Origin: Prevotella sp.
Lineage (GTDB): Bacteria; Bacteroidota; Bacteroidia; Bacteroidales; Bacteroidaceae
Length of the DNA stretch: 57,071 nucleotides
Direction: 5' to 3'
Assembly (NCBI GenBank): GCA_017619275.1
Contig: JAFZSR010000023.1
Span: forward strand, 1 to 57,071
Part shown: in pieces, positions 1 to 57,071 of the stretch
Position numbering within the stretch: position 1 is the stretch's first letter
Layout: the number at the start of each line of letters is the position of its first letter
Program-made: the position numbers and the translations under genes
The notes under the pieces: model-generated
Databases searched by the model: none
What the model was told of the DNA's origin: nothing
What the model saw: the letters and a program-made list of their open reading frames with translations, nothing else

Positions 1-146
1 AGCCTCCCAGACCTCTTCCTTCGACAAGTACACCTTTCCCCGGAACTGGTGCCCGCAGGCCATACATTTATACAGCTGGACACCATGGCGGACACCATTC
101 TTCTTTGTTATGGGCGAATGGCAGCACGGACATTTTTTTTGTTCAT
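1..146 (-). CDS. Transposase N-terminus, partial at window edge, needs a -1 frameshift
   Basis: The start of an insertion-sequence transposase running off the left edge. From the ATG at 146 the zero frame (M-N-K-K) stops after 12 codons. A -1 slip on the run of eight A (133-140, minus-strand sense) opens a frame that continues to the window edge. That frame reads CPCCHSPITKKNG, then YKCMACGHQFRGK, a classic two-CxxC zinc ribbon as found at the N-terminus of IS1/IS1595-like transposases. A TAnnTTTG promoter box lies just upstream at 180-187. The A8 tract could be a programmed frameshift, a site of transcriptional slippage, or an inactivating mutation. The family assignment is an inference from the zinc ribbon only. 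Confidence 0.6.
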
Positions 147-179
147 GTTACAGCGTTTTTAGAGATTTTGAAACGACCG

Positions 180-211
180 CAAAGGTAGTGATAATCGGCG
201 AAGTGGGCAAG
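180..211 (-). promoter_or_regulatory. Promoter of the edge transposase
   Basis: On the minus strand TACCTTTG (180-187) matches the Bacteroidetes -7 box TAnnTTTG, with a weak -33 (CTTG, 208-211) 20 nt away. It faces the transposase start at 146. Confidence 0.5.
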
Positions 212-340
212 TCTTAGCCTGCAAAATGACCTATAGAGAAGATTTGAAGGTGGATTTTAGACCTCAAAAAGTTGAAATGCCCACAACGCAAGTGTTTATG
301 GGCGTTGTGGGCGTGTCTCAGCCTGCAAAATGACCTATAG
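211..340. repeat. 26-bp direct repeat pair near transposase
   Basis: The phrase AGCCTGCAAAATGACCTATA occurs at 211-236 and 315-340 within 26-bp copies that differ at one base (GTCTTAG versus GTCTCAG). Both are preceded by GGGC. The stretch 147-561 has no other gene candidate. The pair may be the outer end of the adjacent insertion sequence, or an older duplication. Confidence 0.6.
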
Positions 341-356
341 GTCTAAAAACAACAAG

Positions 357-478
357 GCGCAGCCACTCCCCTCCCTTCAAGGGGAGGGGCAGGGGTGGGG
401 TCTGTATATTCTTCATTGGCAGGTATTTAGAGACCCCACCCCAAACCCCTCCCCTTGAAGGGAGGGGAGTGGCTGCGC
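357..478. repeat. Long GC-rich inverted repeat (47/48-bp arms)
   Basis: The arm at 357-403 starts GCGCAGCCACTCCCCTCCC. It is almost the exact reverse complement of the arm at 431-478, with 27 bp between them. The core (CTCCCCTCCC ... GGGAGGGG ... GGGGTGGG) recurs at 22145-22266. The GCGCAGCC ends recur at 35785-35829 and 46385-46440. It lies just past the stop of the M13 peptidase gene and could terminate it, or be a mobile palindromic element. Confidence 0.8.
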
Positions 479-561
479 TTCGTTTATCCCAAATTGGTCT
501 TAATGACCGTTTTCCTCTACAAATAGTAATCGTTTTTATTCTACTGGTGTAAAGGAAAAGC

Positions 562-2601
562 TTACCAGAGGGGCAAACGGTCGGCCTTGGGGATGTACAT
601 CTTGTCGCCGGGCTTCACGCCGAAGGCCTCATACCAAGCGTCGATGTGGGGTAGGGCACCGTTCACGCGCCAGCGTCCCAGAGAGTGCGGGTCGCTCTTG
701 GTGCGGTTGCGGATCTCCTCGTCGGTGATGTTGTTAGCCCACACGCCTGCATAGGCCAGGAAGAAACGCTGGTCGGGTGTGAGTCCGTCGATGACGGGCA
801 GCGTCTTTCCCTTCGTGGCGTTCTTGAAGGCAGCGTAGGCCACCTGCAGTCCGCCGTGGTCGGCCAGGTTCTCGCCCAGCGTCAGGCGGCCGTTGGCATT
901 CAGGTCGGGCAGCACCTTGATGGCCGAGAAGAAGTCGGCATACTTGTCGGTACGCGCCTTGAATTGCTCGCCGTCGGTCTTGGCCCACCAGTCGTGCATG
1001 TTGCCGTCCTTGTCGAACTGGCGTCCCTGGTCGTCGAAGCCGTGGGTCATCTCATGACCGATGACCACACCGATGGCTCCGTAGTTGAAGGCATCGTCGG
1101 CCTCCATATCGAAGAAGGGAGGCTGCAGGATGCCGGCGGGGAAACAAATCTCGTTGGTGGTGGGATTGTAGTAGGCGTTCACCGTCTGCGGGTACATATA
1201 CCAGTCGTCGCGGTCGACGGGCTTGCCGGCATTATGCTCAATCTCGTAGTTGTTCCAGAACTTGCGGCACTCGCGGATATTCTCGTAGTACGACTTCTGC
1301 ACGTCGATGCTGAGCTTCTTCATGTCAATCCACTTGTCGGGATAGCCCACCTTCACGTAGAAGGTGTTCAGCTTCAGCAGGGCGTTCACCTTGGTGGAGT
1401 CGGTCATCCAGTCTTGGGCAGCAATGCGTTCACCGAGGGCTATCTGCAGGTTCTTCACCAGCTCCACCATGCGCTTCTTGGAGGCTTCGGGGAAGTATTT
1501 GTCGGCATATATCTTGCCCAGCGCCTGTCCCATCTGCCCTTCGAGCTGCTGTGTGGCCCGACGCCAGAGCGGATGGTCTTCCTTGCGACCCGACATCACC
1601 TTTCCGAAGAACTCAAAGTTGGCCTTTTCCACCTCGTCGCTGAGGTAGCCAGCTGCCGACATAATCTGTCCCCACTCCATGTAGTCGCGATATTCGGCGG
1701 CGGTCATGGTGCCAACGAGCTTGTCGGCTCCTTCGAAGAACTCAGGCTGACCCACCACCAGCTCCTGGATGTGCTTCGAGTCTATGCCTTGGGCGTTCAT
1801 CTGGCGCTCCAGCTTTAGGTTGGGGTAGGAGGTCTCAAACTCCCGTAGCGTGGTCTTGTTGTAGTTGCACTGAGGGTCGCGTAGTTCGGTGCGCGAGCGG
1901 CTCACCTTGGCCAGCTCGGTCTCCAGGCGCATGACGTTCTTCATCTTCTTCTGGGCCTGAGCCTTCTTGAAGCCGAAGAGCTGGAACATGCGGACGATGT
2001 GCTTTTTATACTCCTCGCGAATCTTCGTCGTCTCGGGGTCGGTGTCCAGGTAGTAGTCCTTCATGCCCAGCGTCAGTCCGCCCTGCGACACCTGCAGAAT
2101 GTTCTGCGTGGCATTCTTCTCATCGGCACCGATGCCAGCGCGGAAGAACTCAGAATTGCCGTAGGGAGCCATCTGCAGTTGGATGTCGAAGAGCTGCTCC
2201 TTGGTCTTGGCCTGCTCCATTTGGCGAATGAGGCCCATGGCGGGCTCAACGCCGTCGGCATCGCGCTTCACCGAGTCCATGGCCAGCTTGTAGAGGTCGC
2301 TGAGCTTCTTCTCGGTCGAGCCAACCTTGTAGATGCCGTGCAACAGCTCGTCGAGGATGCCGTTGATGCGCTTGTTGTTCTCCTCGCCCAGCACGTCGAA
2401 CGAGCCGAAGCGGCTGTAGGCGGCGGGCAGCGGGTTCTTCTGCATCCAGCCGCCACAGGCATACTGGTAGAAATCGTCGGCCGGCCGTGCCGAGCGGTCG
2501 AGGTTGCCCAAGTTGATGCCCGACCGCTGGTTGCCTTGTGAGGCGGCAGCCAGCGGCAGGGTCATCATTGCCATCGTAGTGATTATCGTTTTAAGTGTCA
2601 T
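562..2601 (-). CDS. Secreted M13 family zinc metallopeptidase (PepO/neprilysin-like)
   Basis: Zinc endopeptidase of the neprilysin family, 679 aa, the usual size. The start at 2601 is chosen because it gives a clean signal peptide (MTLKTIITTMAMMTLPLAAA) and lies 4 bp after the upstream kinase stop; the frame stays open further upstream into the kinase gene. Family marks seen: NAYYNPTTNEICFPAGILQP, the zinc site GHEMTH (near residue 516), ENLADHGG (third zinc ligand, near 575) and a C-terminal tryptophan. It probably acts in the periplasm or at the cell surface on short peptides. The 4-bp spacing suggests co-transcription with the sugar kinase, although no functional link is known. Confidence in the family is very high; the natural substrate cannot be read from sequence. 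Confidence 0.95.
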   Translation of the reverse strand: MTLKTIITTMAMMTLPLAAASQGNQRSGINLGNLDRSARPADDFYQYACGGWMQKNPLPAAYSRFGSFDVLGEENNKRINGILDELLHGIYKVGSTEKKLSDLYKLAMDSVKRDADGVEPAMGLIRQMEQAKTKEQLFDIQLQMAPYGNSEFFRAGIGADEKNATQNILQVSQGGLTLGMKDYYLDTDPETTKIREEYKKHIVRMFQLFGFKKAQAQKKMKNVMRLETELAKVSRSRTELRDPQCNYNKTTLREFETSYPNLKLERQMNAQGIDSKHIQELVVGQPEFFEGADKLVGTMTAAEYRDYMEWGQIMSAAGYLSDEVEKANFEFFGKVMSGRKEDHPLWRRATQQLEGQMGQALGKIYADKYFPEASKKRMVELVKNLQIALGERIAAQDWMTDSTKVNALLKLNTFYVKVGYPDKWIDMKKLSIDVQKSYYENIRECRKFWNNYEIEHNAGKPVDRDDWYMYPQTVNAYYNPTTNEICFPAGILQPPFFDMEADDAFNYGAIGVVIGHEMTHGFDDQGRQFDKDGNMHDWWAKTDGEQFKARTDKYADFFSAIKVLPDLNANGRLTLGENLADHGGLQVAYAAFKNATKGKTLPVIDGLTPDQRFFLAYAGVWANNITDEEIRNRTKSDPHSLGRWRVNGALPHIDAWYEAFGVKPGDKMYIPKADRLPLW

Positions 2602-2605
2602 GGTG

Positions 2606-4198
2606 TTACTTTTTATTCTCCACGGCGGCCTGCTCAATGGGCAGACAATTCTTGTAGTTGGCGATGTACTTCTCGAAACCGGCAACGTCCTCGGCGGTGG
2701 GGGCTATGCTGGTACCCGTGTTGCCAGCGAAGACCACCTTCTCCAGATAGTCGGCCAACGACAGCTTGTCGGGGTTGTTAACGGCATAGCCAGCCAGCAG
2801 GGCAATACCCCAGGCGCCACCTTCGCCGGCAGTCTCCATCACGCTGATGGGACTGTTGAGGGCGGCGGCCAACATGCGCTGTCCCACGCCAGGGGTCTTG
2901 AAGTAGCCGCCGTGGCCGGTTATGCGGTCCACACGGATCATCTCGTCCTTGAACAGGATGTCGTTGCCAATCTTCAGAACGCCGATGGCACCGAAGAGCT
3001 GGGCGCGCATAAAGTTGGCCAGGTTGAACTTGTCGCCAGCCGAGCGCACGAACAAGGGACGGCCTTCGGCAAGACCTGTCACAGGCTCGCCACTCACATA
3101 GTTGTAGGCCATCAAGCCACCGCAGTCGGCATCGCCCTCCAAGGCCTTGTTGAACAGCTTACCGTAGAGCTCGTTCATGTCGACGGGCACGCCGAGCAGC
3201 TGCTGATACTCCTTGAACAGGCCCACCCAAGCGTTGATGTCGCTGGTGCAGTTGTTGCAGTGCACCATGGCCACAAGGCTGCCATCGGGTGTGGTCACCA
3301 TGTCGATCATCTCGTAGGGTTTCGAGAGCGGCTTCTCGAGCACAATCATCGAGAACGACGAGGTGCCTGCCGATACGTTACCTGTGCGCTGTTTCACGGC
3401 GTTGGTGGCCACCATGCCGGTGCCGGCGTCGCCTTCAGGAGGACAAACGGGGATGCCAGGCTTCAGGTGTCCGCTCACGTCGAGCTTCTTGGCGCCTTCG
3501 TGGGTGAGGAAGCCGGCATTCTCGCCAGCGTTCAGGCTCTTGGGCAGAATGTCGAGCAGCTTCCAAGAGAAGCCCTTCGGGGCGATGAGCTCGTCGAACT
3601 TGCGCACCATCTCGGCATCGTAGGTCTTCGTGGCAGGGTCGACGGGAATCATACCTGAGGCATCGCCCACACCCAGCACGAACTGGCCAGTAACCTGCCA
3701 GTGCACATAACCAGCCAGCGTGGTGAGATACTTGATGTCGGCCACGTGCTCGTTGTTGTCGAGGATGCACTGATAGAGGTGGCTGATGCTCCAGCGCAGG
3801 GGGATGTTGTAGTTGAAGAGTTCCGAGAGTTCAGCGGCGGCCTTGCCCGTGTTGGTGTTGCGCCAGGTGCGGAAGGGCACCAGAATCTCCTCTTTCTCGT
3901 TGAAGGCCATGTAGCCGTGCATCATGGCCGAGAAGCCGATGGCGGCGAGGCTCTCAATCTCGCAGTCGTACTGCTTCTGTACGTCCTTGCGCAGGTCGGC
4001 ATAGCAGTCCTGCAGTCCATACCAGACGGCCTCGGTGCTGTAGGTCCACAGTCCGTCCACAAGTTGGTTCTCCCACTCATGGCTGCCCTGTGCAATGGGC
4101 TTGTTGTCCTGGTCGATGAGTACGGCTTTGATACGTGTGGAACCGAATTCGATTCCGAGGATGGCCTTACCGGCCTCGATGGTTTGTTTTGGGGTCAT
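2606..4198 (-). CDS. FGGY-family carbohydrate kinase (xylulokinase/ribulokinase-like)
   Basis: Cytoplasmic sugar kinase of 530 aa. The N-terminal lobe shows the ATP-phosphate motif [20 protein letters not shown]. The second lobe has [10 protein letters not shown] and ITGHGG (nucleotide binding), and [11 protein letters not shown] closes the fold. Database entries of this type are usually called xylulokinase. From memory, Bacteroides members of this subfamily sit in arabinose loci and may phosphorylate L-ribulose, so the substrate (D-xylulose or L-ribulose) is left open. The start codon is the only ATG that keeps the full N-terminal motif. It is first in a two-gene unit with the M13 peptidase. 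The promoter at 4239-4246 lies next to an inverted repeat that could be a regulator site. Confidence 0.93.
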
Positions 4199-4238
4199 TG
4201 TGTTTTGGGTTTTTGTTTGTAAATAGTTGTTTCTGCTG

Positions 4239-4283
4239 CAAAATTAATCATTTTCCCTCAACTATCCAAGGAATGAGGGAAAA
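4239..4283 (-). promoter_or_regulatory. Kinase promoter with possible operator
   Basis: Minus-strand TAATTTTG (4239-4246) fits the -7 box. A perfect 10-bp inverted repeat, TTTTCCCTCA (4251-4260) and TGAGGGAAAA (4274-4283), covers the expected -33 region. This is where a repressor or activator would act. Function is inferred from placement only. Confidence 0.5.
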
Positions 4284-4339
4284 ACATTTGATATTTCACT
4301 TTGATGAGGGCGCAAAATTTCACATTTTGTGATTTTTTC

Positions 4340-4370
4340 TTTGCACTTTTAATTATTCTTTTTAATTTTG
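4340..4370 (+). promoter_or_regulatory. hflX promoter
   Basis: TTTG (4340-4343), 19 nt, TAATTTTG (4363-4370) is a full match to the Bacteroidetes -33/-7 promoter. It is followed by a leader of roughly 90 nt before the hflX ATG at 4466. Confidence 0.7.
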
Positions 4371-4465
4371 CAGCAACAAAGTCTTTGGTCCTTTCCCCAT
4401 CCATTGACACATTATATGAAGAAAGCTACAAATTTCATTGTCCTGACTCAAAATGAAGTGAAAAG

Positions 4466-5788
4466 ATGAAAGAATTTGTCATCTCAGAAGCAAAGGCCGA
4501 GACGGCCGTGCTGGTGGGACTGATTACCCCGCAGCAAGACGAAAACAAGACCCGCGAATACCTGGACGAGCTGGAGTTCCTGGCCGAAACGGCCGGTGCC
4601 CGCACCGTGCGCCGATTCACGCAGCGTGCCGGCGGTCCCAGTCAGGTGACCTACGTGGGCAGTGGCAAGCTGCAGGAAATCCGACAGTATATCAAGCAGA
4701 AAGAAGACGAGTATGCCGAATGGGTGGACAACGGCTCACCCCTTCCTTTGGATGGGACGGAGGAGACTCCCCTTCCCGTGGGAATGGTCATCTTCGACGA
4801 TGAGTTGAGCGCCAAGCAGCTGCGAAACATCGAGAAGGAGCTGCAGGTGAAGATTCTGGACCGCACCAGCCTTATCCTCGACATCTTTGCCATGCGTGCC
4901 CAGACGGCCGAGGCCAAGGCACAGGTGGAGTTGGCACAGCACCGCTACATGTTGCCCCGCCTGCAGCGTCTGTGGACACACTTGGAACGTCAGGGCGGCG
5001 GTTCGGGCGGCGGAGGCGGCAAGGGCACCGTGGGACTGCGCGGCCCTGGCGAGACGCAATTGGAGATGGACCGCCGCATCATCCTGCACCGCATCACCCT
5101 GCTGAAGCAACGTCTGCAAGAGATTGACCAGCAGAAGACCACTCAGCGCAAGAACCGTGGACGACTCATCCGTGTGGCACTGGTGGGATATACCAACGTG
5201 GGCAAGTCGACGCTGATGAACCTGCTGGCGAAGAGCGACGTCTTCGCCGAGAACAAGCTCTTTGCCACCCTCGACACCACCGTGCGCAAGGTGACCATTG
5301 AGAACCTGCCGTTCCTGTTGGCCGACACCGTCGGCTTCATCCGCAAGCTGCCCAGCGACCTGGTGGAGAGCTTCAAGTCGACGCTCGACGAGGTGCGCGA
5401 GGCCGACCTGCTGGTGCACGTCGTGGATATCAGTCACCCTGGCTTCGAGGAGCAGCTGAAGGTGGTGGAGCAGACGTTGGCCGAGCTGGGCTGCGCCGAG
5501 AAACCCTCGATGATTGTGTTCAACAAAATCGACGCCTACCGTTGGACACCGCAAGACGAAGACGACCTCACCGAACCCACCCGCGAGAACATCTCCTTGG
5601 CAGAGCTGCAACGCACATGGATGGCGCGCATCCAAAGCCCCGACTTCACATCGGCCAGCGATTGCATCTTCATTTCTGCGCGTCAAAAAGACAATATAGA
5701 AGAGCTTCGCGCGTTATTATATAATAAGGTGAGAGAGCTGCACGTGCAGAAGTATCCCTACAATGATTTCTTGTACCCAGTAGACTAA
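4466..5788 (+). CDS. hflX: Ribosome-associated GTPase HflX
   Basis: GTPase of 440 aa that binds the large ribosomal subunit and helps split stalled ribosomes. The N-terminal HflX domain is followed by a long glycine linker (GGGSGGGGGKGTVG) and the signature RGPGETQLEMDRR near residue 195. The G domain shows G1 GYTNVGKST (about 240), G3 DTVGF (about 285) and G4 NKID (about 352). The length is normal for the family. The start at 4466 follows a well-formed promoter. The gene runs straight into a toxin-antitoxin pair 4 bp after its stop, so all three are likely on one mRNA. Confidence 0.97.
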   Translation: MKEFVISEAKAETAVLVGLITPQQDENKTREYLDELEFLAETAGARTVRRFTQRAGGPSQVTYVGSGKLQEIRQYIKQKEDEYAEWVDNGSPLPLDGTEETPLPVGMVIFDDELSAKQLRNIEKELQVKILDRTSLILDIFAMRAQTAEAKAQVELAQHRYMLPRLQRLWTHLERQGGGSGGGGGKGTVGLRGPGETQLEMDRRIILHRITLLKQRLQEIDQQKTTQRKNRGRLIRVALVGYTNVGKSTLMNLLAKSDVFAENKLFATLDTTVRKVTIENLPFLLADTVGFIRKLPSDLVESFKSTLDEVREADLLVHVVDISHPGFEEQLKVVEQTLAELGCAEKPSMIVFNKIDAYRWTPQDEDDLTEPTRENISLAELQRTWMARIQSPDFTSASDCIFISARQKDNIEELRALLYNKVRELHVQKYPYNDFLYPVD

Positions 5789-5792
5789 CGAC

Positions 5793-6026
5793 ATGCAAAA
5801 AACTACATTCAACGAAGCTCAGTTAGAATTGCTGCGCATGATGTCGCTCATCGACACTCCAGAGGCCGTGAGCGATTTAAGGCAGGCTCTATCTGATTAT
5901 TTTGCTAAAAAAGCAAAAGAGGAAATAGACGGGCTATGGGAAAAGGGCGAGCTGACTGAAGAGAAAGTAGAAAGTTTCCGCCATCTCCATGAGCGAACAC
6001 CTTATCAGGCAAACAATGGCAGATAA
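5793..6026 (+). CDS. Putative antitoxin of a PIN toxin-antitoxin pair
   Basis: Small acidic helical protein (77 aa) starting 4 bp after hflX and overlapping the PIN-domain gene by 11 bp. It contains LIDTPEAVSDLRQALSDYFA and a WEKGELTEEKVESF helix. I recognise this as the usual partner placed upstream of COG1569-type PIN toxins in Bacteroidales. It has no obvious DNA-binding fold that I can name. Its expected job is to bind and block the PIN nuclease and perhaps autoregulate. The role is inferred from gene order and size. Confidence 0.8.
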   Translation: MQKTTFNEAQLELLRMMSLIDTPEAVSDLRQALSDYFAKKAKEEIDGLWEKGELTEEKVESFRHLHERTPYQANNGR

Positions 6027-6429
6027 TATTGTTATCGACACCAATTGTCTTGTCATGATGGTTTCTGCAAGGAACAAGTACCACGCTATCTGGCAATCGT
6101 TCCTTGACGGAGAGTTCAACATGTGCGTATCTAATGAAATATTAGAAGAATACGCTGAGGTGCTGGCTCGGAACATCAACATAAATGTTGCCCGATTTGT
6201 GGTGTTTACCATTATGGAGCGCAAGAATGTAAAGCTGATTGTTCCATATTATAAGTGGCAGCTGATTACAGCTGATCCAGATGACAACAAATTTGTTGAT
6301 TGTGCCATTAGTGCCAATGCCAGATTTTTGGTGACTGAAGACAAACATTTCCAAGTCCTTCATCAGGTGAAGTTCCCCGTGGTCGATGTCATAGGAATTG
6401 ATGATTATCTACAAATGATTTCAAATTAA
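6016..6429 (+). CDS. PIN-domain RNase toxin
   Basis: Putative toxin ribonuclease of 137 aa. The start at 6016 (MADNIVIDTNCL) is preferred over an upstream ATG at 5989 because PIN proteins begin right at the VIDTN strand. It also gives an 11-bp overlap with the antitoxin stop. Acidic metal-binding residues are visible: D in VIDTNCL, E in SNEILEEY, and the pair in ADPDDNKFVDCAI. The C-terminal part, FLVTEDKHFQVL, is typical of the COG1569 group. It should cleave RNA when freed from its antitoxin. Placement behind hflX, a ribosome-rescue GTPase, is worth noting. Confidence 0.88.
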   Translation: MADNIVIDTNCLVMMVSARNKYHAIWQSFLDGEFNMCVSNEILEEYAEVLARNININVARFVVFTIMERKNVKLIVPYYKWQLITADPDDNKFVDCAISANARFLVTEDKHFQVLHQVKFPVVDVIGIDDYLQMISN

Positions 6430-6472
6430 AGAAATAGTAAGAACCTAATTATACACACAACACAGAGCAATT

Positions 6473-8326
6473 ATGAGAGACTACAGACAACTGACACGAG
6501 ACGAGATCCAGGTGCTGGAACAGAATGTTTGTTGGGCCGAGGACTGGAGCCGCGTGCTGGTGCACGAGGAGTTCCGCCCCTACAACTTCCACCGCGTGAT
6601 GTTCTACGGCGACATCCGCCTGGGCCGTTTCGAAAAGAAGATTGAAGTGGCCAAAGGCTTCTTCAAGCACTCTGGTATCAACGACGCCACGCTGCGCAAC
6701 GTCAGCGTGGGTAACGACTGCCTGATTGAGAAGGTGGGTAACTTCATCAACAACTACACCATCGGCGACGACTGCTACATCTCGAACATCTCCACCTTGG
6801 AGACCACCGAGGGGGCCAGCTATGGCGCCGGCTCGACCATCAGCGTGCTCAACGAGATGGGCGACGGCAATGTTACCCTCTTCCGCGAGCTGAACTCGCA
6901 GTTGGCTGCCTTCATGGTGAAGCACCACGAAGACAAGGCGCTGATGCAGCGTCTGCGCCAACTCATCGACGACGAGGTGCGCATCAGCACCCCTGAGCGG
7001 GGCATCATCGGCAACCGCGTGAAAATCATCAACACCAAGGACATCACCAACACCGTCATCAAGGGCGACTGCGAGATTAGCGGCTGTGCACGACTGAACG
7101 AGTGTACCATCCTCAGCAGCGAGGATGCCAGCGTGTTCATTGGCACGGGTGTCATCTGCGAGAACAGCATCATTTGCGACGGCTGCTCCATCAACAACTC
7201 GGTGAAGATGCAGGACTGCTTCGTGGGCGAGGCCTGTCAGATCACCAACGGCTTCACCGCCGAGGCCAGTCTGTTCTTTGCCAACTCGTTTATGGCCAAT
7301 GGCGAGGCCTGCGCCGCCTTCTGCGGCCCCTTCTCGGCCAGCCACCACAAGTCGAGCCTGCTCATCGGTGGACAGTTCTCGTTCTACAACGCCGGCTCGA
7401 ACACCAATTTCTCGAACCACGCCTACAAGATGGGCCCCATGCACTACGGCACGCTGGAGCGCGGCACGAAGACCGCCTCGGGCAGCTACGTGCTCATGCC
7501 CGCCACCATCGGCGCTTTCAGCGTGTGCTTCGGCAAACTGATGCACCATCCCGACACGCGTTGTCTGCCCTTCTCCTACCTCATCGCCTATGGTGAGACT
7601 ATGTACCTCTCGCCAGGCCGCAACATCACCACAGTCGGCCTCTACCGCGACATCAAGAAATGGCCCAAGCGCGACAAGCGCTCGAAACTGGCTAAGAAGA
7701 GTATCATCAATTTCGACTGGCTCAGCCCCTTCACAGTTGGCGAAATCCTGCAGGGTATCAAGATTCTGGAAGCCCTGCGACAGGCCAGCGGCGACAACGT
7801 CACCACCTATAACTTCCATGAGTATGTGATCAATGCCAGCAGCTTGCGCAAGGGACTGAAATACTACGACATCGCCCTGCGCATCTACATGGGTGCCGTA
7901 CTGAAGCGTGCTACGAAGGAAGGATTCTTCGGCATGCCCAAGTCGGATATAGGCAAAGGCTCTTGGGCCGACCTGAGCGGACTGCTCACACCAGTGAGCG
8001 AGGAGCAGCGGCTCATCGACGACATCAACAATGGCGTCATCGACAACATCACCCAGGTGCTCGACCGCTTCGACGACATTAACAACCACTACAGCGACTA
8101 CCGTTGGGCATGGAGCTACCAGCTTATCCTGGACTACTATCACCTGACGGAACTCGACGAACAAGCCTGTGAGCGCATACGCGAGGACTATGTGAAAGCA
8201 CGCCGCGCCTGGATTGCCGAAATCAGGAAGGATGCCGAGAAAGAGTTCTCCATGGGCGACGTTGACAAGGAAGTGTACGACGACTTCCTGGAGAAGCTCG
8301 ACCATGAAATTGACTACGAAAGCTAA
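6473..8326 (+). CDS. DUF4954 family protein (left-handed beta-helix)
   Basis: Protein of 617 aa with no signal peptide. Residues about 80-330 carry hexapeptide-like repeats (for example CLIEKVGNFINNYTIGDDCY, then VFIGTGVICENSIICDGCSI). These predict a left-handed parallel beta-helix as in sugar-nucleotide acyltransferases. The C-terminal third is helical and ends in a charged tail. I recognise it as DUF4954, conserved in Bacteroidetes, with no established reaction. The repeat fold suggests nucleotide-sugar or acyl transfer, but no catalytic residue can be assigned. It is followed at once by a strong hairpin terminator. Confidence 0.85.
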   Translation: MRDYRQLTRDEIQVLEQNVCWAEDWSRVLVHEEFRPYNFHRVMFYGDIRLGRFEKKIEVAKGFFKHSGINDATLRNVSVGNDCLIEKVGNFINNYTIGDDCYISNISTLETTEGASYGAGSTISVLNEMGDGNVTLFRELNSQLAAFMVKHHEDKALMQRLRQLIDDEVRISTPERGIIGNRVKIINTKDITNTVIKGDCEISGCARLNECTILSSEDASVFIGTGVICENSIICDGCSINNSVKMQDCFVGEACQITNGFTAEASLFFANSFMANGEACAAFCGPFSASHHKSSLLIGGQFSFYNAGSNTNFSNHAYKMGPMHYGTLERGTKTASGSYVLMPATIGAFSVCFGKLMHHPDTRCLPFSYLIAYGETMYLSPGRNITTVGLYRDIKKWPKRDKRSKLAKKSIINFDWLSPFTVGEILQGIKILEALRQASGDNVTTYNFHEYVINASSLRKGLKYYDIALRIYMGAVLKRATKEGFFGMPKSDIGKGSWADLSGLLTPVSEEQRLIDDINNGVIDNITQVLDRFDDINNHYSDYRWAWSYQLILDYYHLTELDEQACERIREDYVKARRAWIAEIRKDAEKEFSMGDVDKEVYDDFLEKLDHEIDYES

Positions 8327-8364
8327 CAAAGAAACTTGAGGCTGGAAACAGCAAACAACAAATA

Positions 8365-8401
8365 GCTGCGCGTTGGCTCCTCATAGGGGTCAACGCGCAG
8401 C
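8365..8401 (+). terminator. Terminator after DUF4954 gene
   Basis: A perfect 11-bp stem (GCTGCGCGTTG with CAACGCGCAGC) and 15-nt loop, followed by ATTTATTT. The stem uses the same CTGCGC/GCGCAG word seen in other terminators of this window. Confidence 0.85.
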
Positions 8402-8410
8402 ATTTATTTC

Positions 8411-8662
8411 AACAACGGATTTGACTGATTAAGCTGGAACGGCAATCTCCTTTCATCCAACAACGGATTTGACGGATTAAACGGATTAAGCAGGAACGGC
8501 AATCTCCTTCTTTCAACAACGGATTTGACGGATTAAACGGATTTGACGGATGGCAATAATCCGTTAAATCCGTTTATTCCGTTGTTAGGAAAGAGGAATC
8601 CGTTTAATCCGTTTAATCCGTTGTTGTAAAGACGGGTGTTTAATCCGTTGTTAGGAAAGAGG
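8411..8662. repeat. 9-bp tandem repeats arranged as a giant inverted pair
   Basis: Between two convergent genes the left half repeats CGGATTTGA / CGGATTAAA units. Blocks beginning AACAACGGATT occur three times, the first two followed by GGAACGGCAATCTCC. The right half (from about 8556) carries the reverse complement (AATCCGTTTAATCCG, with GTTGTTAGGAAAGAGG). The whole could fold into one long hairpin. No gene is present. Confidence 0.85.
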
Positions 8663-8667
8663 ATGGT

Positions 8668-11562
8668 TTAGTAACCAAAGATCTCCTTAGTGCTGATTCG
8701 ACGCACGGGGCCAAACTTCGAGAGCTCTTTCATGTCGAGGTCGCGCTCGTCGCCCAAGATGATGTAGCGATAGGGCTTGTGGGCCATCTGCTGCTGCTCG
8801 AAGTCCACGATGTCCTGCAGCTTCAGTGCGTGCAGGGCTTCGTAGATACGCTGGTTGCGGTCGTAGTCGATGCCCAGCTGCTGAGCCACTATCCATGCGT
8901 TGATGAGTCCGAACTTGGTGGTGCGCTGGCTCTGCAGACGCTTGGTCAGTGCCTCCTTGGCAATGTTGAAAGCCGTCTCGCTCTGTGGGATGGTGTCCAA
9001 AATCTGGTGGAACTGGTTTACGCAGTCCATCATCTTGTCGTTTTGCGTGATGATGTGGGTGAAGAAGTACTCCGGCTCGCCCTTATAATCCGGGTCCACG
9101 TAGCGGGCAAAGGCGTTGTAAGCCAGTCCGCGTGCCTCGCGCAGCTCCTGGAACACGATGGTGTTCATGCCTCCGCCGTAGTACTCGTTGAAGAGTGCCT
9201 GCACGGCATCCTCCTGCGGGTTCCAAGGACGTAGCTCGTTGTGAAGCATGCGCATGTAGATGTTCTTGGCATCGTAGGGGGCAATCAGGATCTCGCTCTC
9301 GGGCGTGGCTTGCAGAGTGTAGTGCTCTCCCTCTGGAGCGGGCTTCAGGGTGTCGGCAAGCAGATGCTTCTGTGCCACCACGTCTTGCAGCTCGGCGGTG
9401 CCCAGCGGTCCGTAGTAGAGCACGGTGTGCTCGTAGTCCTTCAGGCCTTTCAGCAGGTCAAGCAACTCTTGTGGGTCGGTCTGAATCAGCTGCACGGTGG
9501 TGAGGATGTTGCGATAGGGGTTGTAGGGACCATAGAGGCCGTAGCTCACCAAGTGCTGGAAGTTCGACTGCTGGTTCAGCTTGTTGTCCTGACGTGCCTT
9601 CTCGGTCAGCGCCACATACTGCATATAGGCTTCGGGATCCACCTTGGCGTTCTGAATCAGGTCTTCGAGCAGCTCCAAGGCCTGTGGCATGCTCTCGGCC
9701 AGTCCGTTCAGGCCGACGCTGATGCTGCGTGCGCCCACCGAGATGTGGAAATTGCAAGCCAGCTTGTAGAACTGCTGTTTGATCTGCTCGGCCGTGAGCT
9801 TGTCGGTGCCCAGATAGTCGATGTAGTCGGCGGCGTAGTTATAGCGCACGTCGGTCTCCTCGCCAAAGTCGTAGCGGAACTGCAGGGTGAAGCGTCCGTT
9901 CTCCTTGTTCTGCACATAGACGTATGGCAGTTTGTCGGAAATGTTTCCGAAGGAGAGGTCTTTCTTGAAGTCGACGAAGACGGGCTCAATGGGCTTCACT
10001 TCAGCCTTCTGAATCTCCTCCACGAAGGGCGACACCATGTCGCGGTTAGTGGGGATGGCGGTGATTTGAGGCTTGTCGATCTTCTTCTGCGTCTCGTCGA
10101 CACCCTGCAGCTTCTTCACGCAAGCATAGCCATCAGTGAAGTGCTGGCAGGCGAATTCGCAAATCTGCTCCTTCGTAATGCCGCTGATGCGGTCGAGGCG
10201 TCCCACCTGTTGCTCCCATGGCATCTCGTTGATGAAGGCGTCGACAAACATGCTGGCACGAGCGCGGTTGCTTTCCAGCGAGTTGTAGTACTGCAGCTTG
10301 AGGTTGTTCACCACCGACGGCAGCAGGTCATCGCTGAAGTCACCAGCCTTCAGCTTCTCAATCTCGTCGAGCAGCATCTGGCGCACCTCGTCGAGCGTCT
10401 GTCCCTCGCGTGGAATACCAATCATCAGGAATGTGGAGTGGTCGCGTGCTCCCAGTGTACCTACTTCGGCCACGAGCATCTTCATCTGCTGGGTGATGTC
10501 CAGGTCGATGAGTCCGGCTGTGCCGTTGTTCAGCATGTGCTCGATTACCTCCAAGGTGTCGGCCTGAAGCGATGCGGCTCCGTCGAAGGCCCATCCCATC
10601 CACAGCATCTCCTGCTCCAGTCCTACTACGGTGGTGTCCTGCGGCACGGTGGGCATGGGCTGCTCGTCAAACACGGGCTGGGCCACGTCTTCACCGGCCT
10701 TCCACTGACCGAAGTACTTCTCGATGATGGCGATGGTGGCTTCGGGGTCTAGGTCGCCGGCCATACAGATGGCAACGTTGTTGGGCACATACCACTTCTT
10801 AAAGTACTCCTTGATGTTGGTGATCGAGGGGTTCTTCAGGTGCTCCTGCGTGCCGATGGTGGTCTGCGTGCCGTAGGGGTGGTTGGGGTAGAGCTTGGCC
10901 AGCATGGCGTTGAACACCTTGTCTTGGTCGCTGGCCAGGTGGATGTTATACTCCTCGTATACAGCCTCCAGCTCCGTATGGAAGCCACGGATCACCATGT
11001 TCTGGAAGCGCTCGGCCTGAATCTTGGCCCAGTTCTCCACCTCGTTGCTGGGGATGTCCTCTACGTAGCATGTCACATCGAAGGAGGTGTAGGCATTGGT
11101 GCCCTCGGCGCCGATGGCCGACATCAGCTTGTCGTACTCGTTGGGGATGAAATACTGGGCTGCCACCTGGCTCACCGAGTCGATGCCGTGATAGGCAGCT
11201 CGGCGCTCTTCGGGGTCGGTCAGCTGGCGATACTGCTCATAGCGCTGCTCAATGTCGGCCAGCAGTGATGCTTCTTTCTCAGCGTCGATGACACCAAACT
11301 TGTCGGTGCCCTTGAACATCAGGTGCTCCAGATAGTGGGCCAGACCGGTGGTCTCGGCGGGGTCGTTCTTCGAGCCAGTGCGCACGGCGATAAACGTCTG
11401 GATGCGCGGCTCCTCCTTGTTCACGCTGAGGTAGACCTTCAGGCCGTTCTTCAGGGTGTAGATGCGCGTCTGCGACATGTCGCCCTTCACTTCCTCATAC
11501 TTCTTTTTGGTGCAGGCGCTCAGCACGAGCAGTGGCACCAGGAATAGCAATAGTTTTTTCAT
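8668..11562 (-). CDS. M16 family zinc peptidase, lipoprotein
   Basis: Pitrilysin/insulinase-type metallopeptidase of 964 aa. The N-terminus is a lipoprotein signal (MKKLLLFLVPLLVLSAC, lipobox LSAC), so it is membrane-anchored in the periplasm or at the surface. The inverted zinc motif HxxEH appears as HYLEH near residues 76-80 in GLAHYLEHLMFKGTDKFG. Two M16 repeats are present; the C-terminal half lacks the motif and would form the other half of the clamp. Length matches two-domain M16 enzymes. Substrates are likely peptides or misfolded fragments. It is transcribed from its own promoter at 11601-11631. Confidence 0.95.
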   Translation of the reverse strand: MKKLLLFLVPLLVLSACTKKKYEEVKGDMSQTRIYTLKNGLKVYLSVNKEEPRIQTFIAVRTGSKNDPAETTGLAHYLEHLMFKGTDKFGVIDAEKEASLLADIEQRYEQYRQLTDPEERRAAYHGIDSVSQVAAQYFIPNEYDKLMSAIGAEGTNAYTSFDVTCYVEDIPSNEVENWAKIQAERFQNMVIRGFHTELEAVYEEYNIHLASDQDKVFNAMLAKLYPNHPYGTQTTIGTQEHLKNPSITNIKEYFKKWYVPNNVAICMAGDLDPEATIAIIEKYFGQWKAGEDVAQPVFDEQPMPTVPQDTTVVGLEQEMLWMGWAFDGAASLQADTLEVIEHMLNNGTAGLIDLDITQQMKMLVAEVGTLGARDHSTFLMIGIPREGQTLDEVRQMLLDEIEKLKAGDFSDDLLPSVVNNLKLQYYNSLESNRARASMFVDAFINEMPWEQQVGRLDRISGITKEQICEFACQHFTDGYACVKKLQGVDETQKKIDKPQITAIPTNRDMVSPFVEEIQKAEVKPIEPVFVDFKKDLSFGNISDKLPYVYVQNKENGRFTLQFRYDFGEETDVRYNYAADYIDYLGTDKLTAEQIKQQFYKLACNFHISVGARSISVGLNGLAESMPQALELLEDLIQNAKVDPEAYMQYVALTEKARQDNKLNQQSNFQHLVSYGLYGPYNPYRNILTTVQLIQTDPQELLDLLKGLKDYEHTVLYYGPLGTAELQDVVAQKHLLADTLKPAPEGEHYTLQATPESEILIAPYDAKNIYMRMLHNELRPWNPQEDAVQALFNEYYGGGMNTIVFQELREARGLAYNAFARYVDPDYKGEPEYFFTHIITQNDKMMDCVNQFHQILDTIPQSETAFNIAKEALTKRLQSQRTTKFGLINAWIVAQQLGIDYDRNQRIYEALHALKLQDIVDFEQQQMAHKPYRYIILGDERDLDMKELSKFGPVRRISTKEIFGY

Positions 11563-11600
11563 GTAATACTTATTTTATAACTGCAGATATAATTCGGGTA

Positions 11601-11631
11601 CAAAGTTAAGAATAATTGAGCGCAAAACAAA
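11601..11631 (-). promoter_or_regulatory. Promoter of the M16 peptidase gene
   Basis: Minus-strand TTTG (11628-11631), 19 nt, TAACTTTG (11601-11608): a complete Bacteroidetes promoter about 40 nt before the ATG. Confidence 0.7.
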
Positions 11632-11657
11632 GAAACTGTTCGATTTTTTGACGAAAT

Positions 11658-13124
11658 TCATCTAAAATAGCGCCCCACCACAGGCAGACTACCCAAGGGC
11701 AGGTCGCGCTTGATAATCACGGCCACAAAGAGCAGGATGAGCACCGTGTTCAGCACTAGTTGCAGCCAGGTGGGAAGATGGGCTGCCGTGAGTAGCATCG
11801 CTGCAAATAGCAGTGCCGTCACCAGCGTGTATATCGCCATATCTTTCATAGGGTAGGGGATGGGGTTCTGGCGTTGTCCAACGATGTAGCTCAGCACCAT
11901 TGCCGTACCGTAGCCAGCCACGCCGCCCCATGCACAGGCCATATAACCATAGCGCGGGATGAAGAGGATGTTGACGGCGAAGAGCACAGCGCAACCTGCC
12001 AACGAGAAGATGGCGCCGTAGATGGTCTTGTCGATGAGCTTATACCAGAACGACAGGTTGAAGTAGATGCCCATCATAATCTCGGCCGCCATCACGATGG
12101 GCACCACGGCCAGACCCTCGCGATAGTCGGCGCCGATGATGTGTTTCAGCACGGGCATCCATCCCATCACACACAGGAAAGCCAGCAGGGTGAACACCAG
12201 GAAGTATTTCATGGCCGTGGCATAGTATTCCTTTTTGTCGGCATCGCCACTCTTGGCAAAGACGATGGGCTCGTAGGCATAGCGGAAGGCCTGGGTAATC
12301 ATCGCCATGATCATGGCAATTTTTACGCATGAGCCGTAGATGCCCAGCTGCACGTTGGCCTCGGCCTCGTCGGGATACACCAAAGGGAACACAATCTTGT
12401 CGGCCACCTGATTCAGGATGCCGGCGACGCCCAGGATGAGGATGGGCCAGGAATAGCTGAGCATGCTGTGCAGCAGACGCCCATCGAAGTGCCAGTGTAT
12501 GCGTAGCAGGTCGGGGATGAAGAACAGGGTGATGAAGGCGGTGCAGAGCAGGTTGATGAAGAACACGTAGAACACCGAGGTCTTGCCCAGCACCACGAAG
12601 TAGAGCAGGTTCAGCCCGATGTTGAGCACGATGAAGAGCATCTTCAGCATGGCGAAGCGCAAGGCCCGCTTCTGATAGCGCAGATAGCTGAAGGGGATGG
12701 CTTGTAGCGCGTCGAGCGCCACCACCACTGCCATCATCTGCAGGTAGTCGGGATGGTCGGCATAGCCCAGCGCGTTGCTGATGGGACTGATGAAGGCAAA
12801 CACCAGCACTAGGAAGATGGCAGTGAGCACGCCCACCACGGCCATGGCGGTGGAGAATACGGTAGAGGCGGACTCTCCCTCGGGCTGGGGGTCGGTCTGT
12901 TGTTTATTGGCAAAGCGGAAGAAGGTGGTTTCCATGCCAAAGGTGAGCAGCACCAGGAAGAGAGCCGTGTAGGCATATACGTTGGTGCTCACCCCATAGT
13001 CGCCCGATGCCTTCGGCATATAGTGGGTGTAGAGGGGCACCAGCAGATAGTTCAAAAATCGGCCCACGATGCTCGACAGGCCGTAGATGGCCGTATCGCG
13101 GGCCAGCGCTTTCATATTAGCCAT
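11658..13124 (-). CDS. Polysaccharide/oligosaccharide flippase (MATE/MVF superfamily)
   Basis: Integral membrane protein of 488 aa with about 12-14 hydrophobic segments. The N-terminus KALARDTAIYGLSSIVGRFL is typical of Wzx/RfbX-type flippases in Bacteroidetes, which move lipid-linked sugars across the inner membrane. Two starts are possible: 13124 (MANMKALARD, overlapping the upstream gene by 8 bp) or 13115 (MKALARD). I prefer 13124 because this N-terminus resembles relatives as I recall them. An open frame extends further upstream only because of tandem repeats, not real coding. It is probably translated together with the upstream four-helix-bundle gene. Confidence 0.9.
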   Translation of the reverse strand: MANMKALARDTAIYGLSSIVGRFLNYLLVPLYTHYMPKASGDYGVSTNVYAYTALFLVLLTFGMETTFFRFANKQQTDPQPEGESASTVFSTAMAVVGVLTAIFLVLVFAFISPISNALGYADHPDYLQMMAVVVALDALQAIPFSYLRYQKRALRFAMLKMLFIVLNIGLNLLYFVVLGKTSVFYVFFINLLCTAFITLFFIPDLLRIHWHFDGRLLHSMLSYSWPILILGVAGILNQVADKIVFPLVYPDEAEANVQLGIYGSCVKIAMIMAMITQAFRYAYEPIVFAKSGDADKKEYYATAMKYFLVFTLLAFLCVMGWMPVLKHIIGADYREGLAVVPIVMAAEIMMGIYFNLSFWYKLIDKTIYGAIFSLAGCAVLFAVNILFIPRYGYMACAWGGVAGYGTAMVLSYIVGQRQNPIPYPMKDMAIYTLVTALLFAAMLLTAAHLPTWLQLVLNTVLILLFVAVIIKRDLPLGSLPVVGRYFR

Positions 13125-13818
13125 TGTTGCGAGTAGGTTGAGTAGGTGCTGTAGGTGTTGTAGTAGGTGTTGTAGGTGGAGTAGGCTGCGGTGCATTCGT
13201 ACTACACCTACTATCCCTACTACACCTACCATCCCTACCATTTATAACGAATCTGCCATCCTTTCCATATCCGTAGCCGCGGCTTTCCACGCGGGCTTGG
13301 TAGCGTTGTTCTTTCACGCCACCTTCTCTCAGGAACTTCTCGTCCTGCCAGTCGATGAGGCCGCGGATGAGGCTAAGTGCCTGATGAATGACAATGAGCG
13401 CGATGTTGGCTATTTCTTCGTCGCTGCGTCCATTGATCTGTCGCTGATAGTAGGTCGTGTCGTTATGTTTCTTAAAGAGAGGTTGACAAGCCTGGTATTT
13501 CTCGTGTTGTGGTCCCCATATTTCAAAATGGCGCACGCGCAGATAGTCGCGATAGTCCTCTTTCAGCTCCTCCAGACTGCCTTTCGCCACGGTGGTAAGT
13601 TTGTGCTCAATCTCGGTGGAACCCTCGGCATCGCTATAACCCTCTACAATATTCTGCTTGCCCGAACGTGCCGCCTGCAACATCTGGTCCACAGTTCGAT
13701 CGTGGCTACGGTCCAAGAAATGACTCACGAAATAGAACGTGATGTCATAGACGCATTCCGCCTTCTGAAAGGCCAGAAGTGTGCGGTAGCTGTCAATCTT
13801 CTTGTGTTTATAGTCCAT
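13117..13818 (-). CDS. Four-helix-bundle protein with suffix domain and repeat-built tail
   Basis: Protein of 233 aa. Residues about 8-190 match the four-helix-bundle family (related to the 23S rRNA intervening-sequence protein) with its suffix domain: LLAFQKAECVYDITFYF, ARSGKQNIVEGYSDA, EIANIALIVIHQALSLIRGL. Its biochemical role is unknown. The last 45 or so residues are low complexity (GRDGRCSRDSRCS, then PTPPTTPTTTPT). They are encoded by a 9-bp tandem array, so the tail looks like a repeat insertion that extended the gene. The stop lies 1 bp before or 8 bp inside the flippase start. Confidence 0.85.
   Translation of the reverse strand: MDYKHKKIDSYRTLLAFQKAECVYDITFYFVSHFLDRSHDRTVDQMLQAARSGKQNIVEGYSDAEGSTEIEHKLTTVAKGSLEELKEDYRDYLRVRHFEIWGPQHEKYQACQPLFKKHNDTTYYQRQINGRSDEEIANIALIVIHQALSLIRGLIDWQDEKFLREGGVKEQRYQARVESRGYGYGKDGRFVINGRDGRCSRDSRCSTNAPQPTPPTTPTTTPTAPTQPTRNNG
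13132..13240. repeat. 9-bp tandem array, two opposed halves, inside coding DNA
   Basis: On the plus strand GTAGGTNNN units (13132-13190) are followed by CCTACNNNN units (13200-13240). The array encodes Pro-Thr-x triplets in one half and Gly/Ser-Arg-x triplets in the other half of the four-helix-bundle protein's tail. Confidence 0.85.
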
Positions 13819-13838
13819 ATTATTGTTTTTTTATTTTT

Positions 13839-13932
13839 GTAGGTTCGGTAGGTTCAGTAGGTTTTGTAGGTTCGGTATAAGGTTACTGCACCTACTTTAC
13901 CTACTCCACCTACAATACCTACCCTCCTCCTA
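13839..13932. repeat. Second CCTAC-type 9-bp tandem array
   Basis: GTAGGTTCG-like units run from 13839 to about 13880. Opposed CCTACNNNN units then run to 13932, where the array supplies the stop codon of the SpmAB gene. It has the same unit and the same direct-then-inverted layout as the array 700 bp away. Confidence 0.85.
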
Positions 13933-15162
13933 CCCAAAGAACAGCATCGCAATGAATATCGCTGCGATGATGCCCGCCAGGTCGGCCAGCAGACCGCACG
14001 TCACGGCATGGCGGGTATAGCGCACGCCCACCGAGCCGAAGTAAACAGCCAGGATATAGAAGGTCGTGTCGGTGCTGCCTTGGAAGATGCAGCTCAGGCG
14101 ACCCACGAAGCTGTCGGCGCCGTAGGTGGTCATCGCGTCGACCATCATGCCGCGCGCGCCGCTACCGCTCAGGGGCTTCATCAATGCAGTGGGCAGGGCA
14201 CCCACAAAGTCGGAGTTAAGTCCCACAGCCTCAACAAGCCATCGTATGGCATCCACCAGATAGTCCATGGCACCGCTGGCGCGAAACACGCCGATGCCCA
14301 CCAGGATGGCCACCAGATAGGGGATGATGCGCACTGCCGTCTGGAAACCGTCCTTGGCACCTTCGATGAAAGCGTCGTAGACGTTCACTCGTCGTCGCAT
14401 GCCCGCCAGGATGAACCCCACGATGATGGTCATCAGCAGAATGTTGGCCACCGACACGCTCACTTGGTTCATCAGTACCGAGTCCAGGCGACTGAAGCCC
14501 CACATGGCAGCTGCTACCAGTACGCACATGCCGCCCAGTGCCAACAGCAGCGTGCGGTTGAGCAGATTGATGCGCTGGAAGAACGATGTCACCACGATGC
14601 CCGCCAGCGTGCTGAAGAACGTGGCCAGCAGGATGGGGATGAACACGTCGGTGGGCTGGGCGGCACCCATCTGGGCACGATACACCAGGATGCTCACGGG
14701 GATGAGCGTCAGTCCGCTGGTGTTCAGCACCATGAACATAATCATCGAGTTCGAGGCCGTATCTTTCTTCGTGTTCAGCTCTTGCAGCTGCTCCATCGCT
14801 TTCAGACCCATGGGTGTGGCGGCATTGTCGAGGCCCAGCATGTTGGCCGAGAGGTTCATGAAGATGCTGCCCGTGACGGGATGCCCCTTGGGAATCTGCG
14901 GAAACAGACGAGTGAACACTGGGCTGAGCCACCGCGCCAGTGCGTTCACTAGTCCGCCGCGCTCGCCAATCTTCATCACACCCAGCCACAGCGACAGCAC
15001 GCCTGTTAGGCCCAGCGAAATCTCGAAGGCCGTCTTCGACTGCGCAAATGTGGCATCCATCATGGCGGGAAACACATCCATGTCGCCCGTCACCACCAGC
15101 TTCACCAAGGCCACTACAAACGCGACCAGGAAAAACGAAACCCAAATATAATTCAATACCAT
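13930..15162 (-). CDS. SpmA-SpmB fusion, nucleoside-recognition (Gate) membrane protein
   Basis: Membrane protein of 410 aa in which the SpmA-like half (residues 1-200, with GLTGVLSLWLGVMKIGERGG and NMLGLDNAATPMGL) is fused to the SpmB-like half (230-410, with FIEGAKDGFQTAVRIIPYLV and FQGSTDTTFYILAVYFGSVG). Each half is a Gate domain. In spore formers spmA and spmB are separate and affect spore core dehydration. In non-sporing Bacteroidetes the fused form is common and its substrate is unknown; transport is inferred. The ATG at 15162 is chosen; a TTG four codons earlier keeps the frame but sits inside the promoter box. Confidence 0.9.
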   Translation of the reverse strand: MVLNYIWVSFFLVAFVVALVKLVVTGDMDVFPAMMDATFAQSKTAFEISLGLTGVLSLWLGVMKIGERGGLVNALARWLSPVFTRLFPQIPKGHPVTGSIFMNLSANMLGLDNAATPMGLKAMEQLQELNTKKDTASNSMIMFMVLNTSGLTLIPVSILVYRAQMGAAQPTDVFIPILLATFFSTLAGIVVTSFFQRINLLNRTLLLALGGMCVLVAAAMWGFSRLDSVLMNQVSVSVANILLMTIIVGFILAGMRRRVNVYDAFIEGAKDGFQTAVRIIPYLVAILVGIGVFRASGAMDYLVDAIRWLVEAVGLNSDFVGALPTALMKPLSGSGARGMMVDAMTTYGADSFVGRLSCIFQGSTDTTFYILAVYFGSVGVRYTRHAVTCGLLADLAGIIAAIFIAMLFFG

Positions 15163-15171
15163 AACAGCATG

Positions 15172-15179
15172 CAAAGGTA
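15172..15179 (-). promoter_or_regulatory. Promoter -7 box of the SpmAB gene, near-leaderless
   Basis: Minus-strand TACCTTTG ends only 9 nt before the ATG at 15162, so transcription should begin within a few nucleotides of the start codon. No clear -33 box is seen at the usual distance. Confidence 0.6.
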
Positions 15180-15305
15180 CGAAAAAAAATACAAACTAAA
15201 AGCGATTCTGGAAGTTTTGCATTATTTGGCAAAAATAATACACCATTTCCCATCATTTCTTTTCCAGATAACGACGCTTGCAAGCATTGTCCTGTTCAAA
15301 ACAAA

Positions 15306-15337
15306 TGGCACCGCTATCCTCTTGGACAGCAGTGCCA
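15306..15337 (+). other. Imperfect hairpin before a micro-ORF
   Basis: TGGCAC-c-GCT-a-TCC pairs with GGA-c-AGC-a-GTGCCA around a TCTT loop (12 pairs, two mismatches). There is no T-run after it. It sits 26 nt before the ATG of a 19-codon frame. It could be a structured leader or part of a small RNA. Confidence 0.4.
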
Positions 15338-15363
15338 AAATCTAAACTCAAATACCTTTTGTT

Positions 15364-15423
15364 ATGAAAACAAAATATACTTATGGCATGGCCTCACGGC
15401 TTGGCCCGGAATATTACAAATAA
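15364..15423 (+). CDS. Possible 19-aa micro-ORF
   Basis: ATG to TAA frame encoding MKTKYTYGMASRLGPEYYK, in the otherwise gene-free stretch 15180-15685. The composition (balanced, aromatic, no rare-codon run) looks protein-like, and an AT-rich leader precedes it. No good Shine-Dalgarno or exact promoter is present. It may be a leader peptide or chance; I do not recognise it. Confidence 0.25.
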   Translation: MKTKYTYGMASRLGPEYYK

Positions 15424-15551
15424 AAACTTGAATGTTTGTTTGAAACAAATTTGGTCTTTATTTGAAATGAATTGTTTTTTCTGAAACGAATTGCCCTAAT
15501 AGAACATAATTTTTATAATTTGCTCTTTCGAGCATCATTCGTTTTTGTTCA

Positions 15552-15657
15552 GTCGGATTTGTAATCCGACTGCCGTGAGTATCAGGATTTTTTATCCGAA
15601 AAGAGATAGTTTCACATTGCAAATGCTGATACTCACAGCGGCCGGATTTCAAATCCG
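15552..15657. repeat. REPIN-like element (two opposed palindromes)
   Basis: The palindrome GTCGGATT-TGT-AATCCGAC (15552-15570) and the palindrome CGGATTT-C-AAATCCG (15643-15657) flank an inverted pair GTGAGTATCAG (15575-15585) and CTGATACTCAC (15626-15636). The outer CGGATTT palindromes resemble REP sequences mobilised by RAYT-type transposases. No such transposase is in the window. Confidence 0.7.
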
Positions 15658-15685
15658 TCCGAACGTGATTTACTCGAGCGTGGGT

Positions 15686-15874
15686 TTACCACCAGTCGTC
15701 CTCGTCGTCCCAGAAACCACCTTTGCGACTCATGGCATCTCCAGAAGCATTCTCATCCTGAAGCGTACCTGTGCCTTGGCCATTTCCGAAAGTCAAGCCA
15801 GCAGAAGCGGCAATCATGCCCTGCAGCTTCACCGTGTGCAGCTTCGTTTGTGGGATAATATATGTCTTTTTCAT
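15686..15874 (-). CDS. WDDED micropeptide 1
   Basis: Peptide of 62 aa directly after a large exported protein gene (37 bp). The N-terminus is MKKTYIIP. A hydrophobic stretch LQGMIAASAGL follows near residues 17-27, then a Gly/Asn/Thr-rich middle, and the C-terminus is GFWDDEDDWW. It shares the KK-Y-P start and the WDDED end with peptides at 30077-30244 and 55311-55475, in the same gene order. AGGAG stands 9 nt before the ATG. There is no classical signal peptidase site. The function is unknown; similar short reading frames are, from memory, common in Prevotella. It could be a secreted peptide, a chaperone-like partner or a peptide precursor. Confidence 0.85.
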   Translation of the reverse strand: MKKTYIIPQTKLHTVKLQGMIAASAGLTFGNGQGTGTLQDENASGDAMSRKGGFWDDEDDWW

Positions 15875-15883
15875 TGCTTGTAT

Positions 15884-15888
15884 CTCCT
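15884..15888 (-). promoter_or_regulatory. Strong Shine-Dalgarno of micropeptide 1
   Basis: AGGAG, 9 nt upstream of the ATG at 15874. Most genes in this window lack such a site, so it supports the start and implies strong translation. Confidence 0.75.
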
Positions 15889-15911
15889 ATTATTAAATTT
15901 GTTGGTATTTT

Positions 15912-18900
15912 TTACTTTATCACAAACTTCTTTCCGTTTACGATGTAGAGTCCTTTCGTAGGCTGTTGAACACTACGACCCTGCAGGTCGAAATAATGGA
16001 TGTTGCTCATTGTTGAAAGATTGATGCTCTCTATACCACTCTCATCACCGAAGCCAATAAACGAACGAACTTCAAGGGGAGCCTGCAGGTAAGCCTTGCC
16101 GGCAGCAACTTTCTGATTGTTTGCCTTGTAGAAGCCAATACCCTTGGAACCGTTGTTCAGGATATAGTTGTAGCCATTTTCAGTCTGGCTTGCCAGACTC
16201 GGAATCTCTACAAGAGTTCCTACCAAAGCGTTGTCCGTCACGGCATCGGCATCACCACTCAGCACTGGTACGTTGATGGCTGCTACAGCAGATCCCTCAC
16301 CCAAAGCATTACGCAGCAGAACACCCGTCTCTGCAGGAACTTTATGAATTTGTGTAAAGGTAATGTTCTGGCCATCCAAAGTTGCGATGTACACCTCAAT
16401 TGCATCAACTGCCGAGAAGTCAAGGGCCTTATCAGAACAGAAGGTAGCTAAACCTGCTTCACCGATACTTACTGCCACAGCATTGTCCAAATAGACGATG
16501 TCTTCAGCCACGCGAGGGAACAACTCATAAGTAGTGTTGTACACTACTGCGATGCCCTGAACATCAACAGCTTTCCCAGTCGTTACAGTATAGCCAACAT
16601 GGAAGTTGTCAAAAAGCTGAATGTCGGCGTCATCACCAACGTAATACTTATCATTACTCAGAGCTATCTCGGTGCTCTCTATCTTCACCAAGTCGCAGAG
16701 GTTGGCGGCTATGGCAGAAGTGGTTCCGTCAATCACCTTGGCCACCACGGCTTCGTTGCTGGTGGATGTCAGCACGCTAATGTCTGTAATGTTAGTTATC
16801 TCAGGCAGATTCTTGTAGGGGCTGTACTTGCCATAGATGGTTCCACTCAGGATGTCACCGGTTTTCAAAGTAGTGGTAAAGCTATTGCTGTTATAGAGGT
16901 CGATAGCACCGCTATTGTCTCGTACATATATATTCTTCTTGTCAGAGTCGATATATACCACTTGTGCGCCAGTCAGGTTAAGATAGCCAGTAGTATTGGC
17001 TGTCATAAAGTCCGTGATAGTAGTATAGACGGTGGGGAAGGTGTATGAAGCAGAAGCGATGTATGACAAATCATTGTCCTTAACAGCAATTGCCTTCAAC
17101 GTGCAACTCTGTGAAATGGTAATGGGGTTGCTGTATGCTAAACTTTCCGTAGTAGGATCATTTCCGTCAAGCGTGTAATGAATGGTTGCGCCTTCTGTCT
17201 CGCAGGTAATCGTTACGTTCTGACTTTCAGTATAAGTACCTTCTGCAAGCGAAATGACTGGAGTTGCCACTGCCTTCACCTCTCTGGGAGTAATTGTAAT
17301 AGTACTGATAACAGCATAAGAACTTCCTGCACTAATAGTAATGTTGGCCTCTGTACTTTCAACGTTCAATTCGTTTGTACCTGTTTTAGTGCCATCGCTT
17401 ACATTCACACTATTCGTTGTTGCAGTTACAGAAATCGTGAAACCAGCACCACTATTGATCTTGGGTAAAACAACCTTACCAGTATTTTTACTCAGCTGCA
17501 TGCTTGTGCCACTCTTCATTACGTCTGTAAGATTCCACCCAGAGTAGTTAACATTATCGCTGCCTTTGTAAGTAACATTAGTATATGACTGGTATCCGCT
17601 CCCTGATGAATTATATGAACCTGGCGAGAAAGTCAAAGGTTCTGTACCAAGGGTGATTTCTGTTTGAGCGGGAACAACAACTGTATAAGCAGCGGTCGCA
17701 ACAGAGCTCGCGTTTCCTCCTTCATCAATGGCAATTGCCTTAATGGTCAAGCTTTCATTAATGACAATAGGAGTTGTATACTCTGAACCATTTAGAGGAC
17801 TGTAAACAGGAGCGGTTCCGTCAGTTGTGTAAATAATCTTAAATGCATCAGCCTGAGTAATGGTCACAGCCTCTCCCATTACAATCTCTCCAGCTGCAGG
17901 TGAGAACGTTGGAGCGTTTGGAGCCTTAATACTAAAGGAAGCAGAAACCACAGCACTTGAAACTCCTTCTTTAATGGCAACAGCTTTTATTGTTACACTC
18001 TCTATTATGGCAATAGCAGAAGAATACTCAATACTATTGGCTGTCGGTTCTGAATTGTCAGTCGTATAGTAAATCTTAGCATCTTCTGTAGAAGTAGATA
18101 ATTCTACTGTTGTATTGTACACAACTGCTCCCCCATCTATGGTAAAGACGGGAGCTGCTGGTTTCTGAACGGTTGAAGGAATTTGCGTATAGTAACTTAC
18201 GACTACAGCTTGGCTTTTATAAATGTCAACTTGCGACAGACGAACACCAGTACTAGTTCCTTTTCCACTATTGGAAGTCACACGTAGCTTTCCAGTTCCT
18301 GAAAGTGGATTATTATCATTAGTGAACGAATGTTTTTTTGTAGCTGAGGTCCCTGAAACTTCTACATCCATCCATGTGTTTGTACCATCGCCAATTGTCA
18401 GACTATTATTATCAGCTCCACCAAACGTACCCCCATAAACATCTATCCTACTGATGATGCTCAAATCAAAGACGCCCGACTCAACGTATTCGTCCTTTGC
18501 TAACAGTGTGTAAGTGTTCTTGTCTGTATAGCTTGGGCCAAGATTCCAGTTTTTATCCTTATATTTCATCTGATGAACAAGCACATCTTCTGTCACTCCA
18601 TTCTCTTCTGAACGAGTATATACAGGATAAAGAGTCACATTTTGTAAAGGATTGTATTCTCCTGCAGGAATAATTGTAGGAGCCTCAGTTACCTCTTCAT
18701 TACCCAGTGAAGAAACTGACCATCCTGCGAAGGTATATGAACCAACAGCATCACGGGTTGGAAGAATTACACCTGCGCCCGGGGATGTTTCCGTTAGTTG
18801 CGTATTGTCATCGCCAAGAGTTACTGTATAAGCCGTTGTTGGTGCTGAATTTGATGAATAGACTATTTCAATCGAAGCAATTCTTACTTGAATATTACTA

Positions 18901-19334
18901 GTGTTGCCATTTGTAATTACACAAGAAGGGTTGTTAATCGCATAAATATCATTAGTCAATGATACTTCTGTATTACCAACTAACACTTTACCCTTATTAT
19001 AATCACTACTTGTATAGTTGATCTTAATAGAATTAATGGTTGTGCTCTCTTTTAATGTGGTTATTGTTAAAGTGTTGCTAGCTGTTGCATTATAATATAG
19101 TGCAATATAACCACTTTTGTTTAATCCTGGAAAATTTGAATTACCGCCTTTTGCACCTACTACTGACCATTCGGTGGCTGATAACCCCAGAGTGGCGGCA
19201 TCATTATTACCCGTCATATTGGTCGTAGTTGAACCTGAATACTGCAATGTGACTGTTTCAGCCCACGCACTTCCTGCCCCTGCGAACAACAGTCCGAGCA
19301 GGAACAGCATTTTCATTTGTAAATGTTTAACCAT
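15912..19334 (-). CDS. Large exported protein with chitobiase-like repeats and FDLQGR tail
   Basis: Exported protein of 1140 aa. The start at 19334 gives a signal peptide (MVKHLQMKMLFLLGLLFAGA...AWA). Next come a beta-sandwich region, a Flg_new/InlB-type piece near residue 190, and repeats of the CHB_HEX_C_1 type with the hallmark IYYTTDNSEPT, IIYTTDGTAP and IHYTLDGNDPTTES. An OB-fold-like segment (NIYVRDNSGAIDLY) and a module beginning AGLATFCSDKALDFS follow. The C-terminal tail is YFDLQGRSVQQPTKGLYIVN plus GKKFVIK. That tail resembles type IX secretion sorting domains. It is probably surface-displayed or secreted and may bind polymers; no catalytic domain is seen. Micropeptide 1 follows. 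Confidence 0.85.
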   Translation of the reverse strand: MVKHLQMKMLFLLGLLFAGAGSAWAETVTLQYSGSTTTNMTGNNDAATLGLSATEWSVVGAKGGNSNFPGLNKSGYIALYYNATASNTLTITTLKESTTINSIKINYTSSDYNKGKVLVGNTEVSLTNDIYAINNPSCVITNGNTSNIQVRIASIEIVYSSNSAPTTAYTVTLGDDNTQLTETSPGAGVILPTRDAVGSYTFAGWSVSSLGNEEVTEAPTIIPAGEYNPLQNVTLYPVYTRSEENGVTEDVLVHQMKYKDKNWNLGPSYTDKNTYTLLAKDEYVESGVFDLSIISRIDVYGGTFGGADNNSLTIGDGTNTWMDVEVSGTSATKKHSFTNDNNPLSGTGKLRVTSNSGKGTSTGVRLSQVDIYKSQAVVVSYYTQIPSTVQKPAAPVFTIDGGAVVYNTTVELSTSTEDAKIYYTTDNSEPTANSIEYSSAIAIIESVTIKAVAIKEGVSSAVVSASFSIKAPNAPTFSPAAGEIVMGEAVTITQADAFKIIYTTDGTAPVYSPLNGSEYTTPIVINESLTIKAIAIDEGGNASSVATAAYTVVVPAQTEITLGTEPLTFSPGSYNSSGSGYQSYTNVTYKGSDNVNYSGWNLTDVMKSGTSMQLSKNTGKVVLPKINSGAGFTISVTATTNSVNVSDGTKTGTNELNVESTEANITISAGSSYAVISTITITPREVKAVATPVISLAEGTYTESQNVTITCETEGATIHYTLDGNDPTTESLAYSNPITISQSCTLKAIAVKDNDLSYIASASYTFPTVYTTITDFMTANTTGYLNLTGAQVVYIDSDKKNIYVRDNSGAIDLYNSNSFTTTLKTGDILSGTIYGKYSPYKNLPEITNITDISVLTSTSNEAVVAKVIDGTTSAIAANLCDLVKIESTEIALSNDKYYVGDDADIQLFDNFHVGYTVTTGKAVDVQGIAVVYNTTYELFPRVAEDIVYLDNAVAVSIGEAGLATFCSDKALDFSAVDAIEVYIATLDGQNITFTQIHKVPAETGVLLRNALGEGSAVAAINVPVLSGDADAVTDNALVGTLVEIPSLASQTENGYNYILNNGSKGIGFYKANNQKVAAGKAYLQAPLEVRSFIGFGDESGIESINLSTMSNIHYFDLQGRSVQQPTKGLYIVNGKKFVIK

Positions 19335-19482
19335 AATAGAAAGTTTTAATAGATTAATAATTGAAATTGTCGGTAATAGGCTTGTGGGTGGTTTGTAGTA
19401 AACGCCCATGAGTCAGGAGCTTAGGGTGTCAACCCTTTATGCCGCCACTGCGCCAAGCGCATGGCGACAACAAACTCGGCTG

Positions 19483-19513
19483 CAAAGTTACACATAATTT
19501 TGGTAGCGACAAA
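19483..19513 (-). promoter_or_regulatory. Promoter of the large exported protein gene
   Basis: Minus-strand TTTG (19510-19513), 19 nt, TAACTTTG (19483-19490). It leaves an unusually long leader of about 150 nt before the ATG at 19334, where post-transcriptional control is possible. Confidence 0.7.
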
Positions 19514-19598
19514 GAAAAAGGAGAAAATTTTTCTACCTGTACGGCTGAAAATGACATGCGCTCCGGAGAAAGCAACGCCACAGAAAAATTCCTTGTAT

Positions 19599-19726
19599 GG
19601 GATTTTTTCAAAAGTCGTTATCAAAATTTCAATCTACGCGACGTGAACTATATAAATCGTGACGCGGTTTTTATAGACTACGTCGTGGTCTATAAAAACT
19701 ACGACGTAGTCTGAAGAATGTCTGCG
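19599..19726. repeat. Dispersed repeat, copy A
   Basis: Bases 19637-19726 match the reverse complement of 35204-35293 over the same 90 bp with few differences (shared words GAACTATATAAATCGTGACG and TGAAGAATGTCTGCG). The adjoining 19599-19635 matches, in reverse, the TAACGACTTTTGAAAAAATC piece near 46321-46340. No frame is conserved. It is probably a small non-autonomous mobile or structural element. Confidence 0.8.
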
Positions 19727-19771
19727 TGTCCTGGGCCTTTTTCTGGCTGCTGTAAATATCTCGGTGAATTA

Positions 19772-19803
19772 TTTGGTGATTACTGCAGAAGTTTGTAACT
19801 TTG
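19772..19803 (+). promoter_or_regulatory. Promoter of the GH105 gene
   Basis: TTTG (19772-19775), 20 nt, TAACTTTG (19796-19803), about 20 nt before the ATG at 19827. Confidence 0.65.
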
Positions 19804-19826
19804 CGACCACGAAACGCGGTTATTGA

Positions 19827-20984
19827 ATGATGAAATACGATATGAAACGATTCTTGCTCTTGGTTCTGTGTCTGTTGGCATTGCCAACAGTAACCCCAGC
19901 CCAGCCCCAGGCCGACGAGGTGCTCGGCGTGGCCCGCCTGGCCAACGACTACTTCATGAAGAAGTATGAAGACCCCACCGTGCCCACCAACTGGAAGCGC
20001 GTGCGACCCAGCTCGCTGTGGACGCGCGCCGTGTACTACGAGGGGCTGATGGCTCTCCAAGCCATTGACCCGCAGCAGCGATACATCGACTACGCTCGGA
20101 CGTGGGCCGACTTCCACCAGTGGACACCGCGCAACGGCGTGCAGACCTGCGACGCCGACGACCAGTGCTGCGCCCAGACCTACGTGGAGCTGCTGCAATA
20201 TCTGCCGGGAGCAGGCATTGATAAATTAAATAATGTACGCGCGAACCTGGACCACCAGATGGCTACCGCGAACCCTAAGAACCAGAGCCTCTACGGCTGG
20301 TGGACGTGGATTGACGCCATACAGATGGCGATGCCGCTCTATATGCAGATGGCGAAGCTGACGGGCGAGGCGAAATACTGCGACCATGCCATGAAGATGT
20401 ATCGCTGGAGCCGCAACGAGTGTGGCGGGGGCCTCTTCAACGTGAAAGAAGGACTGTGGTGGCGCGATGCCGACTACGTGCCACCCTACAAGGAGCCCGA
20501 CGGACAGCAGTGCTACTGGAGCCGCGGCAACGGGTGGGTGTATGCCGCACTGGTGCGCTGCATGGAGCTGCTGCCACCGAAGTCGAAAGAGTATAAGGAG
20601 CTGAAGAAGGACTTCCTGCTGATGAGCGAAGGGCTGCTGCGCTGCCAGCGCGAAGATGGCTTCTGGAACCCCAGCTTGGTGAGCACCAACTATGCCATGC
20701 CCGAGACCAGCGGCACCGCTCTCTTCCTCTATGGTATGGCGTGGGGCATCGAGCAGGGCTATCTGAAGGCCGCCGATTACCGCCCAGCCTGCGACCGCGC
20801 CTGGACGGCCATGGCTACGAAGGCCGTGCATCCCGATGGCTTCCTGGGCTGGATGCAAGGCACAGGTAAGGACCCCTCGGCGGGGCAGCCCCTGAGCTAC
20901 ACCCGCATCCCCGACTTTGAGGACTATGGCACGGGCTGCTTCCTGCTGGGAGCCACGGAGTACTACAAGCTGCTGAAGGAATAA
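19827..20984 (+). CDS. Glycoside hydrolase family 105 (unsaturated rhamnogalacturonyl hydrolase-like)
   Basis: Exported (alpha/alpha)6-barrel enzyme of 385 aa, YteR/YesR-like. It should remove unsaturated uronic acid from the ends of oligosaccharides made by pectin or similar lyases. The signal peptide is MKRFLLLVLCLLALPTVTPA; translation may start at 19827 or at the third ATG (19842). Family marks are WWTWIDAIQMAMP (catalytic Asp near residue 163) and YWSRGNGWVYAAL. The C-terminal YGTGCFLLGATEYYKL is typical. It stands alone without a SusC/SusD pair nearby and ends at a strong convergent terminator. Family confidence is high; the exact sugar is unknown. Confidence 0.92.
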   Translation: MMKYDMKRFLLLVLCLLALPTVTPAQPQADEVLGVARLANDYFMKKYEDPTVPTNWKRVRPSSLWTRAVYYEGLMALQAIDPQQRYIDYARTWADFHQWTPRNGVQTCDADDQCCAQTYVELLQYLPGAGIDKLNNVRANLDHQMATANPKNQSLYGWWTWIDAIQMAMPLYMQMAKLTGEAKYCDHAMKMYRWSRNECGGGLFNVKEGLWWRDADYVPPYKEPDGQQCYWSRGNGWVYAALVRCMELLPPKSKEYKELKKDFLLMSEGLLRCQREDGFWNPSLVSTNYAMPETSGTALFLYGMAWGIEQGYLKAADYRPACDRAWTAMATKAVHPDGFLGWMQGTGKDPSAGQPLSYTRIPDFEDYGTGCFLLGATEYYKLLKE

Positions 20985-21000
20985 CTACTCGACTGTTTGG

Positions 21001-21030
21001 ACAGAAATTACCATAATTATGCTAATTCAG
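21001..21030. repeat. Short 9-bp-period repeat
   Basis: ACAGAAATT ACCATAATT ATGCTAATT CAG: three 9-bp units ending AATT. A sister copy with four differences is at 46169-46200. Confidence 0.6.
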
Positions 21031-21079
21031 GTCGTATAAACACAGTTTTTTCATAAATTGCAGAAATTGTTATAAAATA

Positions 21080-21117
21080 ATTGCTGTCCGCCAAAAATCT
21101 GTTAAGCGGACAGCAAT
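21080..21117. terminator. Bidirectional terminator between GH105 and S41 genes
   Basis: A perfect 12-bp stem (ATTGCTGTCCGC with GCGGACAGCAAT) and 14-nt loop between convergent genes. A/T-rich stretches lie on both sides. Confidence 0.8.
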
Positions 21118-21142
21118 AATTCTAAAAAGGCGAAAGAGGAAG

Positions 21143-22216
21143 TTACTTCAGCAGCTGGCGGGCGAACTCGATGATGGTGTCGCGGCCACGATGGAAATCC
21201 TTGTCGGTGAGGCTGACGTAGTAGTCGGGTTCGATGCCGAACTCGGTGGAATGACGCTGGGCATCGTAGGTGGGAACGGCGGAGAAACGGACGCTCCAGC
21301 CGTTGGGCAGCGACGATGAGAAAGGCATGCCTGCTCCGCCACCAGTATGGTCGCCCACGACCTTCACCTGCGGCAGTGCCTTCATGTACATGGTGAACTC
21401 GTTGGCTGCGGAGAAAACCTGACGGTTGGTGAGCAGCACGACGGGCTTGTGCCACCTAAGGTTCTTGGAAGGTTCAAGATAATGGGGTTCCAAGTCGGAG
21501 AAATCGTTGTGGCCCGGCCCCGTCTTGTGCTGCGTATAGCCCACGAGGGTCTTCTCCTGGCAGAAACGAGCGGCCAACATGTCGGCATTGGTGAGGTTGC
21601 CGCCTCCGTTGCCACGAATGTCGATGATGATTCCTTGGCAGAGCATCAGGTGCATGAGCACCTCGTCGAGGTTGCCCTCGCCAATGGGCGAGGAGAAGCT
21701 GTCGTAGCGCACGTAGCCAATGTTGTCGTCGAGGATGCGGTAGTCGAGTCCGGCAGCTATCTTGTAGTCGGTACCCATGTATATGCGGAGCAGCGAGTCG
21801 CTCAGGTTGGCGGGATAGTCCTCGTACCAATGCCAGTAGCGTCCATAGTCGTGCGCTGCCGAGAGATTCACGTGCCCGTCGCGCAGCTCGCCCAACATTT
21901 GGCAAAGCACCTCGAAGAGCTGCAGGTCGGTCATGTCGTCGTTCACGCGCACCTTGTATTGCTGGTACACCTGCTGCCAATCGACGCCCAGCTCGTGCTG
22001 CTTGTAGTCGAGGAAGCAATAGTGCTCGTCGATGATGCGCCACAGCGCCTCGAAGTTCCCTGTCGGGGTGTCGGGCTGCTCGTCCTCGTCAACACAGGAA
22101 GTAGGAACAAGCAAAGCAAAGAGGAAATAAAAAATGAGGAAAAACCCACCCCCTACCCCTCCCGAACGGGAGGGGAGCTTAGTTACTCCTGTTATTTGTT
22201 TTATAGATAGATTCAT
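21143..22216 (-). CDS. S41 family peptidase, lipoprotein
   Basis: Tail-specific-protease-like enzyme of 357 aa with a lipobox (LLVPTSC) near residue 41. The core shows GELRDGHVNL, GIIIDIRGNGGGN and the nucleophile serine in VFSAANEF (near residue 268). The usual catalytic lysine (FGKG in CtpA) is replaced by TGGGAGM, so the active site is more like the tricorn/IRBP-type S41 branch than CtpA. There is no PDZ domain. The start codon and first 24 codons lie inside a GC-rich inverted-repeat element (22145-22266) that supplies LPSRSGGVGGG ahead of the hydrophobic stretch. No other ATG precedes the lipobox, so 22216 is used. The substrate is unknown. Confidence 0.87.
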   Translation of the reverse strand: MNLSIKQITGVTKLPSRSGGVGGGFFLIFYFLFALLVPTSCVDEDEQPDTPTGNFEALWRIIDEHYCFLDYKQHELGVDWQQVYQQYKVRVNDDMTDLQLFEVLCQMLGELRDGHVNLSAAHDYGRYWHWYEDYPANLSDSLLRIYMGTDYKIAAGLDYRILDDNIGYVRYDSFSSPIGEGNLDEVLMHLMLCQGIIIDIRGNGGGNLTNADMLAARFCQEKTLVGYTQHKTGPGHNDFSDLEPHYLEPSKNLRWHKPVVLLTNRQVFSAANEFTMYMKALPQVKVVGDHTGGGAGMPFSSSLPNGWSVRFSAVPTYDAQRHSTEFGIEPDYYVSLTDKDFHRGRDTIIEFARQLLK

Positions 22217-22266
22217 TCGCTTGTCTATTTAAACTCCCCTCCCGTAAGGGAGGGGTTGGGGGTGGG
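22145..22266. repeat. GC-rich inverted-repeat element spanning a gene start
   Basis: The 32-bp arms at 22145-22176 and 22235-22266 (CCCACCCCC...CTCCCGAACGGGAGG type) differ at three bases. The 58-bp centre holds the start codon of the S41 gene. It shares its core with 357-478. Confidence 0.85.
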
Positions 22267-22295
22267 TCTGTGGGGGTGGGTCTTTGGGGGAGGGT

Positions 22296-23762
22296 CTACT
22301 TCTTCCTCACTGGGTCGCAGGTGAGGCCGCATCCCAGCTTCTTGAATATCTTGCGGTCCACCTCGCTCAGCATCACTGTGCTGTGCACTTGGCACCCCTT
22401 CAACTGTGGCAACTGCTCCAGCGCACGGCGGCAACGCTCGTCGCCCTGGCTCAGCACGCTCAGCGCCACCAGCACCTCGTCGGTGTGCAGACGTGGGTTG
22501 TGGGCGCCAAGATATTCGGTCTTCGTCTTCTGTACGGGTTCGATGAGCGACTGCGGAATGAGCCTGTCCTCATGGGAAATGCCTGCCAAGTGCTTGGTGG
22601 CATTGAGCAGCAGGGCGGCGGAGCAACCCAGCAGCGGCGAACTCTTGGAGGTGATAATAGTTCCGTCGCTCAGCTCCATGGCGGCAGCAGTGTGCCCACT
22701 CAGCTCGCGCTTGGCAGCAGCAGCCACGGTGACGCGACGATAGGCGGTGGTGATGTGAGCCTGGTTGAAAAGCATAAGAATCTTGTTCACCTCTCGCTCG
22801 TTGTCGGCCCCGTCGGCCATTTTGTTGGTGGCATCGTAGTAACGGCGGATGATTTCTTCGCGGCTGGCATTGCAGCACACCTCGTCGTCGCTGATGCAGA
22901 ATCCCACCATGTTCACGCCCATGTCAGTCGGACTCTTATAGGGATTCTCGCCGTAAATGCCTTCGAAGAGTGCGTTGAGCACGGGGAAGATTTCGATGTC
23001 GCGGTTGTAGTTCACGGCGATCTTGTCGTAGGCTTCCAGATGGAAGGGGTCGATCATGTTCACATCGTTCAGGTCGGCAGTGGCGGCCTCATAGGCGATG
23101 TTCACGGGGTGCTTCAGGGGCAGGTTCCACACGGGGAAGGTCTCGAACTTGGCATAGCCGGCGCGGATACCGCGTTTGTTCTCGTTGTAGAGCTGACTGA
23201 GGCACACCGCCATCTTGCCGCTGCCGGGGCCGGGGGCGGTGACAATGACCAACTGGCATGAGGTCTCCACATAATCGTTCTTGCCAAAGCCGTCGTCGCT
23301 GGCTATCAGCTCCACGTTGTGGGGATAGCCGTCGATGAGGTAGTGTACGTAGCTGCGGATGCCCATGCGCTCCAGGCGGTGACGGAACTGGTCGGCGGCG
23401 TGCTGACCGTTGTAGTGGGTGATGACGACGCTGCTCACGGTGAAGTCGCGCTGCATGAACTCCTCGCGCAAGCGCAGCACATCCTCGTCGTAGGTGATGC
23501 CAAGGTCGGCACGCACCTTGTTCTTCTCGATGTCGTCGGCCGAGACGACGATGATAATCTCCAGCTCGTCGCGTAGTTGTGCCAGCATACGCAGCTTCGA
23601 GTCGGGCTTGAAGCCGGGCAGCACGCGCGATGCGTGATGGTCGTCGAAGAGTTTGCCGCCCAGCTCCATGTAGAGCTTGCCATCGAACTGGGCTATGCGC
23701 TCACGAATGTGTTCGCTCTGAATCTTGAGGTATTTCTCGTTGTCAAATCCTGTCTTCATCAT
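22296..23762 (-). CDS. DUF1846 family protein
   Basis: Cytoplasmic protein of 488 aa, the normal length for DUF1846. The start MMKTGFDNEKYLKIQSEHIR is at 23762 (or the next ATG at 23759); a longer frame upstream reads through the promoter. It contains a phosphate-binding-like loop TAPGPGSGKMAVCLSQLY and the conserved YMELGGKLFDDHHASRVLPG. Structures of this family exist, but the reaction is not established; some entries call it an ATP-dependent protease or nucleotide-binding protein without proof. It ends next to the GC-rich repeat element, which may serve as its terminator. Confidence 0.88.
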   Translation of the reverse strand: MMKTGFDNEKYLKIQSEHIRERIAQFDGKLYMELGGKLFDDHHASRVLPGFKPDSKLRMLAQLRDELEIIIVVSADDIEKNKVRADLGITYDEDVLRLREEFMQRDFTVSSVVITHYNGQHAADQFRHRLERMGIRSYVHYLIDGYPHNVELIASDDGFGKNDYVETSCQLVIVTAPGPGSGKMAVCLSQLYNENKRGIRAGYAKFETFPVWNLPLKHPVNIAYEAATADLNDVNMIDPFHLEAYDKIAVNYNRDIEIFPVLNALFEGIYGENPYKSPTDMGVNMVGFCISDDEVCCNASREEIIRRYYDATNKMADGADNEREVNKILMLFNQAHITTAYRRVTVAAAAKRELSGHTAAAMELSDGTIITSKSSPLLGCSAALLLNATKHLAGISHEDRLIPQSLIEPVQKTKTEYLGAHNPRLHTDEVLVALSVLSQGDERCRRALEQLPQLKGCQVHSTVMLSEVDRKIFKKLGCGLTCDPVRKK

Positions 23763-23805
23763 TTTGTGTCTGCGTGGTGGCACCAAGCCACCAGATTATC
23801 GGATG

Positions 23806-23837
23806 CAAAAGTACAAAAAAACTTTCAGTCAGCCAAA
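23806..23837 (-). promoter_or_regulatory. Promoter of the DUF1846 gene
   Basis: Minus-strand TTTG (23834-23837), 20 nt, TACTTTTG (23806-23813), about 44 nt before the ATG. Confidence 0.65.
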
Positions 23838-23877
23838 GTAAATTGCATTTTAATTAAAAAGAAATGTCACACTGGAA

Positions 23878-26301
23878 TCACAGCAGATACTGCAAGCGCT
23901 TGAAGGCGGGCGCCAGGAGCGTGGTGTCCACTTCAAGGCCGTCGGGCGAGCGGAAGACGCAACGGCGCTGGCGGGGCAGCAGGTTGCTGATGTGATGCAC
24001 GTTGACCAGCGTACTGCGGTCGGCACGCACGAACACCTCGGGGCTGAGGGTTTTCTCCAGTGCGCCAAGGCCCATGAGCACAGTGTCGGTGTGGTGGAAG
24101 GTCACTATCTGCGAATAGTTGCCGTCGCCCTTGAAGTAGGCGATGTCCTTCACCTCCACCACGATGGTTCCGCTGGCGGTGCGCAGGGTGAGCCGCTCGG
24201 CGAAGGTCTTCTCCGTCATCTTCACGATGTCCTTTGCCAGCTCGCTATTTGCATCGCCGATGGCTTTCTGGCGTATGGCCTCAATCTGCTCTTCGCGCTG
24301 AATGTTCTCGCGCTGCAGCTTCACCATCTTGCGCCGGTTCACCCTTTTCTCGTGCCAACGGGTGGCCGCCCACACCAGCAGGGACACCGCCACGAGTACC
24401 AGCGCCCATACCCACCAGTGTTGCCACCAAGCCAACGGCGGGGCGATGTAGGTGTCGTCTTCGCTGTAGGCCAGCAGCTCTTCGGGGCGGAAGGAGGTCA
24501 TCTGCTCTATGCCGGGCAGCCACACGGTGCCATCGCTCTCCTCGGCCATCACCGCTTTCAGCGGCTCGGTCATGGTGAAGCCATTCAGATGATTGAAGAA
24601 GCGCTGGTCGCTGAGCCGCCCCTTGTCGTCGACGCGACAGACAAACAGGCCATCGACGACCGCCGCCACCAGAAAGCCCCGTGGCGACAGATGGAGCGCA
24701 CGCACCTCGTGGCCACCGAGCTGTGGCATCTGGGGGGTGAGCGATTCCACACGACCGTCGACCACGGAGAACAGCGAGTCGGCCGAGGCGAAGAAGATGT
24801 TGCCCCGCTGGTCGGTAGCCAAGGCGCTGACGACGAGTTTCTGTTGGCCATATTCCACCTTGCTCATCTGGTGGTCTTTGTCGATGCTGTAGAGTCCCCC
24901 GCTGCTGCCTATCCAGAGCTTGCCGCTGGCATCCTGTGCAGCGCACCACGGATGCCTGATGGTAGTAATCAGCGTGTCGATGGTGGCTGTGGCGGGATCG
25001 TAGGCACTGATGTTGGTGCGGCTGCCCACGATGACCCGGCCCCATGCCGAGGCCACAAACTGGTAGCGGTCGCGAGGCAGACCTATCCAGCGGAACGTGG
25101 CGGTGGAGTCGCTATGGGTGGTGATGGCCACCACGTCGCCATTGCCGGCCATGAACACCTCGTCGCCCACTCTGACGGCACTGGGGGCATAGAACTGCTC
25201 GGGACTGTCGTCGACGATGGTGGTGCCCTGCGGGCCACGCACCATCAGCTTGCCGTTGAGCGTGCCCATCAACAGCCGTCCGTCGCTGCAAGCAGCCACG
25301 GCTCTCACAATGTCGTTTTCGTCAGCAAGGTGATGATTAGTGAAACAGCGGGTGAAGAAACAGTAGACGCCCTGATAGGTGGCCACCCACAGGCGGTCCC
25401 AGCGGTCTACGAGCACGTCGCGGATGAGATTGATGCCCGTCACCACCTGGTGCACGCCATGCCCATCGCAAAGATACACGCTGTGCTCGTCGGCCACCAC
25501 GCAGTCTGAGCGTATCTTCCTCACCGTCAGTCCATAGCTGGTCGCCGTCCAGTCGGCCGTCGTCAGCAGTCGCAGACTGTCGCCCTGCCAGGCATAGATG
25601 CCGTCGGAGGCAAAGGCCAGCAGGGCCGAGTCGGTGCGCAGCAGGGTGTAGACGTCGGTTTTGTCCCACAATTTGGTGGGTTGTCTGCCGTCAGGCTTCA
25701 GCAGGAATGTCCCTTGCTCTGTGGGGGCTATCGTTTCGCCTGTGGCAGGGTCGTAGAACAACTTGCGGTCGGGGGTCATCGTGTCGAGCAGCGGATGCGT
25801 CAACACGGGCGTGATAGCCTGCCGCGTCATCAGGCACAGCCGTCGCTGCTGCTCCAGGCTGTCCTCCATCAGCACATAGCCGTTGGGCAGGCTGCCTGCA
25901 TTCAGGTTGTTCAGCAGCCAGTGGCCATCCTCGTCGAGGGGCTGCGGCTCCACGCCGTCGTAGTCCACCGTCCACTGTCGGAAGAATCCCAGCGCCCTCA
26001 CCTCGCCATGGCCATGCAGGGGAGCACCATCGTCGTCAACCTCGGCAAACCCCACGATGTTCAGTCGGCGACCCTTGAGGAAGGGGGTGAAGGCTCGGCC
26101 ATCGAAGCGCACGAAGCCCGAGAGCGTCCCCACATATATATATCCGCGCGAGTCTTGCCACAGCCGCTCGGTCTGCATCTGTGGCAGCCCGTCTTGCACG
26201 GTGTAGCGCCGATAGGTGAGGTCACTCAACATCTGCCCTCGCATGAGAAGACAGCAGCAGAGTGCCAGCATCAAGAGGATGGTTCGCCGCGTTGTTTGCA
26301 T
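23878..26301 (-). CDS. Membrane one-component regulator: beta-propeller sensor fused to LytTR
   Basis: Protein of 807 aa. A signal peptide (MQTTRRTILLMLALCCCLLM) is followed by about 570 residues of two-component-regulator propeller repeats (TVQDGLPQMQTERLWQDSRG, KLWIGSSGGLYSID). A membrane segment lies near 625-645 (WVWALVLVAVSLLVWAA), then a short coiled coil. The C-terminal LytTR DNA-binding domain covers about 705-805 (FVRADRSTLVNVHHISNLLP). There is no histidine-kinase or receiver domain, so a periplasmic signal would act directly on DNA binding. It is divergent from the giant exported protein at 26480 and could control it; that is inference. Confidence 0.88.
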   Translation of the reverse strand: MQTTRRTILLMLALCCCLLMRGQMLSDLTYRRYTVQDGLPQMQTERLWQDSRGYIYVGTLSGFVRFDGRAFTPFLKGRRLNIVGFAEVDDDGAPLHGHGEVRALGFFRQWTVDYDGVEPQPLDEDGHWLLNNLNAGSLPNGYVLMEDSLEQQRRLCLMTRQAITPVLTHPLLDTMTPDRKLFYDPATGETIAPTEQGTFLLKPDGRQPTKLWDKTDVYTLLRTDSALLAFASDGIYAWQGDSLRLLTTADWTATSYGLTVRKIRSDCVVADEHSVYLCDGHGVHQVVTGINLIRDVLVDRWDRLWVATYQGVYCFFTRCFTNHHLADENDIVRAVAACSDGRLLMGTLNGKLMVRGPQGTTIVDDSPEQFYAPSAVRVGDEVFMAGNGDVVAITTHSDSTATFRWIGLPRDRYQFVASAWGRVIVGSRTNISAYDPATATIDTLITTIRHPWCAAQDASGKLWIGSSGGLYSIDKDHQMSKVEYGQQKLVVSALATDQRGNIFFASADSLFSVVDGRVESLTPQMPQLGGHEVRALHLSPRGFLVAAVVDGLFVCRVDDKGRLSDQRFFNHLNGFTMTEPLKAVMAEESDGTVWLPGIEQMTSFRPEELLAYSEDDTYIAPPLAWWQHWWVWALVLVAVSLLVWAATRWHEKRVNRRKMVKLQRENIQREEQIEAIRQKAIGDANSELAKDIVKMTEKTFAERLTLRTASGTIVVEVKDIAYFKGDGNYSQIVTFHHTDTVLMGLGALEKTLSPEVFVRADRSTLVNVHHISNLLPRQRRCVFRSPDGLEVDTTLLAPAFKRLQYLL

Positions 26302-26305
26302 GTTG

Positions 26306-26337
26306 CAAAAGTACGATAAAAATACGGAATGGGCAAA
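26306..26337 (-). promoter_or_regulatory. Promoter of the LytTR regulator, near-leaderless
   Basis: Minus-strand TTTG (26334-26337), 20 nt, TACTTTTG (26306-26313). The -7 box ends 4 nt before the ATG, so the mRNA should begin at or very near the start codon. Confidence 0.6.
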
Positions 26338-26440
26338 AAAATGACAAAAAAATGTGGAATTAGGCCTTCAGTTCGTCATTCGCAGGGGGCAGTTCGTCAA
26401 AAAGAGCCATTTCAACGGTTATTTTTTTACGTTTTATGCT

Positions 26441-26448
26441 TAAATTTG
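26441..26448 (+). promoter_or_regulatory. Promoter -7 box of the 26480 gene
   Basis: TAAATTTG, 31 nt before the ATG. No TTTG is seen at -33, but a T-rich run stands there. A regulated promoter is possible. Confidence 0.5.
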
Positions 26449-26479
26449 CAACCAATTAAATCATCAAACACGTATCATT

Positions 26480-29400
26480 ATGAAACAAATCAAACCTTAC
26501 TTCAAGAGAGCTTTGCTTTCTCTGCTCGCGCTCATGGCAACCGCCATGGGAACGAAAGCCGACGACATGACCACCACGCCGCTGACGCTGGAGGCCGTGG
26601 AAGCGGGGACTATCAACATCGTCAACCAAAATGAACTGACGCTCGCCTATACCAGCAGCGTCAACGGTGCACAGGCCTCTTCGGCCAACCCCATCACCAT
26701 CGAGGTGGCCAAGGGCGAGACGATTGCCTTGGAGTGCAACAACACGACCATGGGCACGAACTTCAACATCTCCACCACCAACGACGTCTATGTCTATGGC
26801 AATGCCTTGAGCCTAGTATTCGGCAGCGACTTTGCAGGAAAGACCGACTTGTCAGCATGCGAGACCGGCATTCTGGGCTTCCTCTTCTGCTTAGAGCCTG
26901 ACGGAAACATCTTGAACTCCACCATCCTGAACCATCCCACGAAGGACATCGTGCTGCCAGCCACCACGCTGGGCAATGGCTGCTATTTCTGGATGTTCTC
27001 GGGCTGCAACAACTTGACGCGCGGCCCGCAGCTGCCCGCCACTACGCTGGCCGAGGACTGCTATCACCGCATGTTTGAGTACACGGGGCTGGTGATGGCA
27101 CCTGAACTGCCCGCCGCCACCCTCTTCGGACAGGTCTACGGTGGCATGTTCGACCACTGCAAGAACCTCCGCTACGTGAAATGCCTTGCCACCGACATCG
27201 GCGAGAATGTAGGTATTTATAGTTCCGTAGCCACCTGGCTCAATGGTGTTGCTCCCTCAGGAACATTCATCAAGGCCGACGGCATGGACGACTGGACCGT
27301 TGGACCGCAGGACGAATGGGGAACCATCGATGGTATCCCTGCAGGCTGGACGGTGAAAAATGCCAGCGACTTCGACCCCTATGCCACGCCGCTCACCCTG
27401 GAGGCAGCGACAAGCGGCGACGTCACCTTTCAGATGCAGGTGGGCTATTATTCCTCTTCTTCAGCGAATGACATCGAGTATCGGAAGAACGACGGCGAAT
27501 GGACAACCTACACTTGGAACGAACCCATCGCAGTCAATGCTGGTGACAAAATCGCTTTCAGAGGAGACAATGCCACCTACAACGGCAATGGAGATTTCAG
27601 TAGTCGCATCACCAGCACGGCCGACGTGTATGTCTACGGCAATGTCATGAGCCTCGTCAAGTCACAAAACTTTGCCACATTAACCACTTTGGAAAAGCCT
27701 TGGACTTTTGGAGAATTATTCTGTGTCGGCTATGATGACATGCACCAGTCAATCACCAATACCACCATCAAGAACCATCCCACAAAAGATATCGTTCTAC
27801 CTGCAACAACGCTCACCAACTATTGTTACTATTCCATGTTCGATGGTTGTGGGGGTATCACGCGTGCCCCGGAATTGCCAGCCAAGAAAATGACGGTGGC
27901 TTGCTATGCCGACATGTTCAGGGGAACAGGCCTGACCAAAGCCCCTGCACTGCCTGCGACAGAATTTGACGACTATTCTTTCGACCCAGAAACATGGGAG
28001 GAGTTTGGCAGTATCGACTGTTATATGGAGATGTTCGCCAATTGCAAGAGTCTTGTCGAAGCTCCAGCTCTGCCTGCCACCACTTTGGTGCACGGCGTCT
28101 ATCAGCTCATGTTCTCTGGCTGCACCAATCTGAAGACAGCCCCCGACCTGCCAGCCTCCAAGGTGGCTGAGGTGGCATACTACCGCATGTTCTATGGCTG
28201 CTCGAAGCTGAACTACGTGAAGTGTCTGGCAACCGACATCACTGAAGAGATGGCTGTTGAGGAATGGCTGGATGGCGTGTCTACGACAGGAACATTCGTG
28301 AAGTCGGCCGACATGGACGCTTGGCCCACAGGAGCCAACGGCATCCCCGAGGGCTGGACAGTGGAGGAAGAAAGCGGCAACGCAGCTGACGCCGGGGAGC
28401 CATTGACCTTTGTGGCCGTCGAAGCCGGGACCATCACGGTGAAATACGAATACTACGGCGATGCCCCCTCAGGAAACATCAACACCATCCAGTACAAACT
28501 GAACAACGACAGTTGGACATATGTGACATGGGATGAAGACATCGCCTTGGCCGCCAACGACGTCATCAGCTTCCGTGGCGACAATACCAGCTGCTACGAC
28601 ACGGAGAACTGGGAACACTTCTACTTCGTCTGCTCCAACGACTGCTACGTCTATGGCAATGTGATGAGTCTGCTTCACTCTACGACTTTTGCCACAGAAA
28701 CCACGTTGACCGACGAGTATTGCTTCAGCGATTTGTTCTGCAATCAGTGGGAAGAGAACACCACCATCAAGAACCATCCCACCAAGGACATCGTGCTGCC
28801 AGCAACGACACTCACCGACTACTGCTACAATTCGATGTTCAACGGCTGCGCCGGACTGACACGCGCCCCAGAGCTTCCCGCAACGATTATGACTGCGTAT
28901 TGCTATAACGACATGTTCAACGGATGCAAGTCGCTGGCTGAAGCCCCCGCGCTGCCCGCCACTACACTGGCCGAGGGCTGCTACACCTTCATGTTCAACG
29001 GATGCTCGTCGCTGGCAACGGCACCAGCGTTGCCCGCCACCGCACTGGCAAGCATGTGCTACGACGGCATCTTCATGGACTGCACCAACCTGACAACCGC
29101 GCCCGAACTGCCAGCCACTACCCTCGTCGACGGCTGCTACTCCGAGATGTTCATGGGCTGCACCAGTCTGACAACGGCTCCCGAGCTTCCTGCCCAAACC
29201 CTGGAGGAGATGTGCTATAACTACATGTTCAACGGCTGCACCAATCTGAACTACGTGAAGTGCCTCGCCACCGACATCTCGGCCGACAATTGCACTTACG
29301 GCTGGCTCACCGACGTGGCCGCCACGGGCACCTTCGTCAAGGCTGCTGACACCGACTGGAGTGGGAAAGTGCCTACGACCGACGGTTGGGGCGACACCCA

Positions 29401-30064
29401 AGTCAACGGCATCCCCGAAGGCTGGACGGTTGTCGCCGAATCGGATCCAGGCACCTACGCCTTCACCGTTCCCGCCTCGGGCTTAGGCACCTTCAGCGCC
29501 GACGAGGCCGTCGCAGTCCCCGCAGGTCTCACCGCCTATTACTGCACCACCTTCGATGCCGACGCCAGCACCATCACCATCAAGGCTATTGAGGGCAACG
29601 TGATTCCCGCCGCCACCGGTGTGCTGCTGAGCGGACAGGCCGGGCAGAGCTTCACCCTGGAGACTGCAGGCGAAGCCGCCGAGCCCATCACCGACAACAG
29701 CCTCGTGGCCGTCACCACCGCCACGCATGTGCCAGCCACCAGCGGCGACTACACCAACTTCATGCTCACGGGCGGACGTTTCGTGAAAATACAGGACGCC
29801 GACTCCAACGTGAAGATGCCCGCCAATAAAGCCTACCTGCAGATTCCAACGGCCAGCATTGTCAGCGTAGCACGCCCCATCACCCTGATTTGGGACGAGA
29901 CGACCACCGCCATCGCCGACGTTAAACGCTCAACGTCCAATGTTCAACGTTCAACGTTCAACGTTCAACGTTCCTTCGACTTGCAGGGTCGCCACGTCAA
30001 CGCGCAACGTTTGCAGAAGGGGCTTTATATTGTGTACGGAAAGAAGGTTTATATTAACAAATAA
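26480..30064 (+). CDS. Giant exported surface protein with GCYxxMF repeats and FDLQGR-type tail
   Basis: Exported protein of 1194 aa with a signal peptide (MKQIKPYFKRALLSLLALMA). Three modules of 200-340 residues follow, each opening PLTLEA / PLTFVA and a VYVYGN(A/V)(L/M)SLV strand. Each then has short repeats of the type LPATTL...CYxxMFxGCxxL..APELPA and closes with YVKCLATDI...GIPEGWTV. This layout is common in Bacteroides and Prevotella BspA-like surface proteins. A module starting SGLGTFSADEAVAVPAGL precedes the tail. The linker STSNVQRSTFNVQRSTFNVQ is made of heptamer DNA repeats. The tail is SFDLQGRHVNAQRLQKGLYI followed by VYGKKVYINK. Adhesion or ligand binding is inferred. Micropeptide 2 begins 12 bp after the stop. 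Confidence 0.88.
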   Translation: MKQIKPYFKRALLSLLALMATAMGTKADDMTTTPLTLEAVEAGTINIVNQNELTLAYTSSVNGAQASSANPITIEVAKGETIALECNNTTMGTNFNISTTNDVYVYGNALSLVFGSDFAGKTDLSACETGILGFLFCLEPDGNILNSTILNHPTKDIVLPATTLGNGCYFWMFSGCNNLTRGPQLPATTLAEDCYHRMFEYTGLVMAPELPAATLFGQVYGGMFDHCKNLRYVKCLATDIGENVGIYSSVATWLNGVAPSGTFIKADGMDDWTVGPQDEWGTIDGIPAGWTVKNASDFDPYATPLTLEAATSGDVTFQMQVGYYSSSSANDIEYRKNDGEWTTYTWNEPIAVNAGDKIAFRGDNATYNGNGDFSSRITSTADVYVYGNVMSLVKSQNFATLTTLEKPWTFGELFCVGYDDMHQSITNTTIKNHPTKDIVLPATTLTNYCYYSMFDGCGGITRAPELPAKKMTVACYADMFRGTGLTKAPALPATEFDDYSFDPETWEEFGSIDCYMEMFANCKSLVEAPALPATTLVHGVYQLMFSGCTNLKTAPDLPASKVAEVAYYRMFYGCSKLNYVKCLATDITEEMAVEEWLDGVSTTGTFVKSADMDAWPTGANGIPEGWTVEEESGNAADAGEPLTFVAVEAGTITVKYEYYGDAPSGNINTIQYKLNNDSWTYVTWDEDIALAANDVISFRGDNTSCYDTENWEHFYFVCSNDCYVYGNVMSLLHSTTFATETTLTDEYCFSDLFCNQWEENTTIKNHPTKDIVLPATTLTDYCYNSMFNGCAGLTRAPELPATIMTAYCYNDMFNGCKSLAEAPALPATTLAEGCYTFMFNGCSSLATAPALPATALASMCYDGIFMDCTNLTTAPELPATTLVDGCYSEMFMGCTSLTTAPELPAQTLEEMCYNYMFNGCTNLNYVKCLATDISADNCTYGWLTDVAATGTFVKAADTDWSGKVPTTDGWGDTQVNGIPEGWTVVAESDPGTYAFTVPASGLGTFSADEAVAVPAGLTAYYCTTFDADASTITIKAIEGNVIPAATGVLLSGQAGQSFTLETAGEAAEPITDNSLVAVTTATHVPATSGDYTNFMLTGGRFVKIQDADSNVKMPANKAYLQIPTASIVSVARPITLIWDETTTAIADVKRSTSNVQRSTFNVQRSFDLQGRHVNAQRLQKGLYIVYGKKVYINK
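29921..29973. repeat. 7-bp tandem repeats coding the tail linker
   Basis: Units of the CAACGTT type run in tandem and encode the SNVQRSTFNVQ-like linker between the protein body and its C-terminal tail. The same unit is found at 45441-45612, and a decayed form at about 55572-55605 lies at the same point of another tail protein. Confidence 0.8.
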
Positions 30065-30069
30065 GGAGG
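30063..30069 (+). promoter_or_regulatory. Strong Shine-Dalgarno of micropeptide 2
   Basis: AAGGAGG, overlapping the last bases of the upstream stop codon and 7 nt before the ATG at 30077. It suggests coupled, efficient translation. Confidence 0.8.
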
Positions 30070-30076
30070 AACAGCC

Positions 30077-30244
30077 ATGACTAAGAAAAAATACGAAGCA
30101 CCTCTCTGCGAGATAATAGCCGAAGAGGGTCAACTGATGCAGGATGCCGTCAGCGTCGACACCAGTGCCTGGGGCGACCAGTCACACGCCGAATCGCGTC
30201 GTTACAACGGCCAGCTGTGGGACGATGAGGACTACGAATGGTAG
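30077..30244 (+). CDS. WDDED micropeptide 2
   Basis: Peptide of 55 aa, 12 bp after the 1194-aa exported protein gene. It begins MTKKKYEAPLCEII, has GQLMQDAVSVDTSAWG in the middle and ends NGQLWDDEDYEW. It is the plus-strand member of a family of three in this window (others at 15686-15874 and 55311-55475), all following a tail-bearing exported protein. There is no signal peptide. The conserved ends and variable middle suggest a leader-plus-core or partner-binding design, but no modifying enzyme is nearby. Confidence 0.85.
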   Translation: MTKKKYEAPLCEIIAEEGQLMQDAVSVDTSAWGDQSHAESRRYNGQLWDDEDYEW

Positions 30245-30294
30245 GGAAAAAACAGTGGAACATGGGCAAGGAAGAAAAAAAGTCGGTTTTATGC

Positions 30295-30325
30295 TTGGCC
30301 GATTGACATAAATTGCCTAACTTTA
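30295..30325 (+). promoter_or_regulatory. Likely promoter of the 30357 gene
   Basis: TTG (30295-30297), 20 nt, TAACTTTA (30318-30325), one mismatch from TAnnTTTG, 31 nt before the ATG. Confidence 0.5.
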
Positions 30326-30356
30326 CACCCGAATATTAACCAAAACCATTATAATT

Positions 30357-33300
30357 ATGAAACGCAATCATCTACTAACAACGCTTCTCCTGTTGCTCGC
30401 AGCGCCCATAGTAGCAATGGCGCAGTACTGGGAGAGTGGCACCAGCAAGACTGGCTCGGTGTCGAAGAACGTACACGACGTGTGGTACACCATCAGCCTG
30501 CCCGAGGACGGCGAGGTGAGCCTTACGGTGGAACCACTGATGAACATCAGCCGCGAACGAGTGACCATCTATGCCATCGTGGATGGCGAGAATGTGCAGC
30601 GCGACTTCGCCTGGGTTGACGGCTCGAACCGCAACCTCACCTGCCCCAATCTAAAACCGGGCATCTACAAGGTGAAGTTTACTGCCGACCCTCGAGATAG
30701 CGATTACAGCGGCACCTACCGCATCACCTACGTCTTCACTGCCCCGACAGTGAAGACCGACCCCACGCCCAACGACACGTGGCAAGACTGCCCCCTGCTG
30801 GAGGACGGCGTGACGCTGGGCGGCCATTTAGGCTATGCCTACAGCCAGTCAGACAAAGATGTGCAGGACTGGTTCAAGATTGAAGTGCCCAAAGACGGCA
30901 AGGTGCAGTTTGAATTCAGAAGCAATTCCACCCTCACCGTTGGCAACACCTCTCTCCATGCACTCAACGCTGAAGGCACCGGCCTGATGCAGCGCGGCAG
31001 CAAGTGGCTCGACTACCGCGACTCTACGTTGGTGTTCGAGGTGCCCAACTGCCAGGCTGGCATCTACTATCTCTCCTTGCCGCTCAGGTACGGCTATGGC
31101 ATCTATCACCTCACCTACCGCTTCGTACCGCCCGTGACCGACAGCGACCCCGAGCTGAACGACACGTGGAATACGGCAACGCCGCTGACCGATGGCCTAA
31201 CGCAGCACGCCCACTTAGGCTATGCCTACAACAACAACACCGACATGCAGGACTGGTACGTGATAGAGGTGCTCGAGGACGGCAAGCTGACCTTTGAGGC
31301 CCGAAGTGCCACAACGCTCACCCTTGGCAATGCCACACTCAATGTGCTCAATGCCGATGAGACCGATGTGCAACAGCGCGCCAGTAAGTGGTTCGACTAT
31401 CCTGGCCAAACCGTCATCTTCGAAATCCCCAACGTGTCGAAGGGCACCTATTATTTCTGCATGCCACTGCGCTATAACTATGGCCCCTACGACCTGACCT
31501 ACTATTTCACTGGCCACAGTGAGGAGGCTGACCCCGAGCCCAACAACGACTGGCAGATGGCAACACTGCTGCAGGCTGGCCCCTCCACTACCGGACAGCT
31601 GGGCTACGACTACAACCATAGTCAGGACGTGCAGGACTGGTATACGTTTGTTGTGCCCGAGGAGGGTGTCATCACCCTGACCATCTGCAGCGAGCAAACG
31701 CTGACCATCGGCAACGCAACTATCAACACGCTCAAAGCCGACGGTTCTGGCTTGACACAACGCACCAGCAAGTGGCTCGACAATCCGGGCGACACGCTTA
31801 CCTTCACGCTGAACAATGCAGCCCCCGGCAACTACTACCTCTGCCTACCCTTGCGCTACGGCTACGGCACCTATTCGATGCAATACACCTTCACCCCGTG
31901 CGCCATGACCAACGATGAGCCTGGCAATGACACATGGGACACCGCCACCTTCTTTGAGATGGGCACTACAATGGATGCCCGTTTAGGCTATGACTACAGC
32001 AGCTCAAACGACGTGCAGGACTGGTTCCGACTCAATGTGCCCGAGGAGGGAATCATCAAGCTCACCATCTGCAGTGAGAAGACGCTCACCATCGGTAATG
32101 CATACATCTACTCGCTCAAGGCTGACGGCTCAGGCCTGACAAACCGCGCCAGCAAGTGGCTCGACAATCCAGGCGACACGCTCATCTTCACCTTGAACAA
32201 TGTCGCCCCTGGCAACTACTATCTCTGCATGCCGCTGCGCTATAACTATGGCGGCTACCGCATGACCTACGAATTCATCCCCTGCGCCTTGGCCAACGAT
32301 GGTGTCGACAACGACTCGTGGGAAACGGCAACGGTCTTAGAGCGTGAAACCACCAAGGAAGGACGCTTGGGCTACGACTACAGCAACTCCAACGACGTGC
32401 AAGACTGGTTCGTACTCAATGTTCCTGAGGAGGGAAGCATCAACCTCACCATCTGCAGCGAGCGGACGCTCACAATCGGCAATGCATATATCTACTCGCT
32501 CAAGGCTGACGGCTCAGGGCTGACAAACCGCGCCAGCAAGTGGCTCGACTATCCGGGCGACACGCTAACCTTCACACTGAACAACGCCGCCCCCGGCGAC
32601 TACTATCTCTGTCTGCCGCTGCGCTATAACTATGGCGGCTACCGCGTGACCTACAACTTCACGCCCTGCAGCATTGCCAACGACATTGCCGGCAACGACA
32701 CGAAGGATTACGCCACCATCATTGAGAACGGCACCATCACACAGGGCCGCCTTGGCTACGACTACAGCAACTCCTTTGACAATCAAGACTGGTATCAGTT
32801 CGACATGCAGGCCGACGGCAGCGCCAGCTTCATCATCCAGTCTGAGAAGACGCTCACACTGGGCAACGCATCCATCTACGCCCTCAATGCCGACTACACA
32901 GGCGTGGTGAACCGTGTCAGCAAGTGGCTCGACTATCCCGACTCCGCTCTCGTCTTCAAGTGCGACGACCTCGCCGCCGGCACCTACTATCTCTACTTGC
33001 CTCATCGCGGCGGCTACGGCGGCTACACCGTGAAGAGCACCTTCACCAAGAACCCGTTCTACCAAGGCCGTTTGGGCAACACCAGCTTTGACAGCCGCAT
33101 CGCACTCGAGGAGGGCGTGAGCGTGCAGGGAACGTTGGGCTACAGCTATCGCGGCAACGATGCTGACAAGGAAGCATGGTTCGACCTGGGCCTGATGCAC
33201 GGAAGGCAAATCGACGTGACGGTAAATGTGGAGAGCAGCCACTCGCTGTCGATTGGCGTCACCGCACTGTATAAATACAAGGGCAACAAAGACGATGGCA

Positions 33301-35084
33301 CCCCCATCCTCGAGAGGGTGAAAGACCTCCGACTGGAGCGCAGCTCGGGCACGATTTCCTACCTCGACAAGAACACTGAGGACAGCCACTACATCTTCTA
33401 TCTGCCCCGCTACAGCGGCTACGGCGGCTATGCCGTCACCTTCGGCAATCCTATCCACGAGGGCGAGGTCAACGTCAGCAGCGACATCGCCGTGATGACT
33501 GGCGGCCGCAACACCGTTCGCAAGGGCGTGCCCTGCGACAACCCCATCACCATCACCAACACCTCGGCACAGAAGACGGGCAAGTTCCTCGTCAGCATCA
33601 GCACCACCGACAACATCGACATCATTGGATTCCGCATGCCCAGTTTCAGAGGCTCGCAATATCTGCCCGTCGACAGCGTCACCGTACTTGATGGCGCCAC
33701 CTGCCAGCACACCGTTGTGTTCCTCGTGCCCAGCCTCGACCCGTGGGAGAGCTACACCTTCACCATGGTCAGCGAAGGCAAGGGCGACATCTCCTACAGC
33801 CGCGAGTACACGGAGTTCTACAGCGGCAAGAATAAAGTCGTTGTCAATTCCAGCACCTTCGCCGTGGTGACCATCCTCGGCAATGTGGAAGGTGCCGACA
33901 AGCACATCAACGTGAGCGACTATGTGGTGCACCGCCTCGGCGATGTCTACGAGCTTACCGGCGAGCAGCGGCTGAAAGTGTCGCAGCTGATGGACCAGCT
34001 CAACGACGAGAAGCAGCAGACGGGCGTGGCTGCCTACAGCGTACTCTCGCTGCTGAAGAGAGCCTCCGAACTGTGCGGCATGGACCTCATCGATGCCACC
34101 TGCCCCCTCATCAGCCTCATTCGCCAGCACGTCTTCGAATGGATCTACCAGATCGACTATAACTACGACGATGAGTTCCTGGACATCCTCGACGGCAAGG
34201 CTGCCATCACCGATGTCGTCGCCTCGTGGGATCCCAACGAGATGGTGGGTCCTGCCGGCGTGGGCGAGAAGCACTACATCGGCGAGACGCAGACGGTGAA
34301 CTACCGCATCCTGTTCGAGAACAAGGCTGAGGCCGGTGCCGCCGCCTACCGCGTGCGCATCAGCGACGAACTCGACGAGAACGTCTTCGACGTCAGCACC
34401 GTCCGCTTCGGCGAGACCAGCCACGACGGCGTGGGCTACAACTGGGTGACGAAGCGCGAGGGCAACAAGCTCAGCTGGGACATCCAGGGCATTGAGCTGC
34501 CACCCAACGTGAACGCCCCTGAGGGCGAGGGCTACGTCAGCTTCAGCGTCGACCTGAAGCCCAGACTGAAGGATGGCACCGTGGTCAGCAACAAGGCCAC
34601 CATCATCTTCGACAAGAACCTGCCCATCGAGACCAACGTCTACACCAACACGCTCGACCTCACACCGCCCGTGACGGTGATGGCATCGGCCGACTACGAC
34701 CCGGCTGCCAACACCATCCGTGTGAAGTGCCAGTCGGAGGATGCCGCCTCAGGCGTGCAGAGCTATCTGCTCTTCGCCTCGCGCAACGGAGCCGACTATG
34801 ACTACTACGGACAAGCATTCACTGGCACGATGGACTATGCCGTGGAGAACTATGTCGACGGCGACAACTACTCGTTCTACGTGCTGGCCATCGACAACGT
34901 GGGCAACGTGGAGAACGTCACTCCGCAGGGCGTACAGGCTGTCACCGGCATCACCGGCGTGCGCTTCGACCACGATGCCACGCTGCGCATCTACACCACC
35001 GACGGCCGCTACGTTGGCGACAACCCGACTCGTCTGCCGAAGGGCGTGTATGTCATCGGTGGCAAGAAGTTCGTGGTGAAGTAA
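30357..35084 (+). CDS. Giant exported protein with eight 125-aa repeats and C-terminal sorting-like tail
   Basis: Exported protein of 1575 aa. The signal peptide is MKRNHLLTTLLLLLAAPIVA. About eight repeats of about 127 residues start near residues 30, 132, 260, 391, 517, 644, 771 and 901. Each has a D(T/S)W opening, LGYxYxxxxDxQDW(F/Y) and (S/A)SKWLDxPGDTL (or close variants), like pre-peptidase C-terminal beta-sandwiches. Repeats 4-6 are nearly identical over long stretches. Next come a beta domain (about 1040-1180), a helical region (1190-1290) and a WDPNEMVGP module as in other large Bacteroidetes proteins (1295-1440). An Ig-like domain leads to the tail YTTDGRYVGDNPTRLPKGVY-VIGGKKFVVK. 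No micropeptide follows. The role is unknown, probably surface binding. Confidence 0.85.
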   Translation: MKRNHLLTTLLLLLAAPIVAMAQYWESGTSKTGSVSKNVHDVWYTISLPEDGEVSLTVEPLMNISRERVTIYAIVDGENVQRDFAWVDGSNRNLTCPNLKPGIYKVKFTADPRDSDYSGTYRITYVFTAPTVKTDPTPNDTWQDCPLLEDGVTLGGHLGYAYSQSDKDVQDWFKIEVPKDGKVQFEFRSNSTLTVGNTSLHALNAEGTGLMQRGSKWLDYRDSTLVFEVPNCQAGIYYLSLPLRYGYGIYHLTYRFVPPVTDSDPELNDTWNTATPLTDGLTQHAHLGYAYNNNTDMQDWYVIEVLEDGKLTFEARSATTLTLGNATLNVLNADETDVQQRASKWFDYPGQTVIFEIPNVSKGTYYFCMPLRYNYGPYDLTYYFTGHSEEADPEPNNDWQMATLLQAGPSTTGQLGYDYNHSQDVQDWYTFVVPEEGVITLTICSEQTLTIGNATINTLKADGSGLTQRTSKWLDNPGDTLTFTLNNAAPGNYYLCLPLRYGYGTYSMQYTFTPCAMTNDEPGNDTWDTATFFEMGTTMDARLGYDYSSSNDVQDWFRLNVPEEGIIKLTICSEKTLTIGNAYIYSLKADGSGLTNRASKWLDNPGDTLIFTLNNVAPGNYYLCMPLRYNYGGYRMTYEFIPCALANDGVDNDSWETATVLERETTKEGRLGYDYSNSNDVQDWFVLNVPEEGSINLTICSERTLTIGNAYIYSLKADGSGLTNRASKWLDYPGDTLTFTLNNAAPGDYYLCLPLRYNYGGYRVTYNFTPCSIANDIAGNDTKDYATIIENGTITQGRLGYDYSNSFDNQDWYQFDMQADGSASFIIQSEKTLTLGNASIYALNADYTGVVNRVSKWLDYPDSALVFKCDDLAAGTYYLYLPHRGGYGGYTVKSTFTKNPFYQGRLGNTSFDSRIALEEGVSVQGTLGYSYRGNDADKEAWFDLGLMHGRQIDVTVNVESSHSLSIGVTALYKYKGNKDDGTPILERVKDLRLERSSGTISYLDKNTEDSHYIFYLPRYSGYGGYAVTFGNPIHEGEVNVSSDIAVMTGGRNTVRKGVPCDNPITITNTSAQKTGKFLVSISTTDNIDIIGFRMPSFRGSQYLPVDSVTVLDGATCQHTVVFLVPSLDPWESYTFTMVSEGKGDISYSREYTEFYSGKNKVVVNSSTFAVVTILGNVEGADKHINVSDYVVHRLGDVYELTGEQRLKVSQLMDQLNDEKQQTGVAAYSVLSLLKRASELCGMDLIDATCPLISLIRQHVFEWIYQIDYNYDDEFLDILDGKAAITDVVASWDPNEMVGPAGVGEKHYIGETQTVNYRILFENKAEAGAAAYRVRISDELDENVFDVSTVRFGETSHDGVGYNWVTKREGNKLSWDIQGIELPPNVNAPEGEGYVSFSVDLKPRLKDGTVVSNKATIIFDKNLPIETNVYTNTLDLTPPVTVMASADYDPAANTIRVKCQSEDAASGVQSYLLFASRNGADYDYYGQAFTGTMDYAVENYVDGDNYSFYVLAIDNVGNVENVTPQGVQAVTGITGVRFDHDATLRIYTTDGRYVGDNPTRLPKGVYVIGGKKFVVK

Positions 35085-35098
35085 TTTGGCTATTGCTA

Positions 35099-35159
35099 CA
35101 CAGAAATCACGAAAATCACAGAAACCACAGAAATGCCACAAAAGGTATTTCTGTGGTTT
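35099..35159 (+). terminator. Terminator built from 9-bp repeats
   Basis: Four 9-bp units (CACAGAAAT, CACGAAAAT, CACAGAAAC, CACAGAAAT) are followed by the inverse. AAACCACAGAAAT (35122-35134) pairs perfectly with ATTTCTGTGGTTT (35147-35159) around a 12-nt loop, then TATTATTT. It lies 12 bp after the stop of the giant gene. Confidence 0.75.
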
Positions 35160-35203
35160 TATTATTTATTAAGCAGTCTGCGTCTGGACTTCTGCTTCAG
35201 ACG

Positions 35204-35293
35204 CGCAGACATTCTTCAAACTACGTCGTGGATTTTATAAACTACGTCGTAGTCTATAAAAACTGCGTCACGATTTATATAGTTCGCGTCGCG
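35204..35293. repeat. Dispersed repeat, copy B (inverted relative to copy A)
   Basis: Ninety bases matching the reverse complement of 19637-19726. It contains three CTACGTCGT-like words and AAACTGCGTCACGATTTATA. It lies between the terminator and the broken tail gene. Confidence 0.8.
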
Positions 35294-35330
35294 GTTTAAA
35301 CAAATAAAAGACTGACTGTTGTTTTTATAA

Positions 35331-35462
35331 AGCGGCCTCACCTCCAACCTATCTCCAAGGGGCGATGGCAGCATATACACCCTCAATGGCGTGAAGCTCG
35401 ACAAGCAGCCTACACGCAAGGGCCTGTATATCCAAAATGGACACAAGGTCGTGATTAAGTGA
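35331..35462 (+). pseudogene. Orphan C-terminal tail of an exported protein
   Basis: An open frame that follows an in-frame TAA and has no start codon. It reads GDGSIYTLNGVKLDKQPTRK then GLYIQNGHKVVIK and a stop, clearly the tail of the FDLQGR/GLYIVNGKK type. The body of the protein is missing; copy B of the dispersed repeat sits immediately upstream. It probably marks a deletion or a recombination scar at this surface-protein locus. Confidence 0.8.
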
Positions 35463-35755
35463 GAACAAAGCAGAGCTCGCTCATGCTTTGTCGAGCGTGA
35501 ACGAGCTCAAACGATGTTTAAGGTCGTGATTAAGTGAGGGAAGAACCGAGCTTGCTCGAGTTCCATTCCCGCTAAAGCGCCTACCCGTAGCCTTTCCGAA
35601 CGTGCGCTCGGCTATGCCGCTTGCTACTGAAAGGACGCAAGAACGAGCTCAAACGAAGTTTAAGGTCGTGATTAAGTGAGAACAAAGCAGAGCTCGCTCA
35701 TGCTTTGTCGAGCGTGAACGAGCTCAAACGACAGTTCAAGGTCGTGATTAAGTGA
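35445..35755. repeat. 217-bp tandem duplication of the tail's 3' end
   Basis: AAGGTCGTGATTAAGTGA, which encodes KVVIK-stop, occurs at 35445, 35520, 35662 and 35738. Copies 1 and 2 with their 75-bp spacer are duplicated about 217 bp downstream. Spacers contain GAACGAGCTCAAACGA. No start codon or frame joins them. Confidence 0.85.
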
Positions 35756-35784
35756 GGGCGTGTAAAACAAAACGCCTGTACAAC

Positions 35785-35829
35785 GCGCAGCCCTTCCCCT
35801 CCCATTGATAGGATGGGGAAGGGCTGCGC
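35785..35829. terminator. GCGCAGCC palindrome
   Basis: A perfect 15-bp stem GCGCAGCCCTTCCCC with GGGGAAGGGCTGCGC, 15-nt loop. It belongs to the same palindrome family as 357-478 and 46385-46440. It could act as a terminator in the gap before the ATPase gene. Confidence 0.65.
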
Positions 35830-35904
35830 AACCAAACGAATTGATAGAAGTCACCTGAAAGAAATAACCATTTCCGCGCCAATTACAGATTTTCTATTAT
35901 AGAA

Positions 35905-35936
35905 TTTGTATATTCGGAATATTTTGCTTACTTTTG
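35905..35936 (+). promoter_or_regulatory. Promoter of the AAA ATPase gene
   Basis: TTTG (35905-35908), 20 nt, TACTTTTG (35929-35936), 17 nt before the ATG at 35954. Confidence 0.7.
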
Positions 35937-35953
35937 CACCCAAAAACAGCCCG

Positions 35954-37090
35954 ATGGAGAATCCATTCTATATCACCGGCATCATTCCAGAACCCTATTT
36001 CTGCGATAGGGAGAAAGAAACTGTTTGGATGGTGCGGACACTTGGAAACAAGGCACATGTCATGCTCACCTCGCCCCGAAGAATGGGCAAGACGCAGTTG
36101 ATCCGCCATGTATTCGAACAGCCATCTATCAAGGACAACTATTATACCTTCTACACGGATATCTATCCCACCACAAGCTTGCATGAGTTTGTCTTGTTCC
36201 TCAGCAAGGAGATTTACGCTGTATTGGTGCCCAAAGGTAAGGCTGTACTCGACAAATTTCTGGCAGCCCTTCGCTCCTTGGCGGGCAGTTTCGGCTACGA
36301 CCCGGTTTCCAACACGCCTACTTTCAACATCAAGCTGGGCGACATCCATTCACCGGAGTTGACGCTGGAAGAAATCTTCAGCTATCTGGAGCAGGCCGAC
36401 AAGCCTTGTATTTTCGCTATAGATGAATTCCAGCAGATTGCCAATTATCCAGAGAAGAATGTGGAGGCCACACTTCGCACCCACATCCAGAAGATGAACA
36501 ATTGCCTATTCATCTATGCAGGAAGTAACCGCCATATCCTGGAGAGCATGTTCAACTCTGCGGCAAAACCCTTCTATAATAGCGCGGAGCAGATATATTT
36601 AGACAGCATTTCCAAGGATGTATATATCGGTTTTGCTGAAGAGCAGTTCGCAAAAGCTAACCGCAGGATAACACATGAAGCAACCACTCTTGCCTACGAC
36701 CTCTTCAATGGGCACACTTACTATGTCCACAACGTACTCCACAATGCATTCGCATACATCGACCCAAACAAGGTCATAGATGAAATTGACATTGACAAGA
36801 CGCTGAGTGACATCTTGGAAGAGAAAGGCCATTCTTTTGCCTCGGTAATGAACCAACTCAATTACCAGCAAAAAGAGACACTGATTGCCATTGCCAAAGA
36901 AGGTAAGGCCAGCGGTGTTACCTCTGTCGCCTTTGTGAAGAAACATGCGCTCAAATCCCCCAGTTCCGTCCAGTATGCCATCAGCACCCTGCTTGACAAA
37001 CAGCTACTGACATACCTGAACAAGGAGCGTACAAAGGTTTATAGCGTCGCGGACAAATTTCTCGAAATGTGGATTTGCAAGATGTATTAG
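35954..37090 (+). CDS. AAA+ ATPase of the archaeal/Bacteroidales ATPase_2 type
   Basis: ATP-binding protein of 378 aa. The start at 35954 (MENPFYITGIIPEPYF) fits the promoter; an earlier frame start is a shadow. The Walker A is SPRRMGKTQLI near residue 40, a form typical of this STAND-like family. Walker B is CIFAIDEFQQI near 152, with sensor motif LFIYAGSNRHIL. The C-terminus is a winged-helix-like region (SPSSVQYAISTLLDKQLL). Many paralogues occur in Bacteroidales genomes. The role is not established; guesses include stress or mobile-element defence. It has lower GC and more even codon use than its neighbours, suggesting possible transfer. Confidence 0.88.
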   Translation: MENPFYITGIIPEPYFCDREKETVWMVRTLGNKAHVMLTSPRRMGKTQLIRHVFEQPSIKDNYYTFYTDIYPTTSLHEFVLFLSKEIYAVLVPKGKAVLDKFLAALRSLAGSFGYDPVSNTPTFNIKLGDIHSPELTLEEIFSYLEQADKPCIFAIDEFQQIANYPEKNVEATLRTHIQKMNNCLFIYAGSNRHILESMFNSAAKPFYNSAEQIYLDSISKDVYIGFAEEQFAKANRRITHEATTLAYDLFNGHTYYVHNVLHNAFAYIDPNKVIDEIDIDKTLSDILEEKGHSFASVMNQLNYQQKETLIAIAKEGKASGVTSVAFVKKHALKSPSSVQYAISTLLDKQLLTYLNKERTKVYSVADKFLEMWICKMY

Positions 37091-37200
37091 AATTACGAAA
37101 ACTTCGAATTAGTCTTTAGAATTGCCCTAATTGACTTTTTTTTCACGCAATTGGCCTTGCTGCTTCACTCGTCGAAGAATTCTATTTAGTTGCTTCTCCC

Positions 37201-40173
37201 TTATTTCAGCTTGGGCTTCAGTTCGTCGGGACTTTCGCGGGTGAACATGTCGACGGGCGGTGCCTGCTTCTCAAAGAAATCGCGTATCACCTGAGGCTCC
37301 AACGTGATGGTGGGCTGGAAGTCGGGGCTCTGCATGTAGCTCAGGATGGCATGGCGCATCTGCCGAGCCACGGGCCGACGGTCGAGATTGTTGGTGATGT
37401 CCATGGTGGTCATGAGCAGACGGCCGTTCAGCACGCGGGCTTCGATGAGCATGCCCAACTTGCGGCTGATGTGCCAGGTGTCGATGGGCTGTACGGGGGG
37501 CTGGTAGGTGGCGGGCAGCTCCATCAGGTTCATCACCTGCGCGTGGTTGACCAGCTCCCACCAGTTCAAGTTAGTCCATGAGTCGGTGGGGAAGTCGTAC
37601 TTGAACAGCGGATGGTCCTTGTCGATGTAGGCACCCGTGGTGTGGGGTGGCCGCATCTTGAACCACGAGGTATTCCAGAACACAGGCAGATAGGTCTGCT
37701 TCACATCGCTGCCCAGCGTCACCCGTCCGGCGGCCGTGACGAGCACAGTGCCGCCTGCACGGAGCGTATCAAGGGCTGCAGGGGTGAGAGCGTCGGTGAT
37801 AAAGACGGTTGAATCGACGTCGGAGGCTGGGGGCTCTGGGTACACCCAAAAATCATAGCGGTTTTGAATCCTGTTTTCCACCGCCAAGGCGAGTGTGAAC
37901 TTGGTGGGCCTCTCCACACTGTTGAGTGGATGGCTGATGTTGCCCACCTGATTGTTCTTGCCGAGGGGAATGGGCTTCACGCTGAGGGTGTCCATGGCGA
38001 AGAGCGTACGGTCGTCGGCCCATATCTGGTAGATGGTGGTGCAGGGTCGCAAGTTGCCATAATAAGCATTCATCACCTCTACGGGCACTTCCAGGCGCTC
38101 ATTGCTCTGGTAGACGAACTTGGGGAAGCGTGCCATCACCACGAGGGGATTGCAGGAGTAGAGCCACTGGCGGGCATCCACATATCCCTTTTCACGCCAA
38201 TGCACGTTGAGCGGTCCCACAAGGGCGCTGCCCTGTCCGCTATAGTCGTTGAGCGACAGCAGCTGGAAGCCGGCGTAATCCTTGGTGCGCAGGTTGCGCT
38301 CAATCTCGAACTTATAGCAGAGTGCCTGCAGCTTCCCGCTGGCCATGAGGAACTTCTCGGCCTGCGAGGCCATGCCATTCTGTTCGAGCAGGTCGCGGAA
38401 GATTTCCAAGTTGCGGGCTTTATACACACCCGTATATTGGTCAATCTCCTTGAAGTCGGGGAAGGCACACCACTGCCCCTGCTCATGGGCGATGATGGGG
38501 GAGGAGTTTGGGATGGTGGATTTATAGTTCCTTGGGAACTCTATCTGGCTGTAGTAGTCATCGTCGCTGCTGGGGGCATGGCGGTCCCAGTCGAGTCCTC
38601 GGGCGCCGCCTTTGACGTGGAACTCGGAGCCATCGTCCCAGGCCCATCCGCCTCCCACGCTGGCGCCGCAGTAGAGGCGCGAGGGGTCGTAGCGGTGCAT
38701 CTCGGCCACCCAGTCGTTGCAGTAGGCCACCCAGTCGCCAGCCGGCTCGTTGCCGGCGGCCATCATCACGAAGGAGGGATGGTGGCCGTACTCATCTACA
38801 ATGCGCTTCGACTCTTCCAGCAGATACTGGTCGATGACCTGTCCTCGGCGGAGCCGTACACCATGGTTGGGCCACGAGGGACCCTCGGGCTGCAGGTACA
38901 TGCCCACTTCGTCGGCAGCCTGGAAGGCGGCGTCGGGCGGACAGTAGCTGTGGAAGCGGATATGGTTCAGCCCAAATTCCTTGCACTTGCGCATGATGGC
39001 GAGCCACGACTCCTTGTCGGTGGGCGGATAGCCCGTCTCGGGGAAGCAGCAGTTCTCCACCGTGCCACGCAGGAACAGCGGACGGCCGTTAATCTTCAGC
39101 TGGCGGCCCTCTGCTTCGATGCGACGCAGGCCGACGGTGGTCTCGTAGACATCGTCGCCCGCCTCGATGGTAAGTTGATAGAGATGGGGGTGGAACTCAT
39201 CCCACATCTCCATACCACGTTTCACCGAATAGTTGGAATCGTTAAGCGACGTATAGGTGTGGATATCCAAGTCGACCTTGTTCTTCCCTTCCACGTTGAC
39301 AGAGACTTGCTGGAAGGTCTTACCCAACTTGCCATTGACGATGGGCCTGATTTTGGCATGCACCCAGTAGTCGTAGAGGGGCATCACGCGGACGGTATGG
39401 ATATGGTTCTCCAATTCCACATGCACCTTGAGGAGGGTCAGATCCTCGGAGGGCGTCACCCGCACACGCTTCACGTTCACCTTCTTCCACTGCGCCTGCA
39501 GCTCTATGCGGCCCGTGATGCCATTCCAGTTGCCCTGCGTCTGGTCGGTGACGCTATGCGAGTCCTGCCCCACTCCCACATTCTCAATGCCATTGTAGAC
39601 GCGGATGGTGATGTCGTTGCCCTTACCCGCACGGAGATAGCTGGTCACATCGTAGCGGTGGGGAGTGCTGAGCGACAGCTGGTGGCCCACTTCCTCGCCG
39701 TTCACGTAGACTGTGGTCTCGATATGGGGGCGCTCCAAAAAGAGTGTGATGCGCTGGCCTCGCCAGTCCTTGGGCACGTACACCTTCTTGTGATACCAGG
39801 CTGCACCCACATAGTGATACTCAGGGGTGAGGAAGAAGGGGAACTTCATCTGCCCCTCACGGCGATAAGGCTCCAAGCGGGGATTGAAAAAGTACGAGGA
39901 GTCGTAGAGCGAACCCGTCCACTGTGTCGTGGTGGAAATGGGCGTGCCCTTGCCGTTGGTGAGCATGGAGCCAGGCAGCAAGACATAATCGCGGAACTTG
40001 GTGGGAATGGGGGAAATCTCCTTGTTTCGAAGGGAAGCCTTCGACTCGTTTGGGTCGCCGATGCAGAAGTCCCACGACCCAGCCAGGCTGATGACCTGCT
40101 GCGCATGCGCTCTGCCAAACGGCAAAAGAAGGAGAATCGATGCTGTGGCTGCTGCCAACGATGTTCGTTTCAT
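37201..40173 (-). CDS. Glycoside hydrolase family 2 (beta-galactosidase/glucuronidase superfamily)
   Basis: Exported enzyme of 990 aa. The start at 40173 gives a signal peptide (MKRTSLAAATASILLLLPFG..AHA). The N-terminal jelly roll (LAGSWDFCIGDP, FLERPHIETTVYVNGEEVGH) leads to an Ig-like domain. The TIM barrel has NHIRFHSYCPPDAAFQAAD, acid/base Glu in GNEPAGDW (near 474) and probable nucleophile Glu in HEQGQW (near 561). The large C-terminal part has further beta domains. Retaining beta-glycosidase activity is expected, probably on plant-type side chains. It lies beside a GH35 gene on the same strand, but each has its own promoter. Confidence 0.9.
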   Translation of the reverse strand: MKRTSLAAATASILLLLPFGRAHAQQVISLAGSWDFCIGDPNESKASLRNKEISPIPTKFRDYVLLPGSMLTNGKGTPISTTTQWTGSLYDSSYFFNPRLEPYRREGQMKFPFFLTPEYHYVGAAWYHKKVYVPKDWRGQRITLFLERPHIETTVYVNGEEVGHQLSLSTPHRYDVTSYLRAGKGNDITIRVYNGIENVGVGQDSHSVTDQTQGNWNGITGRIELQAQWKKVNVKRVRVTPSEDLTLLKVHVELENHIHTVRVMPLYDYWVHAKIRPIVNGKLGKTFQQVSVNVEGKNKVDLDIHTYTSLNDSNYSVKRGMEMWDEFHPHLYQLTIEAGDDVYETTVGLRRIEAEGRQLKINGRPLFLRGTVENCCFPETGYPPTDKESWLAIMRKCKEFGLNHIRFHSYCPPDAAFQAADEVGMYLQPEGPSWPNHGVRLRRGQVIDQYLLEESKRIVDEYGHHPSFVMMAAGNEPAGDWVAYCNDWVAEMHRYDPSRLYCGASVGGGWAWDDGSEFHVKGGARGLDWDRHAPSSDDDYYSQIEFPRNYKSTIPNSSPIIAHEQGQWCAFPDFKEIDQYTGVYKARNLEIFRDLLEQNGMASQAEKFLMASGKLQALCYKFEIERNLRTKDYAGFQLLSLNDYSGQGSALVGPLNVHWREKGYVDARQWLYSCNPLVVMARFPKFVYQSNERLEVPVEVMNAYYGNLRPCTTIYQIWADDRTLFAMDTLSVKPIPLGKNNQVGNISHPLNSVERPTKFTLALAVENRIQNRYDFWVYPEPPASDVDSTVFITDALTPAALDTLRAGGTVLVTAAGRVTLGSDVKQTYLPVFWNTSWFKMRPPHTTGAYIDKDHPLFKYDFPTDSWTNLNWWELVNHAQVMNLMELPATYQPPVQPIDTWHISRKLGMLIEARVLNGRLLMTTMDITNNLDRRPVARQMRHAILSYMQSPDFQPTITLEPQVIRDFFEKQAPPVDMFTRESPDELKPKLK

Positions 40174-40194
40174 GATACTCTGTGTTTTGTCCTG

Positions 40195-40202
40195 CAAAGG
40201 TA
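40195..40202 (-). promoter_or_regulatory. Promoter -7 box of the GH2 gene
   Basis: Minus-strand TACCTTTG, 22 nt before the ATG at 40173; no clear -33 box. Confidence 0.5.
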
Positions 40203-40258
40203 GCCCTTTTCCCTTGAATCTCTTGTGGGAAATGTCCTACAATCGTGTAGGGATTTCC

Positions 40259-42301
40259 CTATAGCAAGGGTTCTATCGTGATGCTCTTCACTTGTTCGCC
40301 TGGCGTGGTGTCGGCTTCGCGGGGGAAGTACACGGGCATATTCTGCTGCAAAGGCAGAATGCGCAGCTCCAGCTGCTTGATGCCTTGGGGTAGCCGCCAC
40401 AGGCCATAGAGGAAGGGACGGCCGTAGTAGAAATTGTCGGCCACCAGCTTTCCGTCGGCATAGAGGCGGGCCACGTCGCCACGGTAGTCAATGCGTAGCA
40501 GCTTATTCCCCTCGGTGGCGGGAAGCTGGATGCGATAGACAGCGGCCTGCTCAAAGTCGGCATCGGTAGGTTCTTCGGCCACGCGCTGCACGCCTATTGG
40601 AATTTGCCGCTGCGCCCCCGCCTCCTTCGTCTTCTGCCAACTGACGGTATAGCCCAGGTCATCATGGGCGATGGACGACAGGAACAGGCGCTCGGCCTCC
40701 TGCTGGGTGAGCAGGTAGAGGTTTTTGTAGACGGGCGTTTCTGTTCCCTTCGGTTTCAGGTTGCGCAAGGTCTTGCCGTCGAGCATGCTGATGGTGGTGG
40801 GGAGTCCAGGAATCTGCATCAAGTAGGTCTTTCCGTCGCGTTTGGCCACCAACTGTGCCGTGGCGTAGCGGATGCCGTCGATGTTCACGGGGAAGATGGC
40901 CATACACCCGGCGGGGATGGTCAGTCTGGGCAGCTTCACGCCGCAGGCTTCCAGCTGCACGTTCTTCTTTGCCGATAGATGCTGCAGGCGCTCGTAATTG
41001 TTGACGAAGATAAAGGCCTCTTCCGGTTGTCCCTTCTTGGCGTATGCCGAGCGCACGGCCCAGCGCAAATGGGTGTCGTCGCCCTTGGGAATGTCTTGGG
41101 AAACGGGGAACTGCGCCTCCATCGTGGCCAACTGCTCGCCCCAGTCGTGCATGAAAAGATGCAGCGGGCGCAGCATGTAGTATTGGGGATAAGTCTGGCC
41201 AAACTCACCCAGCGGAGCTTGGAAGTCGTAGTTCTTCACGGGCATGTCGTTGTAGTTGGTGGCCAGGGTGCGCTGGTGCTCCATCAGGGTGCTGAGCTGT
41301 CCGTCGGGGTTGGTGCCGCCGTGATACATATAGTAGCCCAGCAGGTTACTGCCACTACCCAGCTTCACCAGCGCCATGGCGTAGGCATCCTCGGGATAGA
41401 GGTAGGGCCGACGGTGGTAGGCCACCATCATGCCGCCGCCCAGCTCGCAGGTGAAATAAGGGTATGCTTGGGTTGAGGAATGAGAGGTGAGGGGTGAGAT
41501 TTGAGAATAATCGATCTGCTCGGTAGCGATGGCATCCGAGAGTGGCGAGGCCTTAAAGTTGAAAGCCTTGTAGTAGTTGCCCGCCGTCTCCTCCAGTGAG
41601 CGCTCCCAGAAGCCGTCGGCATAGTCGCCATAGAGGGGCAGCATCTCGCCAAAGGGCACAGGCTTCGACAGCTCGGGCCAGCCGGTGCGGGTGTAGAATG
41701 GCAGGTCGAAGCCAATCTGCAAGGCAATGCGCTTCAGAGCCATGAGATAATCGCCCGAACCACGATACTCGTTGTCGAACTGACAGGCCATGACGGGGCC
41801 GCCGTCCTTCCACTGCATGCCTTGAAGCTGAGTGAAGATCTGGCGGTATAGCTCCTCTACCAAGGCCAAGAAGCGCGGGTCGGTGCTGCGGGGTTTCACT
41901 TGCGCTTGGGTGAACACCCAGTCGGGGATGCCGCCACAGCGCGCCTCGCCATGGCAGAATGGGCCTATGCGCAGCACCACTGGCATGTCGGCATCCTTGC
42001 AAACTTGCAGAAATCGGCGCAACGAGCGCTGGCCGTCCCAGCGGAAGATGCCCTGTTGCTCCTCTACATGGTTCCAAAACACGTAGGTGGCGATGATGGT
42101 CACGCCACCCGCCTTCATCTTCGCCACAACATCCGGCCATTCGTCGGCAGGAATACGCGAATAATGCACTTCGCCCATCACGGGGCACACCCTACGACCA
42201 TCAATCATCAGACTGAGGCGATCCCACGTCACCTGCGGAATGTCTTTACCATAGCAGAAAGCCGAGGCGAACAGGCCGAGCACGAGCAGAAATTGTTTCA
42301 T
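40259..42301 (-). CDS. Glycoside hydrolase family 35-like beta-galactosidase
   Basis: Exported enzyme of 680 aa with signal peptide MKQFLLVLGLFASAFCYG. The barrel shows GEVHYSRIPADEWPDVVAKM and YVFWNHVEEQQGIFRW. Acid/base Glu is in FDNEYRGSGDY (near 176), where most GH35 have VENEYG. The nucleophile Glu is in TCELGGGMM (near 285). Residues about 265-277 (SQISPLTSHSSTQ) are encoded by 7-bp repeats (41471-41508) and look like an inserted linker. The C-terminal domains are beta-rich. It should release terminal beta-galactose from oligosaccharides. Divergent, with overlapping upstream region, from the 42443 gene. Confidence 0.9.
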   Translation of the reverse strand: MKQFLLVLGLFASAFCYGKDIPQVTWDRLSLMIDGRRVCPVMGEVHYSRIPADEWPDVVAKMKAGGVTIIATYVFWNHVEEQQGIFRWDGQRSLRRFLQVCKDADMPVVLRIGPFCHGEARCGGIPDWVFTQAQVKPRSTDPRFLALVEELYRQIFTQLQGMQWKDGGPVMACQFDNEYRGSGDYLMALKRIALQIGFDLPFYTRTGWPELSKPVPFGEMLPLYGDYADGFWERSLEETAGNYYKAFNFKASPLSDAIATEQIDYSQISPLTSHSSTQAYPYFTCELGGGMMVAYHRRPYLYPEDAYAMALVKLGSGSNLLGYYMYHGGTNPDGQLSTLMEHQRTLATNYNDMPVKNYDFQAPLGEFGQTYPQYYMLRPLHLFMHDWGEQLATMEAQFPVSQDIPKGDDTHLRWAVRSAYAKKGQPEEAFIFVNNYERLQHLSAKKNVQLEACGVKLPRLTIPAGCMAIFPVNIDGIRYATAQLVAKRDGKTYLMQIPGLPTTISMLDGKTLRNLKPKGTETPVYKNLYLLTQQEAERLFLSSIAHDDLGYTVSWQKTKEAGAQRQIPIGVQRVAEEPTDADFEQAAVYRIQLPATEGNKLLRIDYRGDVARLYADGKLVADNFYYGRPFLYGLWRLPQGIKQLELRILPLQQNMPVYFPREADTTPGEQVKSITIEPLL

Positions 42302-42341
42302 TTGCTTTAAAAGGGAGTGAAACTTGGTAACTTTGGATGGG

Positions 42342-42372
42342 CAAAGTTACGAACAAACGGGCTAAAAACAAA
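42342..42372 (-). promoter_or_regulatory. Promoter of the GH35 gene
   Basis: Minus-strand TTTG (42369-42372), 19 nt, TAACTTTG (42342-42349). Confidence 0.7.
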
Positions 42373-42389
42373 GAAAAACAGGATTTTAT

Positions 42390-42420
42390 TTTGCTTTTAG
42401 CCACGGTTTTTGTACCTTTG
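42390..42420 (+). promoter_or_regulatory. Promoter of the 42443 gene
   Basis: TTTG (42390-42393), 19 nt, TACCTTTG (42413-42420). It is 23 nt before the ATG and back-to-back with the GH35 promoter. Confidence 0.7.
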
Positions 42421-42442
42421 CACACAATTTCAAACATTTACT

Positions 42443-43072
42443 ATGGGATTATTAGGAAAAATCTTCGGCCGCAAGACGGCCGATGGCGGAACAAAGATAG
42501 GTGGCATGGAAGACTTCATGATGCTCATTCGTGTGTACTTCCAAGCCGAGATTGCCTCGCTGCTCCACATCACCAACCTGGCTGCGCTGCCCGACCTGCG
42601 CATGTTTAAAACTACATTGAAAGTGCCCACTCAACAGGGCAGACTGGGCGTGGGCGAGAAAGCACGCTGCAAGAAGATGCTCAAGGAGATGTACGAGATG
42701 GACGACCAGTTCTTCAAGGAAATCGACCAGAGCATTGGCCGCCGATGCAAGAAGCTGCAGGACGTGCAAAACTACTTGACGCTGTTCCAGGCCTTCGTGC
42801 AGGATTTAATGATGCTCACAGGCAATCTGATGAAGTTCAAACTGCGCATGCCCAGCTTCTTCAAGAAGGCCATCTACGGCATGACCGAGAAAACCGTGCA
42901 CGACATCTTCACGAAGAACGACTACAAAGACGCAGGCGTCATCAAGACGGTGATGAATGTGCGCGAATACAACAAGCGACTGGTCTTCTCCGAGAAATGG
43001 TGCACCGATTTTGTCCATCGCGTGGTGATGCTTGCCAAGAAGGAGCCTCGAAACAAAGAAAACGGGAAATGA
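42443..43072 (+). CDS. Conserved hypothetical helical protein
   Basis: Cytoplasmic protein of 209 aa, mostly alpha-helical and basic. The start at 42443 (MGLLGKIFGRKTADGG) follows a full promoter. The body contains EIASLLHITNLAALPDLRMF and LTLFQAFVQDLMMLTGNLMK; the C-terminus is lysine-rich. There is no signal peptide or membrane segment. I know no function; it looks like a conserved Bacteroidales protein. A hairpin and heptamer repeats separate it from the zapA-rny group downstream. Confidence 0.75.
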   Translation: MGLLGKIFGRKTADGGTKIGGMEDFMMLIRVYFQAEIASLLHITNLAALPDLRMFKTTLKVPTQQGRLGVGEKARCKKMLKEMYEMDDQFFKEIDQSIGRRCKKLQDVQNYLTLFQAFVQDLMMLTGNLMKFKLRMPSFFKKAIYGMTEKTVHDIFTKNDYKDAGVIKTVMNVREYNKRLVFSEKWCTDFVHRVVMLAKKEPRNKENGK

Positions 43073-43100
43073 CCAGTAAAGTAAGGAGAAAAGGCAACAA

Positions 43101-43138
43101 AACAAGGCTTTAAGACCGCCAAATGGTTAAACCTTGTT
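43101..43138 (+). terminator. Terminator after the 42443 gene
   Basis: AACAAGG-c-TTTAA (43101-43113) pairs with TTAAACCTTGTT (43127-43138) with one bulged C. Confidence 0.6.
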
Positions 43139-43146
43139 AACTATTT

Positions 43147-43183
43147 GTCATTTCTCATTACTCATTTCTCATTTTTCATTAAT
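43147..43183. repeat. 7-bp tandem repeats (TTTCTCA type)
   Basis: Units TTTCTCA, TTACTCA, TTTCTCA and TTTTTCA in tandem just before the promoter of the next gene. The TCTCA word is shared with repeats inside the GH35 and RecD-like genes. Confidence 0.7.
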
Positions 43184-43189
43184 ATTGCC

Positions 43190-43197
43190 TACTTTTG
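43190..43197 (+). promoter_or_regulatory. Promoter -7 box of the zapA-rny group
   Basis: TACTTTTG, 18 nt before the ATG at 43216. The -33 position is occupied by the heptamer repeats. Confidence 0.55.
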
Positions 43198-43215
43198 TAG
43201 GATAAAACCGTGGGC

Positions 43216-43512
43216 ATGAACCAAAACGAGAAAGATTTAGCTACGTTCCAAACACGTGTCAGGCAGATGATCCTCCGTTTCCAGGAGCTGAAACAGGAGA
43301 ATCAAGACTTGTATGCCATGGTGGAGGACAACGAACAGCAGATTGAACAGCTGAAAGCTAAACTCGCTCAGAAGGAACGTGACTACGAGTCGCTGAAAAT
43401 GGCACGCATGATCGAAATCTCCGATGGCGACCTGGAGGGTGCCAAGGAACGGGTGGCAAGCCTCATTCGGAGCCTGAACAAATGCATCACCATGATCAGC
43501 GATGAACAGTGA
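43216..43512 (+). CDS. Coiled-coil protein upstream of zapA
   Basis: Protein of 98 aa; the start MNQNEKDLATFQTRVRQM is at 43216 (a GTG two codons earlier is less likely). Residues about 10-65 form a coiled coil (LKQENQDLYAMVEDNEQQIE). A short helical end follows (VASLIRSLNKCITMI). Its place directly before zapA and its shape suggest a ZapB-like or ZapA-partner role at the division ring, but this is inference. Confidence 0.75.
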   Translation: MNQNEKDLATFQTRVRQMILRFQELKQENQDLYAMVEDNEQQIEQLKAKLAQKERDYESLKMARMIEISDGDLEGAKERVASLIRSLNKCITMISDEQ

Positions 43513-43565
43513 GGAGGGTGCCGCACCAATGCGGCGGCAACGCCCTATAACATATATTTCCAACG

Positions 43566-43868
43566 ATGCCGGAAGATAGCAAAGAGAAACTCAACATAAG
43601 GTTGCACGTCTACGACGAAGACATTGCCATGGTACTGCACAACCGCCAGGACGAGCAGTACTATCGCGCTGCGGCCAAGCTCATCACAGAGCGCTATGGG
43701 GCCTATGCTCAGGTCTACAAGGGGCGCAAGAGCGATCATACCATCGCCTTGATGACCCTCATAGAGATTGCCCTGCGATATGAGAAAGAGCTTAGCAAGA
43801 ACGACACAACCCCCTATGATAATATTCTCCGCCAGCTCACTTCCGAAATCGAAGATGTGCTGAAATGA
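43566..43868 (+). CDS. zapA: Cell division protein ZapA
   Basis: ZapA family, 100 aa. It bundles FtsZ filaments at midcell. The N-terminal part reads KLNIRLHVYDEDIAMVLHNR, then YRAAAKLITERYGAYAQVY, and a C-terminal helix LMTLIEIALRYEKEL as in ZapA dimers. It sits between the coiled-coil protein and ribonuclease Y, the order seen in many Bacteroidetes, with 28 bp to the next start. Confidence 0.9.
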   Translation: MPEDSKEKLNIRLHVYDEDIAMVLHNRQDEQYYRAAAKLITERYGAYAQVYKGRKSDHTIALMTLIEIALRYEKELSKNDTTPYDNILRQLTSEIEDVLK

Positions 43869-43896
43869 CAAGAGAATATTAACATATTAAATTCCT

Positions 43897-45438
43897 ATGA
43901 GTCCAATACTAACAATTATCATTGCCGCGGCTGCGCTCATTCTCGGCGCCGCTGGCGGATACTTCCTGTTCCTCAAGGTTGTCAAGGGGAAGTACAACGA
44001 GATGATTGAAGCTGCCAACAAGGAGGCCGATGTCATCAAAGAGAAGAAACTGCTTGAAGTGAAGGAGAAATTCCTCAACAAGAAGAGCGAGCTGGAGAAG
44101 GAGGTGCAACAGCGCAACCAGCAAATCCAGCAGAGTGAGAACAAGCTGAAGCAGCGCGAGCTGAGCCTGAACCAGCGCCAAGAAGAGCTGGGACGTCGCA
44201 AGAACGATCTCGACAATCAGCAAAACCGCATAGAAAACGAGAAAAAAGCCCTGGCCCTGAAGCAGGAGGAACTGGGCAAGATGCAGCAGAAGGAGCGCGA
44301 GAAACTGGAAGAACTTTCGGGACTGAGCGCCGAAGAGGCACGCAACCGACTGGTGGAGAGCCTGAAGGACGAGGCTAAGACGGCAGCCGCTTCCTACATC
44401 AACGAAATCATGGACGAGGCCAAGCTCAACGCCAACGCTCAGGCCAAGAAGATTGTCATCCAGACCATCCAGCGCGTAGCCACCGAGACGGCCGTGGAGA
44501 ACAGCGTCTCCGTGTTCCACATCGACAACGACGACGTGAAAGGACGCGTTATCGGTCGTGAGGGACGCAACATCCGTGCCCTGGAAGCTGCCTGCGGCGT
44601 GGAAATCGTGGTCGACGATACCCCCGAGGCCATCGTCATCAGCGGCTTCGACCCCGTGCGCCGCGAGACCTGCCGTCTGGCACTGCACCAGCTCGTCGCC
44701 GACGGCCGCATACACCCCGCACGCATCGAGGAGGTAGTGACGAAGGTGAAGAAGCAGCTTGAAAACGAGATTATCGAGACCGGCAAGCGTACTGCCATCG
44801 ACTTGGGCATACACGGTCTGCACCCCGAGCTCATCCGCATCATCGGCAAGATGAAATACCGCTCATCCTACGGACAGAATCTGCTGCAGCACGCACGTGA
44901 AACGGCCAACCTCTGCGCCGTGATGGCTGCCGAGCTGGGACTGAACCCGAAGAAAGCCAAACGCGCCGGACTGCTGCACGACATCGGTAAGGTGCCCGAC
45001 GAGGAGAGCGAGATGCCACACGCACTCTATGGCGCCAAGATTGCTGAGATGTACAAGGAGAAGCCCGATATCTGCAACGCCATCGGCGCCCACCACGACG
45101 AGATGGAGATGCAGACCCTGTTGGCACCCATCGTACAGGTGTGCGATGCCATCAGTGGCGCTCGTCCCGGTGCTCGCCGCGAGATTGTGGAGGCCTACAT
45201 CAAGCGACTGAACGACCTGGAAGCTATCGCCATGAGCTATCCCGGCGTGACGAAGACCTACGCCATCCAAGCTGGTCGCGAGCTGCGCGTCATCGTCGGT
45301 GCCGACAAGATGGACGATGCCGAGACCGAAGCACTCAGCGGACAGATCGCTTCGAAGATCCAGAACGAGATGACCTATCCCGGACAGGTGAAGATCACCG
45401 TCATCCGCGAAACACGCTCCGTGGCATACGCCAAGTAA
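43897..45438 (+). CDS. rny: Ribonuclease Y
   Basis: Membrane-anchored endoribonuclease of 513 aa that starts decay of many mRNAs. An N-terminal membrane helix ([20 protein letters not shown]) is followed by a long coiled coil (about 30-190). The KH domain contains [13 protein letters not shown] (near 215). The HD domain contains [13 protein letters not shown] (near 360) with the metal-binding His-Asp pair. The length is typical. It is the last gene of the unit and is followed by heptamer repeats flanking a strong hairpin. Confidence 0.97.
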
Positions 45439-45440
45439 CA

Positions 45441-45612
45441 ATGAACGTTGAACGTTGAACATTGAACGTTGAACATTGAGAATTGAACGAAAAAAATTGG
45501 CTGCGCACCGTTTAGATGATGCGCAGCCAATTATCTTTTAAAAACGTTCAACGTTCAATGTTCAACGTTCAATGTTCATCGTTCAACGTCCAACGTTCAT
45601 CGTTCAACGTTC
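45441..45612. repeat. 7-bp tandem arrays, opposed, around a terminator
   Basis: TGAACGT/TGAACAT units run from 45441 to 45488 right after the rny stop. The reverse complement (ACGTTCA/ATGTTCA units) runs from 45544 to 45612 right up to the stop of the next, convergent gene. A hairpin terminator sits in the middle. The layout is the same as in the 9-bp arrays. Confidence 0.88.
45495..45532. terminator. Bidirectional terminator between rny and DUF1573 gene
   Basis: A perfect 13-bp stem AATTGGCTGCGCA / TGCGCAGCCAATT, 12-nt loop, with A-run before and T-rich stretch after. Confidence 0.88.
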
Positions 45613-45613
45613 T

Positions 45614-46012
45614 TCACTCCTTCATTTCTCCCTCAATATAGAGGCGAGTGATTTCCACAGCACCATTGGTACGCACGGTGATGCTCTTCTTGAAGTGTCC
45701 TAACGCCTTGCCTGTGCCGTTATAAGTGACGTTGATTTCTCCCTTCTCACCCGGCTTGATGGGTTCCTTGGTGTATTTGGGCACCGTGCAACCGCAGGAA
45801 GCAACAGCCTGGTTGATAACGAGGTCCTGCTCGCCTACGTTAGTGAACGTGAACTTGGTGCTGACGACGGGATTCCCTTTCGAGAACTCGCCAAAGTTGT
45901 GACTGACGGCGTCGAACTTAATCTCTGCCGGCTTCTTCTCTACCGGCTTCTGGGCCATCGTGGCCGTAGCGCCACAGATGAGCAGCAAAGTGAAAAGTAA
46001 TAGCTTCTTCAT
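45614..46012 (-). CDS. DUF1573 domain protein, exported
   Basis: Exported protein of 132 aa. The start at 46012 gives signal peptide MKKLLLFTLLLICGATATMA. The single Ig-like/MSP-type domain has DAVSHNFGEFSKGNPVVSTK, FTFTNVGEQDLVI and the cysteine motif ASCGCTVPKY typical of DUF1573. It is common in Bacteroidetes, usually periplasmic or at the surface. Function is unknown; roles in assembly of surface proteins have been proposed. The stop abuts the heptamer array. Confidence 0.92.
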   Translation of the reverse strand: MKKLLLFTLLLICGATATMAQKPVEKKPAEIKFDAVSHNFGEFSKGNPVVSTKFTFTNVGEQDLVINQAVASCGCTVPKYTKEPIKPGEKGEINVTYNGTGKALGHFKKSITVRTNGAVEITRLYIEGEMKE

Positions 46013-46045
46013 AATCGTATAAAATATTGGTTCGTTATTTTGACG

Positions 46046-46053
46046 CAAAAGTA
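46046..46053 (-). promoter_or_regulatory. Promoter -7 box of the DUF1573 gene
   Basis: Minus-strand TACTTTTG, 34 nt before the ATG at 46012; the -33 box is weak. Confidence 0.5.
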
Positions 46054-46168
46054 CATAAAAGTTGAGAGTTAAGAGCGAACCATTAAGAGTTTTTATACTA
46101 AGTTAACGGTTTGCACATGCTTCTTAACTATCTTCAATCTTTCACGCAACTGCTCCATCATCTAAAAA

Positions 46169-46200
46169 ACAGAAATTACAATAATTATAATAATTCAAGG
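46169..46200. repeat. Short 9-bp-period repeat, sister of 21001-21030
   Basis: ACAGAAATT ACAATAATT ATAATAATT CAAGG, three AATT-ended units, in a gene-free stretch (46054-46482). Confidence 0.6.
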
Positions 46201-46291
46201 TGATTTGTCTGTAGTAATAACGCAATGCAGTTATTTCCCTTCATTTCCCGATATTTTATTCCAGTCAGGCGGCAAAGCGGGCACCGTCCAA

Positions 46292-46340
46292 AAATTTGGT
46301 AACGACTTTTTGAAATTTGGTAACGACTTTTGAAAAAATC
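46292..46340. repeat. Direct repeat related to dispersed repeat A
   Basis: AAATTTGGTAACGACTTT occurs twice (46292 and 46313), followed by TGAAAAAATC. The same phrase in reverse lies at 19599-19635. Confidence 0.65.
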
Positions 46341-46356
46341 TCGTACGAGATTTTTT
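46333..46356. terminator. Palindromic terminator
   Basis: AAAAAATCTCGTACGAGATTTTTT is a perfect 24-bp palindrome, written here by its halves AAAAAATCTCGT and ACGAGATTTTTT, with an A/T run on each side. It would work in both directions and lies past the outer-membrane barrel gene's stop. Confidence 0.7.
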
Positions 46357-46384
46357 TGTAGGTTGATAGCAGCTTTTTTTTCTA

Positions 46385-46440
46385 CGCGCAGTCTTCCCCC
46401 TTTTGAACCCTGTTTTAAAGGGGTGGGGAAGGGCTGCGCG
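46385..46440. repeat. GCGCAGCC palindrome, fourth copy
   Basis: Arms CGCGCAGTCTTCCCC and GGGGAAGGGCTGCGCG around a centre that also pairs partly (CCCTTTTGAAC / TTTAAAGGGG). Family as at 357-478 and 35785-35829. Confidence 0.65.
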
Positions 46441-46482
46441 TTGTTCTTAAGTTTAATCCTTAAAGTTCGTTGTTGAGAAACA

Positions 46483-49038
46483 TCACAACCTGTCTTTCTC
46501 AGCCATGCCGGCACCGGTGCCGCGGTACTTCGAGCTGGTGGCGTTGAAGTTGTAGGAGAGCGTGAGGCCTACCTGCTGCGTATAGCTGTAGATGTCCTGG
46601 GCTGTCTTGCCCATATCATAGTAAGTGGTCACCTTTGTTTTGGATGTGCGGAAGATGTCGTTGGCATACAAGACACCCGTCAGCCGTCCTTTCCAGAAAG
46701 TCTTTTGCAGTCGGGCGTTTACACTGAAGTTGCTGCCACGATACATGAATCCCCAGTGGTTGCTGCCGGTATAGTTGGCATGCAGCAGCGCTTTCGTTGT
46801 GGGACTGATCACGAACCAGCTCTGCAGGTCGAAACTGAATTCGGGCTTGTTCATCTTCTCCGGTGCACCGTAGCCTTCGGCGTCGAACATTTGCTGATAG
46901 TAGTGCAGCGTGGCGGTGGGCTGCCAGAAGCCTATCTTGGGCGAGGCTACAAGGGTGGCATAGACACGGTCCTGGTGGTCGAAGTTGGCCGGGCGGAAAA
47001 TACCTATCTCGTTCACCTCGTCATACACCTGGCCGATATGGGTGAAAAAGTCGTTCTCGCGGGTGAAGCCTGTGACAAAGGTCAGCCATGAATAGGTCAG
47101 GTTAAGGTCGATGCTCTGACGGACCGAAGGGCGAAGCAGCGGGTTTCCACCCTCGTAGAGCATGCGGCTGTCGTAGATGACAATCGAACTCAGCATGTTG
47201 TAGGGCGGGCGGGTGATGCGCTTGCTGTAGCTCAACTGCGCGCCTAACTTGCCTTTCCGCCAGGCTGCCGAGAGGTTGGGGAACCAGTCGTTATAGGTGC
47301 GGCTGGGCTCTGCCTGCCAGATACCAAACGAGCTGTAATCGGTGGCTACGTGCTCATAGCGAAGCCCTGCATTCACATTGACCGTTGACTGGTGAACATT
47401 GAACGTCATCTCGTATTCGGCAAAACCGGCAATGTTCTTTTCCTTCATCTCGTTGTCGGCCTCTGGAATGATGTTCTCCTGGTTGTAGTTGTTGCCGTGG
47501 CTCTGTGTGGATGTGACCTCCGAGCCGGCACTCAACACACCTTGCCCGACGGGATAGGTCAGCACCAGCTTTCCTGCTGCCATCGTATTCTTCTCTTTGT
47601 TGACGGTGTTGATAGGACGGTCGCCGAGTTCTTTGCTATACTCCTGCTGTTTGAGTCGGTCTTCCGATTCGCGTCTTAGCAAGGTGGCATTCAGATCGAT
47701 ACCCAGTTTGCCCGCCTTTCCTATATAGTAGGTGTTCAGTTCCCATACAGGCTTGTCGAGTTCATCTACATCCGTAAGCAGAACGATGTCGCCGTAAAAG
47801 GCCCCGTTTTTCAGATAGTTCTGGTTCATCTTCGTCTTCATGTGGCCAAATAGACTCTTCTGCGACGAGAAACTCAAACCAACAGAATGGTCGACGTTGA
47901 AATCGTAACTGAGGCCAGCCTTGTACTGAAAAGTAGCCCAGCGGCTTCGTACGGGTAAATCTGCACGAATGTTAAATAGATCCTTGCTGATGTGCAGTTC
48001 CTGGTCCAGATCCTGGTCGTTGCTGAAGTGGCCCCAGTCGAACGCCACGTTGGCAAACGCCTCCAGTCCGCCGGTGCGGTACTTTAGCGTCAGGTCGTCG
48101 TAGTTGTTCCACTGGTTGTTGCGCCACGTCTGGCTGGTCGCCATCAGGCTGAAGCCGTCGCCCTGGGGTTTGAGCGTCTTGATGCGGATGACGGCATTCA
48201 CCTCGGCATTGTACTGGGCGCCGGGAGCGGTGATGATGTCCACGCTCTTGATGTCGGACGACTTCAGCTGCTTCAGCTCCTGGGCATTGCGCACCTTCTT
48301 GTTGTTGATGTAGATTTCAGGCTCGCCCTTGGCCAGCACCTCGAACTTGCCGTCGCGACCCTGCACAAGGGGCAACATGGAGAGCAGGTCGTCGGCCGAG
48401 CCTACATCGTGGAGGATGCTGTGCTGCACATCGACGGACACGCCCCCCGTGGTCATCTTGTACTGTGGCATCTCGCCCTTCACCACCACGCCGCCAATGG
48501 TGTAGGTCTCGGGCTGCATGACGATGGTGCCAATCTCGCCCACGCTGACGCGCTGCTCAATGGTCTGATAGCCAATGCATGTTGCTTTCACCGTGACGCG
48601 CTGCGCCTGACAGGGGATGACGAAGTCGCCGTTCTCGTTGCTCACGCTGCCATTGATGAAGACGGAGTCCCGGAGCAGCGAGATGTTGGCAAACTCCACG
48701 GGCTGGCCCTGCTCGTTAACGACGCGCCCGATGACCTTCGTGCTCTCCTTTTGCGTGCACTCCACGAAGATGCGGTCGTTGTCGGCAGTGACTTTCATGG
48801 GGTAGAAGCCTACGACCTGACGGACAGCATCGAGCAGGGGGAGGTCGTGGAAGCTGGTGGTGACGGTGAAGTCCTCCAGTTCGTCGTAGATGAAGTAGAT
48901 GGTTTGGTCGGTGGTGGCGGTGTTCAGGTCTTCAAGCACGCGTGAGAGCGACTGGTCCTGATATTCGCGGGTGATTTTCTGGGCTTGGGCAGTGCTGGCA
49001 AAAAGGCACAGCAATAGCATATATAGTAAATGTCTCAT
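46483..49038 (-). CDS. Outer-membrane beta-barrel receptor with STN signalling domain
   Basis: Outer-membrane protein of 851 aa with signal peptide MRHLLYMLLLCLFASTAQA. Residues about 20-95 are an STN (secretin/TonB N-terminal) domain: REYQDQSLSRVLEDL, TIYFIYDELEDF. A carboxypeptidase-like regulatory domain follows (VIGRVVNEQGQPVEFANISL). The plug contains DVGSADDLLSMLPLVQGRDG, and a 14-plus-strand barrel of the OMP_b-brl_3 type ends LTLSYNFNATS. It is the last gene of an ECF sigma/anti-sigma operon, so it probably senses or imports a ligand and signals inward. It is not a SusC homologue, and no SusD is present. Confidence 0.9.
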   Translation of the reverse strand: MRHLLYMLLLCLFASTAQAQKITREYQDQSLSRVLEDLNTATTDQTIYFIYDELEDFTVTTSFHDLPLLDAVRQVVGFYPMKVTADNDRIFVECTQKESTKVIGRVVNEQGQPVEFANISLLRDSVFINGSVSNENGDFVIPCQAQRVTVKATCIGYQTIEQRVSVGEIGTIVMQPETYTIGGVVVKGEMPQYKMTTGGVSVDVQHSILHDVGSADDLLSMLPLVQGRDGKFEVLAKGEPEIYINNKKVRNAQELKQLKSSDIKSVDIITAPGAQYNAEVNAVIRIKTLKPQGDGFSLMATSQTWRNNQWNNYDDLTLKYRTGGLEAFANVAFDWGHFSNDQDLDQELHISKDLFNIRADLPVRSRWATFQYKAGLSYDFNVDHSVGLSFSSQKSLFGHMKTKMNQNYLKNGAFYGDIVLLTDVDELDKPVWELNTYYIGKAGKLGIDLNATLLRRESEDRLKQQEYSKELGDRPINTVNKEKNTMAAGKLVLTYPVGQGVLSAGSEVTSTQSHGNNYNQENIIPEADNEMKEKNIAGFAEYEMTFNVHQSTVNVNAGLRYEHVATDYSSFGIWQAEPSRTYNDWFPNLSAAWRKGKLGAQLSYSKRITRPPYNMLSSIVIYDSRMLYEGGNPLLRPSVRQSIDLNLTYSWLTFVTGFTRENDFFTHIGQVYDEVNEIGIFRPANFDHQDRVYATLVASPKIGFWQPTATLHYYQQMFDAEGYGAPEKMNKPEFSFDLQSWFVISPTTKALLHANYTGSNHWGFMYRGSNFSVNARLQKTFWKGRLTGVLYANDIFRTSKTKVTTYYDMGKTAQDIYSYTQQVGLTLSYNFNATSSKYRGTGAGMAEKDRL

Positions 49039-49053
49039 GGGGAAAAAGTTGGA

Positions 49054-49632
49054 TTATTCTACAATCAGTTGCTGGTTCTCGCGGGTGATGGTGAGCTGCT
49101 CGAACTTGTTGAGCGTCTCTACGACATCGTCAATCGGCTTGGTTTTGTCCCAAGTGAAGTAGAGTCGCACGTGCTTCACCTTCTCGTTCTTATAGACGGT
49201 CTCACACTGGTAGAAGGCGGCCATCTCGCCGAGCATCGTGGCCAGTTCCTTGTTCTGGAACACTACGGGCTTCAGCTGCGTGGAGTCAGGCGTAGCTTCT
49301 ATCGTCTCCGTGGGTTGGGCGACGACCTCCGTCACTGTGGCGCCGTCGTCTGCTTTTTCTTCGGAGGGGGCGGATGTCCACCAACGGACGGCGGCGTATG
49401 CGATGCCCGAGAGCATCAGGACGCCCACGAACATGGCGGCCAGCCGGATGAGTCGCTTGGTGAGGCCGTTGTCCTTGCCGGCAACTGTATTGTATTGCAT
49501 TGTCTGGAACCGCTGCCATTCCTCGTTGGTATCGGGCGTGCTCACCTTTTCCTCGTCCAGCATTCGGTCGAGTTCCTCATCGGTGTGCTTTTCGGGATGC
49601 AACAGCATCCGCAGTTTTTCTTCTCTGGTCAT
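49054..49632 (-). CDS. Minimal anti-sigma factor with DUF4974-like C-terminal domain
   Basis: Single-pass membrane protein of 192 aa. The cytoplasmic N-terminus (about 1-60, rich in acidic residues) leads to one membrane helix (AAMFVGVLMLSGIAYAAV, about 65-83). A linker and a short periplasmic domain follow, with ELATMLGEMAAFYQCETVYK, typical of DUF4974 in FecR-like regulators. The usual FecR beta-domain between them is missing, so this is shorter than standard FecR. It overlaps the sigma gene by 4 bp (ATGA), a clear sign of coupled translation. Its role is to hold the sigma factor until the STN domain of the barrel signals. Confidence 0.85.
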   Translation of the reverse strand: MTREEKLRMLLHPEKHTDEELDRMLDEEKVSTPDTNEEWQRFQTMQYNTVAGKDNGLTKRLIRLAAMFVGVLMLSGIAYAAVRWWTSAPSEEKADDGATVTEVVAQPTETIEATPDSTQLKPVVFQNKELATMLGEMAAFYQCETVYKNEKVKHVRLYFTWDKTKPIDDVVETLNKFEQLTITRENQQLIVE

Positions 49633-50123
49633 GCTTCTCTTTCTTTGAAAGTGGAACGAAGTTTCCTCAGTCCTTGCACAATGTGCTTGTTGACGGCAGA
49701 GAGGCTGATGCCAAGCGACTTGGAGATGGCCTTGTACGACTGGTCCTCGTCGAAGTGCATGCGGATGATGCGACCAGTCTGAGGGGTGAGTCGCTCGTCC
49801 ACATAGCGACGGACGGACTCAATGATTTCCTCGTCGTGCTGTCCGCTGTCGATGGCTTCTGCCGTCAGCAGCTTCATAGCCTCCTGTCGGGTCTGACGTT
49901 GTGCAATGATGTTGAGGCAGCGATTGCGGATGCAGGTGAGCAGAAAAGTGTGCTGTGACTCTTCGCGCAGTGGGATGGTACCTGCCCACAGCCGGGCGAA
50001 GACATCCTGAACGGCGTCCTTCGCCTCGTCTTCGTCGCCCAGCAGGATGTAGGCTGCCTGGTACATCCTGTTGTACTCCGAAAGGAAGAGTTCCTTGAAC
50101 TGTTTGCTTCTGTCTGGCATCAT
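49629..50123 (-). CDS. ECF RNA polymerase sigma factor
   Basis: Sigma-70 family factor of 164 aa. Region 2 contains SEYNRMYQAAYILLGDEDEA then KDAVQDVFARLW. Region 4 contains QSYKAISKSLGISLSAVNKH. It is of the Bacteroidetes ECF type that works with FecR-like anti-sigma factors. First gene of the sigma, anti-sigma, barrel operon. No TAnnTTTG box is seen in the 130 bp upstream, which suggests another promoter type, perhaps its own. Confidence 0.93.
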   Translation of the reverse strand: MMPDRSKQFKELFLSEYNRMYQAAYILLGDEDEAKDAVQDVFARLWAGTIPLREESQHTFLLTCIRNRCLNIIAQRQTRQEAMKLLTAEAIDSGQHDEEIIESVRRYVDERLTPQTGRIIRMHFDEDQSYKAISKSLGISLSAVNKHIVQGLRKLRSTFKEREA

Positions 50124-50253
50124 TTCGTCGCTGTTTTTACTATATATACAGCTGAGCAGAGAAAATCATCACCCCCTTGGCGGGAAAAATTAAAAAAATA
50201 ATGATTTTTTCTCTTGGGTGTGGAGGAGAAAAGGAGTGGCGCATGAAGCCGTG

Positions 50254-50796
50254 TCATTCAAACAGCTGGGCCCAAGCGAGGAATTTTTGCACGCCCTCCT
50301 GTCCGAACTTGGCTAGGCTCTGTGCGGCCTGCTCCACGGTGAGCACGCGGTCGGGGCGTGACTTGGAGTAGAACTTGTCGGCATAGCACACCAATTGCTC
50401 TTCGAGCGTTTGCGGCACATAGTCAGCTGGGGGCAGGGGCAGCTGTTGGCTTAGTATTTGCTGGCAGGTGAGGCCCGTGCCGGTGTGGCGCTCACACACC
50501 CGGGCATGGCGCTCATAGCCTTCGCGCCGCAACAGCTCACCGCCAATCAGACCATGGCGGATGTAAGGCTCGTTGCCCATGCAAAAGATGCTGGGGGCGT
50601 GGCACCAACGGATGCCGATATCGTGGAGCATCGCGGCCTCCTCCAGGAAGACGGTGTCGAGCTGTAGTTCGGGGTGACGACTGGCCACCAGCCGACAGCG
50701 GTCGGCCACCTGGCGGGAGTGGTGAAGCAACAGGCGACGCAGGTCGTCGTCTTCGGGATAGTACTTATCAATAATCGTTTCGTAGTTCATCTTCAT
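50254..50796 (-). CDS. HD-domain phosphohydrolase
   Basis: Cytoplasmic protein of 180 aa. The HD motif is split: HHSRQVADRC (near 25), then LHDIGIRWCHAPS with the His-Asp pair (near 58), and HARVCERHTG. This is the HDIG-type metal phosphohydrolase fold, as in nucleotide or cyclic-nucleotide hydrolases. Start at 50796 directly adjoins the stop of the RecD-like gene (TAA then ATG), so the two are translated together. The substrate is unknown. Confidence 0.85.
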   Translation of the reverse strand: MKMNYETIIDKYYPEDDDLRRLLLHHSRQVADRCRLVASRHPELQLDTVFLEEAAMLHDIGIRWCHAPSIFCMGNEPYIRHGLIGGELLRREGYERHARVCERHTGTGLTCQQILSQQLPLPPADYVPQTLEEQLVCYADKFYSKSRPDRVLTVEQAAQSLAKFGQEGVQKFLAWAQLFE

Positions 50797-52230
50797 TTAT
50801 TGGGGAGTCTGGGTCTGCGTGGCGGGCCAGTTCACGAGGAACACCTTTTCGGTGGCGCGCGTCAGGGCGGTGTAGAGCCAATGGTAGTAGTCAGGGGTGA
50901 GCATGTCGTCGGTCATGTAGCCCTGGTCGATGTAGACGTGTGCCCACTGTCCGCCCTGTGCTTTGTGGCAAGTGACGGCATAGCCATACTTCACCTGAAG
51001 CGCGTTGTAGTGGACGTCGGTGCGCAGGGCACGCAGGCGGTCTTGCTTCAGGGGCATATCGGCATAGTCGGCCATGACATTGTTGAATAGCTGCTCGTGC
51101 TGCTCGCGCGTCAGAGCGGGGGCCTCGGTACCCAGCGTGCTCAGCAGCATGGTGGTGGTCAGCTCGTAGTCGTCGTAGTCGGGCAACTGGATGGTGACCT
51201 CGGCGAAGCGGAGGCCGTAGAGCTCGTGTATATGTCGCACGCGCTGCACCACGCAGGTGTCGCCATTGGCCAGAAACGATGGCGCCGTGGTGCCGTCGGT
51301 GGGGGCGGGCAGCAGTCCGTAGCTGTTCTTCACAATCATCAGACGGTCGCCGCGGCACAGCTCCTCCTCACGGTCGAGGATGGTGTTGCGGATGCCTCGG
51401 TTGTAGATGACGGCGCGCTTGTTCGAGCGGGTCACCACCATCGTCTCGTCGATGCCCACATGGCTGTAGCTGGAAGCCAGCGCCTCAATCAGTTCACCGC
51501 CCGGCACGTTGACGATGTCAGCGAAGCCGTGGAAGCGGATTCTTGGAAGTGAGAGGTGAGAGGTGGAGGTTGAGATGTTGCGGATGACGGTGGCGTTGTA
51601 GAGGATGCCCGACTCCTGGCTTTGGCGCAGCACCTCGTTCAGCGTAGCCTCGTGCACGCTGAGGCCATAGCCTTGCAGCACGTCGCTCATCAGTGCCGGA
51701 CTACACTCGTCGCCCACGGGCGGCAGCTGCGCCGTGTCGCCGATGAGCATCAGACGGCAGTTCTGCCCTTGGTAGACGTAGTGCAGAAGGTCGTCGAGCA
51801 CCGAGCCGGAGCCGAAGGTGGTGTCGGTGGTCTGTGCCGAAATCATCGAGGCCTCGTCGACGATGAACAGCGTGTCGTGGTAGAGGTTGTCGTTAAGGTT
51901 GAAGGAGGAGAGGTCGCCGGCCGAGCGTTGGCGATAGATGCGGCGGTGGATGGTGAAGGCGGGCTGCTGGGCATAGAGCGCGAACACCTTGGCGGCTCGA
52001 CCCGTGGGCGCCAGCAGCACCAACTTCTGGCGCAGCTCCACCAAGGCGCCCACGATGGCAGCCGCCAGCGACGTCTTGCCCGTGCCCGCCGAGCCCCGCA
52101 GCAGCATCAAGGCCTGGGGCGTGCGGTCGAGCAGGAAGTCGGCAAACACACCGATGGCCACCTCCTGCTCTTGCGTAGGCGTGTGGCCAAAGTGCTGGCG
52201 TATGCGAAACGATAGTTCGTCGCTGACCAT
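50797..52230 (-). CDS. RecD-like superfamily 1 DNA helicase
   Basis: ATPase/helicase of 477 aa. The start at 52230 (MVSDELSFRIRQHFGHTPTQ) is chosen because the longer frame runs into the upstream gene's end. Walker A is GSAGTGKTSL (near 48), followed by VLLAPTGRAAKV; Walker B is FIVDEASMIS. Then GDTAQLPPVGDE and, near the C-terminus, VTCHKAQGGQWAHVYIDQGY and YTALTRATEKVFLVNW (motifs V-VI). It resembles the helicase part of RecD2 without the N-terminal domain. Residues about 218-227 (NISTSTSHLS) are encoded by 7-bp TCTCACC repeats and look inserted. DNA repair or mobile-DNA related; exact role unknown. Confidence 0.9.
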   Translation of the reverse strand: MVSDELSFRIRQHFGHTPTQEQEVAIGVFADFLLDRTPQALMLLRGSAGTGKTSLAAAIVGALVELRQKLVLLAPTGRAAKVFALYAQQPAFTIHRRIYRQRSAGDLSSFNLNDNLYHDTLFIVDEASMISAQTTDTTFGSGSVLDDLLHYVYQGQNCRLMLIGDTAQLPPVGDECSPALMSDVLQGYGLSVHEATLNEVLRQSQESGILYNATVIRNISTSTSHLSLPRIRFHGFADIVNVPGGELIEALASSYSHVGIDETMVVTRSNKRAVIYNRGIRNTILDREEELCRGDRLMIVKNSYGLLPAPTDGTTAPSFLANGDTCVVQRVRHIHELYGLRFAEVTIQLPDYDDYELTTTMLLSTLGTEAPALTREQHEQLFNNVMADYADMPLKQDRLRALRTDVHYNALQVKYGYAVTCHKAQGGQWAHVYIDQGYMTDDMLTPDYYHWLYTALTRATEKVFLVNWPATQTQTPQ

Positions 52231-52241
52231 GCTTCTACAAC

Positions 52242-53558
52242 TTACTGGCCGCGAAATTGGCGCAGTTTTTGTGCCCAATATTCGCGCAGGTCGGTCCAGC
52301 GGTAGTAGGGGTACTGCGTGGTGCTAACGGGCAGTGCGGCCTCGCGCTCATTGAGGAGAGCCTTTACCAGCACGTCGCTGGCCGAGCCGTTCCACTTCTT
52401 GGGTTTATAGAAAATGAGCTGGATGTTGCAGGCCATGGGGAAGATGCGGTAGTTGCGCCACACCTGGTCGAGCTGCTCCATGTCCTCCACCTGGCGGCCA
52501 CAGTCGTCAAGCTCCAGGAGGCAAGCCAGCGGCATCACGCACACCTCGTGACCGAAGCGCAGCGTGGCCTGCGTCTTGCCTAATGCCACGCAGGTGTCGG
52601 CCGTCTGGATGATGTTGTCGAGCAGATTGGCTTGCGAGAAGGGCATGATGCCGCCAGTGAGGGGCGACGGGCCGTAGTTCTGATACCATCCGGCATTGGT
52701 GATGCGCCACTGGTCGTAAATCTCGTCCTTGTTGAAGAGGTGCAGCAGGTCGGGGGCGTTGTCGTGGCTCTGCATGTTGATGGCCACCTCGAAGAGCTGG
52801 CGCATCAGTCGGCCTTGGTTGACGCTGTCGCGCGCCCACCGCTGGTCGTTGAAGAGCACGGTCATCAGCCGCTCGGGATGCGTGTGGCGCTCTGTGAAGT
52901 CGCGGTGGGCGCGGTCGCCCTTGCCGGCGTTCTCTTTCACCTGTCCCTCACGGTCCTGGTTCAGATAGAACTGCAGGGCGTCGCTCACGTCGTTGTGAAT
53001 GCGGGCGGTGGGGTTGGCGGCCATCAGCTCCTCGCACTCGGCAATCATCGAGAGGATGCAGCGGTTCACGGTGGTGGAGCGTGCATCGATGGCCACGTTC
53101 TTTGCCTTGAAAATCTCGGGGAAGTGCTCAGCCAGCCGTCGGCCGATGCCGTGGTGCTGACGCTCGCCCACGGTGGTGAGGTCACCGAAGCGCTTATAGG
53201 TAGTCTTGTTGAACAGCTCCAGACGCCGCAGCGTCTCCTCGCCGTCGCGTGTCAGCTTGCCGTCGCGACGTGCCTTGCGCAGAGGTTGGATGACGCGCTC
53301 ATAGTCGTTGCGGCCGATGAGCCAGCGCGAGCCGTGACGGCCGTAGTGGCTAAGGTAGAAAGGCTCGTAGCCCTTGGGGGCCTTGGTGTACTGGAAGTTG
53401 GGCAGCTGGCGGTCGTAGTCTAGGTAGTTGGAACCTGCCAGCCAAGGGTTGGCGTCGATTTCGGCACGTGCCGTGGTGCCGCTGGTGAGAACTTGGCTTT
53501 GCGCCATGGCCGAAAGGCTGAGAGCCAAGGCCAGTGTGAGGGTGGTTAGTCTTTTCAT
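52242..53558 (-). CDS. Exported histidine-type phosphatase (MINPP/acid phosphatase-like)
   Basis: Exported enzyme of 438 aa with signal peptide MKRLTTLTLALALSLSAMAQ. The phosphohistidine motif is HYGRHGSRW (near 73-79), as in histidine acid phosphatases and MINPP phytases. The proton-donor motif, normally HD or HAE, reads FGHEVCVMPL here (near 335), so Glu follows His. Phosphate esters such as phytate are likely substrates. It is divergent from the PafA-like phosphatase gene (53691) with 132 bp between starts, and it is first in a run with the helicase gene 11 bp behind. Confidence 0.9.
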   Translation of the reverse strand: MKRLTTLTLALALSLSAMAQSQVLTSGTTARAEIDANPWLAGSNYLDYDRQLPNFQYTKAPKGYEPFYLSHYGRHGSRWLIGRNDYERVIQPLRKARRDGKLTRDGEETLRRLELFNKTTYKRFGDLTTVGERQHHGIGRRLAEHFPEIFKAKNVAIDARSTTVNRCILSMIAECEELMAANPTARIHNDVSDALQFYLNQDREGQVKENAGKGDRAHRDFTERHTHPERLMTVLFNDQRWARDSVNQGRLMRQLFEVAINMQSHDNAPDLLHLFNKDEIYDQWRITNAGWYQNYGPSPLTGGIMPFSQANLLDNIIQTADTCVALGKTQATLRFGHEVCVMPLACLLELDDCGRQVEDMEQLDQVWRNYRIFPMACNIQLIFYKPKKWNGSASDVLVKALLNEREAALPVSTTQYPYYRWTDLREYWAQKLRQFRGQ

Positions 53559-53583
53559 GTTTGTTGGTTATTGTTTAGTGTTG

Positions 53584-53591
53584 CAAATGTA
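53584..53591 (-). promoter_or_regulatory. Promoter -7 box of the histidine phosphatase gene
   Basis: Minus-strand TACATTTG, 26 nt before the ATG at 53558; no good -33. Confidence 0.5.
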
Positions 53592-53655
53592 CAACAATTA
53601 TTTGAGTTGTACAACTTTTTTCTGCAAAACATAGTGATAATTCGCGGGAAAAGTG

Positions 53656-53663
53656 TATCTTTG
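53656..53663 (+). promoter_or_regulatory. Promoter -7 box of the PafA-like gene
   Basis: TATCTTTG, 28 nt before the ATG at 53691. It lies about 65 bp from the opposed phosphatase promoter, so one regulator could serve both. Confidence 0.55.
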
Positions 53664-53690
53664 CAACATTATTATAAAAACCGACTCAAG

Positions 53691-55196
53691 ATGAAAAAGA
53701 TTTTATTGGTCTTGTTGCTGTGCTGTGCCACCCTGTCGGGTTGGGCACAGTCGAAGTTTGGCGAGAAGCCTCGCTTGGTGGTGGGCATTGTGGTTGACCA
53801 GATGCGCTGGGACTATCTGAGCCGCTATTACGACAAGTTCACGAGAGATGGTTTCCGTCGGCTCATCGACGACGGTTTCTCGTGCAACAACTGCCTCATC
53901 AATTATGTTCCTACGGTTACTGCCATCGGCCACACCTCGGTCTACACCGGCACCACGCCCGCCTATCACGGCATCTGCGGCAATAGCTTCTACATCAATG
54001 GCCACAAGGTGAATAGCTGCGACGACAGCAACGAGCAGACTGTGGGCAGCGACAGCGACAAAGGCCGTCGGTCTCCGCGCAACATGCTGGCCACCACTAT
54101 TGGCGACCAGTTGCGGCTGCACACCGACTTCAAGGGGCGCGTCTTTGGCGTGAGCTATAAGGACCGTGCCGCCATCCTGCCCGCCGGTCACAGCGCCAAC
54201 GCCGCCTACTGGCTCGACCTGAAGAACCGGCGCTTCATCACCTCGACCTACTACATGAAGTCGCTGCCCAAATGGGTGCAGGAACACAACAAGAAGCTGG
54301 AGAAGGATAAAGACTTCAAGAAGTTGGGTGAGGACATCGGCCTCTCGCCCCGTTGCGGCACCATCATCACCGACATGGCCATCGCCCTGCTGCACAGCGA
54401 GAAGCTGGGCAAGGGTGAGGACACCGACATGCTCTGCGTGAGTTATTCGCAGACCGATGTCATTGGCCACAAATATGGCACGCGCGGAGAGCGCACCGAC
54501 GATGCCTACCTGCAGCTCGACCGCGACCTGGGCCGCCTGCTCAAGGCGCTCGACGAGCAAGTGGGCAGAGGCAACTACCTGCTCTTCCTCACCGCCGACC
54601 ATGGTGGCGCCCACAACTGGAAATACATGCAGGAGCACAAGCTAGCCGCAGGGCCATGGAGGTCCAACGAGATGAAGGAGCGCATCTATGAGGCCATCAG
54701 CAACGACAGCGGCGAGGACGGCGGCTACATCGCCGACATCTTGGACTACCGCATCTTCCTCGACTGGGAGATGATACGCTCAAGGGGACTCATCACCGCC
54801 GACATGGGGCATCAGGTGTTGTGGGAATTGGAGAAGGAGCCCGACATCGCTTTTGCCGCCCTCTATAAAGACTTGGCCACTAGCGCCCTGCCGCCGCTGC
54901 TGAAGGAGCGCGCCCTCATGGGCTACTATCCCGGCCGCTCGGGCGACCTCATCTTCTTCCCCCGTCCGGGTTACTACGAATCAGGTTCCTGGAACGAACC
55001 CACGGGAACCACGCACGGCGAGTGGAACCCCTACGATGCCCACATCCCCTGCCTCTTCTTCGGCTGGCGAGTGCCCCATGGAGCTACCAGCCGCCAAGTG
55101 AGCATCACCGACATCGCCCCCACTGTGTGCCAACTCCTCCACATTCAGCAGCCCAATGCCTGCACTGGGCAGAGCATCGTGGAAATCACGAAATAA
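53691..55196 (+). CDS. PafA-like alkaline phosphatase
   Basis: Exported alkaline-phosphatase-superfamily enzyme of 501 aa; start at 53691 gives signal peptide MKKILLVLLLCCATLSGWAQ. Metal and active-site residues are visible: D in VVDQMRWD, nucleophile Thr in PTVTAIGHTSVYTG (near 77), K and R in SYKDRAAIL (near 156, the monoesterase pair of PafA), D/H in TDVIGHKYG (near 257), DH in LTADHGGA (near 302) and H in THGEWNPYDAH (near 441). This fits phosphate-irrepressible PafA, which cleaves many phosphomonoesters in the periplasm. It acts with the neighbouring histidine phosphatase in phosphate gain. Confidence 0.9.
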   Translation: MKKILLVLLLCCATLSGWAQSKFGEKPRLVVGIVVDQMRWDYLSRYYDKFTRDGFRRLIDDGFSCNNCLINYVPTVTAIGHTSVYTGTTPAYHGICGNSFYINGHKVNSCDDSNEQTVGSDSDKGRRSPRNMLATTIGDQLRLHTDFKGRVFGVSYKDRAAILPAGHSANAAYWLDLKNRRFITSTYYMKSLPKWVQEHNKKLEKDKDFKKLGEDIGLSPRCGTIITDMAIALLHSEKLGKGEDTDMLCVSYSQTDVIGHKYGTRGERTDDAYLQLDRDLGRLLKALDEQVGRGNYLLFLTADHGGAHNWKYMQEHKLAAGPWRSNEMKERIYEAISNDSGEDGGYIADILDYRIFLDWEMIRSRGLITADMGHQVLWELEKEPDIAFAALYKDLATSALPPLLKERALMGYYPGRSGDLIFFPRPGYYESGSWNEPTGTTHGEWNPYDAHIPCLFFGWRVPHGATSRQVSITDIAPTVCQLLHIQQPNACTGQSIVEITK

Positions 55197-55243
55197 GCGA
55201 ACGGGCATGGAAAGGGAAGCTCTACTATAAAAGCGAAGCAAGT

Positions 55244-55290
55244 AGAAAGAAGTGGCTGTGCACATCTATTTGGCACAGCCACTTCTTTCT
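55244..55290. terminator. Bidirectional terminator, 18-bp perfect stem
   Basis: AGAAAGAAGTGGCTGTGC pairs with GCACAGCCACTTCTTTCT around an 11-nt loop, between convergent genes. The middle word GGCTGTGC/GCACAGCC is a variant of the GGCTGCGC word in other terminators here. Confidence 0.9.
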
Positions 55291-55310
55291 TCTCATTTCA
55301 CGTTTAACGC

Positions 55311-55475
55311 TTAGTAGTCATCGTCCTCGTCATCCCAACTGGAGTTGTGGTCGCGCGAGAGCAGGTCATCCACTTGGTTCGTGGTGCCTGCTAAACCTAA
55401 GGTGGTATTAGCAATCATGCTTTGCATTCTCACCTTGACGATGATGGTGTTAGGTTGCTTATAAGTCTTTTTCAT
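55311..55475 (-). CDS. WDDED micropeptide 3
   Basis: Peptide of 54 aa, 19 bp after the exported protein gene at 55495. It begins MKKTYKQPNTIIVKVRMQSM, then IANTTLGLAG, and ends NSSWDDEDDDY. It shares MKKTY-P, the M-I-A word and WDDED with micropeptide 1, and WDDED with micropeptide 2. A full AGGAGG lies 8 nt before the ATG. Function unknown; third copy of the exported protein plus micropeptide unit. Confidence 0.85.
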   Translation of the reverse strand: MKKTYKQPNTIIVKVRMQSMIANTTLGLAGTTNQVDDLLSRDHNSSWDDEDDDY

Positions 55476-55483
55476 ATTGTTGT

Positions 55484-55489
55484 CCTCCT
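55484..55489 (-). promoter_or_regulatory. Strong Shine-Dalgarno of micropeptide 3
   Basis: AGGAGG, 8 nt before the ATG at 55475. It matches the strong sites of the other two micropeptides. Confidence 0.8.
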
Positions 55490-55494
55490 ATTCA

Positions 55495-56943
55495 TTATTT
55501 GATGATTGCTTTCTTTCCGTTCACGATGTATAGTCCCTTGGTGGGTTGGTTGACACTTCGTCCCTGCAGGTCGAAGAAACGTTGAGCGTTGGACATTGCA
55601 CGTTGCACAGTATCACTGATGCCCTGGGTGCCGGTCTCTTCGAGGGCAAACGTACGAGTTCCATCTCCTTGCAGTTCAGAGCTGAGCAACAGCACCACAC
55701 GGCCTTTCAGTTCACTCATCGCCCCCGTCCACTGCTTGAAGCAGGCACCTGAATCTTTCTTGGCCAGCACGTATACAACCTCGTCATCTTCGTATTCCTC
55801 GCCATTGTAAATGCTGAGCAAGTTATCATCGTTGTCGTCATAATAATCCGCGATAGTAATTGTCTTTGTGCCCTTACCCTTCAGCAGCACGGGCGTATAG
55901 GCTTCCACAGCATTTACTTCCTCAAGGAGGACGGTTCCTGCATCCTTGTTCACCTTAGTCACAATCCATGCATCACCCTCCTCAAACTGTGCGTCAAATT
56001 TGGGGATATAGGTTGCCCATCCGTGGCTTGATACTGTCACTGTCAGCTTATCACCAAAGTACAGATACGTGGCAGGTGTAAAGCGCGTATAGCCTTCGGA
56101 ACCTCCTTCGGGGACAACCCATTCTTGGGTGCCATAAACACCACCATTCTCATCCCAAATCGGTTCGGCGTACATTATGTCAGATTCCAGCAACTCGTAT
56201 CTTTTCCACTCTTTTGTTTCCTTATCTTCATAGCCAAGACCATACATGGAATAGGGATTAAAACCGTTGAGTGCCTCCTCGCCGCCATGCAACTTCAACG
56301 ACATACCCTTGCCAAAAGTCATGTTACAATTGGCAGCATTTCCATAATCATAAGGATCCCAGCCTTGGAAGCGGATACCATAGTTGGTGCCGGAGATGTC
56401 GCCGGCAAAATCCTCCATGTTGATTGACGACTCGGCGAGATGGATGCCACTTTCCACACCTTCAACGGCTGGAATGGTAAGCGAAGCGCCGTCCTCACCA
56501 ATGATGCTGATAATGCCGCCGCCCCAAGCCTCAGACTGCAATGTACCCATGGAGATGGCGGCATTGCCGTTGGGTGCCGTGATTGTATTTTCTCCGTGCA
56601 GTTCGATGACGAAGCGGTCGTGGCTGTTCACTTCGATAGCAGGGCCATTTTCGCTCGTGAGGGTGGCGTTGTTGAGAATCAGCACGGGGTAGCGCCTGGA
56701 GCGTGTCGGAGTAACACTGGGAGTGTCGTCGTCATCTTCAGCGGCTCTTGGCATAAGTCGCCTACTACCCTCTGGACTGTCGCCACCTTCATCATTTTCA
56801 TTAACTTCCTCATCTTCACGCCATTCGAAGCCGATGGTGTGTTCATCGTCCAAATAGCCTTCACTCTCTGCTTGAATGGATAGGCCACCTATGCAGATAT
56901 CGGTGTTCACGATGCCACTTGGTACAAACTTAAGGGTCTTCAC
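55495..56943 (-). CDS. Exported-type protein with beta-helix region and FDLQGR tail, 5' end uncertain
   Basis: Frame of 482 aa starting at a GTG (56943) with no signal peptide, so the true start is probably missing or frameshifted. An acidic stretch (REDEEVNENDEGGD) precedes a DUF4353-like region (YPVLILNNATLTSENGPAIE, FVIELHGENTITAPNGNAAI). A module with SSHGWATYIPKFDAQF then parallels the ATF module of the other tail proteins. The tail is FFDLQGRSVNQPTKGLYIVN followed by GKKAIIK. Heptamer-derived DNA codes the VQRAMSNAQR linker before the tail. Micropeptide 3 follows. An in-frame TGA lies at 57001-57003, and no credible ATG start lies between it and 56943. Confidence 0.7.
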   Translation of the reverse strand: MKTLKFVPSGIVNTDICIGGLSIQAESEGYLDDEHTIGFEWREDEEVNENDEGGDSPEGSRRLMPRAAEDDDDTPSVTPTRSRRYPVLILNNATLTSENGPAIEVNSHDRFVIELHGENTITAPNGNAAISMGTLQSEAWGGGIISIIGEDGASLTIPAVEGVESGIHLAESSINMEDFAGDISGTNYGIRFQGWDPYDYGNAANCNMTFGKGMSLKLHGGEEALNGFNPYSMYGLGYEDKETKEWKRYELLESDIMYAEPIWDENGGVYGTQEWVVPEGGSEGYTRFTPATYLYFGDKLTVTVSSHGWATYIPKFDAQFEEGDAWIVTKVNKDAGTVLLEEVNAVEAYTPVLLKGKGTKTITIADYYDDNDDNLLSIYNGEEYEDDEVVYVLAKKDSGACFKQWTGAMSELKGRVVLLLSSELQGDGTRTFALEETGTQGISDTVQRAMSNAQRFFDLQGRSVNQPTKGLYIVNGKKAIIK

Positions 56944-57071
56944 AGGAATGACGTGATACCTGCATCGTGCAGTGCTAGCAGCCGAAGCTCGAAATAGCGG
57001 TCATCGGTGAAGCCGAAGCCCCACGCTTCATCACCTTAATCTTTGTATAAATGAATGGAGAAAGCTGACAA
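56944..57071 (-). other. Right-edge sequence upstream of the 55495 gene
   Basis: No convincing gene. On the minus strand another frame reads DEAWGFGFTDDRYFELRLLA then LHDAGITSFL and stops at 56940, overlapping the GTG start. It looks protein-like but follows an in-frame TAA about 31 codons up and has no ATG. It may be the lost N-terminal part of the exported protein in a shifted frame. Confidence 0.35.

Follow-up and report, generated by a model that had tools for sequence, protein, structure and literature searches.

A micropeptide gene next to sorting-end secreted proteins in Prevotella and relatives: a possible accessory of surface export

In a Prevotella sp. genome and its relatives, genes for large secreted proteins with a C-terminal sorting end are often followed directly by a gene for a small peptide of one family. 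Because this gene follows many such proteins, the peptide is probably an unrecognised surface-export helper. We tentatively interpret each pair as a two-gene export cassette in which the peptide would act as a coupled cytosolic accessory, a bivalent linear-motif adaptor, while giving this assignment somewhat less than an even chance. Within the open-licence literature searched, we found no description of such tail-protein/peptide pairs and, as far as that search reaches, an export escort of this kind has not been described before. Prevotella-type bacteria hold a prominent place in gut and rumen communities; a partner gene behind 20/90 tail genes would mean that the parts list of their surface export is incomplete, and the peptide family would account for part of the unannotated small-protein pool.

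Gene pairs in the analysed window

The window is the whole analysed stretch of 57,071 nucleotides (Prevotella sp., GCA_017619275.1, contig JAFZSR010000023.1, positions 1 to 57,071, forward strand). A sequence-only reading had described three loci in it, each with a large tail-bearing protein followed within 12–37 bp by a 54–62-aa peptide. All three pairs were confirmed, with gaps of 37, 12 and 19 nt, and belong to a genome-wide family; the tails, the ATF/ATY modules (variants ATF, GTF and ATY) and the KK.Y..P peptide starts were likewise as described. The features are as follows.

15912-19409, minus strand: large gene of pair 1, with the frame opening at ATG 19409 and the signal-peptide Met lying at 19334
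15912..19334, minus strand: large secreted protein 1, with CHB_HEX_C/Fn3_assoc repeats
16050..16487, minus strand: penultimate all-beta module of protein 1, limits approximate
15915..15992, minus strand: tail of protein 1, FDLQGRSVQQPTKGLYIVNGKKFVIK
15884..15888, minus strand: AGGAG, Shine-Dalgarno-like, before peptide 1
15686..15874, minus strand: peptide 1, 62 aa, MKKTYIIP...SRKGGFWDDEDDWW, 37 nt from the protein 1 gene
26480..30064, plus strand: large secreted protein 2, BspA-type LRR, with signal peptide
29480..29917, plus strand: module of protein 2 (GLGTF...), limits approximate
29919..29973, plus strand: 7.9 copies of a 7-bp tandem repeat, (ACGTTCA)n, separating the module of protein 2 from its tail
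29975..30061, plus strand: tail of protein 2, FDLQGRHVNAQRLQKGLYIVYGKKVYINK
30064..30069, plus strand: AGGAGG, Shine-Dalgarno-like, overlapping the protein 2 stop
30077..30244, plus strand: peptide 2, 55 aa, MTKKKYEAP...LWDDEDYEW, 12 nt from the protein 2 gene
30357..35084, plus strand: fourth tail-bearing protein, with PPC repeats and DUF7619
55495..56943, minus strand: large protein 3, with an uncertain GTG start and a frame that stays open to 57000
55495..56097, minus strand: module (WATY...) and tail of protein 3
55484..55489, minus strand: AGGAGG, Shine-Dalgarno-like, before peptide 3
55311..55475, minus strand: peptide 3, 54 aa, MKKTYKQP...SWDDEDDDY, 19 nt from the protein 3 gene

The sorting end consists of an all-beta module, a linker and a short YDLQGR..KGLYIVNGKK tail of about 26 aa. 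The protein bodies, which had been called unrelated, are indeed diverse, but the three proteins share the module. A 191-aa stretch carrying the protein 1 module was modelled with a pLDDT of 83; a search with the module fold returned no convincing match, which is not evidence for a new fold. From reading and hydropathy, proteins 1 and 2 carry a Sec signal peptide. No peptide lies behind the fourth tail gene of the window (30357-35084).

A peptide family with two conserved ends

Members of the family measure about 50–70 aa and combine two conserved ends with a variable middle, predicted to be disordered; structure prediction gave a pLDDT of 62 and a pTM of 0.22. The start is a basic K-Y-x-x-P motif with a short hydrophobic stretch, and a hydrophobic pair followed by Ser within three residues occurs near residues 16–28 in 61/80 peptides. 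In most members the end is acidic and contains Trp, which falls within the last 14 aa of 64/80 peptides as against 20.5 expected after shuffling. The WDDED ending reported earlier holds for the three window peptides but is not universal, since WDDDE, WDEDD and WGDDE also occur and a few members have no such end.

Neither a signal peptide nor a lipobox was detected: 77/80 peptides fall below a hydropathy of 2.0, as against 2.31–2.97 for eight control signal peptides. No match over the curated cut-off was obtained in Pfam (59 members, including the three window peptides) or in NCBIfam (seven members plus the three window peptides); peptide 3 gave two sub-cut-off family matches only, and peptides 1 and 2 none. 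In 10/13 close, partly overlapping peptide pairs, dN/dS was 0.05–0.33, and this purifying selection is what suggests that the peptides are translated. AGGAG, GGAGG or GAGGA falls within positions −22..−4 of 23/85 peptide genes, compared with 5/254 long-ORF first ATGs and 1/132 operon-internal candidates.

Association of peptide and tail genes

The string TGGGAYGAYGARGAY occurs six times in the 3.59 Mb genome, each time inside a peptide of the family, and once in a backward-read control; the reported pattern is therefore far beyond chance. Among 15 peptide matches in the own genome (E<=10), 13 start 3–58 nt after a FDLQGR..KGLYIVNGKK tail gene, and the remaining two lie 352 nt after a tail gene and 370 nt after a gene judged AraC-like by eye. 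Up to 22 matches were found per genome.

Across the genus, 56/69 rows were paired with three duplicated loci included, and 52/65 fetched loci with the duplicates (L023, L024, L026) and the own-genome locus (L022) removed; both counts leave aside matches in open frames >150 aa (L036/L116, one place; L093; L105). Tail and module were both present in 47. Pairing recurred in one genus of another family (10/15 loci, judged by eye). In the order survey, the nine loci belonging to genera other than the own one and g113 lacked a preceding tail gene of the FDLQGR type. A query that was blind to the peptide, built from module and tail only, found six relatives, five of them with an adjoining peptide. 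The first model left 11/60 genus genomes without a peptide match at E<=0.01, and all eleven have SprA.

The sequence-only reading had named a lack of enrichment after tail genes as a result that could overturn it. Enrichment was found in the own genome, the genus, the second-family genus and the peptide-blind search, which favours the idea, and its picture of a constant partner behind a variable body is supported. Conversely, 70/90 tail genes examined have no peptide within 160 nt (20/90 paired; the peptide regex gave 24 matches, four of which, starting MKRFLPP, LSKNFGG, VSRRFCP and VLVKGQD, were rejected by eye), so tail-protein export does not generally need the peptide.

The module, more than the tail, marks paired genes

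The own genome holds 138 tail-model matches (E<=1; 150 of 172 candidates scored). The tail alone was considered as the peptide's partner and rejected in favour of the module, because the module is present in 17/20 peptide-paired but only 9/70 unpaired tail genes (Fisher p 2.6e-9). The proposal that the peptide serves the shared tail or module gains from the peptide-blind search, with the module followed more closely than the tail.

The evidence for peptide-module co-evolution is mixed and mostly unconvincing. Mantel tests gave r 0.17 (p 0.04) in the own genome and no significance in the genomes G059 and G050; a p of 0.03 was obtained in G059 for the body instead of the module, and over all 63 pairs the peptide correlated about equally with body (0.31) and module (0.34).

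Cargo bodies and secretion setting

Proteins paired with a peptide include LRR proteins, endonuclease I, RGL11 lyase, alpha-amylase and C10 peptidase (unpaired cargos were scanned with Pfam for 19/70; 20 were drawn and one, the L212 stretch, omitted). Such diverse functions indicate that the peptide is not tied to what the cargo does.

The own genome encodes SprA and two Peptidase_C25 genes, counted with PorU and others taken together; Peptidase_C25 is the family of PorU and gingipains. Across 301 genomes, peptide presence follows SprA with an odds ratio of 15.6, uncorrected for relatedness. The type IX secretion system (T9SS) genes and this correlation back the export setting proposed earlier, but the peptide itself has no signal peptide, and the further suggestion that it is an exported signal found no direct support.

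The tail looks like a shortened T9SS signal. At the C-termini of the window proteins neither TIGR04183 nor PF18962 matched, and the large proteins gave no PF13585 match; elsewhere in the own genome, TIGR04183/PF18962 exceeded the cut-off at ten places. Sub-cut-off overlaps of these models with five short tails (C40, C76, C42, C46, C62) carry little weight, since 13/14 control genomes also match at E<=1, one of them over the cut-off.

Relatives without SprA

For the SprA-negative genomes 35 matches were listed, 30 with loci, of which five lacked the start motif, leaving 25. In 15/25, a small ORF with the same start lies just upstream of a lipoprotein-type start, compared with 1/15 own-genome and 1/27 genus loci. 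Five regex picks among the 25 (L263, L265, L268, L275, L281) were not the matched peptide and were scored as misses. Six peptide-only genomes fell outside this search (G362, G481, G571, G603, G607, G615). The peptide gene is thus 3' of cargo genes but 5' of lipoprotein genes, an arrangement that fits poorly with a simple co-translational model.

Proposed role and alternatives

Under the adaptor model, the cargo would be exported by Sec and probably secreted by the T9SS through its C-terminal sorting end, with the micropeptide encoded directly behind it. The peptide would be synthesised in the cytosol as its cargo is produced. With one end it would contact the sorting module on its emergence, or else a general export factor, and with the other a further component of the export machinery or of the ribosome; the cargo would thereby arrive at Sec, and afterwards at the T9SS, in a suitable state. 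For surface lipoproteins of SprA-negative relatives this role would fall to small ORFs that share the start and have a Trp end, with the gene in front. Generalized, disordered two-motif micropeptides of Bacteroidales would form a cytosolic escort of outer-surface proteins, placed behind module-plus-tail T9SS cargo in Prevotella-type genomes and before surface-type lipoproteins in SprA-negative lineages; we regard this extension as doubtful.

The main rival is a RiPP-like or signalling precursor, in which the segment from the K-Y-P start to [ML][IL][AC]xS would be a leader, followed by a core that would be cleaved and exported and might also be modified. A conserved start with a variable remainder in many copies per genome speaks for it, as do the hydrophobic pair with its Ser and the divergent remainders behind the same start in SprA-negative genomes. 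Yet variability peaks in the middle and conservation returns at the C-terminal end, inspection by eye showed no double-glycine exporter motif, and the partners are diverse enzymes and adhesins; we consider such a precursor unlikely, and equally unlikely the accompanying idea that the adjoining surface protein would present or sense the peptide or assist its delivery. Graspetides (PMC8939145) are comparable in being small and multi-copy with a conserved N-terminal block and an acidic end, but here the C-terminal end rather than the middle is conserved and a surface-protein gene adjoins.

Module, tail and peptide gene might instead move together by recombination between the 3' ends of surface genes, the peptide having an unrelated role. 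Variable bodies with constant ends, and near-identical peptides at several loci of G059 (L082/L023, L083, L085), would be expected from such exchange. We favour a linked function, because the association persists across the genus, in one second-family genus and in the peptide-blind search, and because the two-ended peptides are under purifying selection; passive co-movement is accordingly rated as quite unlikely. A regulatory small ORF, whose translation would report ribosome state or control stability of the surface-gene message, appears improbable. The excess over both controls of Shine-Dalgarno-like sites, which are uncommon in the phylum, agrees with it. As a rule, ribosomes of Bacteroidia make no use of these sites, and unusually strong examples are a hallmark of rpsU (PMC9976891). 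However, 62/85 peptide genes lack the site, selection at the amino-acid level points to the product, and the gene changes sides between cargo and lipoprotein loci. A toxin-immunity or inhibitor pair, with the peptide shielding the producer, draws on the small gene right behind a large secreted protein and on some cargos being nucleases or proteases. Immunity proteins should vary with the toxin, whereas one peptide family stands behind unrelated bodies, LRR proteins and polysaccharide enzymes included, and this highly improbable pairing was rejected.

Comparison with known secretion systems

PorP/SprF are outer-membrane proteins. The review PMC10202324 describes PorP/SprF as a dedicated accessory gene of type B cargo, usually clustered with it; the present pairs resemble this in joining secreted cargo to a dedicated gene, but their accessory is a 50–70-aa peptide without a signal peptide, and the window proteins gave no PF13585 match. 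T9SS effector shuttle proteins, which engage substrates after translocation according to the abstract of PMC12618676, are likewise accessories handling T9SS cargo, whereas the peptide described here lacks the signal peptide that would take it across.

Type A cargo (PF18962/TIGR04183) shares with the present proteins a Sec signal peptide, a large multidomain architecture, C-terminal YDLxGR and G-x-Y-I motifs and a genome with SprA and Peptidase_C25. The differences are an all-beta module often preceding the tail and a micropeptide often behind it; in a comparison by eye with canonical ends of the own genome, the segment that separates the two motifs is missing from the tail.

In an aligned frame that joined module, tail and peptide, the peptides appeared placed onto the tail.

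Pairing of the micropeptide genes with tail-bearing genes

The sequence-only reading had described three two-gene units, each comprising a gene for a large protein with a FDLQGR..KGLYIVNGKK tail (the cargo) followed by a micropeptide gene, and all three were confirmed in the window. The peptides (62, 55 and 54 aa) share, when aligned, M1, K2, K3, Y5, P8, W-D-D-E-D and three further columns. In pair 2 (30062-30079) cargo and peptide share a frame, with one TAA and four codons between them; in the pairs with gaps of 37 and 19 nt, the peptide is out of frame with its cargo.

The genome of which the window is a contig (3.59 Mb, 85% complete) was searched with a profile of the three peptides (E<=10), and every match was examined in context. 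Among 15 matches, 13 have a tail gene 3-58 nt upstream, one lies 352 nt past a tail gene and one 370 nt past a gene that is AraC-like by eye; all five weak matches (E 0.3-9.8) stand behind tail genes. A profile of these 15 peptides found matches at E<=0.01 in 49 of 60 genus genomes, own included. Loci were fetched for the best matches of 30 genomes and most listed matches of four of these, a non-random sample excluding matches in frames >150 aa, and a tail gene ends <=150 nt upstream in 56 of 69 rows. Once three duplicates and the locus from the own genome were set aside, 52 of 65 loci lie behind a tail gene, 49 behind the module (the penultimate all-beta domain before the tail) and 47 behind both. 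The expected enrichment of peptides after tail genes was thus borne out in both the genome and the genus.

At order level, 7 of 295 genomes, own included, gave a match at E<=0.001. Three positives belong to one genus of another family (g113; 22, 5 and 7 matches), where 15 loci were read by eye: ten peptides have a gene with a similar tail ~15-57 nt upstream and one more has such a gene 109 nt upstream, one (locus L149, genome G352) lies a few nt 3' of a gene with a dockerin-repeat-like end, and three have nothing relevant before them. None of nine loci from the remaining order-survey genera has an FDLQGR-type tail upstream.

A peptide-blind query, the 191-aa module plus tail of protein 1, provided the sole scan of named genomes and returned six relatives, recorded as Prevotella, Prevotellaceae or Bacteroidaceae MAGs. 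A peptide lies 3' of the gene in five (gaps 37, 151, 37, 44 and 19 nt) and is absent in one. The fifth (locus L237) escaped the start rule and was recognised by eye, and the acidic Trp end is absent from two of the five (L235, L237).

Another type of C-terminal end, e.g. NGKIAIYKNGVKFNVAGQQMK, was also observed upstream of peptides (loci L024, L097, L134 and L139), with the module present at two places at L097. At L010/C71 in the own genome, the peptide is 3' of a tail gene and directly 5' of a lipoprotein-type gene.

Module and tail as the partner of the peptide

The own genome contains 138 tail-model matches at E<=1, and 90 distinct tail genes were read from the stretches around the best-scoring matches and the window. 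The start-motif rule called 24 peptides, four of which were rejected by eye, leaving 20 of the 90 genes with a peptide <=160 nt behind them; the 352-nt case was scored as unpaired. A module model built on the 180 residues that precede the tail, with leave-one-out scoring for the paired set, reached the threshold of 30 bits in 17/20 paired versus 9/70 unpaired genes (Fisher p 2.6e-9), which rules out the tail alone and, on these sequence scores, identifies module and tail together as the peptide's partner.

In Pfam scans, the 20 paired cargos comprised LRR, endonuclease I, rhamnogalacturonan lyase, alpha-amylase, C10 peptidase and adhesin-like proteins among others, with no match at E<=1e-4 for 11 of them; among the 19 of 70 unpaired cargos covered were glycoside hydrolases, endonuclease I, LRR and a CotH protein. 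Modelled from nine sequences, the C-terminal 191 aa of protein 1 reached pLDDT 83 and pTM 0.74 in the best of five models (pLDDT of the others 81.5, 79.7, 65.0 and 55.8). The predicted fold is all-beta to ~residue 146, followed by a low-confidence linker and tail strands at 179-183 and 186-190, and none of the solved structures searched with it matched convincingly.

One further tail sequence stands alone and is perhaps the remnant of a lost gene end:
35367-35459, stand-alone tail match, 43-aa frame 3' of the fourth tail gene, E 2.5e-10

Relation to type IX secretion

SprA, a type IX secretion (T9SS) marker, is present in 57 of 60 genus genomes including the own genome, which also carries two Peptidase_C25 genes. 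TIGR04183, a T9SS type A CTD family, matches the own genome above cut-off at 10 places, and its sub-cut-off matches overlap five short tails; these overlaps weigh little, because 13 of 14 control genomes also match at E<=1. The window proteins gave no match to TIGR04183 or PF18962. Across 301 family genomes, 200 have peptide and SprA, 33 SprA only, 19 peptide only and 49 neither (odds ratio 15.6, p 2.7e-19, a statistic that ignores kinship). At least five peptide matches occur in 103/233 SprA-positive versus 3/68 SprA-negative genomes, the latter three belonging to genera whose other members have SprA. In the genus member G010, which is 99% complete and gave no SprA match, the peptide model hit weakly at four places; three have loci, two of them readable (L050/L254 and L278), neither behind a tail gene.

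The SprA-negative search took in 13 of 19 peptide-only genomes, for which T9SS absence is uncertain case by case, since several are incomplete and genera g1, g2 and g190 include SprA-bearing members. Matches were weak (E 1e-6 to 1e-2) and chiefly over the N-terminal half. At 15 of 25 start-motif loci, the small ORF adjoins a lipobox-bearing start (20-nt overlap to 37-nt gap), an adjacency found at 7.6% of random positions, 1/15 own-genome peptides and 1/27 genus loci:
K-Y-P-start small ORFs directly upstream of lipoprotein-type genes: L129, L253, L255, L256, L259, L261, L262, L264, L266, L267, L270, L274, L276, L277, L279

By eye, peptides at L258, L263 and L265 are also 5' of lipoprotein genes. 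Trp occurs in the last 14 aa of 11 of 12 hand-picked peptides from SprA-negative genomes and, together with the lipoprotein adjacency, suggests a wider peptide family tied to outer-surface proteins. Some of the downstream lipoprotein-type genes appear fimbrillin-like by eye.

Peptide anatomy, selection and proposed role

The peptides have two distinct ends. The conserved start M-K-K-x-Y-x-x-P (79/80 peptides fit the start rule) leads into a hydrophobic stretch to ~residue 24, the middle is variable, and S/A/G-R followed by W-D-D-E is conserved near the C-terminus; mean net charge is +2.2 in the first 9 aa and -4.3 in the last 12. No family above cut-off was found in Pfam for 59 members, the three window peptides included, or in NCBIfam for those three and seven others, and AlphaFold2 (8 sequences) gave pLDDT 62 and pTM 0.22. 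Among close peptide pairs, which share members and are therefore non-independent, dN/dS is 0.05-0.33 in 10 of 13; it is above 1 in two, where synonymous changes are very few, and one pair is saturated. The low ratios indicate, from substitution patterns, that selection acts on the product and not on the RNA alone.

AGGAG, GGAGG or GAGGA occurs at -22..-4 in 23/85 peptide genes versus 5/254 long-ORF first ATGs, 3.2% of random positions and 1/132 operon-internal candidates. Such Shine-Dalgarno-like sites are generally unrecognised by ribosomes of this phylum, according to PMC9976891 and PMC6847099. They precede all three window peptides:
15884-15888, Shine-Dalgarno-like site
30064-30069, Shine-Dalgarno-like site
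55484-55489, Shine-Dalgarno-like site

The main rival reading is that the peptide is itself an exported, RiPP-like product. The peptides lack a signal peptide, with hydropathy <2.0 in 77/80 versus 2.31-2.97 in eight control signal peptides. We favour the reading of the peptide as a bivalent cytosolic adaptor that would be produced in step with its cargo. The pairing, its dependence on the module, the selection, the missing signal peptide and the two-ended layout are shown, and we infer binding, a site of action and an effect on export. No clear peptide-module co-variation was observed, which argues for a generic rather than a cargo-specific contact of such an adaptor. According to PMC10202324, type B cargo genes likewise adjoin their own accessory, which there is PorP/SprF, whereas here it is a micropeptide. 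No micropeptide accessory next to a cargo gene was found in the open-licence literature searched and, as far as those searches go, such an accessory of a secreted cargo has not previously been described.

Tandem arrays near the tails

Four 7-bp tandem arrays occur in the window, three of them of the ACGTTCA type:
29919-29973, 7-bp tandem array
43143-43180, 7-bp tandem array
45442-45489, 7-bp tandem array
45543-45612, 7-bp tandem array

Because 7 is not divisible by 3, gain or loss of a single unit would put the sorting tail out of frame, and the tail may thus be phase-variable. At least three tandem 7-mers lie in the last 65 codons of 29/90 own-genome tail genes, versus 3/88 in a control stretch.
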